Source: Aminivibrio sp. (GTDB lineage: Bacteria; Synergistota; Synergistia; Synergistales; Aminobacteriaceae). Taken from it: 39,707 bases of DNA. The translations under genes were made by a program, and so were the position numbers. Position 1 is the stretch's first letter, and each line of letters opens with the position of its first letter. Positions 1-39,707 of the stretch are shown in pieces. The stretch spans positions 1-39,707 of the forward strand of contig NZ_JAESIH010000050.1 of assembly GCF_016756745.1 (NCBI RefSeq), given 5' to 3'. Below the pieces are notes generated by a model that worked only from the letters and a program-made list of their open reading frames with translations, was not told the origin of the DNA and searched no databases.

Positions 1-127
1 GGGAGACAATGCGACGTTTGAAGTGGACCTGATCGTGCCTATCGCCATGGATCCGGGTCTTCGTTTTGCGGTGCGCGAAGGCGGCCATACGGTCGGCGCC
101 GGCGTCGTCACCGAGATTCTTGAATAA
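1..127 (+). CDS. tuf: Elongation factor Tu, C-terminal end (partial)
   Basis: The reading frame is open from the window edge and ends at TAA 125-127. The 41 visible residues end in a stretch containing [17 protein letters not shown], which is the hallmark of domain III of EF-Tu, followed by VVTEILE at the C-terminus. EF-Tu delivers aminoacyl-tRNA to the ribosome in the cytoplasm. Most of the gene lies upstream of the window. It is followed 25 bp later by rpmG in the classical tuf-rpmG-trnW-secE-nusG order, which supports the call. Confidence 0.95.
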
Positions 128-152
128 TTAAACTTCGAGGAGGCAACCATTT

Positions 153-302
153 ATGGCGGATATTGTCGGCCTGTCCTGCACCGAGTGCAAGAGGCGGAAC
201 TATACTACGACTGTAAATAAGAAGAAGCAGTCAAAGAAGCTGGAGCTCAATAAATTCTGCAAATGGTGCGGCAAGCACACCTTGCACAAAGAAGGCAAGT
301 AG
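153..302 (+). CDS. rpmG: 50S ribosomal protein L33
   Basis: This 49-residue protein has two CxxC pairs (SCTEC near residue 9 and CKWC near residue 36), the zinc-binding form of L33, within a Lys/Arg-rich context. The ATG is preceded by GGAGG at 138-142. The length and the position between tuf and tRNA-Trp/secE are typical for the family. It is a structural component of the large ribosomal subunit. The presence of all four cysteines marks it as the zinc-containing C+ type, as opposed to the cysteine-free paralogue some bacteria make under zinc limitation. Confidence 0.96.
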
Positions 303-310
303 TGTAAAAT
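282..310 (+). promoter_or_regulatory. Possible promoter for tRNA-Trp/secE/nusG
   Basis: TTGCAC (282-287) and TAAAAT (305-310) are separated by 17 bp, and the -10 element lies inside a small inverted repeat (GTGTA..ATACAC). Initiation near 317 would start just before the tRNA-Trp gene. The -35 element matches the consensus in only three of six positions, so readthrough from tuf/rpmG is also possible. Confidence 0.35.
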
Positions 311-323
311 ACACTCTGCTCGC

Positions 324-399
324 AGGTCCGTAGCTCAATTGGCAGAGCACTGGTCTCCAAAACCGGGGGTTGCAGGTTCGAGTCCTGCCGGGCCTGCCA
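324..399 (+). tRNA. tRNA-Trp (CCA)
   Basis: A 76-nt cloverleaf can be folded: acceptor AGGTCCG with CGGGCCT, D stem GCTC/GAGC, anticodon stem CTGGT/ACCGG around the loop CTCCAAA, and a GGTTCGAGTCC T-arm. The anticodon CCA is at 357-359, so the tRNA reads UGG. Discriminator G and CCA are encoded (396-399). Location between rpmG and secE is a common bacterial arrangement. Confidence 0.97.
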
Positions 400-439
400 T
401 TTTTTTATTGTCAATGAAAAAAGATAGGAGGCCGAGGTT

Positions 440-622
440 GTGGAAAATATCCTCACCTTCGTAAGAGAAGCCCGAGCCGAACTGAAAAAGGTAACATGGC
501 CAGGAAAAAAGCAGGTGTGGTATTCCACGCTGGTGGTAATTGCTTTCACCCTTTTTGTCTCCGCCTACCTCGGACTCGTGGACATGCTTTTAACGGGAAT
601 TTTATCGCGTCTTATCAGATAA
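440..622 (+). CDS. secE: Preprotein translocase subunit SecE
   Basis: This is a 60-residue single-span SecE of the short bacterial type. The N-terminus contains FVREARAELKKVTWPGKKQV, the conserved amphipathic helix and WP motif that clamps SecY. A single membrane segment follows at about residues 28-52 (STLVVIAFTLFVSAYLGLVD). SecE is an essential part of the SecYEG channel in the inner membrane. The start is GTG at 440, with AGGAGG at 426-431. It lies between tRNA-Trp and nusG, its usual place. Confidence 0.96.
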   Translation: MENILTFVREARAELKKVTWPGKKQVWYSTLVVIAFTLFVSAYLGLVDMLLTGILSRLIR

Positions 623-676
623 TGTACGCTGCCGGTCCAGGCAGTTGCGTTCCAGGATCATTTCAAAGATCGGCAG

Positions 677-709
677 GGAGGTGAGGGGGCCGCGAGACCC
701 CCTTCATGT
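677..709 (+). promoter_or_regulatory. nusG ribosome binding site separated from the start by a hairpin
   Basis: The strong Shine-Dalgarno GGAGGTGA begins at 677, about 25 nt from the nusG ATG at 710, which is too far for normal initiation. Between them GGGGG (685-689) can pair with CCCCC (698-702). Folding this hairpin would leave about 7 nt between the Shine-Dalgarno and the ATG. No in-frame start codon exists between 677 and 707. Confidence 0.55.
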
Positions 710-1252
710 ATGGATAGCATCGAAGAACGCCGCTGGTATATAGTTCAGACATACTCAGGATACGAGAACCGCGTTAAGGCGAATCTAGAACAGAGAATCG
801 CCACTATGGGCATGGAAGACAGGATTTTTTCCGTCCTTGTGCCTGTGGAAGAGCGTGTGTCCGTCAAGGACGGGAAAAGCAAGAAAGTAACACGAAAGCT
901 TTTTCCCAGCTATGTTCTCGTGGAAATGCGTCTTAATGACCAGTCGTGGTATGTGGTGCGCCATACACCCGGTGTCACCGGGTTCGTAGGTTCCGGAAAC
1001 CATCCTATTCCCCTCACCGAGAGAGAAGTCCGGGAAATTATGGGCAAGGTGGGTAAGGAGCAGGCGAAGCCCAAAATTGAACTGAACCTTCGCATCGGCG
1101 ACGTCATCAAGGTCAAGAGCGGCCCCTTCGAAGGCCAGGTCGGACCTGTGATCGAGGTGCTTCCTGAAAAGGGCAAGGTGAAGTTCGCCGTCACTGTCTT
1201 CGGACGGGAAACGGCAGTGGAAACGGACTATACGGAGCTTGAGAAGCTCTAG
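710..1252 (+). CDS. nusG: Transcription termination/antitermination factor NusG
   Basis: The 180-residue protein has the NusG NGN domain at about residues 7-115 (RRWYIVQTYSGYENRVKANL at the start and LFPSYVLVEM in the middle, followed by RHTPGVTGFVG) and a KOW domain near 125-165 (IGDVIKVKSGPFEGQVGPV). NusG binds the RNA polymerase clamp and links transcription to termination, antitermination or translation. The start at 710 agrees with the family N-terminus. Its Shine-Dalgarno is unusually distant and separated by a potential hairpin. It is downstream of secE and upstream of rplK, the conserved order. Confidence 0.97.
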   Translation: MDSIEERRWYIVQTYSGYENRVKANLEQRIATMGMEDRIFSVLVPVEERVSVKDGKSKKVTRKLFPSYVLVEMRLNDQSWYVVRHTPGVTGFVGSGNHPIPLTEREVREIMGKVGKEQAKPKIELNLRIGDVIKVKSGPFEGQVGPVIEVLPEKGKVKFAVTVFGRETAVETDYTELEKL

Positions 1253-1360
1253 CTATATATTTAACGCGAAAGAGGCGCCTGATTGGGAGGCAAGAGAGTT
1301 CTTGGCTCCTCTTTTCCCTGTTCGGATGCCGCTTTCAGTAACGAGAGGAGATCTTGAGGA

Positions 1361-1786
1361 ATGGCAAAAAAAGTAATTGGGCAGATCAAGCTGCAGTTGC
1401 CTGCAGGAAAGGCTACACCGGCTCCTCCTGTGGGACCTGCCCTTGGTCAGCACGGAGTGAACATTATGGAGTTCGTGAAGCAGTTCAACGCAAAGACCGC
1501 CGATCAGGCTGGACTTATCATTCCGGCAGTAATAACGGTTTATGCGGACAGAAGCTTCACCTTCATACTGAAGACTCCCCCGGCAAGCGTGCTTTTGAAG
1601 AAGGCGGCCGGACTCGAGGCTGCATCGGGTGAACCGAACAAGAAGAAGGTGGCGACCCTCAACCGGGCCAAGGTCCGGGAGATAGCCGAGCTGAAGAAAG
1701 AGGACCTCAACTCCTACGACGTGGAAGCAGCGATGCGAATGGTCGAAGGAACCGCACGGTCCATGGGAATCGACATCGTCGATTAG
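1361..1786 (+). CDS. rplK: 50S ribosomal protein L11
   Basis: A full-length 141-residue L11. The N-terminal domain begins [29 protein letters not shown] with the Pro-rich L11 signature, and the C-terminal rRNA-binding domain ends in [14 protein letters not shown]11 forms the stalk base and GTPase-associated centre with 23S rRNA. GAGGAG lies upstream of the ATG. The 108-bp gap after nusG contains no other gene. It is followed by a leader that resembles an L1 binding site. Confidence 0.97.
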
Positions 1787-1800
1787 TACCGAAGAAATTC

Positions 1801-1828
1801 GTGGGAGGCCTTCGGGCTGTTTGACCAC
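1801..1828 (+). promoter_or_regulatory. Probable L1-binding leader upstream of rplA
   Basis: Between rplK and rplA the sequence GTGGGAGG (1801-1808), a TTCG-capped GCC/GGC hairpin and GTTTGACCAC (1819-1828) can form a stem with a GTGG/CCAC base. Short structured motifs of this form precede rplA or rplK in many bacteria and mimic the L1 site on 23S rRNA for translational autoregulation. The identification is by resemblance. Confidence 0.45.
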
Positions 1829-1843
1829 CGGGAGGGAAAAGCA

Positions 1844-2554
1844 ATGGCAAAGATAAGCAAGAGAATGAAGGCGGCGGTGGAAAAGATTGAAAAGGGTAAA
1901 CTTTATTCAATAAAGGAAGCTATCGCTCTTTTCAAGGAAACCGCCACGGCGAAGTTTGACGAGTCCATCGAAGTTCACATCCGCCTCGGGGTCGACCCCA
2001 GGCACGCTGACCAGCAGGTCCGGAGCACTGTTGTTCTTCCCCACGGTACGGGCATTACCAAGAGAGTGCTTGTTCTTGCCCAGGGCGAGAAAGTGAAAGA
2101 AGCTGAAGAGGCCGGAGCCGATTTTGTGGGCGGTGAAGATCTTGTAGCGAAGATCTCCGGCGGATGGCTCGATTTTGATGCCGTCATCGCGACACCGGAC
2201 ATGATGAAGTCCGTGGGCCGCCTCGGAAAACTTCTCGGTCCAAGAGGCCTTATGCCCAGCGCCAAGACCGGTACGGTAACATTCGAGCTCAGCGATGCGG
2301 TAAAGGAGATCAAGGCAGGCCGCGTGGAGTTCCGGGTCGACAAGTTCGGAATCGTTCACAACGGCGCCGGCAAGAAGAGCTTTACGGAAGAGCAGCTTTA
2401 TGATAACGTTAAGACGCTTTTCCAGGCGGTACTGAAGGCTCGTCCCGCTTCCGTCAAGGGAACCTACGTCAAGAGTTTTTCAATAGCTTCTTCCATGGGA
2501 CCCGGAATCAGGATTGATCCTGCGGCCGCCCAGAAGGAAATGGGCGGCGAATAG
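1844..2554 (+). CDS. rplA: 50S ribosomal protein L1
   Basis: A 236-residue L1 with family features in order: N-terminal basic region ([23 protein letters not shown]), the central [19 protein letters not shown] block near residues 125-145, and the C-terminal [21 protein letters not shown] segment. L1 binds 23S rRNA at the stalk that releases E-site tRNA and represses its own operon. GGGAGGG precedes the ATG. The length matches the family. Confidence 0.97.
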
Positions 2555-2562
2555 ATTTCGTT

Positions 2563-2680
2563 CCAGGCGCCTGACAACAGAAATACCACGCGAACTGCAG
2601 ACAGCGGGTCCCATCAGAGGACAATGGATTCGTTCCGCCCGCCGAGGTTCCGGCTTAAATGCGGCTGTGAAGCTGTTTTT
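2563..2680 (+). promoter_or_regulatory. Ribosomal protein L10 leader
   Basis: The gap between rplA and rplJ contains the recognisable L10-leader pieces CTGCAGACAGCGGG and CCGCCCGCCGAGGTTCCGGCTTAA in the expected order and spacing. This RNA is bound by the L10(L12)4 complex to control rplJ/rplL. An intrinsic terminator immediately follows, suggesting control by transcription attenuation here. Confidence 0.75.
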
Positions 2681-2681
2681 T

Positions 2682-2712
2682 ATCCCGGGCCCGGTGTGCC
2701 CGGGATTTTTTT
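2682..2712 (+). terminator. Attenuator between the L10 leader and rplJ
   Basis: ATCCCGGGC (2682-2690) pairs perfectly with GCCCGGGAT (2698-2706) over a 7-nt loop, followed by a run of T to 2712. It lies between the L10 leader and the rplJ ribosome binding site, so it can stop transcription before rplJ/rplL. Confidence 0.85.
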
Positions 2713-2739
2713 AATGCAATGAGGCAAGGAGGTGAGTAC

Positions 2740-3273
2740 ATGCCGGCACAAGTAAAATTTGAACAGGTTGAAGAACTTCGTGAAAGGCTGTCGAAGACCC
2801 AGGCGGTCTTCGTGGCTGAATACCGCGGAATGACCGTTGCCCAGATCACCGCTCTTCGGGCCCAGGTCCGCGCCGCTGGCGGCGAAATGAAGGTGGCCAA
2901 GAACACCCTCATGAAGATCGCCATGGAGCAGGAAGGGCTTACTGCTTTTCCTGATGAGATGGCTTACGGCCCTAACGTCTTCGCACTTGCCTACGGTGAC
3001 CCCGTAGCGGTGGCCAAGGCACTCCGTGATTTTTCCAAGGAAAGGACCAACAAGTCTTTCGTTCTCAAGGGAGGCGCCCTGGGCCATTCCATTCTGGGAG
3101 CCGACCAGGTCAGCGCCCTTGCCGATCTTCCCAGCAAGGACGTCCTTATCGGACAGGTTGTTCGTACAATCGCAGCACCGATTTCCGGGTTCCTTTCGGT
3201 GCTCAACGGTCCCATTCGAGGACTGGCGACCTGCCTCAACCAGATCAAGGAAAAGAAGGAACAGGCTGCATAG
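2740..3273 (+). CDS. rplJ: 50S ribosomal protein L10
   Basis: The 177-residue protein begins MPAQVKFEQVEELRERLSKTQAVFVAEYRGMTV, the L10 N-terminal RNA-binding domain, and contains KVAKNTLMKIA and a C-terminal helix (ATCLNQIKEKKEQ) that carries the L7/L12 dimers. An upstream in-frame ATG at 2719 is rejected because the ribosome binding site AAGGAGGTGA overlaps its codons; ATG 2740 is spaced correctly from it. L10 anchors the ribosomal stalk and regulates its own mRNA through the upstream leader. Confidence 0.96.
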   Translation: MPAQVKFEQVEELRERLSKTQAVFVAEYRGMTVAQITALRAQVRAAGGEMKVAKNTLMKIAMEQEGLTAFPDEMAYGPNVFALAYGDPVAVAKALRDFSKERTNKSFVLKGGALGHSILGADQVSALADLPSKDVLIGQVVRTIAAPISGFLSVLNGPIRGLATCLNQIKEKKEQAA

Positions 3274-3336
3274 CGGCGTAAGTCCGCGCCAAAACACCCA
3301 TAAATTGCTGATACATATCCAAGGAGGATAAACAGA

Positions 3337-3717
3337 ATGACCCGTGATGAAATGATTCAGGCTATTGAAACTATGACAGTTCTTGAGCTTTCCGAGCTTG
3401 TGAAAGCTCTTGAGGACAAATTTGGCGTGTCCGCTTCCGCTCCTGCGATGGCTATGCCCATGATGGCCATGCCCGGTGCGCCCGCTGCCGCCGTTGAAGA
3501 AGAGAAGACCGAGTTCGACGTGGTCTACAAGGCACCCGGCGCAAACAAGATCAACGTGATCAAGGTTGTCCGCGAGCTTACCGGCCTTGGCCTGAAGGAA
3601 GCCAAGGAACTCGTCGACAATCCTCCCAAGGCAGTCAAGGAAGGCGTCTCCAAGGAAGAAGCCGAAGAGGTAAAGAAGAAGCTTGTCGAGGCCGGCGCAG
3701 AAGTCGAAGTCAAGTAG
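3337..3717 (+). CDS. rplL: 50S ribosomal protein L7/L12
   Basis: A 126-residue L7/L12. The N-terminal dimerisation domain ([33 protein letters not shown]) is followed by an Ala/Met/Pro-rich hinge near residues 38-55 and a C-terminal factor-binding domain ([36 protein letters not shown]). It recruits translation GTPases. AAGGAGGA lies just upstream of the ATG. A terminator follows directly and the next gene is unrelated, so the usual rplL-rpoB-rpoC linkage is not present here. Confidence 0.97.
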
Positions 3718-3745
3718 TTTCTCTTTTCCGGTTTTCAGATATACT

Positions 3746-3779
3746 GAAGGCGACGCGTCCGTAGCGCCGCCTTCTTTTT
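3746..3779 (+). terminator. Terminator of the ribosomal protein operon
   Basis: GAAGGCG (3746-3752) pairs with CGCCTTC (3768-3774), followed by TTTTT. It lies 29 bp after the rplL stop codon. Confidence 0.85.
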
Positions 3780-3801
3780 ACCCTATTGCCGGAGGTTTGC
3801 C

Positions 3802-4647
3802 ATGATCGTCGACTGCCATGTCCATGTGTACCCGCCCGAAGTCATCCGGGATGCGAAAAAAATTGCCCGGACAGAGGAGCATTTTGCCCTTCTCATAGGG
3901 GGGAAGGTCCATAAATGGGCTGCGGCCGAAGATGTGGTGGAGCAAATGGACAGGGACGGGGTCGATGTTTCATGGATTTTCGGTTTTGCCTTCAAGGATC
4001 CGGGGCTGTGTGCACTGTGCAATGACTATGTCATCGAAGCGGTGCGAAAGTTTCCCGCTCGTTTCCGCGGCCTCGCGGTGGTTCCGCCGATGGCTCGGGG
4101 AAGTGACCGCGAGATCCTCCGGTGCAGGGAGGCGGGGCTTGTGGGCATAGGAGAGATTTTTCCCCAGGGACAGAACCTCGACATTGCGGATATCAGGCAA
4201 ACCTGGCGCCTCGCTGGAGCCGCCCATGAGCTTGATATGTTCCTTATGTTCCATTCAGCGGAGCCGGTCGGTCATGACTATGCCGGCAAGGGCAACGTAG
4301 GCCCCAGGGAGGCGGCGGAATTCTGCGTCCATCATCCCGAGACCCGGGTGATTTTCGCCCATTTCGGAGGTGGGTTGTGGATGTACGAACTCATGCCCGA
4401 GATGAAGCTCTACCTTTCAAACGCCCGGTATGATTCCGCTGCGTGGCCCTGGCTCTACGAGCCCGCAGTTCTTTCCTCAATGGCTGCATCGGGTGTCGAT
4501 GACAAGATTCTCTACGGTTCCGACTTCCCCATACTTTCCTTCCCGCGGTACAAAAAACTCCTTGATGCTTCCGGCGTCTCAGATGAGGCCTCAGCTCAAT
4601 TTCTTTCAGGAAACGCCCTTTCCTTTCTTGGAGAGAATCGGAGATAG
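3802..4647 (+). CDS. Amidohydrolase family protein (metal-dependent hydrolase)
   Basis: The 281-residue protein starts MIVDCHVHV, giving the HxH metal-binding motif at residues 6 and 8. It has later metal and active-site signatures RVIFAHFGGGLWMYE (about 182-196) and ILYGSDFPILSF (about 234-245), the layout of the amidohydrolase-2 (PF04909, COG2159) TIM barrel. Family members hydrolyse or decarboxylate small carboxylates and lactones; the substrate here cannot be read from the sequence. CCGGAGG at about 3790 is its ribosome binding site. It follows the ribosomal operon terminator and precedes the MarR promoter, so it appears to be a single gene. Confidence 0.85.
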   Translation: MIVDCHVHVYPPEVIRDAKKIARTEEHFALLIGGKVHKWAAAEDVVEQMDRDGVDVSWIFGFAFKDPGLCALCNDYVIEAVRKFPARFRGLAVVPPMARGSDREILRCREAGLVGIGEIFPQGQNLDIADIRQTWRLAGAAHELDMFLMFHSAEPVGHDYAGKGNVGPREAAEFCVHHPETRVIFAHFGGGLWMYELMPEMKLYLSNARYDSAAWPWLYEPAVLSSMAASGVDDKILYGSDFPILSFPRYKKLLDASGVSDEASAQFLSGNALSFLGENRR

Positions 4648-4696
4648 GCTACGACATCTGACAGAGAGCCAAGGGATTGAGGGAAAATCAGGGGCC

Positions 4697-4732
4697 TTGA
4701 CAAAGGTTAGATGTCGAACTAATATTATTGCC
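4697..4732 (+). promoter_or_regulatory. Near-consensus promoter and candidate MarR operator
   Basis: TTGACA (4697-4702), a 17-bp spacer and TAATAT (4720-4725) form a nearly perfect sigma-70 promoter. The predicted start is at about 4732-4733, on the ATG of the regulator. TTAG...CTAA (4707-4722) is an imperfect inverted repeat filling the spacer and entering the -10 element, similar in its arms to SlyA-type sites, so the regulator may repress its own promoter. Confidence 0.75.
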
Positions 4733-5176
4733 ATGGATAACATACAGCAGATCATCCGTCGTATCGGCGGAATCCATGATTCAATACACCGTTTCATCTC
4801 CGGATATATTGAGGAATGCGAGAAGGAATGTCTTGTACCTTCCCACGGAGAGCTCCTTACGGCCCTTTTTTCAGGCAGGGAGTTTACCATGGGAGACATT
4901 GCCCGAGAGATAGGGAAAACAAAGCCCACGGTCACCGTGCTTGTGGAAAAGCTTGTCCGATGCGGGTACGTCACCAGGGAAAGGGATGCCCGGGACGGCC
5001 GGGTTTCGTATATTCGGCTCACCGAAAAAGGCTGGGGGCTCAAGCCCGTTTTGGAAGATATCCTGAGTTCCCTCGAAAAGAGGTTTTTTTCAGGTTTTAC
5101 TGTGCAGGAAAAGGACAGTCTGGAGAATATGCTGCTCCGGATTGAAGAAAATTCGAAGGAGGAGAAGAGAGTATGA
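4733..5176 (+). CDS. MarR family transcriptional regulator
   Basis: This 147-residue protein has a MarR winged helix: recognition region FTMGDIAREIGKTKPTVTVLVEKLVRCGYVTRERDARDGR at about residues 52-91, followed by the wing VSYIRLTEKGWGL and helices for dimerisation. The reading frame is open upstream, but the promoter at 4697-4725 places transcription initiation at the ATG 4733, so this start is chosen. There is no Shine-Dalgarno, suggesting a leaderless mRNA. The stop overlaps the nitroreductase start (ATGA), a strong sign that it controls and is co-transcribed with that gene. Confidence 0.85.
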   Translation: MDNIQQIIRRIGGIHDSIHRFISGYIEECEKECLVPSHGELLTALFSGREFTMGDIAREIGKTKPTVTVLVEKLVRCGYVTRERDARDGRVSYIRLTEKGWGLKPVLEDILSSLEKRFFSGFTVQEKDSLENMLLRIEENSKEEKRV

Positions 5177-5769
5177 AGGATTTTTTTGCGGCGGTGAAGG
5201 ATCGGAGGACGTACTACGGTATTTCCAAGGCGAGCCCTGTTTCTGACGACAGGATAAAGGAGATAATTCGCTTCGCGGTGAAGCATGTTCCTTCGGCGTT
5301 CAATTCCCAGAGCGGAAGGGCGGTGCTCCTCCTCGGAAAATCCCACGACGATTTCTGGTCCATGGTGAAGGAATCCCTCAGGAAGATCGTCCCCGCGGAC
5401 AAGTTTGCCCCCACGGAGGAAAAGATCGACGGGTTCGGAAACGGATACGGTACTGTGCTCTTTTTCGAGGACACGGGGCCGGTTAAAAATCTGCAGGAAC
5501 AGTTCCCCGTCTATGCCGCCAATTTCCCTGTGTGGTCCGACCATGCGTCGGGGATGCTTCAGTATATTGTCTGGGCAGGGCTTGAGTCCGAGGGATTCGG
5601 AGCTTCGCTGCAGCATTACGCTCCGGTTGTGGAAGAGGATGTCCGAAAGAAATGGGACATCCCAGCCGAGTGGCGGCTGATAGCCCAGATGCCCTTCGGT
5701 GTTCCCGTCGCTGACCCCGGAGAAAAGGAGTTTCTTCCGCTGGATGACCGGGTTTGGATACGGGAGTGA
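5173..5769 (+). CDS. Nitroreductase family protein (Frm2/HBN1-like)
   Basis: A 198-residue flavin enzyme-like protein. It begins MKDFFAAVKDRRTYYGIS, the RR-x-YY start typical of the fungal Frm2/HBN1-like and bacterial YdgI-like subgroup of nitroreductases, followed by KHVPSAFNSQSGRAVLLLG (FMN contact region, about residues 37-55), and ASGMLQYIVWAGLESEGFGASLQHY (about 125-150). Such enzymes use NAD(P)H and FMN to reduce nitro compounds or lipid-derived electrophiles. GGAGGAGA precedes the start. The 4-bp overlap with the MarR gene suggests a regulator/detoxification pair; inducer and substrate are unknown. Confidence 0.85.
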   Translation: MKDFFAAVKDRRTYYGISKASPVSDDRIKEIIRFAVKHVPSAFNSQSGRAVLLLGKSHDDFWSMVKESLRKIVPADKFAPTEEKIDGFGNGYGTVLFFEDTGPVKNLQEQFPVYAANFPVWSDHASGMLQYIVWAGLESEGFGASLQHYAPVVEEDVRKKWDIPAEWRLIAQMPFGVPVADPGEKEFLPLDDRVWIRE

Positions 5770-5785
5770 CGGGACCGCGGCATTG

Positions 5786-5821
5786 AAAAGCCCCGCGTCT
5801 CTGAAGACGCGGGGCTTTTTT
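5786..5821. terminator. Bidirectional terminator between convergent genes
   Basis: AAAAGCCCCGCGTCT (5786-5800) pairs perfectly with AGACGCGGGGCTTTT (5805-5819), loop CTGA, with a T-run in the plus direction and TTTT in the minus direction. It serves the nitroreductase gene and the convergent gene at 5826-6311. Confidence 0.9.
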
Positions 5822-5825
5822 CGGT

Positions 5826-6311
5826 TCAGGACTGGAAGAGCCCTCCAAGGACCGACTGCAGTGCTTCCCGGATATTCTTCTCGTTGCCCCTGAGACTGAA
5901 GGTGAGTTTGCCTCCTGTATGCTCCACCACAAGGCTGTATTCGAAGACATTCATCTCCTGATTCTTGTCGTAGACGAGTTTTTTGACCATGCGGACGGAT
6001 CGGACCCGGGAGAGAGGTATGGCAATGGACTCCTTTCCCCGGGCAGCTATTTCTTCTACCGGCATGTCCCAATAATTCCTGACGTAATCATACCCGGAAG
6101 AAAGAACGGCTCCCCAGCGGCCGAAGAACCCTTTCCCTTCGGCTTTTGCTTTTGCAGCCGCTTCTTTCGCGAATGCCGAGGTTTCCTTCGGGTCTTCGTG
6201 GACGAAGAGCATCCTATCATCCGTTACAACGAGGGTGTAGACCGTATAACTGAACCAGCCGGTCTTTCTGCTCAGTGACGGCACGACTGCCCGGACTTTC
6301 TCTTCACTCAT
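5826..6311 (-). CDS. Protein of unknown function, PH-like
   Basis: This 161-residue protein is not recognised. It has no signal peptide or membrane span. It starts with a beta-rich segment (WFSYTVYTLVVTDDRMLFVHED, about residues 18-39), then a charged Ala/Lys helix (TSAFAKEAAAKAKAEGKGFFGR), then IPLSRVRSVRM and EYSLVVEHTGGKLTFSLRGNEKNIREALQSVL. The alternation of strands followed by one C-terminal helix recalls small bacterial PH-like domains, which is a guess from pattern only. On the minus strand GGGAGGG lies before the ATG at 6311. It is a single gene ending at the shared terminator. Confidence 0.75.
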   Translation of the reverse strand: MSEEKVRAVVPSLSRKTGWFSYTVYTLVVTDDRMLFVHEDPKETSAFAKEAAAKAKAEGKGFFGRWGAVLSSGYDYVRNYWDMPVEEIAARGKESIAIPLSRVRSVRMVKKLVYDKNQEMNVFEYSLVVEHTGGKLTFSLRGNEKNIREALQSVLGGLFQS

Positions 6312-6389
6312 GGAGATCCCTCCCTGGAAAAAATTGCTTTTACATTACCCTAAAGTGTCGGAATCCGCCACAGGAATCCGCAGCCTAGA

Positions 6390-6558
6390 CCTAAATCCGC
6401 AGGCTTTTCAGGCAGAGGGGGTGTCGCCGGGCATACGGAATTCCCCCTCCCCAGGGGCGAAGAGATCCCGCTCCGCGCTCTTTGCGGAGATATCCCCTCA
6501 GGCACCCTCCCGCCCAAGGGTGCGCCGGTGACGCTCCCCGCTGGGGTGCGGATTTAGG
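6390..6558 (+). repeat. Dispersed MITE-like element, copy A (169 bp)
   Basis: Bounded by CCTAAATCCGC (6390-6400) and GCGGATTTAGG (6548-6558), perfect 11-bp terminal inverted repeats. Inside are the family's left module (AGGGGGTGTCGCCGGGCATA) and right module (CGCCGGTGACGCTCCCCGCT), which are themselves inverted complements. The interior is different and shorter than in copies B and C, and has no gene. No flanking 5-bp duplication is visible. Just upstream (6362-6380) AATCCGC occurs twice more, perhaps a decayed second end. The element ends 10 bp before the -35 of the CDF transporter gene. Confidence 0.85.
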
Positions 6559-6568
6559 GCGGAAATTC

Positions 6569-6596
6569 TTGACTTGGCCGGCGAAAGGCTCATAAT
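6569..6596 (+). promoter_or_regulatory. Promoter of the CDF transporter gene
   Basis: TTGACT (6569-6574) and CATAAT (6591-6596) are 16 bp apart, directly downstream of repeat copy A and 46 bp before the ATG. Confidence 0.6.
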
Positions 6597-6642
6597 GGAA
6601 AAAAAGATGCCGACGGCTGTACGAAGATGAAGGAGAATTGAA

Positions 6643-7545
6643 ATGGAGAGAAATGACGAAGCAAGACGAATAACCTTTCTGGGGCTCGTGATCAATCTTT
6701 TTCTTACAGCAGGGAAGTACTTTGCGGGCTATTTCGGCAGGAGTTCTGCCATGATCGCCGATGCTACCCATTCCCTGTCCGACCTGCTGACCGATCTCAT
6801 AGTGTACTTCGGGCTCTCGGCGGCGGGGAAGCCTGCCGATTCCCACCACCCTTACGGTCACGGCAAGATCGAAGCCGTCCTTTCGGCCGTGTGCGGGATC
6901 TCTCTGCTTCTTGCGGCGGGAGGAATCTTCTTCTCCGGAGCTGCGCGGATTTGGTCTTTCCTGGTGAGGGGCGCGGAAATGCCCGGTCCCGGAATGATCG
7001 CCCTTGCAGCCGCTGCAGTTTCCGTTCTGCTGAAGGAATGGCTCTTCCGGTACACCATCGAGGGAGGGAGGAGGCTTCAGAGCAGCGCGTTGATTGCCAA
7101 GGCATGGGACCATAGGTCCGACGCCCTCTCCTCTGTGGGTACGCTGGTTGGAATTGCCGGGGCCTTTTTCGGAGGTGAACGGTGGCGTGTTCTCGACCCC
7201 TTGGCCGCCCTGGTGGTGAGCGTCTTCATCGTGACCGCGGCACTGCCCATCCTGAGGGACAGCCTTGACGAGCTCATCGAGGCTGCTCTCCCGGGGGAGC
7301 TTGAAAAGGAGCTCCAGTCCGCAATCGTTTCCGTGCCGGAGGTTCGTTCTTTCCACAAGCTGAAGACCCGAAGGATAGGAAGCTCCATTGCCGTGGACGT
7401 GCATATTCAGATGAACGGGGCCCTGTCTCTCAGCGAAGCCCATGAAATATCCCGGAGGGTTGAACATGAGATCTGGGAGATTTTCGGCCATGACGCCCAT
7501 ATTTCCCTCCACATGGAACCCGCCTCGCAGGCGGCGGGCCGGTAA
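6643..7545 (+). CDS. Cation diffusion facilitator (CDF) family metal transporter
   Basis: A 300-residue membrane protein with the CDF layout: about six N-terminal membrane segments and a cytoplasmic C-terminal domain (about 205-300). The metal site residues are visible in the second segment (ADATHSLSDLLTD, about residues 37-49) and the fifth (AKAWDHRSDALSS, HxxxD). HPYGHGK follows segment 2, as is usual. Family members exchange cytosolic Zn2+, Fe2+, Mn2+ or similar ions for protons. The metal specificity is not assigned. AAGGAGA at 6630 precedes the ATG. It has its own promoter and appears monocistronic. Confidence 0.92.
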   Translation: MERNDEARRITFLGLVINLFLTAGKYFAGYFGRSSAMIADATHSLSDLLTDLIVYFGLSAAGKPADSHHPYGHGKIEAVLSAVCGISLLLAAGGIFFSGAARIWSFLVRGAEMPGPGMIALAAAAVSVLLKEWLFRYTIEGGRRLQSSALIAKAWDHRSDALSSVGTLVGIAGAFFGGERWRVLDPLAALVVSVFIVTAALPILRDSLDELIEAALPGELEKELQSAIVSVPEVRSFHKLKTRRIGSSIAVDVHIQMNGALSLSEAHEISRRVEHEIWEIFGHDAHISLHMEPASQAAGR

Positions 7546-7635
7546 GTTTTACGTTTTTGTCCTGTCTGCGCAAAAACAGAAAGTCGAAGCACTGTTCATT
7601 CCATTTCCCGCCAAGCAAAGGAGCGTTTTGAATTG

Positions 7636-9324
7636 ATGGAAACCCAGTCCGCAAAAGGCCCTCATTTTATTGAACAGATCATCCTGGATGACCTGAAAAA
7701 CGGTGTGGTGAAGGAAATCCGCACCCGTTTCCCTCCAGAGCCGAACGGATATCTCCATATCGGTCACGCCAAGTCCATCTGCCTGAACTTCGGTCTTGCG
7801 GAGCAGTTCGGGGGGACGTGCAATCTTCGTTTTGACGATACGAACCCAGCCAAGGAAGAGACGGAATACGTGGAGTCCATCATGCGGGATGTCCAGTGGC
7901 TCGGTTTCCGGTGGCACAAGCTGTGCTTCGCCTCAGATTACTTTCACCGGTTCCACGAATGGGCCCTCGAGCTGATCCGCACAGGAAAAGCCTACGTGGA
8001 CCACCAGTCAGCCGACGAAATCCGGGAGACCCGGGGAACCCTCACTGCCCCTGGAAAAGAGTCTCCGTACAGAAACCGTACCGTGGACGAAAACCTGGCC
8101 CTTTTCGAAAGTATGAGACGGGGAGATTTCGAGGACGGCACCTGCGTCCTCCGGGCGAAGATCGACATGGGCCACCCCAACCTGAACATGAGAGACCCGG
8201 TGCTGTACCGCATTCTTCACAGACGCCACTTCCGGTCCGGGGACGAGTGGTGCATCTATCCCATGTATGATTTTGCCCACGGATACGAGGACGCCATCGA
8301 GGGAGTCACCCATTCCATCTGCACCCTCGAGTTCGAGGATCACAGACCCCTTTACGAGTGGCTGCTGGACAATGTTTCCGTTCCCTGCAAACCGAGGCAG
8401 TTCGAGTTCGCCCGGCTGAACCTCACCTATACGGTGATGAGCAAGCGTCTTCTGCTTACCCTGGTGAACGAAAAAATCGTCTCGGGCTGGGATGACCCGA
8501 GAATGCCTACCATCAGCGGCATACGCCGCAGGGGGTACACTCCCTCGGCTCTTCGTCGGTTCTGCCAGGAAATCGGCGTGTCAAAGTCCAACAGTATGGT
8601 GGACATCGAATTTCTGCAGTACATCATCCGGGAAGAGCTGAATTTGGAGGCCCGGCGGGCCATGGCGGTACTCAATCCTTTGAAGGTGGTCATAGAGAAC
8701 TACCCTGAAGGACAAACCGAAATGCTCGAGGCGGAGAACAACCCGGAAAAGCCGGAGGACGGAACCAGACAGATACCCTTCTCCCGGGAGATTTTCATTG
8801 AACGGGACGATTTTATGGAAAACCCGCCGAAGAAATTCTTCCGTCTCTCTCCGGGAATGGAAGTGCGACTGAAGCACGCCTACCTTGTCACATGCACCGG
8901 CGTGATTAAAAAGGCGGATGGGGAAATCGTCGAACTACGCTGTACCTACGATCCCCGGAGCCGCGGCGGGGAGGCTCCCGACGGAAGGCGGGTCAAAGGC
9001 ACCCTTCACTGGGTTTCGGTTCCTCATGCTGTGAAGGCGGAGGTTCGCCTGTATGACAACCTGTTCACCCTGCGGGACATGTCAGCCATGGAAGAGGGAA
9101 AAACCTTTCGGGATTACCTGAACCCCGATTCCCTGAAAGTGCTGGAGAACTGTTTCGTGGAGCCCGGGCCGGCAAAAGCCGGACCGTTGGAGACGTTCCA
9201 GTTCCTGCGACAGGGATATTTCTGTGTCGACCCTGATTCCACCCCGGAAAGACCGGTATTCAACCGCACCGTTGCCTTGAAGGATTCCTGGGCGAAGTTG
9301 GTGCGGAAAGAGCAGGCGGAATAA
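7636..9324 (+). CDS. glnS: Glutaminyl-tRNA synthetase
   Basis: A 562-residue class I synthetase that charges tRNA-Gln. The HIGH motif is in [15 protein letters not shown] (HIGH at 41-44) and the second signature VMSKR is at about 267-271. DDTNPAKEE follows HIGH, and [20 protein letters not shown] is characteristic of GlnRS rather than GluRS. The C-terminal beta-barrel anticodon domain is complete. AAAGGAG (7617-7623) is 12 nt before ATG 7636 and 9 nt before an in-frame TTG at 7633, so TTG initiation is possible. The presence of GlnRS implies direct charging of tRNA-Gln, beside the gltX gene at 23177. Confidence 0.96.
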
Positions 9325-9329
9325 TGAGG

Positions 9330-9362
9330 AACGGGAGGGGAAAATCCCCCTCCCGTTTTTTA
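9330..9362. terminator. Terminator between glnS and the convergent gene
   Basis: ACGGGAGGGG (9331-9340) pairs with CCCCTCCCGT (9347-9356), followed by a T-run to 9361. It overlaps the 3' end of the convergent minus-strand gene by a few bases. Confidence 0.85.
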
Positions 9363-9815
9363 AAGCGTCAGCTGTTTGATGTCCTCCAGCACCGTTTCTC
9401 CTTTGACCTTTTTTGCTTTCCCTCCTCCGATTTTTTCGCCCTTTGCCCCCACCTTCGCTTTGACGGACTGGTGTTGTTCCGAGGGCCTGAATACTGCTTT
9501 CAGAAGTACCGTGAGACCGGAGTAATTTGGTTTCTTCGGCAGATCGACCATTGCAAAAAAGTGATTGGAATTTACCCTGACCTTCACGGCAAACTTCTTG
9601 TTTCCTGGCCCGGAGGACCACGGAAGCCGGATGTCGAGGTGAACCATGGACCCCGGAGGAAGGTCGGTTTCTCCCCGGATGTGCAGCTTGTGTCCCTTGA
9701 CCGCGATTTCCTTGAGCTCCAGGGCGGAGAACAAGGACGCCTCGGCCGAAGAGAAGGAAACGGCGGGGAAAACTGCGAGAAGAAACAGCGCTGTAATAAG
9801 CAGTATTTTCCTCAT
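9360..9815 (-). CDS. Secreted protein of unknown function
   Basis: The 151-residue product has a clear signal peptide (MRKILLITALFLLAVFPAVSFSSAEA, probable cleavage near residue 25). The mature part is beta-rich (LELKEIAVKGHKLHIRGETDLPPGS, MVHLDIRLPW, KKFAVKVRVN) and ends in a Lys/Gly-rich segment. The beta pattern is that of a single Ig-like or fibronectin-like domain, as in exported adhesin or chaperone modules, but no family is recognised. GGGAGGTG precedes the ATG at 9815. It is divergent from the zinc-ribbon gene at 10043 and convergent with glnS. Confidence 0.75.
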   Translation of the reverse strand: MRKILLITALFLLAVFPAVSFSSAEASLFSALELKEIAVKGHKLHIRGETDLPPGSMVHLDIRLPWSSGPGNKKFAVKVRVNSNHFFAMVDLPKKPNYSGLTVLLKAVFRPSEQHQSVKAKVGAKGEKIGGGKAKKVKGETVLEDIKQLTL

Positions 9816-9883
9816 GAAAACACCTCCCTAAAAAATGTAATCTCTTTCTTTATTTTCCGTTCAGTTCCGGAAAAAGGAAAGGG

Positions 9884-9924
9884 GAAAATGCCTGTTTCCC
9901 TCCTGGAGAAAAGCAGGCATTTTC
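9884..9924. other. Long inverted repeat in a divergent intergenic region
   Basis: GAAAATGCCTG (9884-9894) pairs perfectly with CAGGCATTTTC (9914-9924) over a 19-nt loop. It lies between the divergent genes starting at 9815 (minus) and 10043 (plus). No proper T-tract follows on either strand, so it is not a convincing terminator; an operator or a leader hairpin is possible. A second palindrome, GATTTCC-TATG-GGAAATC, lies at 9994-10011 near the downstream gene. Confidence 0.5.
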
Positions 9925-10042
9925 TCCATTTACGGAGAAGTGCTGAGGGGCGGGAAGAAGAGAAGTGCTACAATAAAAATTAGCATACTATGCGATTTCC
10001 TATGGGAAATCTTCGGAAATGCGTAGAGGAGGTTCGCCCGAT

Positions 10043-11518
10043 ATGGTTGGATACGATGAAAACGGCTTTTCCCCAAGCGGAGAGGACAGTGGAAGAAAAT
10101 GCCCCGAGTGCGGCGAAGAGGTGAACGGAAAATTCCGGTTCTGCCCGGCATGCGGAACGGCAATTCCTGTTCCTGAAGTTCCGGCCCAGGAGCCTCTTCA
10201 TCCCAGCACGGCGGTACCTCGTCAGGAACCGCCTTCCAGGGGGCAGTCCATTCCGCGCCGCGGCGCCAGGTTTGCCGTCAATGGAAACGAGCCGGAGCCG
10301 GGAAGACGGTTCAGGCCCAACGCTGACAGAACGGAGGCGAGTTTCCGGGAGTTTAACGCCGTGGCCCGGCCGAGGCGGCGAAGGGGCAACCGAAAGAGTA
10401 CCCTTCCTCTTATCTTTGCCCTTCTTTTATTTTTGGCTTCCATCGGCGGAGGGGTGTACTGGTTCCTCCGACAGGGGGAAGATTTGCCCCTGGATGCCGT
10501 GGAGTGGGAGCCGGAGAAAACTTCCTCTGCACCTGGTCCGGCCCCGGAGGAGCCGTCACCTGCCGGTACCCGGACGGCTGAAAATCCCGAGGGGACTGCA
10601 GAAGTCCCGGGAGAGACAGTGCAGCCGGCCGGCCCTACGGCTTCTACTCCTGTGCCTTTTGCGTCCGCCGTTCCCGGTGAAATTCCCGAGGTCACCCTAC
10701 CGACCCGGGGAATCGTCATCGGTTCCAGCGTCAATCTACGCACTTCTCACACCATTGAAAGTCCCGTGGCGGGAAGAGTCTCTGCCGGAAACAGGCTCGA
10801 GGTTCTCGAATCCTGGACTCCTGACGACAGTGCCGAAGCAGTTACCCTCTCGGACGTCGAGTTGACCGCGCCGGACGGAAAGAAAGTCAAGGTTGCACGC
10901 GGGAGGGGCGTTACGGTGACCGGTCTTCCCGACGCTTCGGGGATGGTGAAAGTGATCCTGCCCGAGGACAGGAACAAGGTGGTATACAGTGTATCATCCT
11001 CGTCTTTGAGTGATCCCCAGGCATGGCCCTGGTATAGGGTGAAGCCCCAGGGAGGCGGAAAGGAAGGCTGGATCTTCGGCAAATTCCTGACCGTGCTGGA
11101 TACCCGTGAAGAATCGCTGTCCGTGCTGTATCTCGAAAGGGTCCTTACTTCCTACGGCACCACGAAGGAGCAGATCCAGGAGGTGCTGGGAAAACCTCAG
11201 AAAACCTCGGCCCGCAAGGTAAAGACTTCCGAGGGGGAGGGTACCGAGACCACCCTCACGTTCAGCGGCGGAACCTTTGTTGTCTATGAGGGACCGGGCG
11301 GCCCTGAAGTGAAGAAAATAATCCTCACATCGGCGAAGTATCCCCTTGACGGGGGCCTTGCCGTTGGAATGGAGAGACGGCAGGTCCTTTCTCTCCTGGG
11401 CCACCCGAACGATCTTGTAAAGGGAGAGGAAATCTACAGGGCCAGCAAGACCACAGGCATCAGGATAAAATACGGAAACTACAGGGTGAAATCAGTGACC
11501 GCCGGGGTGCTCAATTGA
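10043..11518 (+). CDS. Zinc-ribbon, single-span membrane protein with SH3-like domain
   Basis: A 491-residue multi-domain protein. A double-CxxC zinc ribbon is at about residues 20-42 (CPECGEEV...FRFCPACGTAIP), then a basic linker, a single membrane span at about 120-142 (TLPLIFALLLFLASIGGGVYWFL), a Pro/Ala/Glu-rich linker, a bacterial SH3-like region (IVIGSSVNLRTSHTIESPVAGRV, about 225-255, and WYRVKPQGGGKEGWIFGKFL) and a C-terminal two-repeat region resembling SmpA/OmlA folds (TKEQIQEVLGKPQ; GMERRQVLSLLGHP). The inferred topology is cytoplasmic ribbon and exported SH3, perhaps contacting the cell wall. ATG 10043 is preferred over 10019 because GAGGAGG (10026-10032) lies between them. The next gene overlaps its stop. 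Confidence 0.8.
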   Translation: MVGYDENGFSPSGEDSGRKCPECGEEVNGKFRFCPACGTAIPVPEVPAQEPLHPSTAVPRQEPPSRGQSIPRRGARFAVNGNEPEPGRRFRPNADRTEASFREFNAVARPRRRRGNRKSTLPLIFALLLFLASIGGGVYWFLRQGEDLPLDAVEWEPEKTSSAPGPAPEEPSPAGTRTAENPEGTAEVPGETVQPAGPTASTPVPFASAVPGEIPEVTLPTRGIVIGSSVNLRTSHTIESPVAGRVSAGNRLEVLESWTPDDSAEAVTLSDVELTAPDGKKVKVARGRGVTVTGLPDASGMVKVILPEDRNKVVYSVSSSSLSDPQAWPWYRVKPQGGGKEGWIFGKFLTVLDTREESLSVLYLERVLTSYGTTKEQIQEVLGKPQKTSARKVKTSEGEGTETTLTFSGGTFVVYEGPGGPEVKKIILTSAKYPLDGGLAVGMERRQVLSLLGHPNDLVKGEEIYRASKTTGIRIKYGNYRVKSVTAGVLN

Positions 11519-13503
11519 CAGACCTTTCGACTATGTCGGTCCCGCCCGTTCCCGGAACTTCCTTCTTCCCCGTGAGCAGGGAAGAAATGGAGGCAAGAGG
11601 TTGGGCGGGGCTCGATTTTCTTCTGATCAGCGGAGATGCCTACGTGGATCATCCGAGCTTCGGACCGGCTGTCATCGCCAGGGTTCTCGAAAGCAGAGGG
11701 TTCAGGGTGGGCATTCTCCCCCAGCCGGACTGGAGGAGCAGGGAACCCTTCCTCGCCATGGGGCGTCCCAGGCTCGCCGCCCTAGTGACAGCGGGGAACC
11801 TTGATTCCATGCTCAATAGGCTTACCGCTTCGAAAAAAAGCAGGAGCCGGGACAGCTATTCTCCGGGAGGAAAGGCAGGCCTGCGTCCCGACAGGGCGAC
11901 CATCGTCTACGGCAGCCGGGTACGGGAATGCTGGAAGGATATCCCGCTGATCATCGGCGGTGTAGAAGCGAGCCTTCGCCGGTTTGCCCATTACGATTAC
12001 TGGTCCGATGAAGTCCGTCGGTCCGTCCTCGTAGACAGCGGGGCGGATCTCCTGGTGTACGGAATGGGAGAAAAACAGATCGCCGGGATTGCCGCTCTTC
12101 TCGACCGGGGTGTGCCCGTGGAGAAGATCCGTTCCGTTCGGGGAACCATGTACCGGTCCTCCGCTTATCCTGAAGACGGAAAGACGGTGGAGGTTCCTTC
12201 CTGGGAGGAAGTCTCCTCGGACAGGAAGAAGTTTGCGGAAGCCTTCAGGCTCCAGTATCCCGAGCAGGACCCCTTCCACGGGAAAGCGGTCGCCCAGCGC
12301 TTCGGGACTGTCTGGGCCATCCAGAACCCCCCTCCCCGTCCCCTGACCATGGATGAAATGGACGAGATTTACGGCTATCCCTATACCAGGACCTACCATC
12401 CCATGTACGAGAAGGATGGAGGCGTACCGGCCATCGAGGAAGTCCGCTTCAGTCTCACGAGCCACAGGGGGTGTTTCGGGAGCTGTTCTTTCTGTGCCAT
12501 ACACTACCACCAGGGAAGAATCATCCAGGCGAGAAGCCACGGTTCCCTGGTGGAAGAAGCGCGGCTCCTTACCACTCTGCCCGATTTCAAGGGGTATATT
12601 CACGATGTTGGAGGGCCCACGGCGAACTTTCGCATTCCTGCCTGCGATGAGCAGCTCGTCCGGGGTGCCTGCAGGGGCCGTCAGTGCCTGTTCCCCTCTC
12701 CCTGTCCGAAGCTCCGGGCAGACCACAGCGACTATCTCGAACTGCTCGGAAAGCTCCGGGCCCTGGCGGGGGTAAAAAAAGTCTTCATCAGGTCGGGAAT
12801 TCGTTTTGATTACCTCATGGCGGACAAAAAGACGCCGTTCCTGGAGGAACTGTGTGCCCACCACGTGAGCGGACAGCTCAAGGTGGCGCCGGAACACGTA
12901 TCGCCGGCTGTTCTGTCGGTGATGGGGAAGCCCGGCTGCGAAGTGTACGGGAAGTTCATGGAGGCGTACGCCGAGGTGAACAGAAAGCTGGGGAAGAAGC
13001 AGTATCTGGTTCCCTACTTCATTTCTTCCCATCCGGGAGCGGATCTGAAGGATGCGGTGCGGCTGGCCGAGTATCTGCGGGACATCAGGTTCCAGCCCGA
13101 ACAGGTCCAGGATTTCATCCCAACGCCGGGGAGCCTGTCCACCTGCATATATTACACTGGGATGGACCCGTTTTCGGGGAAGAAGGTTCACGTACCGAAG
13201 GACAGGAATGAACGGAAAATGCAGCGGGCTCTTCTGCAGTACCGGGAGCCGAAGAACAGAGAGACCGTCATCCGGGCACTGAAGGCTGCGGGGAGGTCGG
13301 ACCTTGTTGGTGAGGGGCCCCGCTGTCTCGTCAGGGAGCAACATAAAGAAACCCGCCGGGGGAAGGAGTCCTCTTCAGCGGGGAGAAGCGCACAAAAGAT
13401 GCGGGCAGGAAAACCTACGGCTTCTCCCCGGCCGGGAGACAGCCGGAAAGCGCCCTCACGAGGGCCGGGCCGGTCTCCGTCAGAAGGACGGCGGCCAGGA
13501 TAA
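11515..13503 (+). CDS. YgiQ family radical SAM protein
   Basis: A 662-residue YgiQ-type radical SAM protein. The N-terminal domain (LDFLLISGDAYVDHPSFGPAVIARVLESRGF) is B12-binding-like. The radical SAM cluster motif is HRGCFGSCSFCAIHYHQGR with cysteines at 320, 324 and 327. QVQDFIPTPGSLSTCIYYTGMDPF follows, as in the family. Its reaction has not been established. It probably starts with TTG at 11515, overlapping the upstream stop codon; ATG 11533 is an alternative. The C-terminal 50 residues are a basic, low-complexity tail that overlaps the convergent EamA gene by 89 bp. Confidence 0.92.
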   Translation: MTDLSTMSVPPVPGTSFFPVSREEMEARGWAGLDFLLISGDAYVDHPSFGPAVIARVLESRGFRVGILPQPDWRSREPFLAMGRPRLAALVTAGNLDSMLNRLTASKKSRSRDSYSPGGKAGLRPDRATIVYGSRVRECWKDIPLIIGGVEASLRRFAHYDYWSDEVRRSVLVDSGADLLVYGMGEKQIAGIAALLDRGVPVEKIRSVRGTMYRSSAYPEDGKTVEVPSWEEVSSDRKKFAEAFRLQYPEQDPFHGKAVAQRFGTVWAIQNPPPRPLTMDEMDEIYGYPYTRTYHPMYEKDGGVPAIEEVRFSLTSHRGCFGSCSFCAIHYHQGRIIQARSHGSLVEEARLLTTLPDFKGYIHDVGGPTANFRIPACDEQLVRGACRGRQCLFPSPCPKLRADHSDYLELLGKLRALAGVKKVFIRSGIRFDYLMADKKTPFLEELCAHHVSGQLKVAPEHVSPAVLSVMGKPGCEVYGKFMEAYAEVNRKLGKKQYLVPYFISSHPGADLKDAVRLAEYLRDIRFQPEQVQDFIPTPGSLSTCIYYTGMDPFSGKKVHVPKDRNERKMQRALLQYREPKNRETVIRALKAAGRSDLVGEGPRCLVREQHKETRRGKESSSAGRSAQKMRAGKPTASPRPGDSRKAPSRGPGRSPSEGRRPG

Positions 13504-14326
13504 GGGCGCAGCCCGCAGCCATCCTCGGCGTGAAGACCTCGCCAAGAAAATAGATTCCCGCAAGGGCACCGAAGACCGACTCCAGGCTCAGTATGATGGC
13601 CGTATGGGTTGAAGGCGTGAATTTCTGGGCCACGTTCTGAACGGCGAAGGCGAAAACGGTGCAGAAGAGCACCGTAAAGGCGATACTCCACAAACCGGAC
13701 CCGCCGTTAAAGCCGGGCCATGTCTCGAAGGCCAGGGCGAAGGGAAAACTGAGGAGACCGACCATGAAAATCTGGACAATGGCCAGGATCACAGGGTCGG
13801 TTTTTGCGGCGAAGTGTTCTATGGCCAGTATGTGGCAGGCGAAAAAGACGGCGCACACCAGCGTAAGGGTGTCCCCCGCGCCGACTGCCGAGCCCTCCTG
13901 AAGGGTGAGCATCGCCATACCGGCCAGGCAGACGGCCGACGCCACGAAGGAGAGAAGCCCGGGAAACCGCTTCCTGAAGACCCAGGAGAGCAGTGGAACG
14001 ATGACCACGTAGGTGGCGGTGAGAAAGGCCTGTTTCCCGGGCGTGGTGAAGTTCAGGCCGAGAGTCTGGGTGGAAAACCCGAGAAAGAGAAAGACTCCGA
14101 TGATCGCTCCCGCCTTTATGTCTGCGGGGGAGACACCGGCGAGTCTTTTCCGGAACAGTGCGGCCATGAGCGCAGCCCCGGAACCGAAACGGAGCGTTAG
14201 CAGCCAGAACGTCGGGTAGCTTTCGAGAGCATCCTTCATCGCCACGAAGCCGAGCCCCCAGAAGAGGGCGACCAGCATCAGGGAAATATCCGCGAGAAAC
14301 GTTTTCAAACCTGCAGAAAGAGCCAT
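13415..14326 (-). CDS. EamA/DMT family transporter
   Basis: A 303-residue protein with about ten hydrophobic segments in two EamA repeats (first LVALFWGLGFVAMKDALESYPTFWLLTLRFG; second repeat starts near GDTLTLVCAVFFACHILAIEHFA, with SLESVFGALAGIYFLGE at its end). Members of this drug/metabolite transporter superfamily export amino acids, metabolites or toxic compounds; the substrate is unknown. The start ATG 14326 is chosen because a GTG further upstream at 14368 would place the -10 promoter element inside the coding region, and GGGAGTG is 8 nt before 14326. Its 3' end overlaps the ygiQ-like gene. Confidence 0.88.
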   Translation of the reverse strand: MALSAGLKTFLADISLMLVALFWGLGFVAMKDALESYPTFWLLTLRFGSGAALMAALFRKRLAGVSPADIKAGAIIGVFLFLGFSTQTLGLNFTTPGKQAFLTATYVVIVPLLSWVFRKRFPGLLSFVASAVCLAGMAMLTLQEGSAVGAGDTLTLVCAVFFACHILAIEHFAAKTDPVILAIVQIFMVGLLSFPFALAFETWPGFNGGSGLWSIAFTVLFCTVFAFAVQNVAQKFTPSTHTAIILSLESVFGALAGIYFLGEVFTPRMAAGCALILAAVLLTETGPALVRALSGCLPAGEKP

Positions 14327-14358
14327 GTTTTTCACTCCCATAGGAAATAACTCGGGAG

Positions 14359-14387
14359 AGTATACCACTTCCCAGCCTGGGTGTAAG
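14359..14387 (-). promoter_or_regulatory. Promoter of the EamA transporter gene
   Basis: On the minus strand CTTACA (14387-14382) and TATACT (14364-14359) are 17 bp apart. Initiation near 14352 gives a leader of about 25 nt before the ATG at 14326. Confidence 0.55.
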
Positions 14388-14420
14388 GAAGTTTCGCAAT
14401 TCGTTTGCGTTTTAGATTAA

Positions 14421-14643
14421 CCTAAACCCGCAGTTTTTCCAGGCGGAGAAAGTGGCGCCGGGCATAAGGTGAATTCGCCCTCCCCGGGGGCGAGAAACCG
14501 GCATGGATGTCGATTTCGCAGGCAGACAACCGGCGAACGCAGAGAGCCGCGGGACTCGCCCGGGCAGTTGTCACGAACGACAATCAGCACCCCCCCGCCC
14601 AAGCGTTCCCCGGTGACGCTCCCCGCTGAGGTGCGGATTTAGG
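14421..14643 (+). repeat. Dispersed MITE-like element, copy B (223 bp)
   Basis: Ends are CCTAAACCCGC (14421-14431) and GCGGATTTAGG (14633-14643), with one mismatch in the left end. Left module GGCGCCGGGCATAAGGTGAA and right module GTTCCCCGGTGACGCTCCCC match copies A and C. The interior shares with copy C a GAAACCG..ATGTCG hairpin, the segment CAACCGGCGAACGCAG and the GCAGTTGTC/GACAATC hairpin, but lacks C's GGGGCGAAGAGATTATCCCC part. No coding capacity and no clear 5-bp target duplication. It ends 15 bp before the -35 of the hydrogenase operon promoter. Confidence 0.87.
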
Positions 14644-14653
14644 GATATTAACT

Positions 14654-14685
14654 TTCATTTACAATGAATCGAACCGTAGTATAAT
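14654..14685 (+). promoter_or_regulatory. Promoter and candidate operator of the mbh operon
   Basis: TTTACA (14658-14663), 16-bp spacer and a perfect TATAAT (14680-14685). Overlapping the -35 is a perfect inverted repeat TTCATT-TAC-AATGAA (14654-14668), a candidate regulator site. A further TTCATT occurs in the leader at about 14733. The predicted leader is about 70 nt. Confidence 0.75.
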
Positions 14686-14763
14686 GTATCCGATGTTTTT
14701 TTCGCTCTCCGGGTCTCCGGAAATTTATCATAGTTCATTATCTTAAGACTGGAGGTGGAGCAT

Positions 14764-15249
14764 GTGTTCATTTTCATTGCCTCGTTTCTGATGTATCTTC
14801 TCCTCGTGTGGTCCGGAGGGGGCATTCCGCTGGTTGAAGTGCTCATCGGGCTTCTCGTGGCGGGAGTTGTCACCTATGCCTACACCACATGGCATCCGGG
14901 GAGGAAACTCAGCAGACGGGGACTCGAGCCCAAACGCTGGCTCGACTTTGTGACCTATCTTTTCGGGCCCTTTGCCCTCGGCATGGCGAAGGCGAACATC
15001 GATGTAGCGATACGGGTCATCACCGGAAACATTCGGCCCGGCATCGTCAGGGTGAACCCCGGATTGAACAGCGATGTCGCCAAGACGGTGCTGGCGAATT
15101 CCATCACGCTTACGCCGGGGACGCTCACCGTGGATGTGGACGATGCGGGGGAATTTTACATCCACTGGATCTACGTGGAGGACGAAAATCCTTCGGAGGA
15201 GCAGTTGTACGGAAAATTCGCCCTCTGGGCAAGGAGGTTGGCTGAATGA
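14764..15249 (+). CDS. mbhA: Mbh hydrogenase antiporter module, MrpE-like subunit MbhA
   Basis: A 161-residue protein with two N-terminal membrane segments (FIFIASFLMYLLLVWSG; LVEVLIGLLVAGVVTYAYTTW) and a soluble C-terminal part with NPGLNSDVAKTVLANSITLTPGTLTVDVDD, the MrpE/MnhE signature. It belongs to the Mrp Na+/H+ antiporter half of Mbh. GTG 14764 is chosen because GGAGGTGG (14751-14758) lies in front of it, and the in-frame GTG at 14755 overlaps that ribosome binding site. It is the first gene of a 14-gene operon and overlaps the next gene by 4 bp. Confidence 0.9.
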   Translation: MFIFIASFLMYLLLVWSGGGIPLVEVLIGLLVAGVVTYAYTTWHPGRKLSRRGLEPKRWLDFVTYLFGPFALGMAKANIDVAIRVITGNIRPGIVRVNPGLNSDVAKTVLANSITLTPGTLTVDVDDAGEFYIHWIYVEDENPSEEQLYGKFALWARRLAE

Positions 15250-15506
15250 CGGTCCATATCGTATTGTTTACTGCGGCGGTCATTGGTATCCTTGCCTTCG
15301 GCGTTTTCGGACGTCTCATCGCCGGACCGACGGTCCCCGACAGGGTGGTTGCCCTGGACACTCTGAACACCCTTGTGGTGGGGCTCATGATGCTTCTTGC
15401 CGTGGTCTTCGACTCGGTGGTCATGGTGGATGTGGCCATAGTCTATGCGGGACTTTCCTTCGTGGGAACCATGTTTATCGCTCGGTACATCGAAGGGGAG
15501 GTGTAG
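15246..15506 (+). CDS. mbhB: MrpF-like subunit MbhB
   Basis: An 86-residue protein with three membrane segments. The segment GRLIAGPTVPDRVVALDTLNTLVVGLMMLLAVVF is the MrpF/MnhF/PhaF hallmark (GPTxxDRVxAxD). Mrp-type antiporter subunit F is required for ion exchange and assembly. ATGA overlap with mbhA implies translational coupling. Confidence 0.92.
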   Translation: MTVHIVLFTAAVIGILAFGVFGRLIAGPTVPDRVVALDTLNTLVVGLMMLLAVVFDSVVMVDVAIVYAGLSFVGTMFIARYIEGEV

Positions 15507-15511
15507 GCTCA

Positions 15512-15892
15512 GTGTTTTATATTTTCTTTTTACCGTTGATTTTTCTTTCTCTGCTGGTAAGCCTGACTTTCAACTCTCTAGGAACCTTCTCCCTCTACCG
15601 TTTCCCTGATGTGTACACCAGACTCCACGGTGCGACGAAGTGCACCACCTTTGGTACTATCTTCATTGCTGTGGCGGTAGTGCTGTATTCCCTCGGCAGA
15701 CTGCTCCAGACAGGAGAGGCCCGTTTTGTAGTGCTGGCAATCCACACCATCGTGGCGATGTTTGTCCTTCTCGTGACAAACGCCACTGGAGCCCACGCCA
15801 TCGCCAGGGCGGCTCACCGCAGCGGCGTTTTGCCTGCGAAGGCCGTGGTGGACAGACTTGAAGAGAGTCGCGAAGGAGGGGAATCCCGGTAA
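15512..15892 (+). CDS. mbhC: MrpG-like subunit MbhC
   Basis: A 126-residue MrpG/MnhG subunit with three membrane segments. The signature LYRFPDVYTRLHGATKCTTFG is at about residues 27-47. It probably starts at GTG 15512, preceded by GGGGAGGTG 9 nt upstream, giving the N-terminus FYIFFLPLIFLSLLVSLTF. The reading frame is open far upstream in another subunit gene, but that part is not protein-like. TAATG overlap with the next gene. Confidence 0.9.
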   Translation: MFYIFFLPLIFLSLLVSLTFNSLGTFSLYRFPDVYTRLHGATKCTTFGTIFIAVAVVLYSLGRLLQTGEARFVVLAIHTIVAMFVLLVTNATGAHAIARAAHRSGVLPAKAVVDRLEESREGGESR

Positions 15893-16155
15893 TGAATACG
15901 GTGCTGCACCTTGCCATTCTGACTGTCTTGGCTCTGGCGGCTTTTTTTGCCCTGTGGTTCAAGGATCTTATTTCCGCGGTCATATCTTTCGCCGTTTTCA
16001 GCTTGATGATGGCGCTGGAGTTCTATTTTCTGAAGGCTCCGGACGTGGCCATTGCCGAAGCTGCCATCGGGGCCGGCCTGAGCACCACCATCTTTATCAT
16101 CACTCTTCGGGCCTGCGGCCGGTTGAAGAGGCGCGAAGGAGGGCAGCGGCGATGA
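15892..16155 (+). CDS. mbhD: MbhD subunit (MrpA C-terminal-like, DUF4040)
   Basis: An 87-residue protein with three membrane segments containing ISAVISFAVFSLMMALEFYFLKAPDVAIAEAAIGAGLSTTIFI. The APDVAIAEAAIG motif is that of the MbhD / MrpA C-terminal module (DUF4040), a part of the Mrp unit implicated in sodium passage. In Mrp antiporters this module is fused to MrpA; as in Mbh of Pyrococcus it is a separate gene. Start overlaps the mbhC stop. Confidence 0.9.
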   Translation: MNTVLHLAILTVLALAAFFALWFKDLISAVISFAVFSLMMALEFYFLKAPDVAIAEAAIGAGLSTTIFIITLRACGRLKRREGGQRR

Positions 16156-16421
16156 AAAAGACCCTTTTTGTTGTGGCGGCCATTCTCCTGGGCGCCTTGG
16201 TTCTGGGCGCAGCGGACAATGTCCATCCTTTCGGCGACCCCGGAAAGGCTCCCATGGATGACTTCTTTCTGGCGGATTCCCTGCCTAACCGCTCTGCGGA
16301 AAACATCGTCACCGCCGTGGTGTTCGATTACAGGGGATTCGACACTATCGGCGAGGCTGCGGTTTTGTTTACCGCTCTCTGCTCGATTTCGGTTCTTTTC
16401 AGGGAAGGGAGAAAAAAATAA
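16152..16421 (+). CDS. mbhE: MbhE subunit
   Basis: An 89-residue protein with one N-terminal hydrophobic segment (MKKTLFVVAAILLGALVLGAA), a loop with FGDPGKAPMDDFFLADSLPNRSAENIVTAVVFDYRGFDTIGEA and a second membrane segment (AAVLFTALCSISVLFRE). NIVTAVVFDYRGFDTIGE is the typical sequence of MbhE, which corresponds to another piece of the MrpA C-terminal region. ATGA overlaps join it to both neighbours. Confidence 0.9.
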   Translation: MKKTLFVVAAILLGALVLGAADNVHPFGDPGKAPMDDFFLADSLPNRSAENIVTAVVFDYRGFDTIGEAAVLFTALCSISVLFREGRKK

Positions 16422-16894
16422 TGAATCCGCTTTCCATAGTGGTCCGCACTGTCTGTGACCTATTTGCGTGGTTCATGATCGTCTTCGGGGTGAACGTGCT
16501 TGTCCACGGATACATGACCCCGGGAGGCGGCTTCCAGGGAGGAGCCATTACGGCAACCTTCATGGCCTTCCTGCTGGTGGCCTATGGAGGCAGGAAGGTG
16601 CTGGGATGGGCGAAGAATGCACTCTACGACCTGTTCGAGGAAATCGGACTCCTGGCCTTCCTGCTTCTGGCCCTGTGGGGGTTTCCCAACTCTTTCTTCT
16701 ACAACTCCTTCGTGAAGCCTTTTGTGGGCGGCGAAGGGATGATTGTCCCCGAATGCGGCACCATCGCCCTCATGTCCATCGCCGTTGGACTTGAGGTGGT
16801 CGGTGCTCTTTCCCTGATCATTCTGACAATGTTCAGGGGAATCAGGATGTTCCAGGGTTCGTCCCTGGAGATGGAAATCGGCCATGACCGATAA
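16421..16894 (+). CDS. mbhF: MrpB-like subunit MbhF
   Basis: A 157-residue protein with four membrane segments containing FGVNVLVHGYMTPGGGFQGGAITATFMAFLLVAYGG, the MrpB/MnhB signature (HGhxTPGGGFQGG). It belongs to the antiporter half of the complex. The start overlaps the mbhE stop by one base. The insert LYDLFEEIGLLAFLLLALWGFPNSFFYNSF distinguishes it from short MrpB. Confidence 0.92.
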   Translation: MNPLSIVVRTVCDLFAWFMIVFGVNVLVHGYMTPGGGFQGGAITATFMAFLLVAYGGRKVLGWAKNALYDLFEEIGLLAFLLLALWGFPNSFFYNSFVKPFVGGEGMIVPECGTIALMSIAVGLEVVGALSLIILTMFRGIRMFQGSSLEMEIGHDR

Positions 16895-16914
16895 AAAAAA
16901 GGAGGAGTTTGGCC

Positions 16915-17262
16915 GTGATTGCTAACGCGCCTTTTTTCCTGGTCGGTCTTCTTTTTTTGGCCGGCCTGGTGACGATCTTCATGGAAAAAAACCTCATCAA
17001 GATCGCCATCGCAATCGGCATCATCAGTTCAGCGGTCAACCTGTTTCTTGTCGCCTTGGGGTACCGTGCCGGAGGAACAATTCCCATTCACTATCTCGCC
17101 GGTGAGGGAACGGTCATGGTGCTTCCGACACCCCAGGCAATGACCCTGACCGCCATCGTCATCGCCCTGGCCACCACGGCTCTGCTTCTGTCCATCATTA
17201 TACTTCTCTACCGGCATTACGGGACCCTTAATGTGGACGAAATAAGGAGGCTGAGAGGATGA
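16915..17262 (+). CDS. mbhG: MrpC/NuoK-like subunit MbhG
   Basis: A 115-residue protein with three membrane segments, homologous to MrpC/MnhC and to NuoK of complex I (FFLVGLLFLAGLVTIFMEKNLIKIAIAIGIISSAVNLFLVALGY; then PTPQAMTLTAIVIALATTALLLSI, the PxPQALxLTAIVI motif). GTG 16915 is chosen because GGAGGAG (16901-16907) is 7 nt upstream; an in-frame TTG at 16909 is too close. ATGA overlap with mbhH. Confidence 0.92.
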   Translation: MIANAPFFLVGLLFLAGLVTIFMEKNLIKIAIAIGIISSAVNLFLVALGYRAGGTIPIHYLAGEGTVMVLPTPQAMTLTAIVIALATTALLLSIIILLYRHYGTLNVDEIRRLRG

Positions 17263-18824
17263 ACTGGAGCGATCACCTTCCCGCGCTGTTGCTGATTGTC
17301 CCTCTCTTCGGTGCCTTTATCGCCCCTCTCGTCTCCAAGGCGGGGAAAACAGCGAGAAACGTTCTCTTGGCAGGACTTTCCTCTTTGGTCCTTGTTATCG
17401 CTCTTCTGCTCTGGAGGCATGTTCTCGCCGGAGGAACGGCCGTCTACGTGATGGGCGGAGAAAGTTTCAATCTTACCCTGCCCTCGGGCATGGCCCTTCC
17501 AATCCGAATCATCATGGAGGTGGACTCCTTCAGCGCCTTCATGGCTGTATGCGGCGCCATCGCCTCCCTTGCCGGAGCGCTTTTCTCCATGAACTACATG
17601 GAGAAATTCACGGGCCTGGGCCGCTTCGTCTCCCTCTACTTCCTTCTCACCCTCGGCATGCTGGGCATGATGGTGACGGGAGACCTTTTCAACTTCTTCA
17701 TATTCATAGAGATTTCTTCCATCGCCACCTTCGGCCTGGTAGCCTTTTGGCGCGACAGAGCGGAGGCGGTGGAGGCAAGCTTCAAATACGCCCTCATCTC
17801 GCAAGTGAGCTCCATGGTCTTCCTGATCGCGGCGGGCTGCCTGTACGGCAAATACAATGCCCTGAACATGGCGGCCATCGGCAGCCTGCTCAAGTTCGGC
17901 CTCATGGAGAAGCTGGCCCTGGTCTTCCTTATAGGCACGCTGGCCATGAAGTGCGGTTCTTTCCCCATGCATATGTGGCTTCCGGATGCTTATGCCGAAG
18001 CACCCACAGGGGTGACCTGCCTGCTGGTGGCGGTAAGCCAGGCCTCGCTCTACGGTCTGATGAGAGTATGCTTCTCCATCTACGGAGTGGCCATGGGCAG
18101 CACCTTCGTTCCCTGGATGATCATCATCTTTGGCCTCGCCTCCATGTTCTTCGGCGTCTCCATGGCGGTGGTCCAGCATGATATCAAAAGGTTGATGGGA
18201 TACCATTCCGTTTCCCAGGTGGGGTATATGCTCCTGGGCCTTGGAGTGGGACTTCTCGTCCTCGGCGACGCCCGCAGCATGGCCGATTACGGCTTCACCG
18301 CCATCAAGGGCGGCGTGTTCCACATCTTCAACTACACGATGTACAAGGCCCTTCTCTTCCTTGCCGCAGGCGCGGTTTATTACGCCACAGGCAAGAGGGA
18401 TCTCAATGAACTCGGCGGGCTTGCAAGGAAGATGCCCTATACCACCTTTATGTTCGTCATAGCGGCGGCGGCCATCTCCGGACTTCCCCCCTTCAACGGG
18501 TTCGTCTCCAAGCTGTTTATCTACGAGTCGTCCTTCGCCGTTCACCCGTCTCTTGCCGTGGTAGCTATCATGACCTCCGTCCTTACCCTGGCGTCCTTCG
18601 TCAAGGTCTTCCAGACGGCGTTCCTCGGCCCCGAGAAGAACAGTCTTCTCCATGTCCGGGAAGTTCCTCCCGCCATGCTGGCAGGAATGGCGGTACTGAC
18701 GGTCGCCGTTCTCGGCGCCACCCTGTTCCCCTCCTGGACTCTTTCCAACCTTGTGGAGCCGGCGGCCAGGGCTCTCGTTGACCAGGGCGGATACATCGGC
18801 GCCATCATGGGAGGTGGAATGTGA
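17259..18824 (+). CDS. mbhH: MrpD/NuoN-like ion-translocating subunit MbhH
   Basis: A 521-residue membrane protein with about 14 segments, belonging to the MrpD/NuoL/M/N antiporter family. Visible landmarks are MNYMEKFTGLGRFVSLYFLLTLGMLGMMVTGDLFNFFIFIEISSIATFGLVAF (TM4-5 with the key Glu of FIEI), FLIGTLAMKCGSFPMHMWLPDAYAEAPTGVTCLL (TM7 with Lys, and the APTGVTCLL loop) and VVQHDIKRLMGYHSVSQVGYMLLGL. It is the proton-pumping unit driven by the hydrogenase half. Shares ATGA overlaps on both sides. Confidence 0.95.
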   Translation: MNWSDHLPALLLIVPLFGAFIAPLVSKAGKTARNVLLAGLSSLVLVIALLLWRHVLAGGTAVYVMGGESFNLTLPSGMALPIRIIMEVDSFSAFMAVCGAIASLAGALFSMNYMEKFTGLGRFVSLYFLLTLGMLGMMVTGDLFNFFIFIEISSIATFGLVAFWRDRAEAVEASFKYALISQVSSMVFLIAAGCLYGKYNALNMAAIGSLLKFGLMEKLALVFLIGTLAMKCGSFPMHMWLPDAYAEAPTGVTCLLVAVSQASLYGLMRVCFSIYGVAMGSTFVPWMIIIFGLASMFFGVSMAVVQHDIKRLMGYHSVSQVGYMLLGLGVGLLVLGDARSMADYGFTAIKGGVFHIFNYTMYKALLFLAAGAVYYATGKRDLNELGGLARKMPYTTFMFVIAAAAISGLPPFNGFVSKLFIYESSFAVHPSLAVVAIMTSVLTLASFVKVFQTAFLGPEKNSLLHVREVPPAMLAGMAVLTVAVLGATLFPSWTLSNLVEPAARALVDQGGYIGAIMGGGM

Positions 18825-19162
18825 TGGGAAAGGTTTATACCGGATTCGGCTACTGGGACGTAGGGGCGTGGATTCTCTTCTTCGCCGTGGCGGCCTTTTA
18901 CATTCTCTGGCTGCGCGCCCAGGGCAGGTCTGATTTCAAAAAAGGTACCGACCAGGATGAAATCTACTGGTCAGGAAACGAGGTCCCCGAGGACGGGGCG
19001 GAACTTTCCGTTCCCGCTTCCTCCGCATATTGGGGCTACAGAAAGGCCCTTGAACCGTTTTACAAAGGGCTTCTCGGAATGCACACAGGCATAGCGACTG
19101 ATATTCTGGGATATTACGTCCTTTCCGTCGCATTTATGGCCGTGTTCATTCTGCTGGTGTAG
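18824..19162 (+). CDS. mbhI: MbhI linker subunit
   Basis: A 112-residue protein with an N-terminal span (VGAWILFFAVAAFYILWLRAQG), a central charged loop containing KKGTDQDEIYWSGNEVP and SAYWGYRKALEPFYKGLLGMHTGIATDILGYYVLSVAFMAVFILLV. The motif FKxGTxQxxxFxSGN and the C-terminal helix match MbhI, which bridges the Mrp half and the hydrogenase half of Mbh. ATG 18824 overlaps the mbhH stop. GGAGGTG is 7 nt upstream. Confidence 0.88.
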   Translation: MGKVYTGFGYWDVGAWILFFAVAAFYILWLRAQGRSDFKKGTDQDEIYWSGNEVPEDGAELSVPASSAYWGYRKALEPFYKGLLGMHTGIATDILGYYVLSVAFMAVFILLV

Positions 19163-19173
19163 GAGGTCGGCCC

Positions 19174-19638
19174 ATGTTGAAGCTCGAAAAATACCTGGAA
19201 ATCCTGCCGAAATCTCTGTGGGTGACCACCTGCAATTCCGGTTCGTGCAACGGGTGTGACATCGAAATTGTTGCCACCATCAGCCCGAGGTACGACATCG
19301 AACGGCTCGGCATGAAGTTGGTGGGGACGCCCCGTCATGCGGACGTGCTGATCGTCACGGGTCCCGTGACAAAGTTCATGAAGGAAAAGCTTCTCAGGAT
19401 TTACAACCAGATGCCTGACCCGAAGTCGGTCGTGGTTGTGGGAAACTGCGGAGCCTCCGGAGACGTGTTCTACAAATCCTATAATCTCGTAGGTCCGGTG
19501 GACAGGATCATTCCGGTGGATGTTTACGTCCACGGATGCCCGCCCCGGCCCGAAGCGATCATCGAAGGGGTAGCCAAGGCAGTGCTGAAGCTCGAACGCC
19601 TCAGGGGCGACCTTCAGAAAGCGGGTGAGGGGCAATAA
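19174..19638 (+). CDS. mbhJ: [NiFe] hydrogenase small subunit, MbhJ (NuoB-like)
   Basis: A 154-residue small subunit without signal peptide. The proximal [4Fe-4S] cluster ligands are visible in CNSGSCNGCD (about residues 22-30), VVVGNCGASGD (about 89-99) and DVYVHGCPPRPEAI (about 112-126). It passes electrons from the ferredoxin-like subunit to the large subunit active site. RBS GGAGGTCGG lies upstream. It is placed between MbhI and MbhK as in Pyrococcus Mbh. Confidence 0.94.
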   Translation: MLKLEKYLEILPKSLWVTTCNSGSCNGCDIEIVATISPRYDIERLGMKLVGTPRHADVLIVTGPVTKFMKEKLLRIYNQMPDPKSVVVVGNCGASGDVFYKSYNLVGPVDRIIPVDVYVHGCPPRPEAIIEGVAKAVLKLERLRGDLQKAGEGQ

Positions 19639-20192
19639 TGAGATTTCCTATGAATTCCGTGGACAATACCACGGTTGCAAAATCTTCGGCTGAAGTCGCG
19701 GACCGCATCCGTTCCGTCTTCGGGGAGGAAGCGGTACTCGAAGTCCGTGAGAGGAAAGCCGGAAAGGACGATACCGTGTGCCATCATGACATCTGGGCGA
19801 AGGTTGAAAAAGACCGTTTCCTTGATTTCGTGGACACCCTGGCCGAATTCGATTTTCCCCAGTTCCACATTATTTCCGGAAACGACGACGGGGACGTGGT
19901 GACTCTATACTATCACTTCACCCTTTTCCAGGTTGCCGGGAGACGGAACCGCATCGGCGTGGCCGTTGCCGTTCCGGTGGACAAGAAAGACCTCGTCATG
20001 CCGTCCCTTTTCTCTCGGATTCCCGGGGTGGAGTACAGCGAGCGGGAGACCCGCGAAATGTTCGGCGTGGACTTTGACGGCCTGCCGAACAAGGCTCTCG
20101 TCTTCCTTCCCGAGGATTGGGACGAGTCCATCAAGCCATGGCGCAGGGACGAGACCGGGCCTTCCGCGAACGACGTGCGGGAGCTTTCCTAG
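19638..20192 (+). CDS. mbhK: Hydrogenase subunit MbhK (NuoC-like)
   Basis: A 184-residue soluble protein homologous to the 30-kDa NuoC subunit. Its signature LFSRIPGVEYSERETREMFGVDFDGLPNKALVFLPEDWDESIKPWRRD (about 118-165) is close to the NuoC/HycE-N motif (ERExxdxFGIxFxGhPdxrr). An N-terminal beta domain precedes it. The start overlaps the mbhJ stop by one base. Confidence 0.92.
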   Translation: MRFPMNSVDNTTVAKSSAEVADRIRSVFGEEAVLEVRERKAGKDDTVCHHDIWAKVEKDRFLDFVDTLAEFDFPQFHIISGNDDGDVVTLYYHFTLFQVAGRRNRIGVAVAVPVDKKDLVMPSLFSRIPGVEYSERETREMFGVDFDGLPNKALVFLPEDWDESIKPWRRDETGPSANDVRELS

Positions 20193-20203
20193 GAGGGGAA
20201 GTC

Positions 20204-21439
20204 ATGGAGAAAAAATATACAGTTCCCATAGGTCCGGTGCATGTCGGCCTGAAAGAACCCGTTACCGCCTGGCTGGACCTCGAGGGCGAAAAGATCGTGG
20301 GCGCCACGGTCCGCCCCGGAGCAATCCACAGAGGAATCGAGTTCATGGCCAGGGACCGCAACCCGATCCAGGTTATCTATCTTTCGGAGCGCATCTGCGG
20401 CATCTGCTCTTTCAGCCACGTCATCGCGTTCCTGCGGGCCGTGGAAGATGCGGCTTCGGTCCCCGTGCCGCCGAGGGCTCAGTACATCCGCTCCCTTGTT
20501 CTTGAACTGGAACGGCTTCACTCCCATATGCTCTGGGCAGGCGTAGCGTGCTACACCATCGGGTTCGACTCCGCCTTCCACCTGGGCATGGCCCTCCGGG
20601 AAAAGGTCATGGACGTTCTCGAAGTCCTTTCCGGAAACCGGGTGAACTACGGTGTGGCCACCGTGGGCGGCGTCCGGTGGGATGTTACCCCCGAGCTCGC
20701 TAAGGCGGTAAAGCGGATGGTGAAGTACTACAAGCAGGAATTCGCTCCCTTCTACGACGTGGTCACCGCAGACCCCATCGCCAAGGCAAGGCTGCGGGAC
20801 GTGGGCGTCCTTACCTACGAGGAGGCTATCCGCTACAGCGCCGTGGGCCCCACCGCGAGGGCGAGCGGTGTCCGGTGCGATCTCAGGGAGAGTTCTCCCT
20901 ACGAAGCGTACGGCGACATCGGCGTCCGGGCCGTGGTTCCCCAGGATTACTACGGAAAGGCCTACGGCGATGTGTTCGACCGCTTTCTTGTCCGCGTCCA
21001 CGAGGTCTACCAGTCTCTCGACATCATCGACAAGATCATGGCTGGTCTCCCTGAGGGGGACATCATGTGGGAGAAGAACCTGAACAAGGTTCTCGCATTC
21101 CTCAAAAAAGCCGAGGGCACCGGCTGGGCCTCCATTGAGGCGCCCCGGGGCGACGATACCCACGTGGTCCACCTCAAGGGCGGAGATGAAAACGTAACCT
21201 GGTGGAAGGTTCGGGCCCCTACATACGCCAACGCCGTTTCCTGGCCCCTCATGTTCCGGAATAACGAGCTTGCGGACGCGCCCCTCATTATCAACAGCAT
21301 CGACCCCTGCATCTCCTGCATGGAGCGCATGCTGGTCACGGACAGCTCGACGGGAGCCCGGAAAGTGGTCACCCGGGCCGAGCTGCTGGAGAAGTGCAGA
21401 GAGAAAACAAGGAGGCTGATGCAGAATGGTGGTCGTTAG
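20204..21439 (+). CDS. mbhL: [NiFe] hydrogenase large subunit, MbhL
   Basis: A 411-residue group 4 [NiFe] hydrogenase large subunit related to NuoD. Both nickel-ligand cysteine pairs are intact: ERICGICSF (Cys65 and Cys68) and DPCISC (Cys369 and Cys372). This separates it from NuoD and from Mbs/Mbx-type homologues, in which these ligands are not all kept, and predicts H2 chemistry. AIHRGIEFM near 45 is typical of the family. About 39 residues follow the last ligand pair, so whether the C-terminus is processed cannot be read here. AGGAGGGG at 20191 precedes ATG 20204. Its stop overlaps mbhM by 14 bp. Confidence 0.95.
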   Translation: MEKKYTVPIGPVHVGLKEPVTAWLDLEGEKIVGATVRPGAIHRGIEFMARDRNPIQVIYLSERICGICSFSHVIAFLRAVEDAASVPVPPRAQYIRSLVLELERLHSHMLWAGVACYTIGFDSAFHLGMALREKVMDVLEVLSGNRVNYGVATVGGVRWDVTPELAKAVKRMVKYYKQEFAPFYDVVTADPIAKARLRDVGVLTYEEAIRYSAVGPTARASGVRCDLRESSPYEAYGDIGVRAVVPQDYYGKAYGDVFDRFLVRVHEVYQSLDIIDKIMAGLPEGDIMWEKNLNKVLAFLKKAEGTGWASIEAPRGDDTHVVHLKGGDENVTWWKVRAPTYANAVSWPLMFRNNELADAPLIINSIDPCISCMERMLVTDSSTGARKVVTRAELLEKCREKTRRLMQNGGR

Positions 21440-22424
21440 CCTTATTATGCGCCTCATTGCGGGCGCGGCGCTCATGCTCCTCGTGGCTGCCCTCGCCTTC
21501 CTTTTCGAGGGAGTGGACCGGGTGGTTCATGCCAGGATGCAGCGGAGGATCGGCCCCCCCGTTTTCCAGCCCTTCCTTGATCTGGTGAAGCTGATGGGAA
21601 AGGAAAACATCGTTCCCCGGCGGGCGGTGCCCTGGGCATTCAACGGCGCGCCCTGGGTAGCCGCTGCCACCATGCTGCTCGTGTTCCTCTACATACCCAT
21701 CGGTTCACTTCCTCCCATCCTGGGCGGGGAAGGGGACATGATCCTCGTCATCTACCTGCTCGGCCTGTCCGGCGTTGCCATGGCCGTGGGCGGATTCGCC
21801 AGCGGAAACCCCATCGCCAACGTAGGCGCCCAGCGGGAAATGATCCTGATGATGAGCTACGAGCTTCCCCTGGCGGTGGTGGTCAGTACCCTCGCGTACG
21901 TCGCCTACAAGACCGGGATGCCGGGCGAGCCCTTCAGCCTTGAGACCTTTGCCGGGATGTCTGTGTGGGGCGTTGTGGGCAAAGTGGGCTTCCTGGGAAT
22001 TTTCTGCCTCTTCCTCGCCCTTGTGCTTGTGGTCCCCGGCGAGACCGGCAAGGGACCCATGGACATCCCCGAGGCAAAAACGGAAATACTGGAAGGACTC
22101 GTTATCGAGTATTCCGGCACAAACCTCGCCATGTTCAAGATTACCTTCGCCCTGAGAGCGACTGCCATGGCGGCCATTATCACGGCCATTTTCTTCCCGT
22201 GGTCTCTCGGTTCCTTCCTCGGCTTCGGGAGCATTTTTCTCTATGCCCTCGATTTCCTCTGGTTCTGGGTGAAGGTCTTCGTGGTGCAGATCATTTTTGT
22301 CACCTTCATGCGGACGGCCTTCGGCCGGTTTAAGATCTGGCAGGCGTCCGAATTCTACCTGATCAAGGTTGCAGGCCTTTCCATCGCTGGAATGATCCTG
22401 GCATCCCTGGATCTGGTAATCTAG
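21426..22424 (+). CDS. mbhM: Hydrogenase membrane anchor MbhM (NuoH-like)
   Basis: A 332-residue membrane protein with about eight segments homologous to NuoH/HycD. Landmarks: GVDRVVHARMQRRIGPPVFQPFLDLVKLMGKE (about residues 29-60, the RxQxRxGP motif of the family), ANVGAQREMILMMSYELPLA and KGPMDIPEAKTEILEGLVIEYSGTNLAMF. It joins the soluble hydrogenase arm to the membrane arm. It starts inside the end of mbhL, so the two are probably translationally coupled. Confidence 0.95.
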   Translation: MVVVSLIMRLIAGAALMLLVAALAFLFEGVDRVVHARMQRRIGPPVFQPFLDLVKLMGKENIVPRRAVPWAFNGAPWVAAATMLLVFLYIPIGSLPPILGGEGDMILVIYLLGLSGVAMAVGGFASGNPIANVGAQREMILMMSYELPLAVVVSTLAYVAYKTGMPGEPFSLETFAGMSVWGVVGKVGFLGIFCLFLALVLVVPGETGKGPMDIPEAKTEILEGLVIEYSGTNLAMFKITFALRATAMAAIITAIFFPWSLGSFLGFGSIFLYALDFLWFWVKVFVVQIIFVTFMRTAFGRFKIWQASEFYLIKVAGLSIAGMILASLDLVI

Positions 22425-22440
22425 AAAGGGGGAGGAAAGA

Positions 22441-23091
22441 ATGCTTAACCGGATGGCTCTGCTTCTGCTCAGGCAGGTCTGTGAAAAGACGGTGACAAAC
22501 CCCTTCCCCGTGCAGGCAATGCCCGATTCACTTACGGACGCCCTTCAGGCGGCCCAGGACGGGGAGATTGAACTCAACCCGCCCGTGGAAACGACGGAAC
22601 GATTCCGCGGGAGGGTGAACTACGACAAATCGGCATGCATCGGCTGCAAGCTCTGCATCAAGGTCTGTCCCGCGAACGCGACGGTCTTTCTTCCCGAAGA
22701 GAAGAAGATCCGGATCCACAACGATCGCTGCTGCTTCTGCGCTCAGTGCACCGAGATCTGCCCGGTGAAGTGCCTCACCATGTCGTCTGAATACCTCATC
22801 TCCTCCTACGACAGGAAGGCCCAGGTCACTACGGACACGGGCAAGCCCGGGCCGAAGGCCGGCGCCGCCGACGAGCCGGAGAAAAAGACGGTCTACAGGA
22901 TTATGTCGGACAAGTGTATCGGCTGCACGAAATGTGCCAAAAACTGCCCCGTAGGCTGCATTTCCGGAAAGGTCAAGGAGTCTCACGTCATTGACGAATC
23001 GGCATGCATCGGCTGCGGGAAATGTGCCGAAGTCTGCCCGAAGGATGCCGTGGAGCCAGTGGAAGTCGACGTTCCTGCAGACGGGAAGTAA
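22441..23091 (+). CDS. mbhN: Polyferredoxin subunit MbhN with four [4Fe-4S] motifs
   Basis: A 216-residue NuoI-like protein. It has four CxxCxxCxxxCP motifs: cysteines 66/69/72/76, 97/100/103/107, 159/162/165/169 and 189/192/195/199. The first pair, preceded by an N-terminal TNPFPVQAMP region, is the standard NuoI/MbhN domain. The second pair follows a Lys/Gly/Pro-rich linker (about 125-150) and looks like a 2[4Fe-4S] ferredoxin domain fused to it. Archaeal MbhN has only two clusters in about 140 residues. It takes electrons from ferredoxin. It is the last gene of the operon, with GGGGGAGG upstream. Confidence 0.93.
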   Translation: MLNRMALLLLRQVCEKTVTNPFPVQAMPDSLTDALQAAQDGEIELNPPVETTERFRGRVNYDKSACIGCKLCIKVCPANATVFLPEEKKIRIHNDRCCFCAQCTEICPVKCLTMSSEYLISSYDRKAQVTTDTGKPGPKAGAADEPEKKTVYRIMSDKCIGCTKCAKNCPVGCISGKVKESHVIDESACIGCGKCAEVCPKDAVEPVEVDVPADGK

Positions 23092-23106
23092 GCCGTCTGC
23101 AGGAAC
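23071..23106 (+). other. Hairpin spanning the mbhN stop codon
   Basis: GTTCCTGCAGACGG (23071-23084) pairs perfectly with CCGTCTGCAGGAAC (23093-23106). The 8-nt loop contains the TAA stop at 23089-23091. It precedes the operon terminator by only 4 nt, giving a double hairpin end that may protect the mRNA. Confidence 0.7.
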
Positions 23107-23110
23107 GGAA

Positions 23111-23161
23111 GGGAAAAAGGGAACGGACCGGGGGAAATTCCCGGTCCGTTCCCTTTTTCCC
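23111..23161. terminator. Strong bidirectional terminator after the mbh operon
   Basis: A perfect 22-bp inverted repeat, 23111-23132 with 23140-23161, 7-nt loop. The base of each arm includes GGGAAAAAGGG/CCCTTTTTCCC, so the T-tract is inside the stem. It sits between convergent mbhN and gltX and can serve both. Confidence 0.85.
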
Positions 23162-23176
23162 TTCCGGTGAGTTTTT

Positions 23177-24502
23177 CTAGCCTTCCGATCCGACGAATCC
23201 GAAATGGGCGAGGCGCTTCCGGCTTTCATCCCGACCGAGATGCTCCGCCACCTCGAAGACTCCGGGGCTGACCTTCATTCCGGTGAGAGCCATCCTCAGG
23301 GGCATAGCGATGTCCTTCATCTTGACGGAATGTTCTTTGCTCCACGTCCGTGCGAACTCTTCCAGGGGGTGGGCTTTCCATTCGGGAAGGGCGAGGAGTT
23401 CCCCGTAGAATTTCCGTAGGATCTCCCTTTTCGCTTCGTCCACATCCGAACCGTCATACCGGGCCTTTACCGTTTCAAAGGAAAGAAAATAATCCGAGTA
23501 GCCCGCAGCCTCTTTCGCAGTCTGTCCCCTTCCGCAGAGCACCACGAGAGACTGGGCAAGATATTCCCTGGAATGATCGTCTACGGGAAGTCCCATCTCT
23601 CTCCAGAAGGGTTCCACAAGCTCGAGTCTCGTGTAGGGATCGAGGCGCTTCATGTGTTCCTGGTTGATGAAGTTGAGTTTTTCCATGTCAAACACGGCGG
23701 GCCGCTTCGTCACCCTGGAAAGTTCAAAGAGGGCGACGGCTTCGTCCCGACTGAAAATTTCGTTGTTCTCCCCGGCAGACCAGCCGAGAAGGGCGAGAAA
23801 GTTGAAGACAGAGTCCGGCATGTAGCCCATATCACGGAACTCGTAGACGCTGGTCGCCCCGTGGCGTTTGGAGAGTTTTTTCTTGTCCTTCCCGAGGATC
23901 ATGGGAAGATGCCCGAACGCGGGATAGTCCCATCCGAGGGCGTCATAGATAAGGAGTTGCTTGGGAGTGTTGGAAATATGGTCCTCGCCCCTGATGACGT
24001 GGGTGATCCCCATGCAGTGGTCGTCGATGACGACGGCGTAGTTGTAGGTCGGCATTCCGTCGCTTTTTATGAGAACCGTATCCTTCAGGGTTTCGCTCAT
24101 GACCTCGATATGGCCGTAAACCACGTCGTCGAAGGCAAGTTTCACGCCTTCGGGGTTTTTGAAGATGACGGCATCTCCTTCCCTGTACGCTTTCCCTTCC
24201 TCGACGAGCTGATCTGCATACTTGTGGTACAAGGGAAGGCGCTCGGACTGTCTGTAGGGGCCGTAATCGCCTCCCGCGTCGGGGCCTTCGTCCCAGTCGA
24301 GGCCGAGCCAGCGCAAGCCTGACATGATTGTTTCCTCGAATTCCTTGGTGGACCGTTCCCGGTCGGTGTCCTCTATCCTGAGAATGAACCTTCCGCCCGT
24401 GTGGCGGGCCCACAGCCAGTTGAACAGGGCGGTGTGCCCTCCGCCGATGTGGAGCGCCCCCGTAGGGCTCGGAGCGAATCGTACCCTTACCGTATCCGTC
24501 AT
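23177..24502 (-). CDS. gltX: Glutamyl-tRNA synthetase
   Basis: A 441-residue class I synthetase. The N-terminus is MTDTVRVRFAPSPTGALHIGGGHTALFN with the HIGG signature, then RIEDTDRERS, and the second signature DKKKLSKRHGATSV near residue 205. The C-terminal helical anticodon domain ends in LTGMKVSPGVFEVAEHLGRDES. The start ATG 24502 is supported by AGGGAGG just upstream on the minus strand; longer in-frame starts are rejected. The protein is somewhat shorter than the common 470-490 residues but has complete motifs. It is divergent from polA. Confidence 0.95.
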   Translation of the reverse strand: MTDTVRVRFAPSPTGALHIGGGHTALFNWLWARHTGGRFILRIEDTDRERSTKEFEETIMSGLRWLGLDWDEGPDAGGDYGPYRQSERLPLYHKYADQLVEEGKAYREGDAVIFKNPEGVKLAFDDVVYGHIEVMSETLKDTVLIKSDGMPTYNYAVVIDDHCMGITHVIRGEDHISNTPKQLLIYDALGWDYPAFGHLPMILGKDKKKLSKRHGATSVYEFRDMGYMPDSVFNFLALLGWSAGENNEIFSRDEAVALFELSRVTKRPAVFDMEKLNFINQEHMKRLDPYTRLELVEPFWREMGLPVDDHSREYLAQSLVVLCGRGQTAKEAAGYSDYFLSFETVKARYDGSDVDEAKREILRKFYGELLALPEWKAHPLEEFARTWSKEHSVKMKDIAMPLRMALTGMKVSPGVFEVAEHLGRDESRKRLAHFGFVGSEG

Positions 24503-24561
24503 TTTCGTTCCTCCCTGACGTTGGATAGTGCAGAACTCTTTTGTGCATGAATCCCGACAAT

Positions 24562-24576
24562 GGGTTATTATAACCC
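24562..24576. promoter_or_regulatory. Palindromic core promoter shared by gltX and polA
   Basis: GGGTTATTATAACCC is a perfect 15-bp palindrome (one central base). On the minus strand it contains a consensus TATAAT, suited to gltX (leader about 60 nt). On the plus strand it contains TATTAT, with TTGTGC at 24541 as a poor -35 for polA. It may also bind a regulator. No strong -35 is seen for either direction. Confidence 0.5.
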
Positions 24577-24619
24577 AGTCAGGCCGAAAAGGACCAAAAA
24601 GAAAAAGGATGTGATCCCC

Positions 24620-27160
24620 ATGAAGGGGAAAAAACTGCTTCTCGTCGACGGCCACGGGCTTGCATTCCGTGCCTTCTACGCCCTCCCGGAGCTTACCGCC
24701 CCGGACGGCACGCCCACGAACGCCGTGGTCGGTTTTTTCAACATGTTCCAGAAAGTACGGGAAGAATGGAAACCCGACATGTGCGGTGTGGTATTCGACG
24801 CCCCCGGCCCCACTTTCCGCCACGAAGCCTACGAAGACTACAAAGCCGGCAGGAAACCCACTCCCCCGGAGTTCAAAGTCCAGCTTCCCCTCATTTTCGA
24901 GCTTCTGTCCCTCCTGGGCATACCGGTGGTGGTGCGGCAGGGCGTGGAGGCGGACGACGTTCTCGCCTCCACGGCGTGCACTGCCGCCGCGGAACACCTG
25001 GAGACCCTGATTCTTTCATCCGACAAGGACATCCTCCAGATCCTGGGGCCGGGGCTTTCCGTGCTCCGCCCCGGCAAGGGAATCACCTCCTTCAGACGGG
25101 TGGACGAACGGAGCTTTGTGGAGGAATACGGCTTCCCTCCTTCGGCCATGACCGACTACCTTGCCCTTCTCGGCGATACTGCGGACAATGTTCCCGGCGT
25201 TCCCGGCGTGGGGGAGAAAACAGCAAAGGCTCTTCTCGCTCAGTACGGAAGTCTCGACGGCATCTACGACCGGCTTGAGTCCCTCAAACCGGGGCTGAGG
25301 AAAAAATTCGAGGAAAACAGGGAACAGGCCTACCGGAGCAGGGAACTGGTGACTCTTCTCTGCGATACAAAGGAGGATCTCAGGGATTTCCTTCCCGGGG
25401 AGGTCGACAGGGAAGGATTCCTGGAAAGATGCAAATCCCTCGGGCTGCAGAAAATAGCCGGGAAGATGATTTCCGGAGAAGGGCGCGAACAGGTAGCGGC
25501 GCCTGCCGGTGAACTGCTTTCGAGGGGAAGCGGCGGCGAAAAACGCTCCATTCCTTCCTGGGTTTTTATCCCCGTCATCATCGGCAAATACCCCGTCAGC
25601 CTTTCCCTGGAGGAGTTTTACCTTGCCGGGCCTGACGGAGAGACGGCCGGGAAAATCAGCGAAGAAGCCCTTTCGGCCCTGGCCGGAAGGGGAAAAGGAA
25701 AGGTCCTGCTACCGGACTACAAGGAGGCTGCGGCCTGTCTTGGAAGCTCATTTCTCCCGCCTTCCTCCGTACTGGATTTCAAGACCGCCCATTACCTTCT
25801 GCACCCTGACGGCGGCGTCCATCATCCCGAGGGACTTTTCACCGAGTATGCCTCCCTTTCTCCTGCGGAAAAGGGACGGTTTCTTACCGTCAGGTTCGAG
25901 GAACTCGCGGGCGAGATAGCTGACCACGAGGGCCTTTCCACCCTCATGGAGCAGACGGACCTCCCCCTCATTCCTGTCCTCGTTGACATGGAAAGGCACG
26001 GCATAGGATGCAGCATCCCCGCTTTCAGCGCTCTCGAGACTGACCTCTCTTCAAGGCTGAAGGGCATTGAGGAGGAAATCACCGCCAGGGGAGGGGAGAA
26101 GATCAACCTCAATTCGCCGAAGCAGGTGGCGTGGCTTCTCTTTGAAAAACTGGGACTTCCTGCGGGGAAGACCACCAAGACGGGATACTCCACCGATATT
26201 TCTGTCCTCGAGGGGCTTTCCTCCATGGGAAGGCCCTATGACGAGGTTCCCAATCTCCTTATCGAGTACCGTGAGCTGTCGAAGATGCTCTCCGGGTTCG
26301 TCCAGCCCCTCGTGAAGGCGGCCCGGGAGGGGGACGGAATCATCCACGGCGTGTTCGAGCCCGCGGTAACCGGAACGGGGCGGCTCAGCAGCAGGGACCC
26401 CAATCTCCAGAACCTGCCCTCCTTCGGAGAATGGTCCGGGAGGATAAAAAAAGGACTCCTCCCCACCGGCGAAGGGAATGTTTTCGTGGCGGCGGACTAT
26501 TCTCAGATCGAACTCCGGGTGCTGGCCCATCTCTGCGGTGACAAGAGGCTGCTGGATGCCTTTGCCCAGGGAAGGGACATCCATACGGAGACGGCGTCCT
26601 GGGTTTTCTCCACTGACCCCGCCCTCGTCACGCCGGAGCTTCGCCGGGTGGCGAAAATGATCAACTTCGGGCTGCTCTACGGCATGAGCTCCTTCGGCCT
26701 TGCCCAGAGACTGGGCATAGGCCGCCGGGAGGCCTCAGAGATTATCCGCAGGTATTTCGAAGCTTTGCCTGGTGTAAAGGACTACCTGGAAAAGAGTTAT
26801 GACGATGCCAGGAAGAGAGGATTCGCCCGGACCTTGGCGGGGAGGATACGTCCCCTGGCCGAAGTGTCCGTGAGCCCCAGGGACAGGGATGCCCTGCGGA
26901 GGGTGGCCGTAAACACGCCCATCCAGGGAACGGCGGCCGATATCGCAAGGAAGGCCATGGTGGACTTCGCGGCAGCCTTTCCCTCTTCAGGAACGGTCCG
27001 CCTTGTCCTCCAGGTTCACGATTCCCTGGTCTGCGAATGCCCCTCAGGCGAGGCGGAAGATGTGAAGCGGTCGCTGGAGGGGATCATGGAGCGGGCGGCG
27101 GATCTTGCCGTGCCCCTGAAGGTTGAGTCGAAAACAGGGAGCAGTCTCGCCGAAGTCTGA
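24620..27160 (+). CDS. polA: DNA polymerase I
   Basis: An 846-residue family A polymerase. An N-terminal 5'-3' exonuclease (LLLVDGHGLAFRAFYALP; GVEADDVLA; DTADNVPGVPGVGEKTA) is followed by a degenerate 3'-5' exonuclease region and an intact polymerase: motif A DYSQIELRVLAHL (Asp626), motif B RRVAKMINFGLLYGMSSFG and motif C QVHDSLVCE (His800, Asp801). The DxE and other metal-ligand acids of the proofreading site are missing (VFIPVIIGKYPVS occurs where VFDxET is expected), as in Taq polymerase. It fills gaps and removes RNA primers. ATG 24620 is chosen from the family N-terminus and AAGGATG upstream; the upstream ATG at 24560 is inside the promoter palindrome region. Confidence 0.95.
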   Translation: MKGKKLLLVDGHGLAFRAFYALPELTAPDGTPTNAVVGFFNMFQKVREEWKPDMCGVVFDAPGPTFRHEAYEDYKAGRKPTPPEFKVQLPLIFELLSLLGIPVVVRQGVEADDVLASTACTAAAEHLETLILSSDKDILQILGPGLSVLRPGKGITSFRRVDERSFVEEYGFPPSAMTDYLALLGDTADNVPGVPGVGEKTAKALLAQYGSLDGIYDRLESLKPGLRKKFEENREQAYRSRELVTLLCDTKEDLRDFLPGEVDREGFLERCKSLGLQKIAGKMISGEGREQVAAPAGELLSRGSGGEKRSIPSWVFIPVIIGKYPVSLSLEEFYLAGPDGETAGKISEEALSALAGRGKGKVLLPDYKEAAACLGSSFLPPSSVLDFKTAHYLLHPDGGVHHPEGLFTEYASLSPAEKGRFLTVRFEELAGEIADHEGLSTLMEQTDLPLIPVLVDMERHGIGCSIPAFSALETDLSSRLKGIEEEITARGGEKINLNSPKQVAWLLFEKLGLPAGKTTKTGYSTDISVLEGLSSMGRPYDEVPNLLIEYRELSKMLSGFVQPLVKAAREGDGIIHGVFEPAVTGTGRLSSRDPNLQNLPSFGEWSGRIKKGLLPTGEGNVFVAADYSQIELRVLAHLCGDKRLLDAFAQGRDIHTETASWVFSTDPALVTPELRRVAKMINFGLLYGMSSFGLAQRLGIGRREASEIIRRYFEALPGVKDYLEKSYDDARKRGFARTLAGRIRPLAEVSVSPRDRDALRRVAVNTPIQGTAADIARKAMVDFAAAFPSSGTVRLVLQVHDSLVCECPSGEAEDVKRSLEGIMERAADLAVPLKVESKTGSSLAEV

Positions 27161-27233
27161 CGTCTCGATTGATCCATACTATGGTAAAATACCCCATTGG
27201 AATCCGGAAATCAGAAAGAGAGGAAGATGTCCC

Positions 27234-28310
27234 TTGTTGATGAGAACCCTGAGGTCTCAGGTCCGCTGGATTATGATCGCCATCGTCGTCCTTTTCGTCC
27301 TGTCTATTTTTGGAATGTACGGTTTTAACAGTCCCCGAAGAAGCTCATCCGGCGGTGAAGACTACATCGTTGCAGAAATAGACGGCAAGGCGGTAATGCG
27401 CTCCATGCTCGACGAACAGCTCCGCAACTACGTGCAGAGGGCGAACATCGGGGATGTAACCTCGGCTGACCTGCCCCGTCTCTACCAGGCGGCTCTGGAG
27501 AACATCGCCCTTGTCTCACGGCTCGCGAAGGAAGCCGAAGAATCCGGGCTGAAGGCGACGGAGGAGGAAATCGATGCCGCCGTGAAGGAAATCAGCGAAC
27601 AGTTCCCCACCAAGGAAGCCTTCATGCAGTATCTTGACCGTTCCGGGATCAAGATGAGCGCCTTTCGTGAGAGCATAGCCCAGCAGGTCGTCCAGAAGAA
27701 GCTCATGGAAAAGGCCGTCGGTACTCCCGAGGTGAAGGACGAGGAAGTGAAGGATTTCTACGAGAAGCTGAAGCTTCCTTTCTTCCATTCACCCGCAGGG
27801 TACTCCATGGATTTCATCCGACTGAAGACGAAGGAAGAAGCCGACAAGCTTCTTGCCCTCCTCGCCGAAGGGAAGGAATGGAAAGAGGCCGTGGATACCG
27901 TGACATCCGATGACGTGATCGAGAAGACCCCGGAAAGCGGGCCTGTCTTCGTCCCCGAGTCCAGTTTCAGGGACGTCCTGGCCCCCCTGGCGGACATTGC
28001 CGTCGGCGAGGTGAGCCCCGCGGTGGAGATCGCAAGCAACGACATCCTCATCGCCGTGAAGCGTGGAAAGGTAGAGGAGAAAACCGCTCCTTTCGAAGAA
28101 GTCAGCGGCGACGTGAAGTCCCTCCTTACGGAAGAAAAGAGTCGGGAAGCCCAGTCCAATTTCTTCAGGGGACTCAGGGAAAGGGTAAACATCGTCATTC
28201 ACGACCACGACCTTTTCCCCAAGCCTGAGGCAAAGACTGAAGAACCTGCCCCTTCGCAGGAAAAGAGCGGCGATGTTCAGGTTCCCGCAGGCGGAGAAGA
28301 GAAGAAGTAA
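27234..28310 (+). CDS. SurA/PpiD-like peptidyl-prolyl isomerase, membrane anchored
   Basis: A protein of about 358 residues with a short basic N-terminus, one membrane segment (WIMIAIVVLFVLSIFGMYGF, about residues 12-31), a SurA N-domain-like helical region (AEIDGKAVMRSMLDEQLRNYV to QQVVQKKLMEKAVG) and a parvulin-like C-terminal region (FHSPAGYSMDFIRLKTKEEADKLLALLAEGKEWKEAV to SNFFRGLRERVNI), ending in a Glu/Pro-rich tail. It probably helps fold exported proteins outside the inner membrane. GAGAGG (27218-27223) favours TTG 27234; TTG 27237 or ATG 27240 are also possible. TGGTAAAAT at 27182-27190 may be a promoter element. Confidence 0.82.
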   Translation: MLMRTLRSQVRWIMIAIVVLFVLSIFGMYGFNSPRRSSSGGEDYIVAEIDGKAVMRSMLDEQLRNYVQRANIGDVTSADLPRLYQAALENIALVSRLAKEAEESGLKATEEEIDAAVKEISEQFPTKEAFMQYLDRSGIKMSAFRESIAQQVVQKKLMEKAVGTPEVKDEEVKDFYEKLKLPFFHSPAGYSMDFIRLKTKEEADKLLALLAEGKEWKEAVDTVTSDDVIEKTPESGPVFVPESSFRDVLAPLADIAVGEVSPAVEIASNDILIAVKRGKVEEKTAPFEEVSGDVKSLLTEEKSREAQSNFFRGLRERVNIVIHDHDLFPKPEAKTEEPAPSQEKSGDVQVPAGGEEKK

Positions 28311-28333
28311 GCTGACAGACATTTTTGAGGCTA

Positions 28334-28362
28334 TTGACATAAGTTTCGTACCTTAATAGAAT
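28334..28362 (+). promoter_or_regulatory. Promoter for tRNA-Ser and tRNA-Arg
   Basis: TTGACA (28334-28339), 17-bp spacer, TAGAAT (28357-28362). Initiation near 28369 would be 9 nt before the tRNA-Ser gene. Confidence 0.75.
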
Positions 28363-28377
28363 AGACTCCGCGATTGT

Positions 28378-28472
28378 GGTGGGTTGGCCGAGTAGGCTGA
28401 AGGCACTCGCCTGCTAAGCGAGTAGGGGGGCTTAAACCTCCCTCGAGGGTTCGAATCCCTCACCCACCGCCA
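28378..28472 (+). tRNA. tRNA-Ser (GCT)
   Basis: A 95-nt type II tRNA: acceptor GGTGGGT with ACCCACC, anticodon stem CTCGC/GCGAG around CTGCTAA with anticodon GCT at 28413-28415, a long variable arm (TAGGGGGGCTTAAACCTCCCT), T-arm GGTTCGAATCC and encoded GCCA end. It reads AGC/AGU. Confidence 0.97.
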
Positions 28473-28486
28473 TCAACAACCGACAG

Positions 28487-28563
28487 GCGCCGGTAGCTCA
28501 GATGGATAGAGCGGCGGTCTACGGAACCGCAGGTCACGAGTTCGAATCTTGTCCGGCGCGCCA
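28487..28563 (+). tRNA. tRNA-Arg (ACG)
   Basis: A 77-nt cloverleaf: acceptor GCGCCGG with CCGGCGC, anticodon stem GCGGT/ACCGC around CTACGGA with anticodon ACG at 28521-28523, T-arm AGTTCGAATCT and encoded GCCA. Its A34 is the substrate of TadA, encoded at 35911 in this window. It is 14 bp after tRNA-Ser. Confidence 0.97.
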
Positions 28564-28574
28564 CTGGATATCAA

Positions 28575-28609
28575 GGCCTCCCGTAGTTATACGGGAAGCC
28601 GTTTTTTTT
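28575..28609 (+). terminator. Terminator of the tRNA-Ser/tRNA-Arg unit
   Basis: GGC-C-TCCCGTA (28575-28585) pairs with TACGGGA-A-GCC (28590-28600), loop GTTA, one mismatch, then eight T. Confidence 0.88.
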
Positions 28610-28721
28610 ACCCGTACTCAATATGTACTCACCTAATTCGTATGAGTGTGAAAGCCTAGGTAATTTTTTCTTGACTCTAAACAAGGGGTAAGATTCTCTT
28701 CTTTCGAAAGAGGGGATAGGG

Positions 28722-28919
28722 ATGAATAGGACCGACTTCCTTTTTGCAAGCCCGAGTTTCATTGGTGGGATGGCAGCAGTTTTGGATATGGGGGCGACCC
28801 TTACCATCTATAACGAATCAAAAACTCCAGAAGAGGCTGATGCCAAGGCAATTGCCTGTGATTGGCGTGTTGTCGGAAACGATATTAAATCTGCTATGAA
28901 ATCGTTTGATGGCAAATAA
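28722..28919 (+). CDS. Small conserved-type protein of unknown function, upstream of DUF2335 gene
   Basis: A 65-residue soluble protein (MNRTDFLFASPSFIGGMAAVLDMG start). From memory, short proteins with the same layout (TDFLFA.PSF..GMA.VLD.G..L..YN, then an A..DW..VG.D...A ending) occur in many bacteria, but I cannot name a function. The predicted structure is mainly helical without signal or membrane segment. AGAGGGG precedes the ATG. Its last codons overlap the ATG (28909) of the DUF2335 pseudogene, so the two formed an operon. Base composition is more AT-rich than the surroundings, suggesting acquisition next to the tRNA genes. Confidence 0.7.
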   Translation: MNRTDFLFASPSFIGGMAAVLDMGATLTIYNESKTPEEADAKAIACDWRVVGNDIKSAMKSFDGK

Positions 28920-28947
28920 GCCTCCACCACAAAAGCCAACATCCCAA

Positions 28948-28967
28948 ATCGTACATAATCGTACATC
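28948..28967 (+). repeat. 10-bp tandem duplication causing a frameshift
   Basis: ATCGTACATA (28948-28957) is followed by ATCGTACATC (28958-28967). Removing one unit restores a continuous reading frame QIVHQEAFYSGPLP in the DUF2335 gene, so the duplication is a secondary lesion by slippage. Confidence 0.85.
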
Positions 28968-29000
28968 AAGAGGCCTTTTATAGTGGACCTCTTCCTTTAC

Positions 29001-29255
29001 CCTAAATCCGCGCCCCAGCGGGGAGTGTCACCGGGGAACGCTTGGGCGGGGGGTGCAGATTGTCGTCCTTGACAACTGCCCAAGCGATCAACACGGCTCC
29101 CTGCGTTCGCCGGTTGCCTGCTTGTGAAACCGACATCCGTGTCGGTTTCTCGGCCCGGGCGCTGTCCCCCAGGGGATAATCTCTTCGCCCCTGGGGGGCG
29201 AATTCACCTTATGCCCGGCGACACTCCCTCTGCCTGAAAAACCTGCGGATTTAGG
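29001..29255 (-). repeat. Dispersed MITE-like element, copy C (255 bp), inserted in a gene
   Basis: Ends CCTAAATCCGC (29001-29011) and GCGGATTTAGG (29245-29255) are perfect 11-bp inverted repeats. It is the longest copy and lies in the opposite orientation to A and B. It is flanked by TTTAC on both sides (28996-29000 and 29256-29260), a 5-bp target duplication. Deleting 29001-29260 joins CCT TTA C to CA GAG in frame, rebuilding the DUF2335 sequence GPLPLPEIL. The interior holds three potential hairpins: GAAACCGACAT/ATGTCGGTTTC-type, GATTGTC/GACAAC-type and CCCCCAGGGG... It encodes no convincing protein, so a transposase would have to act in trans. Confidence 0.93.
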
Positions 29256-29600
29256 TTTACCAGAGATACTTGCAAAGTCTGATGAAATTGTTCCAGGAGC
29301 CGCAAGATCGAATTATTGTAATGGCTGAGAACCAGAGTGCTCACAGGATCACAATAGAAAAACAAGTTGTTTCCTCGCGGGCAAGGGATAGTACTGCTGG
29401 TATTATTTGCGCTCTAATTGTGTCTGTGGTAACAATTACCGTGGGTGGTTTGGTTATATTACATGGGTACCCGTTCTCCGGTACTTTTTTAAGTTCATCG
29501 GGCCTGGCAAGTTTGGTCGGAGCGTTTATTTTCGGAACCCGTTCAAACCGGGAAGAAGGAGAAAAGAAAATGCAAGGGAAATAACCTATTCCTTAAAAGG

Positions 29601-29629
29601 AACGGCCCTCGTTTTGGGGGCCGTTTTTT
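29601..29629 (+). terminator. Terminator after the DUF2335 pseudogene
   Basis: AACGGCCCTC (29601-29610) pairs with GGGGGCCGTT (29616-29625), one wobble, then a T-run to 29629. Confidence 0.88.
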
Positions 29630-29759
29630 GTTCCTTTTTACCTATAGTGTCCCCTTCACCGCAATCAAATCGCGACTGGGAATGGCATTTAAGAACTGCC
29701 ATCAATATTCCCCAGATACCGGATCCGCCTTTTTTCGTATATCCTCCGCACCTGCCGTC

Positions 29760-29768
29760 TGTTATACT
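29760..29768 (+). promoter_or_regulatory. Extended -10 promoter of the glycosidase-domain gene
   Basis: TGTTATACT is an extended -10 element (TGn + TATACT, 29763-29768). No good -35 is seen. The preceding 130 bp hold only a small ATGGCA/TGCCAT hairpin at 29682-29702. The start codon follows 64 bp later. Confidence 0.5.
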
Positions 29769-29831
29769 TCGTTGCGAATCCGGCTGAAATGAACCCGTCC
29801 GAAACGAGCTGTTCATTCAAGGAGAATACCC

Positions 29832-31631
29832 ATGTCCCTCAGAAATACCACTTTTTTCGGCCTCCGTTCCTATTCGTACCGCGCTCTGAAAAAGAGTTCC
29901 GTTGTTGTGCTCCTCATCTTGGTCCTTCTGTTTGCCGGAGAAGCTTTTGGAGCCCAGACCGTTCGAAAGGACGCGTTCATAACCCAGCTTTTCCAGGCGA
30001 GAGGCTTTGCAGCTCCAGAAGGTGAAAAAAACATGGTCAGGGTGGCCCTCGAACTCGATTTGATCCCTGTTCCGGAGGGAAGGCTCGATGCCCCGATCAC
30101 CATGAAGGAAGCCATCGTATTCGCCGTCCACAGCCTGGGGCTTGCCTCCGTTGCCGATGTTCTCTCAGGGGCGCCTCTGCCCTTCCGGGATGTGGGAAGC
30201 CTGAAGCCTCTCGAAAGGGGATACCTGGCGGCCGCCCTGAACATGAATCCCCCCTTGCTGAAAAAAGGGGTTACCGCTTTCGGCCCCTCGAAAAAGGTTA
30301 CCCCGAAGGAGGCGCAGAATATCGCCGCCATCGTCCGGGCTGCCGGGAAAGGTCTGTCCCTCTCCGTGAAGTATTCCCCAGTGAAGGGAATGACGGTGCA
30401 GGTGCACAGGGAAGGACTCCACGACCGGCCACCGAAGTGGCGGGCGGCGGCCGACGGTTTCGAATCCAGGGAGGAGGCGGAACTGTTCCGGGATGCCCTG
30501 GCCGGCAAGGGGGTCAAGGGAACGGTGGACAGCCGGAACTACGACTGGCGGGTCAGGTCTGCTCTTTTCGACACCTACGGGCCCATCCGGGACTTCCTGG
30601 CCGCCTGCGAAAGCCTCGGCAGGAAAGGGGTGGTTTTTGCCTCGCCCGTAAGCTGGGACACTCCGGGGGCTCCCCGGTTCTGGATAATGGTCATACTGGA
30701 CCCCGCCCGGTTCGACATCCGACCCGTCTTGGCTCCGGAAGGCCTGTACACCCTTGCTCCCCTCAGCTCTATGACCACGGGAGCCATAGCAGCCATCAAC
30801 GGCGGGTATTTCAGCATCAGCGGCAAGGAGCGGGGAGCACCCATCGGCGCCATCATCGAGAGGGGCGTCATGGTGAATCCTCCCTATAAAGGGAGGACCG
30901 TTCTCGCCTGGAACGGGAAGAACCAGGCTGCCTTCGGCCGGATGGAATGGAGAGCCGAAGTGCATTTTCCCGGCGGCGGGTTCATGGATGTCACCGGCCT
31001 GAACAGGACGGTCAGAGGAGACGGCGTGGTGATCTTTACCAGGCATTTCGGTGAATGTACCCCGGTATTTCCCGGTCCCGTGGTGGAGGTCGTCCTCGAC
31101 GGCGATATCTGCACGGAGGTCCGGCGGGAGGGAGGGGGTCCCATTCCTTCGGGGAAACGGGTCCTTGCCGTCTACGGCACCCCGGCCCGTTTCGCCGAAA
31201 CCATAGTCCCGGGGGACCGTATCAGAATCGTCCAGACGGTGAATGACGGGGATCCCTATTGGACATCCATGACCAATGCCATCCAGGGAGGTCCCTTCCT
31301 TGTGCGAAAGGGCGCCCTTTCCATGGAAACGGAAAATCTCAACGATTCCATAGTGAACAAGCGCCATCCGAGGTCTGTCATAGGCCTCACAGGCAAAGGC
31401 CAGTGGTTTTTCTTCGTCGGTGACGGCCGCAATGCGGTCCACAGCGTGGGCTTCACCCTTGCGGAAACGGCGGAGTTATTGAAGAAAAACGGTGTGTCCT
31501 ACGCTCTGAACCTCGACGGCGGCGGCTCTTCAACCCTCTATGCGGGAGGGAGGATCATGAACGTTCTCTCCGATGGAAGGGAAAGGCCTGTAAGCTACGG
31601 CATCGGTGCTTTCCCGAAGGGAGGGAACTGA
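29832..31631 (+). CDS. Exported phosphodiester glycosidase (NAGPA-domain) protein
   Basis: A 599-residue protein with an N-terminal signal or anchor segment (about residues 20-40, SSVVVLLILVLLFAGEAFGA). Residues 42-150 resemble weak S-layer-homology-type repeats (VRKDAFITQLFQARGF; APITMKEAIVFAVHSLGL). A SPOR-like part follows at about 175-240. The C-terminal half is a NAGPA (phosphodiester glycosidase) domain: TTGAIAAINGGYFSISGKERG (about 313-333), NAIQGGPFLVRKG, RHPRSVIGLTGKGQWFFFVGDGRN and NGVSYALNLDGGGSSTLYAGG (about 556-576). Bacterial members are thought to act on cell-wall or surface polymers. AAGGAG precedes the ATG. Confidence 0.85.
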   Translation: MSLRNTTFFGLRSYSYRALKKSSVVVLLILVLLFAGEAFGAQTVRKDAFITQLFQARGFAAPEGEKNMVRVALELDLIPVPEGRLDAPITMKEAIVFAVHSLGLASVADVLSGAPLPFRDVGSLKPLERGYLAAALNMNPPLLKKGVTAFGPSKKVTPKEAQNIAAIVRAAGKGLSLSVKYSPVKGMTVQVHREGLHDRPPKWRAAADGFESREEAELFRDALAGKGVKGTVDSRNYDWRVRSALFDTYGPIRDFLAACESLGRKGVVFASPVSWDTPGAPRFWIMVILDPARFDIRPVLAPEGLYTLAPLSSMTTGAIAAINGGYFSISGKERGAPIGAIIERGVMVNPPYKGRTVLAWNGKNQAAFGRMEWRAEVHFPGGGFMDVTGLNRTVRGDGVVIFTRHFGECTPVFPGPVVEVVLDGDICTEVRREGGGPIPSGKRVLAVYGTPARFAETIVPGDRIRIVQTVNDGDPYWTSMTNAIQGGPFLVRKGALSMETENLNDSIVNKRHPRSVIGLTGKGQWFFFVGDGRNAVHSVGFTLAETAELLKKNGVSYALNLDGGGSSTLYAGGRIMNVLSDGRERPVSYGIGAFPKGGN

Positions 31632-31744
31632 CGGGAAAACTGAAAATGTGAATAATCCCGTGGAGAAAAACCGAATATGCCGTTTTATGGTAGACTACAC
31701 GACACAAGAAAAGAAAAAAATACGGAAGGAGTTGTACCAGTCAA

Positions 31745-32242
31745 ATGAAAAAACAGTTCCGCCCTATCACCCTTTTTGTTCTCGCACTTCTCGCCCTTGT
31801 ACTCTCGGTTTCCGCGGCTTTCGCATCGGCAGCCCCCCAGCCGGTAAACTTAGGTCAGGATGTAAACAAGATGCAGTGGTACCTTGTGAACTACGGCAAG
31901 AACGATGACGGCTACTTTGCCTGTACTCGGAAATACTACACCAACCCCGAAGAGAAGAAAAAGACCGTCGATCTCATCGTGGAGAAATTCGCCATCGACC
32001 AGGAGACCGCTTCCGGTCTCTACTTCACCGAGTATGGCTACGTGTATTCCGCCGACGGCAAGGACTTTGCCGTCACCTACATCAAACATTACGACATGGT
32101 GGGCAACGTGATCAAGTCCACGGAATACGACGCCGCCGGCAGGGAGTTCGTCAAGATGTCCAAGGAAATGATTCCCTTCAAGGCTTATCCCTACGCCACC
32201 GGCGAGCTTCCCGCAAAGAAGCCTGCTCCGAAGAAGAAGTAG
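31745..32242 (+). CDS. Small secreted protein of unknown function
   Basis: A 165-residue protein with a clear signal peptide (KKQFRPITLFVLALLALVLSVSAAFASA, cleavage near residue 28). The mature part is rich in Tyr and Lys, with QWYLVNYGKNDDGYFACTRKYYTNPEEKKKTVDLIVEKF and LYFTEYGYVYSADGKDFAVTYIKHYDMVGNVIKSTEYD, and a Lys/Pro-rich end (PAKKPAPKKK). It is not recognised. AAGGAG lies 13 nt before the ATG, longer than usual. TGGTAGACT at 31688-31696 is a possible extended -10. A terminator follows directly. Confidence 0.78.
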   Translation: MKKQFRPITLFVLALLALVLSVSAAFASAAPQPVNLGQDVNKMQWYLVNYGKNDDGYFACTRKYYTNPEEKKKTVDLIVEKFAIDQETASGLYFTEYGYVYSADGKDFAVTYIKHYDMVGNVIKSTEYDAAGREFVKMSKEMIPFKAYPYATGELPAKKPAPKKK

Positions 32243-32257
32243 TTCCAGTATGCAACG

Positions 32258-32284
32258 GCCCGGCCTTGAGCCGGGCTTTTTTTT
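32258..32284 (+). terminator. Terminator abutting repeat copy D
   Basis: GCCCGGC (32258-32264) pairs with GCCGGGC (32270-32276), loop CTTGA, then eight T (32277-32284). The next base starts repeat copy D. Confidence 0.88.
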
Positions 32285-32390
32285 CCTAAATCCGCCGGCA
32301 GCGTCACCGATGCCGGCTTGGGCCGGGGGGGCGAATTTACCTTATGTTCGGAGCGACACTCCCTCTGACTGAAAAGTTTGCTGATTTAGG
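32285..32390 (-). repeat. Dispersed MITE-like element, copy D (106 bp, internally deleted)
   Basis: Ends are CCTAAATCCGC (32285-32295) and GCTGATTTAGG (32380-32390), one mismatch. It has the same orientation as copy C. It keeps the right module (AGCGTCACCGATGCCGGCTTGGGC) and left module (CGAATTTACCTTATGTTCGGAGCGACACTCCCTCTG), joined without the 100-150 bp interior of B and C. It follows immediately on a terminator T-run. No target duplication is visible. Confidence 0.87.
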
Positions 32391-32459
32391 ATTATGCCTT
32401 CCGTTGCGTTTCATCCTGAAATACAGTAATCTTCAATGAAAGAAGAGGAGGCGGTTTCC

Positions 32460-32651
32460 ATGCCCATAGTCAATATCTACATGTTCGAAGGACGTTCCGT
32501 GGATCAGAAAAGAAAACTCGCCGCAGAGGTGACCGATGCGATCTGCAGGGCTCTGGACGTGGGGCGGGACGTGGTCAGGATAATGATCAACGATATGCCC
32601 AGGGAGAACATGGCTGTTGCCGGAGTGCTGAATATCGACAAGGGGAAATAG
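32460..32651 (+). CDS. 4-oxalocrotonate tautomerase family protein
   Basis: A 63-residue protein. After removal of Met1 it begins PIVNIYMFEGRSVDQKRKLAAEVTDAICRAL, the Pro1-dependent tautomerase fold (family typical length 60-70). The upstream in-frame ATG 32436 is rejected because it would bury the catalytic proline and because AGAGGAGG (32442-32449) precedes ATG 32460. Such enzymes interconvert keto and enol forms of small molecules; the substrate is unknown. It is first of a closely packed series running to arsA-like and beyond. Confidence 0.9.
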   Translation: MPIVNIYMFEGRSVDQKRKLAAEVTDAICRALDVGRDVVRIMINDMPRENMAVAGVLNIDKGK

Positions 32652-32673
32652 CTCCCTTCCGGGACGGAATGTC

Positions 32674-32964
32674 ATGAATAAATTCCTTAAAGCACTCCGC
32701 ACGGGGTGGGATTTTTTCGTGCTCTTCAACCATGGTACGTTCGTTGACAAGCGGATGGCCGTTGTCCGAAAAGAGGCCTTCGACATCAACGACAATCTCA
32801 TGCTGCTTCTGTTCGGTGATTTCCTCGGCATACCGAACCCCATGTCCTATTACATGCTCGAACTTCTTCCGTACGTGGCGGACGATCTGGAACCCTGGGA
32901 ACGGAGGATCCAGAACAGAAAGTTCATCATCGCCGAAAAGGCCGCCCAATATGATTTCGACTGA
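32674..32964 (+). CDS. Small protein of unknown function paired with an ArsA-type ATPase
   Basis: A 96-residue protein beginning MNKFLKALRTGWDFFVLFNHGTFVDKRM. It contains DNLMLLLFGDFLGIPNPMSYYMLELLPYVADDLEPWERR (about 40-78). From memory, the LGIPNPxSYYxLELLP segment resembles the small 'cory-CC-star' proteins that are found beside ArsA-like ATPases, but this one has no cysteine at its C-terminus. The function is unknown. No strong ribosome binding site is seen, so translation may be coupled to the gene 22 bp upstream. The ArsA-type gene starts 13 bp after its stop. Confidence 0.7.
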   Translation: MNKFLKALRTGWDFFVLFNHGTFVDKRMAVVRKEAFDINDNLMLLLFGDFLGIPNPMSYYMLELLPYVADDLEPWERRIQNRKFIIAEKAAQYDFD

Positions 32965-32977
32965 GGTGAAGCGGACC

Positions 32978-33916
32978 ATGAAACAATTTACGTTCTTTGG
33001 AGGAAAGGGCGGCACAGGGAAGACTTCCTGCGCTGCTTCCTACTCTCTTTCACTGGCTGCGCGGGGGATGCGGACCTTCGTGGTCTCCACGGATCCGGCC
33101 CACTCCCTCGCCGACGCTTTCAACAAGCCCATCGGCTTCCAGACGGCTCCCCTGGCCCCGAACCTCTGGGGCCTCGAGATCGATGCCGAGGTGGAGGCGA
33201 AAAAGTACATGAAATCGATCCAGGACAAGATGCTCGACTTGGTCAGCGCGGCAATCGTGGACGAGATCAAGCGGCAGATCGAGATCGCCTACATGTCTCC
33301 CGGAGCCGAGGAGGCGGCTATCTTCGACAAGTTCATCGAGCTCATGGAATCTGTGGGTAGGGACTATGACGCCATAGTATTCGATACCGCTCCTACCGGT
33401 CATACTCTCAGGCTTTTGACCCTTCCCGAAATTCTCGGCGCCTGGATTGAACATCTCATAGAGAAACGGCAGAAAGCCATGAACCTGATGAAAATGGCGG
33501 CCAGATACGACAAGCCTCTGGCCGAGCGGATAGCCGACGACCCCATCATCCGGACCCTTACGGCCCGGAAGGACAAGTTTGCCCTGGCGAGGAAATACCT
33601 CACCGACCGCGAAACCTCGGTATTCTACTTCGTGCTGAACCCGGAGAAGCTCCCCATCCTGGAAACGGCCAGGGCGGTGGAGCTTCTTTCAAGGCACGGA
33701 ATTGCCGTGGGCGGCGTGGTGGTGAACAAAGTTATTCCTCCCGATGCGGGGCCTTTTCTCGAGAAGAAGCGGCTTTCCCAGGAAGGATACCTCCGGGAGA
33801 TACGAAGCCGTTTTTCCTCCATGACTATCGTCGAGCTTCCCATGCTGGACGACGATATCCAGGGAATGGACCAGCTTCAGAGGATTTCCGCCCTGATGGG
33901 GGGACTTGATTCATGA
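32978..33916 (+). CDS. ArsA/GET3 family ATPase
   Basis: A 312-residue P-loop ATPase. The deviant Walker A motif GGKGGTGKTS is at residues 8-17, followed by FVVSTDPAHSLADAF (switch I, about 36-50), DTAPTGHTLRLLTLPE (switch II, about 131-146) and GVVVNKVIPPDAGPFLEKKRLSQEGYLREI near the C-terminus. It is of single-domain length and has no arsenite-binding cysteine cluster, so a role in arsenite efflux is not supported. There is no ArsB or ArsR gene beside it. GAGGTG precedes ATG 32978. It overlaps the next gene by 4 bp. Confidence 0.88.
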   Translation: MKQFTFFGGKGGTGKTSCAASYSLSLAARGMRTFVVSTDPAHSLADAFNKPIGFQTAPLAPNLWGLEIDAEVEAKKYMKSIQDKMLDLVSAAIVDEIKRQIEIAYMSPGAEEAAIFDKFIELMESVGRDYDAIVFDTAPTGHTLRLLTLPEILGAWIEHLIEKRQKAMNLMKMAARYDKPLAERIADDPIIRTLTARKDKFALARKYLTDRETSVFYFVLNPEKLPILETARAVELLSRHGIAVGGVVVNKVIPPDAGPFLEKKRLSQEGYLREIRSRFSSMTIVELPMLDDDIQGMDQLQRISALMGGLDS

Positions 33917-34371
33917 TAACGGACACCCTGGACAGGCTTGGCACCTATTATTGCCTCGGCGGCAGCCTCGGAAGGTCTCTGGAATATCTCGCGTCCCGGC
34001 CTCTGGAGTCCCTGCCGGAGGGACGAACGGACATCGAAGGGGATGATGCTTTTCTGCTCGTCCAGGTGAGAGAAACCCGGTCCTCCTCCGAGGAACCCTT
34101 CGAGACCCACAGGAAGTACGCCGACATCCACATAGCCCTCGAGGGAGAGGAGTGGGTGGGCTATGCCCCCGAGGCTGACCTCGAACCTCTGTCCGGCTAT
34201 TCTGCAGAGGAGGACTGCCGTACCTATTCCGGAGACGGCGTTTTCTTTCGGGGGGGACCCGACAGATTTTTCATCTTCTTTCCCTGGGACGGTCACAAGG
34301 GATGCATAACCATGGGAGCAGGCGGCCGGGTTAGGAAAATAGTGGTCAAGGCGGCCCTTGAAGGAAGGTGA
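33913..34371 (+). CDS. YhcH/YjgK/YiaL family protein
   Basis: A 152-residue cupin-like protein. Family motifs visible are ETHRKYADIHIALEGEEWVGYAP (about residues 62-84) and FFIFFPWDGHKGCITMG (about 116-132), with His residues that bind a metal in the family. Members occur with sialic acid and sugar-acid catabolism genes or as the beta subunit of evolved beta-galactosidase. Their reaction is often an anomerase or sugar-binding role. ATGA overlap with the ArsA-type gene. Confidence 0.88.
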   Translation: MITDTLDRLGTYYCLGGSLGRSLEYLASRPLESLPEGRTDIEGDDAFLLVQVRETRSSSEEPFETHRKYADIHIALEGEEWVGYAPEADLEPLSGYSAEEDCRTYSGDGVFFRGGPDRFFIFFPWDGHKGCITMGAGGRVRKIVVKAALEGR

Positions 34372-34375
34372 AGCC

Positions 34376-35914
34376 TTGAAGATCGGGTGTGTTCAGTCCA
34401 GAGCCCTGGATGTGTCCAGGTGGAAAGAAGCTCTTGACCGGGCGCTTGTGCTGGCGGACGAGGCTGTTGCCGGAGGGGCGGAACTCGTACTCATGCCGGA
34501 GGCCCTTTTCCCTGCATACTACCTCGGCGGTGAGGATCCGGCAGCATCGTGGCGGGAAGCCGACCCCAGGCCGGTTTTCTCCGGCTACGCCGCCAACCGG
34601 AGAATTCATCTCGCTGCGGGGCTCGTTCTGGAGGAAGGGGGGGCCCTGTTCAACGGGGCGGTCCTCTGGGGGCCGGACGGGGGGGAGCTGCTGCGGACCT
34701 TCAAGTCGAACCTCTGGCATTTCGATGGGCGGTATGTCCTGCCGGGGAGCTCCTTTCCCGTGGCGGATACGGAATTCGGCCGAGTGGGCATGATGGTCTG
34801 CGCCGACGGACGGATTCCAGAGATCAGCCGCATTCTTGCCCTGAAGGGGGCGAGGCTGATTCTCGACCTGACAAACCTTACTTCTACGGGGCGAAACAGG
34901 GATACCCTGTCCAATCCCCAGCTTGAATACATGCTGCCCGCCCGGGCTGCGGAAAATGGGGTATGGATCGCCGTGGCCGACAAGGTGGGGCTCGAGGCGG
35001 AAACCGTACTGAACTGCGGCGGCAGCCGCCTGATCGACCCGCTGGGGAATGTCGTTGCGTCCCTGGATTCGTCGGCGGAAGGCGTTCTGGTGGCCGAGGC
35101 CGACCTGGAGGCCCCCCGTCCGCCGATGCCCGGACGTACCCCGAAGCTCTATTCCATTCTCACGGCGGACACGGTTTTCACCGGCGCCTACCTCGCCCAG
35201 TTCGATCCCCTGACCTCTGCAGGGGACGAGGTGTTCGCCGCTCTGTGCCGGTTCACTGCCGCCGGGCGGGAGGAATTTCTCGAAAAGGCGTCCCGTTTTC
35301 TTGTGCGGGCGGCGGACCAGGGGAACAGACTGGTCTGCCTGCCCTTCATGGAGGAGGAAGGATGCAGCGGGGTTGCGGAAAAACTCTCCTGCCTTCTTGC
35401 TGGAAGCGACGTCATCGCAGTACTGAGCGGTCCGGCAAGGGAGGGCAGGGAAACCGTCGTGTTTTCAGCGGACGGTGTGATCGGCCGTTTTTCCGGGGAA
35501 ATGTTCGAGCCTCTGGATACACCTGTCGGAAGGATTGGCGCGGTTTGCGGGGATGAGGGCTGGAACCCTGAACCGGTGCGATGCTTCATGCTCGGAGGAG
35601 CGGAAGTGGCGGTGTGGTACGGGGACGGGATCCGTCCCCGGGAGACATCCGTTAAGATTGCCCGCACCAGGGCTGCGGAGAACAGGATTTTCCTGCTGTA
35701 TTTTCACGGCGGTGATGATGTTCTTGTCGCCGGTCCTTCCGGCGCGGTGCTGGCGGAGGCCCTCGATGGAGGGGACCAGGCGGTGTCCGCCATGATCCGG
35801 AGGTCAGAAAGCCGCGGAAAAACAGTGGTGCCCGGGACGAACATCGTTTCCGGCAGGCTGCCCTCAGCCTATGGCGACCTCGTCGCCGATGAAGGTTATT
35901 CAGGCTCTCCATGA
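34376..35914 (+). CDS. Tandem carbon-nitrogen hydrolase (nitrilase) protein
   Basis: A 512-residue protein made of two nitrilase-like halves. The first (about 1-260) has a complete Glu-Lys-Cys triad: ELVLMPEALFPAYY (Glu42), LRTFKSNLWHF (Lys110) and MMVCADGRIPEISR (Cys142). The second (about 275-505) keeps NRLVCLPFMEEE and GAVCGDEGWNPEPVR (Cys391) but has no Lys at the corresponding place (GVIGRFSGEMFEP), so it is probably non-catalytic or altered. The substrate is unknown. TTG 34376 is chosen: GGAAGGTG is just upstream. ATGA overlap with the next gene. Confidence 0.85.
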   Translation: MKIGCVQSRALDVSRWKEALDRALVLADEAVAGGAELVLMPEALFPAYYLGGEDPAASWREADPRPVFSGYAANRRIHLAAGLVLEEGGALFNGAVLWGPDGGELLRTFKSNLWHFDGRYVLPGSSFPVADTEFGRVGMMVCADGRIPEISRILALKGARLILDLTNLTSTGRNRDTLSNPQLEYMLPARAAENGVWIAVADKVGLEAETVLNCGGSRLIDPLGNVVASLDSSAEGVLVAEADLEAPRPPMPGRTPKLYSILTADTVFTGAYLAQFDPLTSAGDEVFAALCRFTAAGREEFLEKASRFLVRAADQGNRLVCLPFMEEEGCSGVAEKLSCLLAGSDVIAVLSGPAREGRETVVFSADGVIGRFSGEMFEPLDTPVGRIGAVCGDEGWNPEPVRCFMLGGAEVAVWYGDGIRPRETSVKIARTRAAENRIFLLYFHGGDDVLVAGPSGAVLAEALDGGDQAVSAMIRRSESRGKTVVPGTNIVSGRLPSAYGDLVADEGYSGSP

Positions 35915-37530
35915 ACGACAGGGATGAACGGTTCATGGCCCTGGCCCTGGAAGAAGCGGAAGCAGCCGCCGGGCGGGGAGACGTTCCCATCGCCGCCCTG
36001 GTGGTGCGGGACGGAGAGGTACTTTCCACCGGAAGCAACCGGAAAGAAAAGGATCCGACGGCCCATGCGGAAATCCTTGCCCTTCGGGGAGCGGCGGAGG
36101 CCATGGGATCCTGGAAGCTCCGGGGGTGTACCCTTTACGTGACCGTGGAACCCTGTCCCATGTGCGCCGGGGCCCTCGTTCTGGCCAGGGTTGACCGTCT
36201 TGTCTACGGATGCGCCGATCCCAGGGCCGGGGCGTGCGGTACCCTGTACGACATCGTCCGCGATTCGAGGCTCAATCACAGGTGCGTTGTCCGAAGGGGA
36301 GTTCTGGAGGGGGAGTGCGCCCGGCTCCTCACGAATTATTTCCTTGAACGCAGAAAGAGCCGCTTTTCAGGCGGCGGTGAAGAAAGGGTGAAGGAAATGA
36401 AATTTCTGTCCTATGGTCATCAATATATCGATGAAGAAGACATACAGGCCGTTGTCGGGGTGCTCCGGGGTGACTGGCTCACCCAGGGGCCGTCGGTGGA
36501 CGCTTTTGAAAAAACATTCGCCGGGTATGTGGGGACCCGCCATGCCGTGGCCTTCGCCAACGGCACTGCCGCCCTCCACGGGGCCTATTTCGCGGCAGGA
36601 GTGGGACCGGGAGACGAAGTGATCACTTCTCCCATGACCTTTGCGGCTACGAGCAACGCCGCCCTCTATCTCGGGGGGACCGTCCGCTTTGCGGATATGG
36701 ATCCGTCCACCCTTTGCCTTGATCCTAAACAGGCCAGGGAGATGATTTCTTCCAGGACGAAAGTGATCGCCCCGGTGAGCTACGCGGGCTATCCGGCCGA
36801 CCTGGCCGCCTTTCGGGAAGCGGCGGGAGAGTGCGGCGCCGTCATCGTCGAGGATGCATGCCATGCCCTCGGCGCGAGGAGAGGAAAGATTCCCGTGGGA
36901 AAGGAGGCGGACCTCACCGCCTTCAGCTTTCACCCGGTGAAGCACATCACCACCGGCGAGGGGGGAATGGTCACCACCGATTCTGACGAATATGCCGAAC
37001 GGCTCCGGCTTTTTCGTACCCACGGCATCACGAAGGACCCGTCGAAAATGGAAGGGAAACCCGACGGGCCATGGTCCACAGAGATGCAGGCTCTCGGCTT
37101 CAACTACAGGCTGAGCGATATCCACGCCGCCCTGGGACTGAGCCAGATGAAGAAGCTCGACCGTTTCGTGAACCGAAGAAAGGAGATCGCATCCCTTTAC
37201 GACGGTCTTTTCTCTTCTGTACCGGGCCTGGAAATCCCTCCCCGCAACGAGGGGCATGCCTATCATCTCTATCCTCTCCAGGTACCGGCGGAACGGCGGA
37301 AGGAATTTATCCTGAAACTGAAAGAGAGAAGCATCGGGGGAATGGTTCACTACCCGCCGGTGCATCTCCATCCATACTACAGGAAGAATTTCGGCTGGAA
37401 GCAGGGTGATTTTCCCCGGGCGGAGGCCTTCTATTCCAGGGAGATAAGTCTTCCCATGTATTACGGGCTGACAGACGACGACGTAGAACGGGTGGGGGAG
37501 GAAATACGCCGCATCGCCGAAGCCAGGTGA
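35911..37530 (+). CDS. TadA tRNA adenosine deaminase fused to a DegT/PseC-type aminotransferase
   Basis: One uninterrupted 539-residue reading frame. Residues 1-155 are TadA: TAHAEILALR (His52, Glu54) and VEPCPMCAGALVLARV (Cys82, Cys85) bind zinc and catalyse A34 to I34 in tRNA-Arg(ACG). Residues 163-539 are a PLP-dependent sugar aminotransferase of the DegT/DnrJ/EryC1 family, most like PseC: FANGTAALHGAYFAAGVGPGDEVITSPMTF, VEDACHALGA and FSFHPVKHITTGEGG with the Schiff-base Lys344. The linker is about 15 residues (RFSGGGEERVKE) and has no stop codon. An internal ATG at 36397 preceded by AAGGGTG could also produce the aminotransferase alone. It overlaps the upstream gene by 4 bp. Confidence 0.88.
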   Translation: MNDRDERFMALALEEAEAAAGRGDVPIAALVVRDGEVLSTGSNRKEKDPTAHAEILALRGAAEAMGSWKLRGCTLYVTVEPCPMCAGALVLARVDRLVYGCADPRAGACGTLYDIVRDSRLNHRCVVRRGVLEGECARLLTNYFLERRKSRFSGGGEERVKEMKFLSYGHQYIDEEDIQAVVGVLRGDWLTQGPSVDAFEKTFAGYVGTRHAVAFANGTAALHGAYFAAGVGPGDEVITSPMTFAATSNAALYLGGTVRFADMDPSTLCLDPKQAREMISSRTKVIAPVSYAGYPADLAAFREAAGECGAVIVEDACHALGARRGKIPVGKEADLTAFSFHPVKHITTGEGGMVTTDSDEYAERLRLFRTHGITKDPSKMEGKPDGPWSTEMQALGFNYRLSDIHAALGLSQMKKLDRFVNRRKEIASLYDGLFSSVPGLEIPPRNEGHAYHLYPLQVPAERRKEFILKLKERSIGGMVHYPPVHLHPYYRKNFGWKQGDFPRAEAFYSREISLPMYYGLTDDDVERVGEEIRRIAEAR

Positions 37531-37548
37531 TATACCCGTAAATTTACC

Positions 37549-37577
37549 TGGACTTTCGTGCGGATTACCGCTACAAT
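37549..37577 (+). promoter_or_regulatory. Promoter of the OmpH/Skp gene
   Basis: TGGACT (37549-37554), 17-bp spacer and TACAAT (37572-37577). GTAAATTTAC, a perfect 10-bp palindrome, is at 37537-37546 just upstream. Confidence 0.65.
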
Positions 37578-37623
37578 CTCAACCGTGTCAGATATTTCAG
37601 CGACGTATCGAGGGGGTAGTTGT

Positions 37624-38067
37624 ATGTTTTCTGTTAAGCGTTTGGGAGTTTTTCTTTTAATGGCGGTTCTTTTCGTCGTCTTTACTTCCGTCGTGGAAGC
37701 AGCCGAGGAAAAAATCGGCGTGATCGATTCCCAGAAGATCGTTTTCCAGCATCCGAAATTCGAGGCCGTGACGAAGCAGCTTCAGCAGATAAGTAAGACG
37801 AAGGAAAACGAGATGAAGCTAGCCGTTGACAAGGAAACCGACCAGAACAAGAAAGCCCAGATTTTCAACACGAAAAGGAACGAGCTTGCCCAGGAAGAGC
37901 AGCGGCTCATGCAGCCTATCTTCAAAGAGGCCGAGCTTGCGGTCCGTACCGTTGCGAAGATCAAGAATGTGACCGTGGTCATCGAGAAGTCGGCGGTCTA
38001 CTTCGGCGGCATCGATATTACCGATGACGTGATCCAGGAGCTCAAGAAAAACGCGGCGAAGAAATAG
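37624..38067 (+). CDS. OmpH/Skp family periplasmic chaperone
   Basis: A 147-residue protein with signal peptide (KRLGVFLLMAVLFVVFTSVVEA, cleavage near residue 24), then KIGVIDSQKIVFQHPKFEAVTKQLQQ and a long charged coiled coil to about residue 100 (KENEMKLAVDKETDQNKKAQIFNTKRNELAQEEQRL), ending VTVVIEKSAVYFGGIDITDDVIQELKK. This is the Skp/OmpH form, which holds unfolded outer-membrane proteins. It implies a cell envelope with an outer membrane. GAGGGGG precedes ATG 37624. It is a single gene with promoter and terminator. Confidence 0.92.
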   Translation: MFSVKRLGVFLLMAVLFVVFTSVVEAAEEKIGVIDSQKIVFQHPKFEAVTKQLQQISKTKENEMKLAVDKETDQNKKAQIFNTKRNELAQEEQRLMQPIFKEAELAVRTVAKIKNVTVVIEKSAVYFGGIDITDDVIQELKKNAAKK

Positions 38068-38121
38068 AATCGGAATTGACCCTCATACCGCTTCGGCGGC
38101 CATGAGGAAGCAGAGAATGAC

Positions 38122-38169
38122 GGAGGCTGGCCTCCCCCGCGAACGGGGGTCGTCCCGGTCTCCTTTTTT
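38122..38169 (+). terminator. Probable terminator after the OmpH/Skp gene
   Basis: GGAGGCTGG (38122-38130) can pair with CCGGTCTCC (38155-38163), one mismatch and one wobble, enclosing a CCCCCG-CGAA-CGGGGG hairpin (38135-38150), then six T. Confidence 0.65.
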
Positions 38170-38187
38170 CTTTTGGAGAGTGAGATA

Positions 38188-39021
38188 ATGGCATTGAAAC
38201 TGCTTGTGACAGATATTGACGAAACCCTTTCCCGGGGAGAGACCGTGTCCCCCGAGGTGGAGCTTGCCTGCGCCCGCCTGCGGGAAAATGGCTGGAGCCT
38301 CATGGTGGCCACGGGAAGAATTCTTGCAACGGCGATTTCGCATATCAGGGCGATCGGCTCCTCCCTTCCCGCCATAGTCTATGACGGGGGCAGGGTGATG
38401 GACCCCCTCAGCGGAAAGGCTCTATACGAGACCCCCATGGATCCCGCCCTTGCCCTGGAAATCGTCTCGGCAGGGTGGCACCACCCCGTGGAACTCCAGA
38501 TCATCGGAGACGAGAGGGCCTTTTGCCGGCACAGCGACGTGATGACCAGTGACTTTTTCGCCGCTTCCGGAGTTCCGGTGGATAATACCATGGAAAGCCC
38601 CTCTTCCCCTTCCATGGTGTACAGGGTGATTTTCCATGGCGTTCCCGGCTGTATCAGAACCCTCCAGCACGAACTGAAAAGCCGGTTCTCAGGCAGAGCG
38701 GAGGTGGTTCAGGCGGGAGGAAGCTTTCTTGACATCCTGCCTGCGGGAGTATCCAAGGGAGCGGCCCTGGCCTCCTGGATCGAAACCCTCCCGGAGCGGC
38801 CGGAACTGGTTGTGGCGGCGGGTGACCATCACAACGACCTGGAGCTTCTCGCTTCGGCCCATATCGCGGCCGTCCCTGAAGACGCGGCAGAGGAAGTACT
38901 GAAAGTCGCCCATGTCATCATGCCGTCGGTGGCCCGGCATGGATTCGCGGCCCTGTCGGACTGGCTGCTGGAGTGGGAAGGGAGCCGTTACGAAATCGCC
39001 TCCCCTGTTGTATTATTATAG
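38188..39021 (+). CDS. HAD superfamily (Cof-type) phosphatase
   Basis: A 277-residue HAD hydrolase. Motif I LLVTDIDETLSRGE (Asp residues 9 and 11) at the N-terminus, motif II MVATGR (about 42-47), and motif III/IV VAAGDHHNDLELLASAHIAAVP (about 212-233), with a C2-type Cof cap between. Family members dephosphorylate sugar phosphates, FMN or PLP. The specificity is unknown. ATG 38188 is chosen, with GGAGAGTGAG just upstream; an in-frame TTG at 38173 lies before that site. No operon partner is evident. Confidence 0.9.
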   Translation: MALKLLVTDIDETLSRGETVSPEVELACARLRENGWSLMVATGRILATAISHIRAIGSSLPAIVYDGGRVMDPLSGKALYETPMDPALALEIVSAGWHHPVELQIIGDERAFCRHSDVMTSDFFAASGVPVDNTMESPSSPSMVYRVIFHGVPGCIRTLQHELKSRFSGRAEVVQAGGSFLDILPAGVSKGAALASWIETLPERPELVVAAGDHHNDLELLASAHIAAVPEDAAEEVLKVAHVIMPSVARHGFAALSDWLLEWEGSRYEIASPVVLL

Positions 39022-39114
39022 AGACACCTTTCCCTTTGCAGGAAAAGAAAACACGTTCCTGTCAAAAACAGAGTTCGTAAATCAGCGGCACATTACACGA
39101 GGAGGGAAACAGCC

Positions 39115-39612
39115 ATGCCGGAAATCACCAGGTGGTCCCTTGTGCAGCTAGAGTTCCCCGAGGACTGCAATATCATCCTTGGGCAGAGCCACTTTATCAA
39201 GACCGTGGAAGATCTTTTCGAAGCCCTCGTAACATCTTCGCCTTCTCTTCGTTTCGGAATCGCTTTCTGTGAAGCTTCGGGAGACTGCCTCATCCGGAAA
39301 GACGGAAATGATGATGATCTGGTGGCTGTGGCCACGGCGAACGCGGAAAAAACAGCCTGCGGCCATTCTTTCGTTGTGGTTCTCCGAAACGGGTATCCCA
39401 TCAACGTTCTCAACAGGATCAAGGACTGCCAGGAAGTCTGCCGTATTTTCGCCGCCACGGCGAACCCCATCCAGGTGATCGTGTGCGAGAGCGACCAGGG
39501 GAGAGGCATCGCGGGAGTCATCGACGGGTATGTTCCCAGGGGGGTGGAAAACGGTGAGGATGCGGAAAAAAGAAAGAACCTTCTCCGTTCGGTCATCGGC
39601 TACAAAAGGTAA
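39115..39612 (+). CDS. Adenosine-specific kinase family protein
   Basis: A 165-residue protein similar to the adenosine-specific kinase family (PF04008, COG1839), found mostly in archaea and thermophilic bacteria. Typical segments are NIILGQSHFIKTVEDLFEALVTSSPSLRFGIAFCEASG (about 19-56), GHSFVVVLRNGYPINVLNRIK and VCRIFAATANPIQVIVCESDQGRGIAGVIDGYVP (about 109-142). The substrate assignment rests on family annotation. GAGGAGGG precedes the ATG. Confidence 0.9.
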   Translation: MPEITRWSLVQLEFPEDCNIILGQSHFIKTVEDLFEALVTSSPSLRFGIAFCEASGDCLIRKDGNDDDLVAVATANAEKTACGHSFVVVLRNGYPINVLNRIKDCQEVCRIFAATANPIQVIVCESDQGRGIAGVIDGYVPRGVENGEDAEKRKNLLRSVIGYKR

Positions 39613-39633
39613 TCCTCCCGAGCTCCGGTCTGC

Positions 39634-39707
39634 ATGATGCAGTTAAAAAATTTTCTGCTCCTTCTCCTGCTCCTGCCGTTTTTTCTTTTCCCCCGCCCGG
39701 TTCATGC
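39634..39707 (+). CDS. Start of a secreted protein (partial)
   Basis: The reading frame from ATG 39634 (or 39637) is open to the window edge. It encodes a signal peptide: MMQLKNFLLLLLLLPFFLFPRPVHA (a polyleucine core, ending in an AxA-like site). No ribosome binding site is obvious. The function cannot be assessed. Confidence 0.55.
   Translation, partial: MMQLKNFLLLLLLLPFFLFPRPVH

Follow-up and report, generated by a model that had tools for sequence, protein, structure and literature searches.

About half of the well-defined copies of a MITE family in Aminivibrio sp. lie exactly 14 nt upstream of a predicted −35 box

Four related repeats stand in under 27 kb of the window analyzed here (a 39,707-nucleotide stretch of an Aminivibrio sp. 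genome), and their shared ends and variable, hairpin-containing interiors raise the question of whether they are simple mobile elements, structured RNAs or regulatory sequences, and how they came to their present positions. A first-pass annotation, made from the sequence alone, had placed them at 6390-6558, 14421-14643, 29001-29255 and 32285-32390. These coordinates hold, and each copy is bounded by the shared terminal repeats CCTAAATCCGC / GCGGATTTAGG, an 11-mer that is found with zero or one mismatch at 6390, 6548, 14421, 14633, 29001, 29245, 32285 and 32380. The four repeats are members of one gene-less MITE family and pair with one another as long direct or inverted repeats (arms of 112, 81, 70 and 54 nt, with 83-94% complementarity). 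Copies 3 and 4 are inverted with respect to copies 1 and 2; the left and right modules described for them are recognizable, but approximate rather than exact in the other copies, copy 4 having diverged the most. The copies and their immediate surroundings in the window are as follows.

6390..6558, − strand (reversed relative to copy 3): MITE copy 1, 169 bp, internally deleted, with an extra hairpin module; TIRs exact; no matching duplication
6569..6596, + strand: predicted promoter TTGACT-16-CATAAT, 10 nt from the end of copy 1; 10 of 12 positions match (0.1 expected from shuffles)
6643-7545: cation-efflux gene (Pfam Cation_efflux), downstream of the copy 1 promoter
14421..14643, − strand: MITE copy 2, 223 bp, internally deleted; TIRs with 1 and 0 mismatches; no matching duplication
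14658..14685, + strand: predicted promoter TTTACA-16-TATAAT, its −35 starting exactly 14 nt past the end of copy 2; 11 of 12 positions match
14755-15249: Mnh-type Na+/H+ antiporter subunit gene (Pfam MNHE), downstream of the copy 2 promoter
28996..29000: target duplication TTTAC, left of copy 3
29001..29255, + strand: MITE copy 3, the intact form of 255 bp; TIRs exact
29256..29260: target duplication TTTAC, right of copy 3
29270..29275, + strand: TTGCAA at exactly +14 from the end of copy 3, a weak −35-like hexamer without a good −10
32257-32277: terminator-like hairpin directly ahead of copy 4
32285..32390, + strand: MITE copy 4, 106 bp, degenerate; TIRs with 0 and 1 mismatches; no matching duplication

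Two tandem tRNA genes are located at window positions 28378-28560, shortly upstream of copy 3. At 23106-23166, two perfectly complementary 27-nt arms enclose a loop of 7 nt, a structure that may be an intergenic terminator.

A high-copy family of gene-less elements

Genome-wide searches extended the family beyond the window, in line with the high copy number that the first-pass annotation had suspected. We counted 282 occurrences of the terminal 11-mer GCGGATTTAGG across the 100 contigs of this 2.94-Mb genome as compared with 14 of the reversed control, which corresponds to upwards of about 130 elements, and copy 3 used as a BLAST query matched 50 pieces genome-wide, with full-length copies elsewhere in the genome being 98-83% identical to it. 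Alignment of 30 genomic matches with the window copies gave CCTAAATCCGC(AGG) as the terminal repeat and revealed 5-bp target duplications, exact in most full-length copies, together with hairpins and the inverted subterminal repeats that had already been noticed in the window. By DNA identity, two other genomes of the genus carry similar copies (44 and 35 match pieces), with hardly any found elsewhere.

Element classes were derived from 50 elements whose duplications agree in 4 or 5 of 5 bases. Their lengths cluster at 254-259 bp, which takes in the intact form (255-259 bp), and at 164-166 bp, an abundant deletion form, with minor length groups of 208-215, 264-282 and 50-57 bp; one sequence family takes in 46 of the 50, the 164-166-bp forms being internal deletions. 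Elements of 50-282 bp are far too short for a transposase gene, and in their shortness, copy number, TIRs (CCTAAATCCGC) and target duplication of constant length (5 bp) they have the build of MITEs. An extra hairpin module (ATATCTCCGCAAAG.GCGCGGA) is present in copy 1 (6390-6558) and in the copy of a relative (L068:1501-1779) and absent from most copies, a patchy distribution which suggests that the interior of the MITE can acquire or shed small modules.

The suggestion that the repeats encode or form a structured or cis-regulatory RNA would find support in their folding, since either single strand of the MITE folds far more strongly than shuffled sequences (z about −8 for each) and gives a very stable structure. 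A GC-rich element with so many inverted repeats would, however, be expected to fold in this way. None of 76 consensus pairs (23 copies from three genomes) displayed compensatory double changes and the covariation term was about zero (−0.29), which leaves the interiors in the state that the first-pass annotation itself had linked to simple MITEs rather than to an RNA function. Moreover, Rfam matches within the window were tRNAs only, internally deleted forms are abundant, and promoters are faced equally often by either element end. We therefore regard a structured RNA as most improbable, and the simple MITE reading is borne out by the 5-bp duplications, the deletion derivatives and an IS with matching ends.

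Insertion spacing and pre-existing promoters

A feature of the family that the first-pass annotation had missed is its insertion-site preference. In a genome-wide pattern search, TTGAC was found at up to 30 nt outward of a TIR in 61 places, at exactly 14 nt in 44 of them, at 15 nt in two and at 13 or 16 nt in none, and the opposite orientation (GTCAA) was encountered three times in the same outward search. To avoid selecting on the result, 138 exact TIR ends were fetched regardless of their flank. Among these unselected ends, TTGACA with up to one mismatch occurs 27 times at +14 versus about 0.45 times per offset elsewhere, and with up to two mismatches 44 times versus about 4.3; TATAAT-like boxes are most frequent at +36 to +38, corresponding to 16-18 nt after the −35. 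Duplication-verified elements, likewise chosen regardless of their flanks, carry a −35 at +14 on at least one side in 22 of 41 cases (0-4 at the other offsets tested); 21 of these 22 have it on one side only, and either end of the MITE is turned toward the promoter (10 to 10). In the other 19 of the 41, no recognizable −35 (up to two mismatches) was found at +14. Insertion exactly 14 nt upstream of a predicted −35 is, on this count, a property of about half of the verified, well-defined copies. Within the window, the clear pattern is displayed by copy 2 only, and a consensus promoter scan gave no promoter beside copy 3 and no match beside copy 4.

The offset of 14 was first noticed in the genome that supplies the main counts, and other genera provide an independent replication. 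In 188 Synergistota genomes searched with either TIR variant, 44 TTGAC matches outside the genus fall at spacings 7 to 23, 23 of them (in 12 genomes) at exactly 14, and the two out-of-genus examples that were fetched are complete MITEs with 5-bp duplications. These distributions bear on the alternative that insertion is near-random and that purifying selection spares harmless intergenic copies, for example those just upstream of promoters. Many copies are indeed intergenic, and insertion above a core promoter is expected to be mild; yet under such selection many distances should be tolerated, whereas the family lands at 14 nt with virtually no neighbours at 13, 15 or 16, and the one-base peak is also found in other genera with two TIR variants. 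We consider this alternative very unlikely.

Outward promoters are common in MITEs (PMC10969869), and the elements might, in the manner of Correia elements, supply the promoters themselves, the pattern then reflecting promoter creation and not targeting. Here, however, both the −35 and the −10 lie outside the TIR, beyond the target duplication, and the boxes differ from site to site. Furthermore, the boxes stand at uninterrupted orthologous sites in relatives. We compared the joined flanks of eight insertion sites with relatives in the genus (gene names are our reading of translated starts), and the uninterrupted site was identified at four loci, namely thioesterase-like C33, sugar kinase-like C59, proS-like C81 and DctP-like C22, at each of which one or two close relatives possess a single target copy with the same −35 and −10 boxes. 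The guaA, C41:62779 and tpx sites, where relatives misalign through the junction, and C13:22753, where the match was confined to the upstream side, were left out of the count of empty sites. Promoter supply by the elements is, on this evidence, scarcely credible. The boxes found, being outside the element and occurring at empty sites as well, do not form a promoter within it, although an additional weak one may exist there. The regulatory effects that had been suggested for the repeats stand insofar as many elements keep a constant distance upstream of predicted promoters that were already in place; the elements themselves are outside the downstream transcript but adjoin its control region.

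The same assembly contains, at G000:C94:3388-3827, a sequence that matches the joined C33:42963 flanks at 88% without interruption, which points either to duplication of the locus or to a contig that stems from a related strain.

At the tpx-like site, the TTGAC that is accompanied by a 164-bp MITE in the window's genome is preceded at 14 nt by an IS end in a relative (G001), for which two independent insertions at one promoter are the simplest explanation. Elements adjoin back to back in nine places, in seven of which exactly 5 nt separate the terminal repeats, a gap that follows if the later element reuses the same 5-bp target.

G000:C41:104149-104175, C35:32322-32348, C22:42629-42651 and C76:5774-5796: back-to-back elements exactly 5 nt apart
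G001:C13:87142 and C16:77844, and G009:C1:2207237: back-to-back elements exactly 5 nt apart in other genomes

The −10 box provides hints toward what is recognized at these sites. A −10 (up to two mismatches) was found for 28 of 42 targeted TTGAC versus 23 of 83 other non-coding TTGAC (Fisher p = 4e-5), and ends with a poor −35 still show a −10 excess at +36 to +38 (12 of 94; mean of 2.5 and maximum of 10 in other offset ranges). This extra −10 signal slightly favors promoter-bound RNA polymerase, rather than the −35 DNA itself, as the guide. In a mechanistic variant, the transposase would read the −35-like TTGAC directly, without RNA polymerase, and the association with promoters would arise secondarily, TTGACA being a hallmark of promoters and insertions within genes being eliminated. 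Both −10 observations speak against this variant, while the distance being fixed to the −35 as the −10 spacing varies over 16-18 speaks for it; a few TTGAC sites at +14 that look gene-internal and have no −10 likewise suit direct DNA reading, or looser targeting. We regard direct reading as a serious possibility, if short of the favored one.

The candidate partner IS and its relatives

A Pfam PF13701 search of the genome identified an autonomous element whose ends, and ends alone, are shared with the MITEs.

G000:C76:3871-5782 (L061:223-2134): IS1380-family element of 1912 bp with TIRs CCTAAATCCAC/GCGGATTTGGG, duplication CGGTC on both sides and a transposase gene

The predicted transposase scored 67.8 bits against PF13701 (cut-off 34.7) and 174 bits (E = 4e-51) against NF033539 (IS1380), just under the cut-off of 180. 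The CGGTC duplication agrees with the 4-5-bp target duplications of the IS1380 family, and terminal repeats of this family start with CC, as here. Structural comparison of the predicted transposase model (mean pLDDT 82) gave Tn5 transposase as the best match (E = 3e-7), and a PDB sequence search with the transposase profile returned nothing credible (best E 0.09). The DDE columns (D156, the second D and E429) are conserved in relatives; the second catalytic Asp is present in 24 of 24 aligned relatives and is replaced by A in the C76 copy, whose TIRs also deviate from the family. Judged from its sequence, this copy, the only fully assembled one, is probably old and dead. Contigs C6, C7, C10, C11, C22, C35, C41 and C45 break inside further IS ends with the canonical TIR, as expected when a repeated IS collapses in assembly, and it is at these contig edges that the active IS copies are collapsed. 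A 64-65%-identical transposase is carried by G021:C207, from a genome of the same taxonomic family as the window's.

Shared TIR ends, duplication length and targeting link the MITEs to this IS, which is likely the source of their transposase, and we infer that it is the transposase that makes the choice of site. In the window's genome, TTGACA lies at +14 for three of three IS right ends and for none of five left ends. IS ends in G002 and G007, each adjoining a partial or decayed transposase relative, agree with the right-end pattern.

In distant IS1380 relatives (about 31-42% identical), pairing of ends by inverted repeat and duplication alone gave mostly noise, except at locus L169, and the ends were therefore anchored on the GGATTTNGG end. 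For 12 right ends chosen by TIR pattern, two of them at related sites, from SAR324, Chloroflexota, Desulfobacterota, Armatimonadota and others, the promoter match at +11 to +15 beats all 2000 shuffles (mismatch sum of 49 versus a shuffle mean of 78, sd 4), which is suggestive of a promoter spacing of 11-15 nt in these relatives.

We consider it highly probable that an IS1380-type transposase moves the MITEs in trans with a 5-bp staggered cut, about half of the verified insertions taking place 14 bp upstream of an existing −35. The transposase of an IS with the same 11-14-bp ends would mobilize the gene-less MITEs, and integration with a 5-bp staggered cut would generate the 5-bp target duplication. 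The targeted position, 14 bp upstream of the −35 in a sigma70-type promoter that is already in place and thus near −50 relative to the transcription start, would leave both the −35 and the −10 box intact; such insertions would do little harm, a likely benefit to the family in reaching more than 100 copies. A further proposal, which we hold as possible and no more than tentative, is that polymerase docking arose independently in a whole branch of IS1380 (in Synergistota, Chloroflexota, Desulfobacterota, Armatimonadota and others), whose transposase would contact RNA polymerase bound at a promoter, or sigma region 4, with the right end promoter-ward and insertion at about −50. If true, polymerase-guided bacterial transposons would include a Tn5-like lineage in addition to the Mutator-like one.

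Known systems and significance

TnGBS, ISLre2 and ISKra4-group elements (Mutator-like p-MULT 3 and 4) insert 15-17 bp upstream of sigmaA promoters, the right end adjoining the promoter for most elements with unequal ends and either end doing so if the two are nearly identical, and contact with the polymerase initiation complex has been proposed (Guerillot et al. 2014, PMC3942029). The family described here resembles them in its fixed short distance upstream of the −35 (14 bp here, 15-17 bp there), and in the promoter-ward right end of its IS, with MITEs using either end. It differs in its transposase, which belongs to IS1380 (NF033539/PF13701) with a predicted fold nearest to Tn5, whereas theirs belongs to the Mutator superfamily, in its 5-bp duplication, and in that most copies are gene-less MITEs; fixed-distance insertion is thus shared with p-MULT and a Mutator-like transposase is not.

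With the IS1380 family (IS1380, ISEcp1, ISPme1), the system shares its transposase family and its 5-bp duplications, which are documented for IS1247 and others (PMC3281130); ISEcp1 and ISPme1 are known for promoters that point outward and for taking adjacent DNA with them (PMC9330008). In the open-access literature we found no report of fixed-distance promoter targeting by IS1380 elements, and the published promoter-targeting bacterial cases found there all use Mutator-like transposases. Correia elements and promoter-carrying MITEs (PMC10969869) are similarly small, gene-less, bounded by TIRs, high in copy number and close to genes, but Correia elements bring promoters with them, whereas the MITEs here sit at a fixed distance from pre-existing ones. 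The MITE family is of ordinary build, while its precise promoter targeting is uncommon and, in the open-access literature searched, unreported for IS1380.

Fixed-distance choice of promoters is known for few transposons. Single-base targeting by an IS1380-type system suggests that promoter recruitment arose more than once, and the many natural insertion sites would provide material for working out whether −35 DNA or bound polymerase is recognized. In practice, the ends of such elements may mark promoters in uncultured bacteria. For the host, each insertion would part a promoter from any activator site above about −50, and the targeting offers a possible account of how a mobile element reaches more than 100 copies in a 3-Mb genome with little damage.
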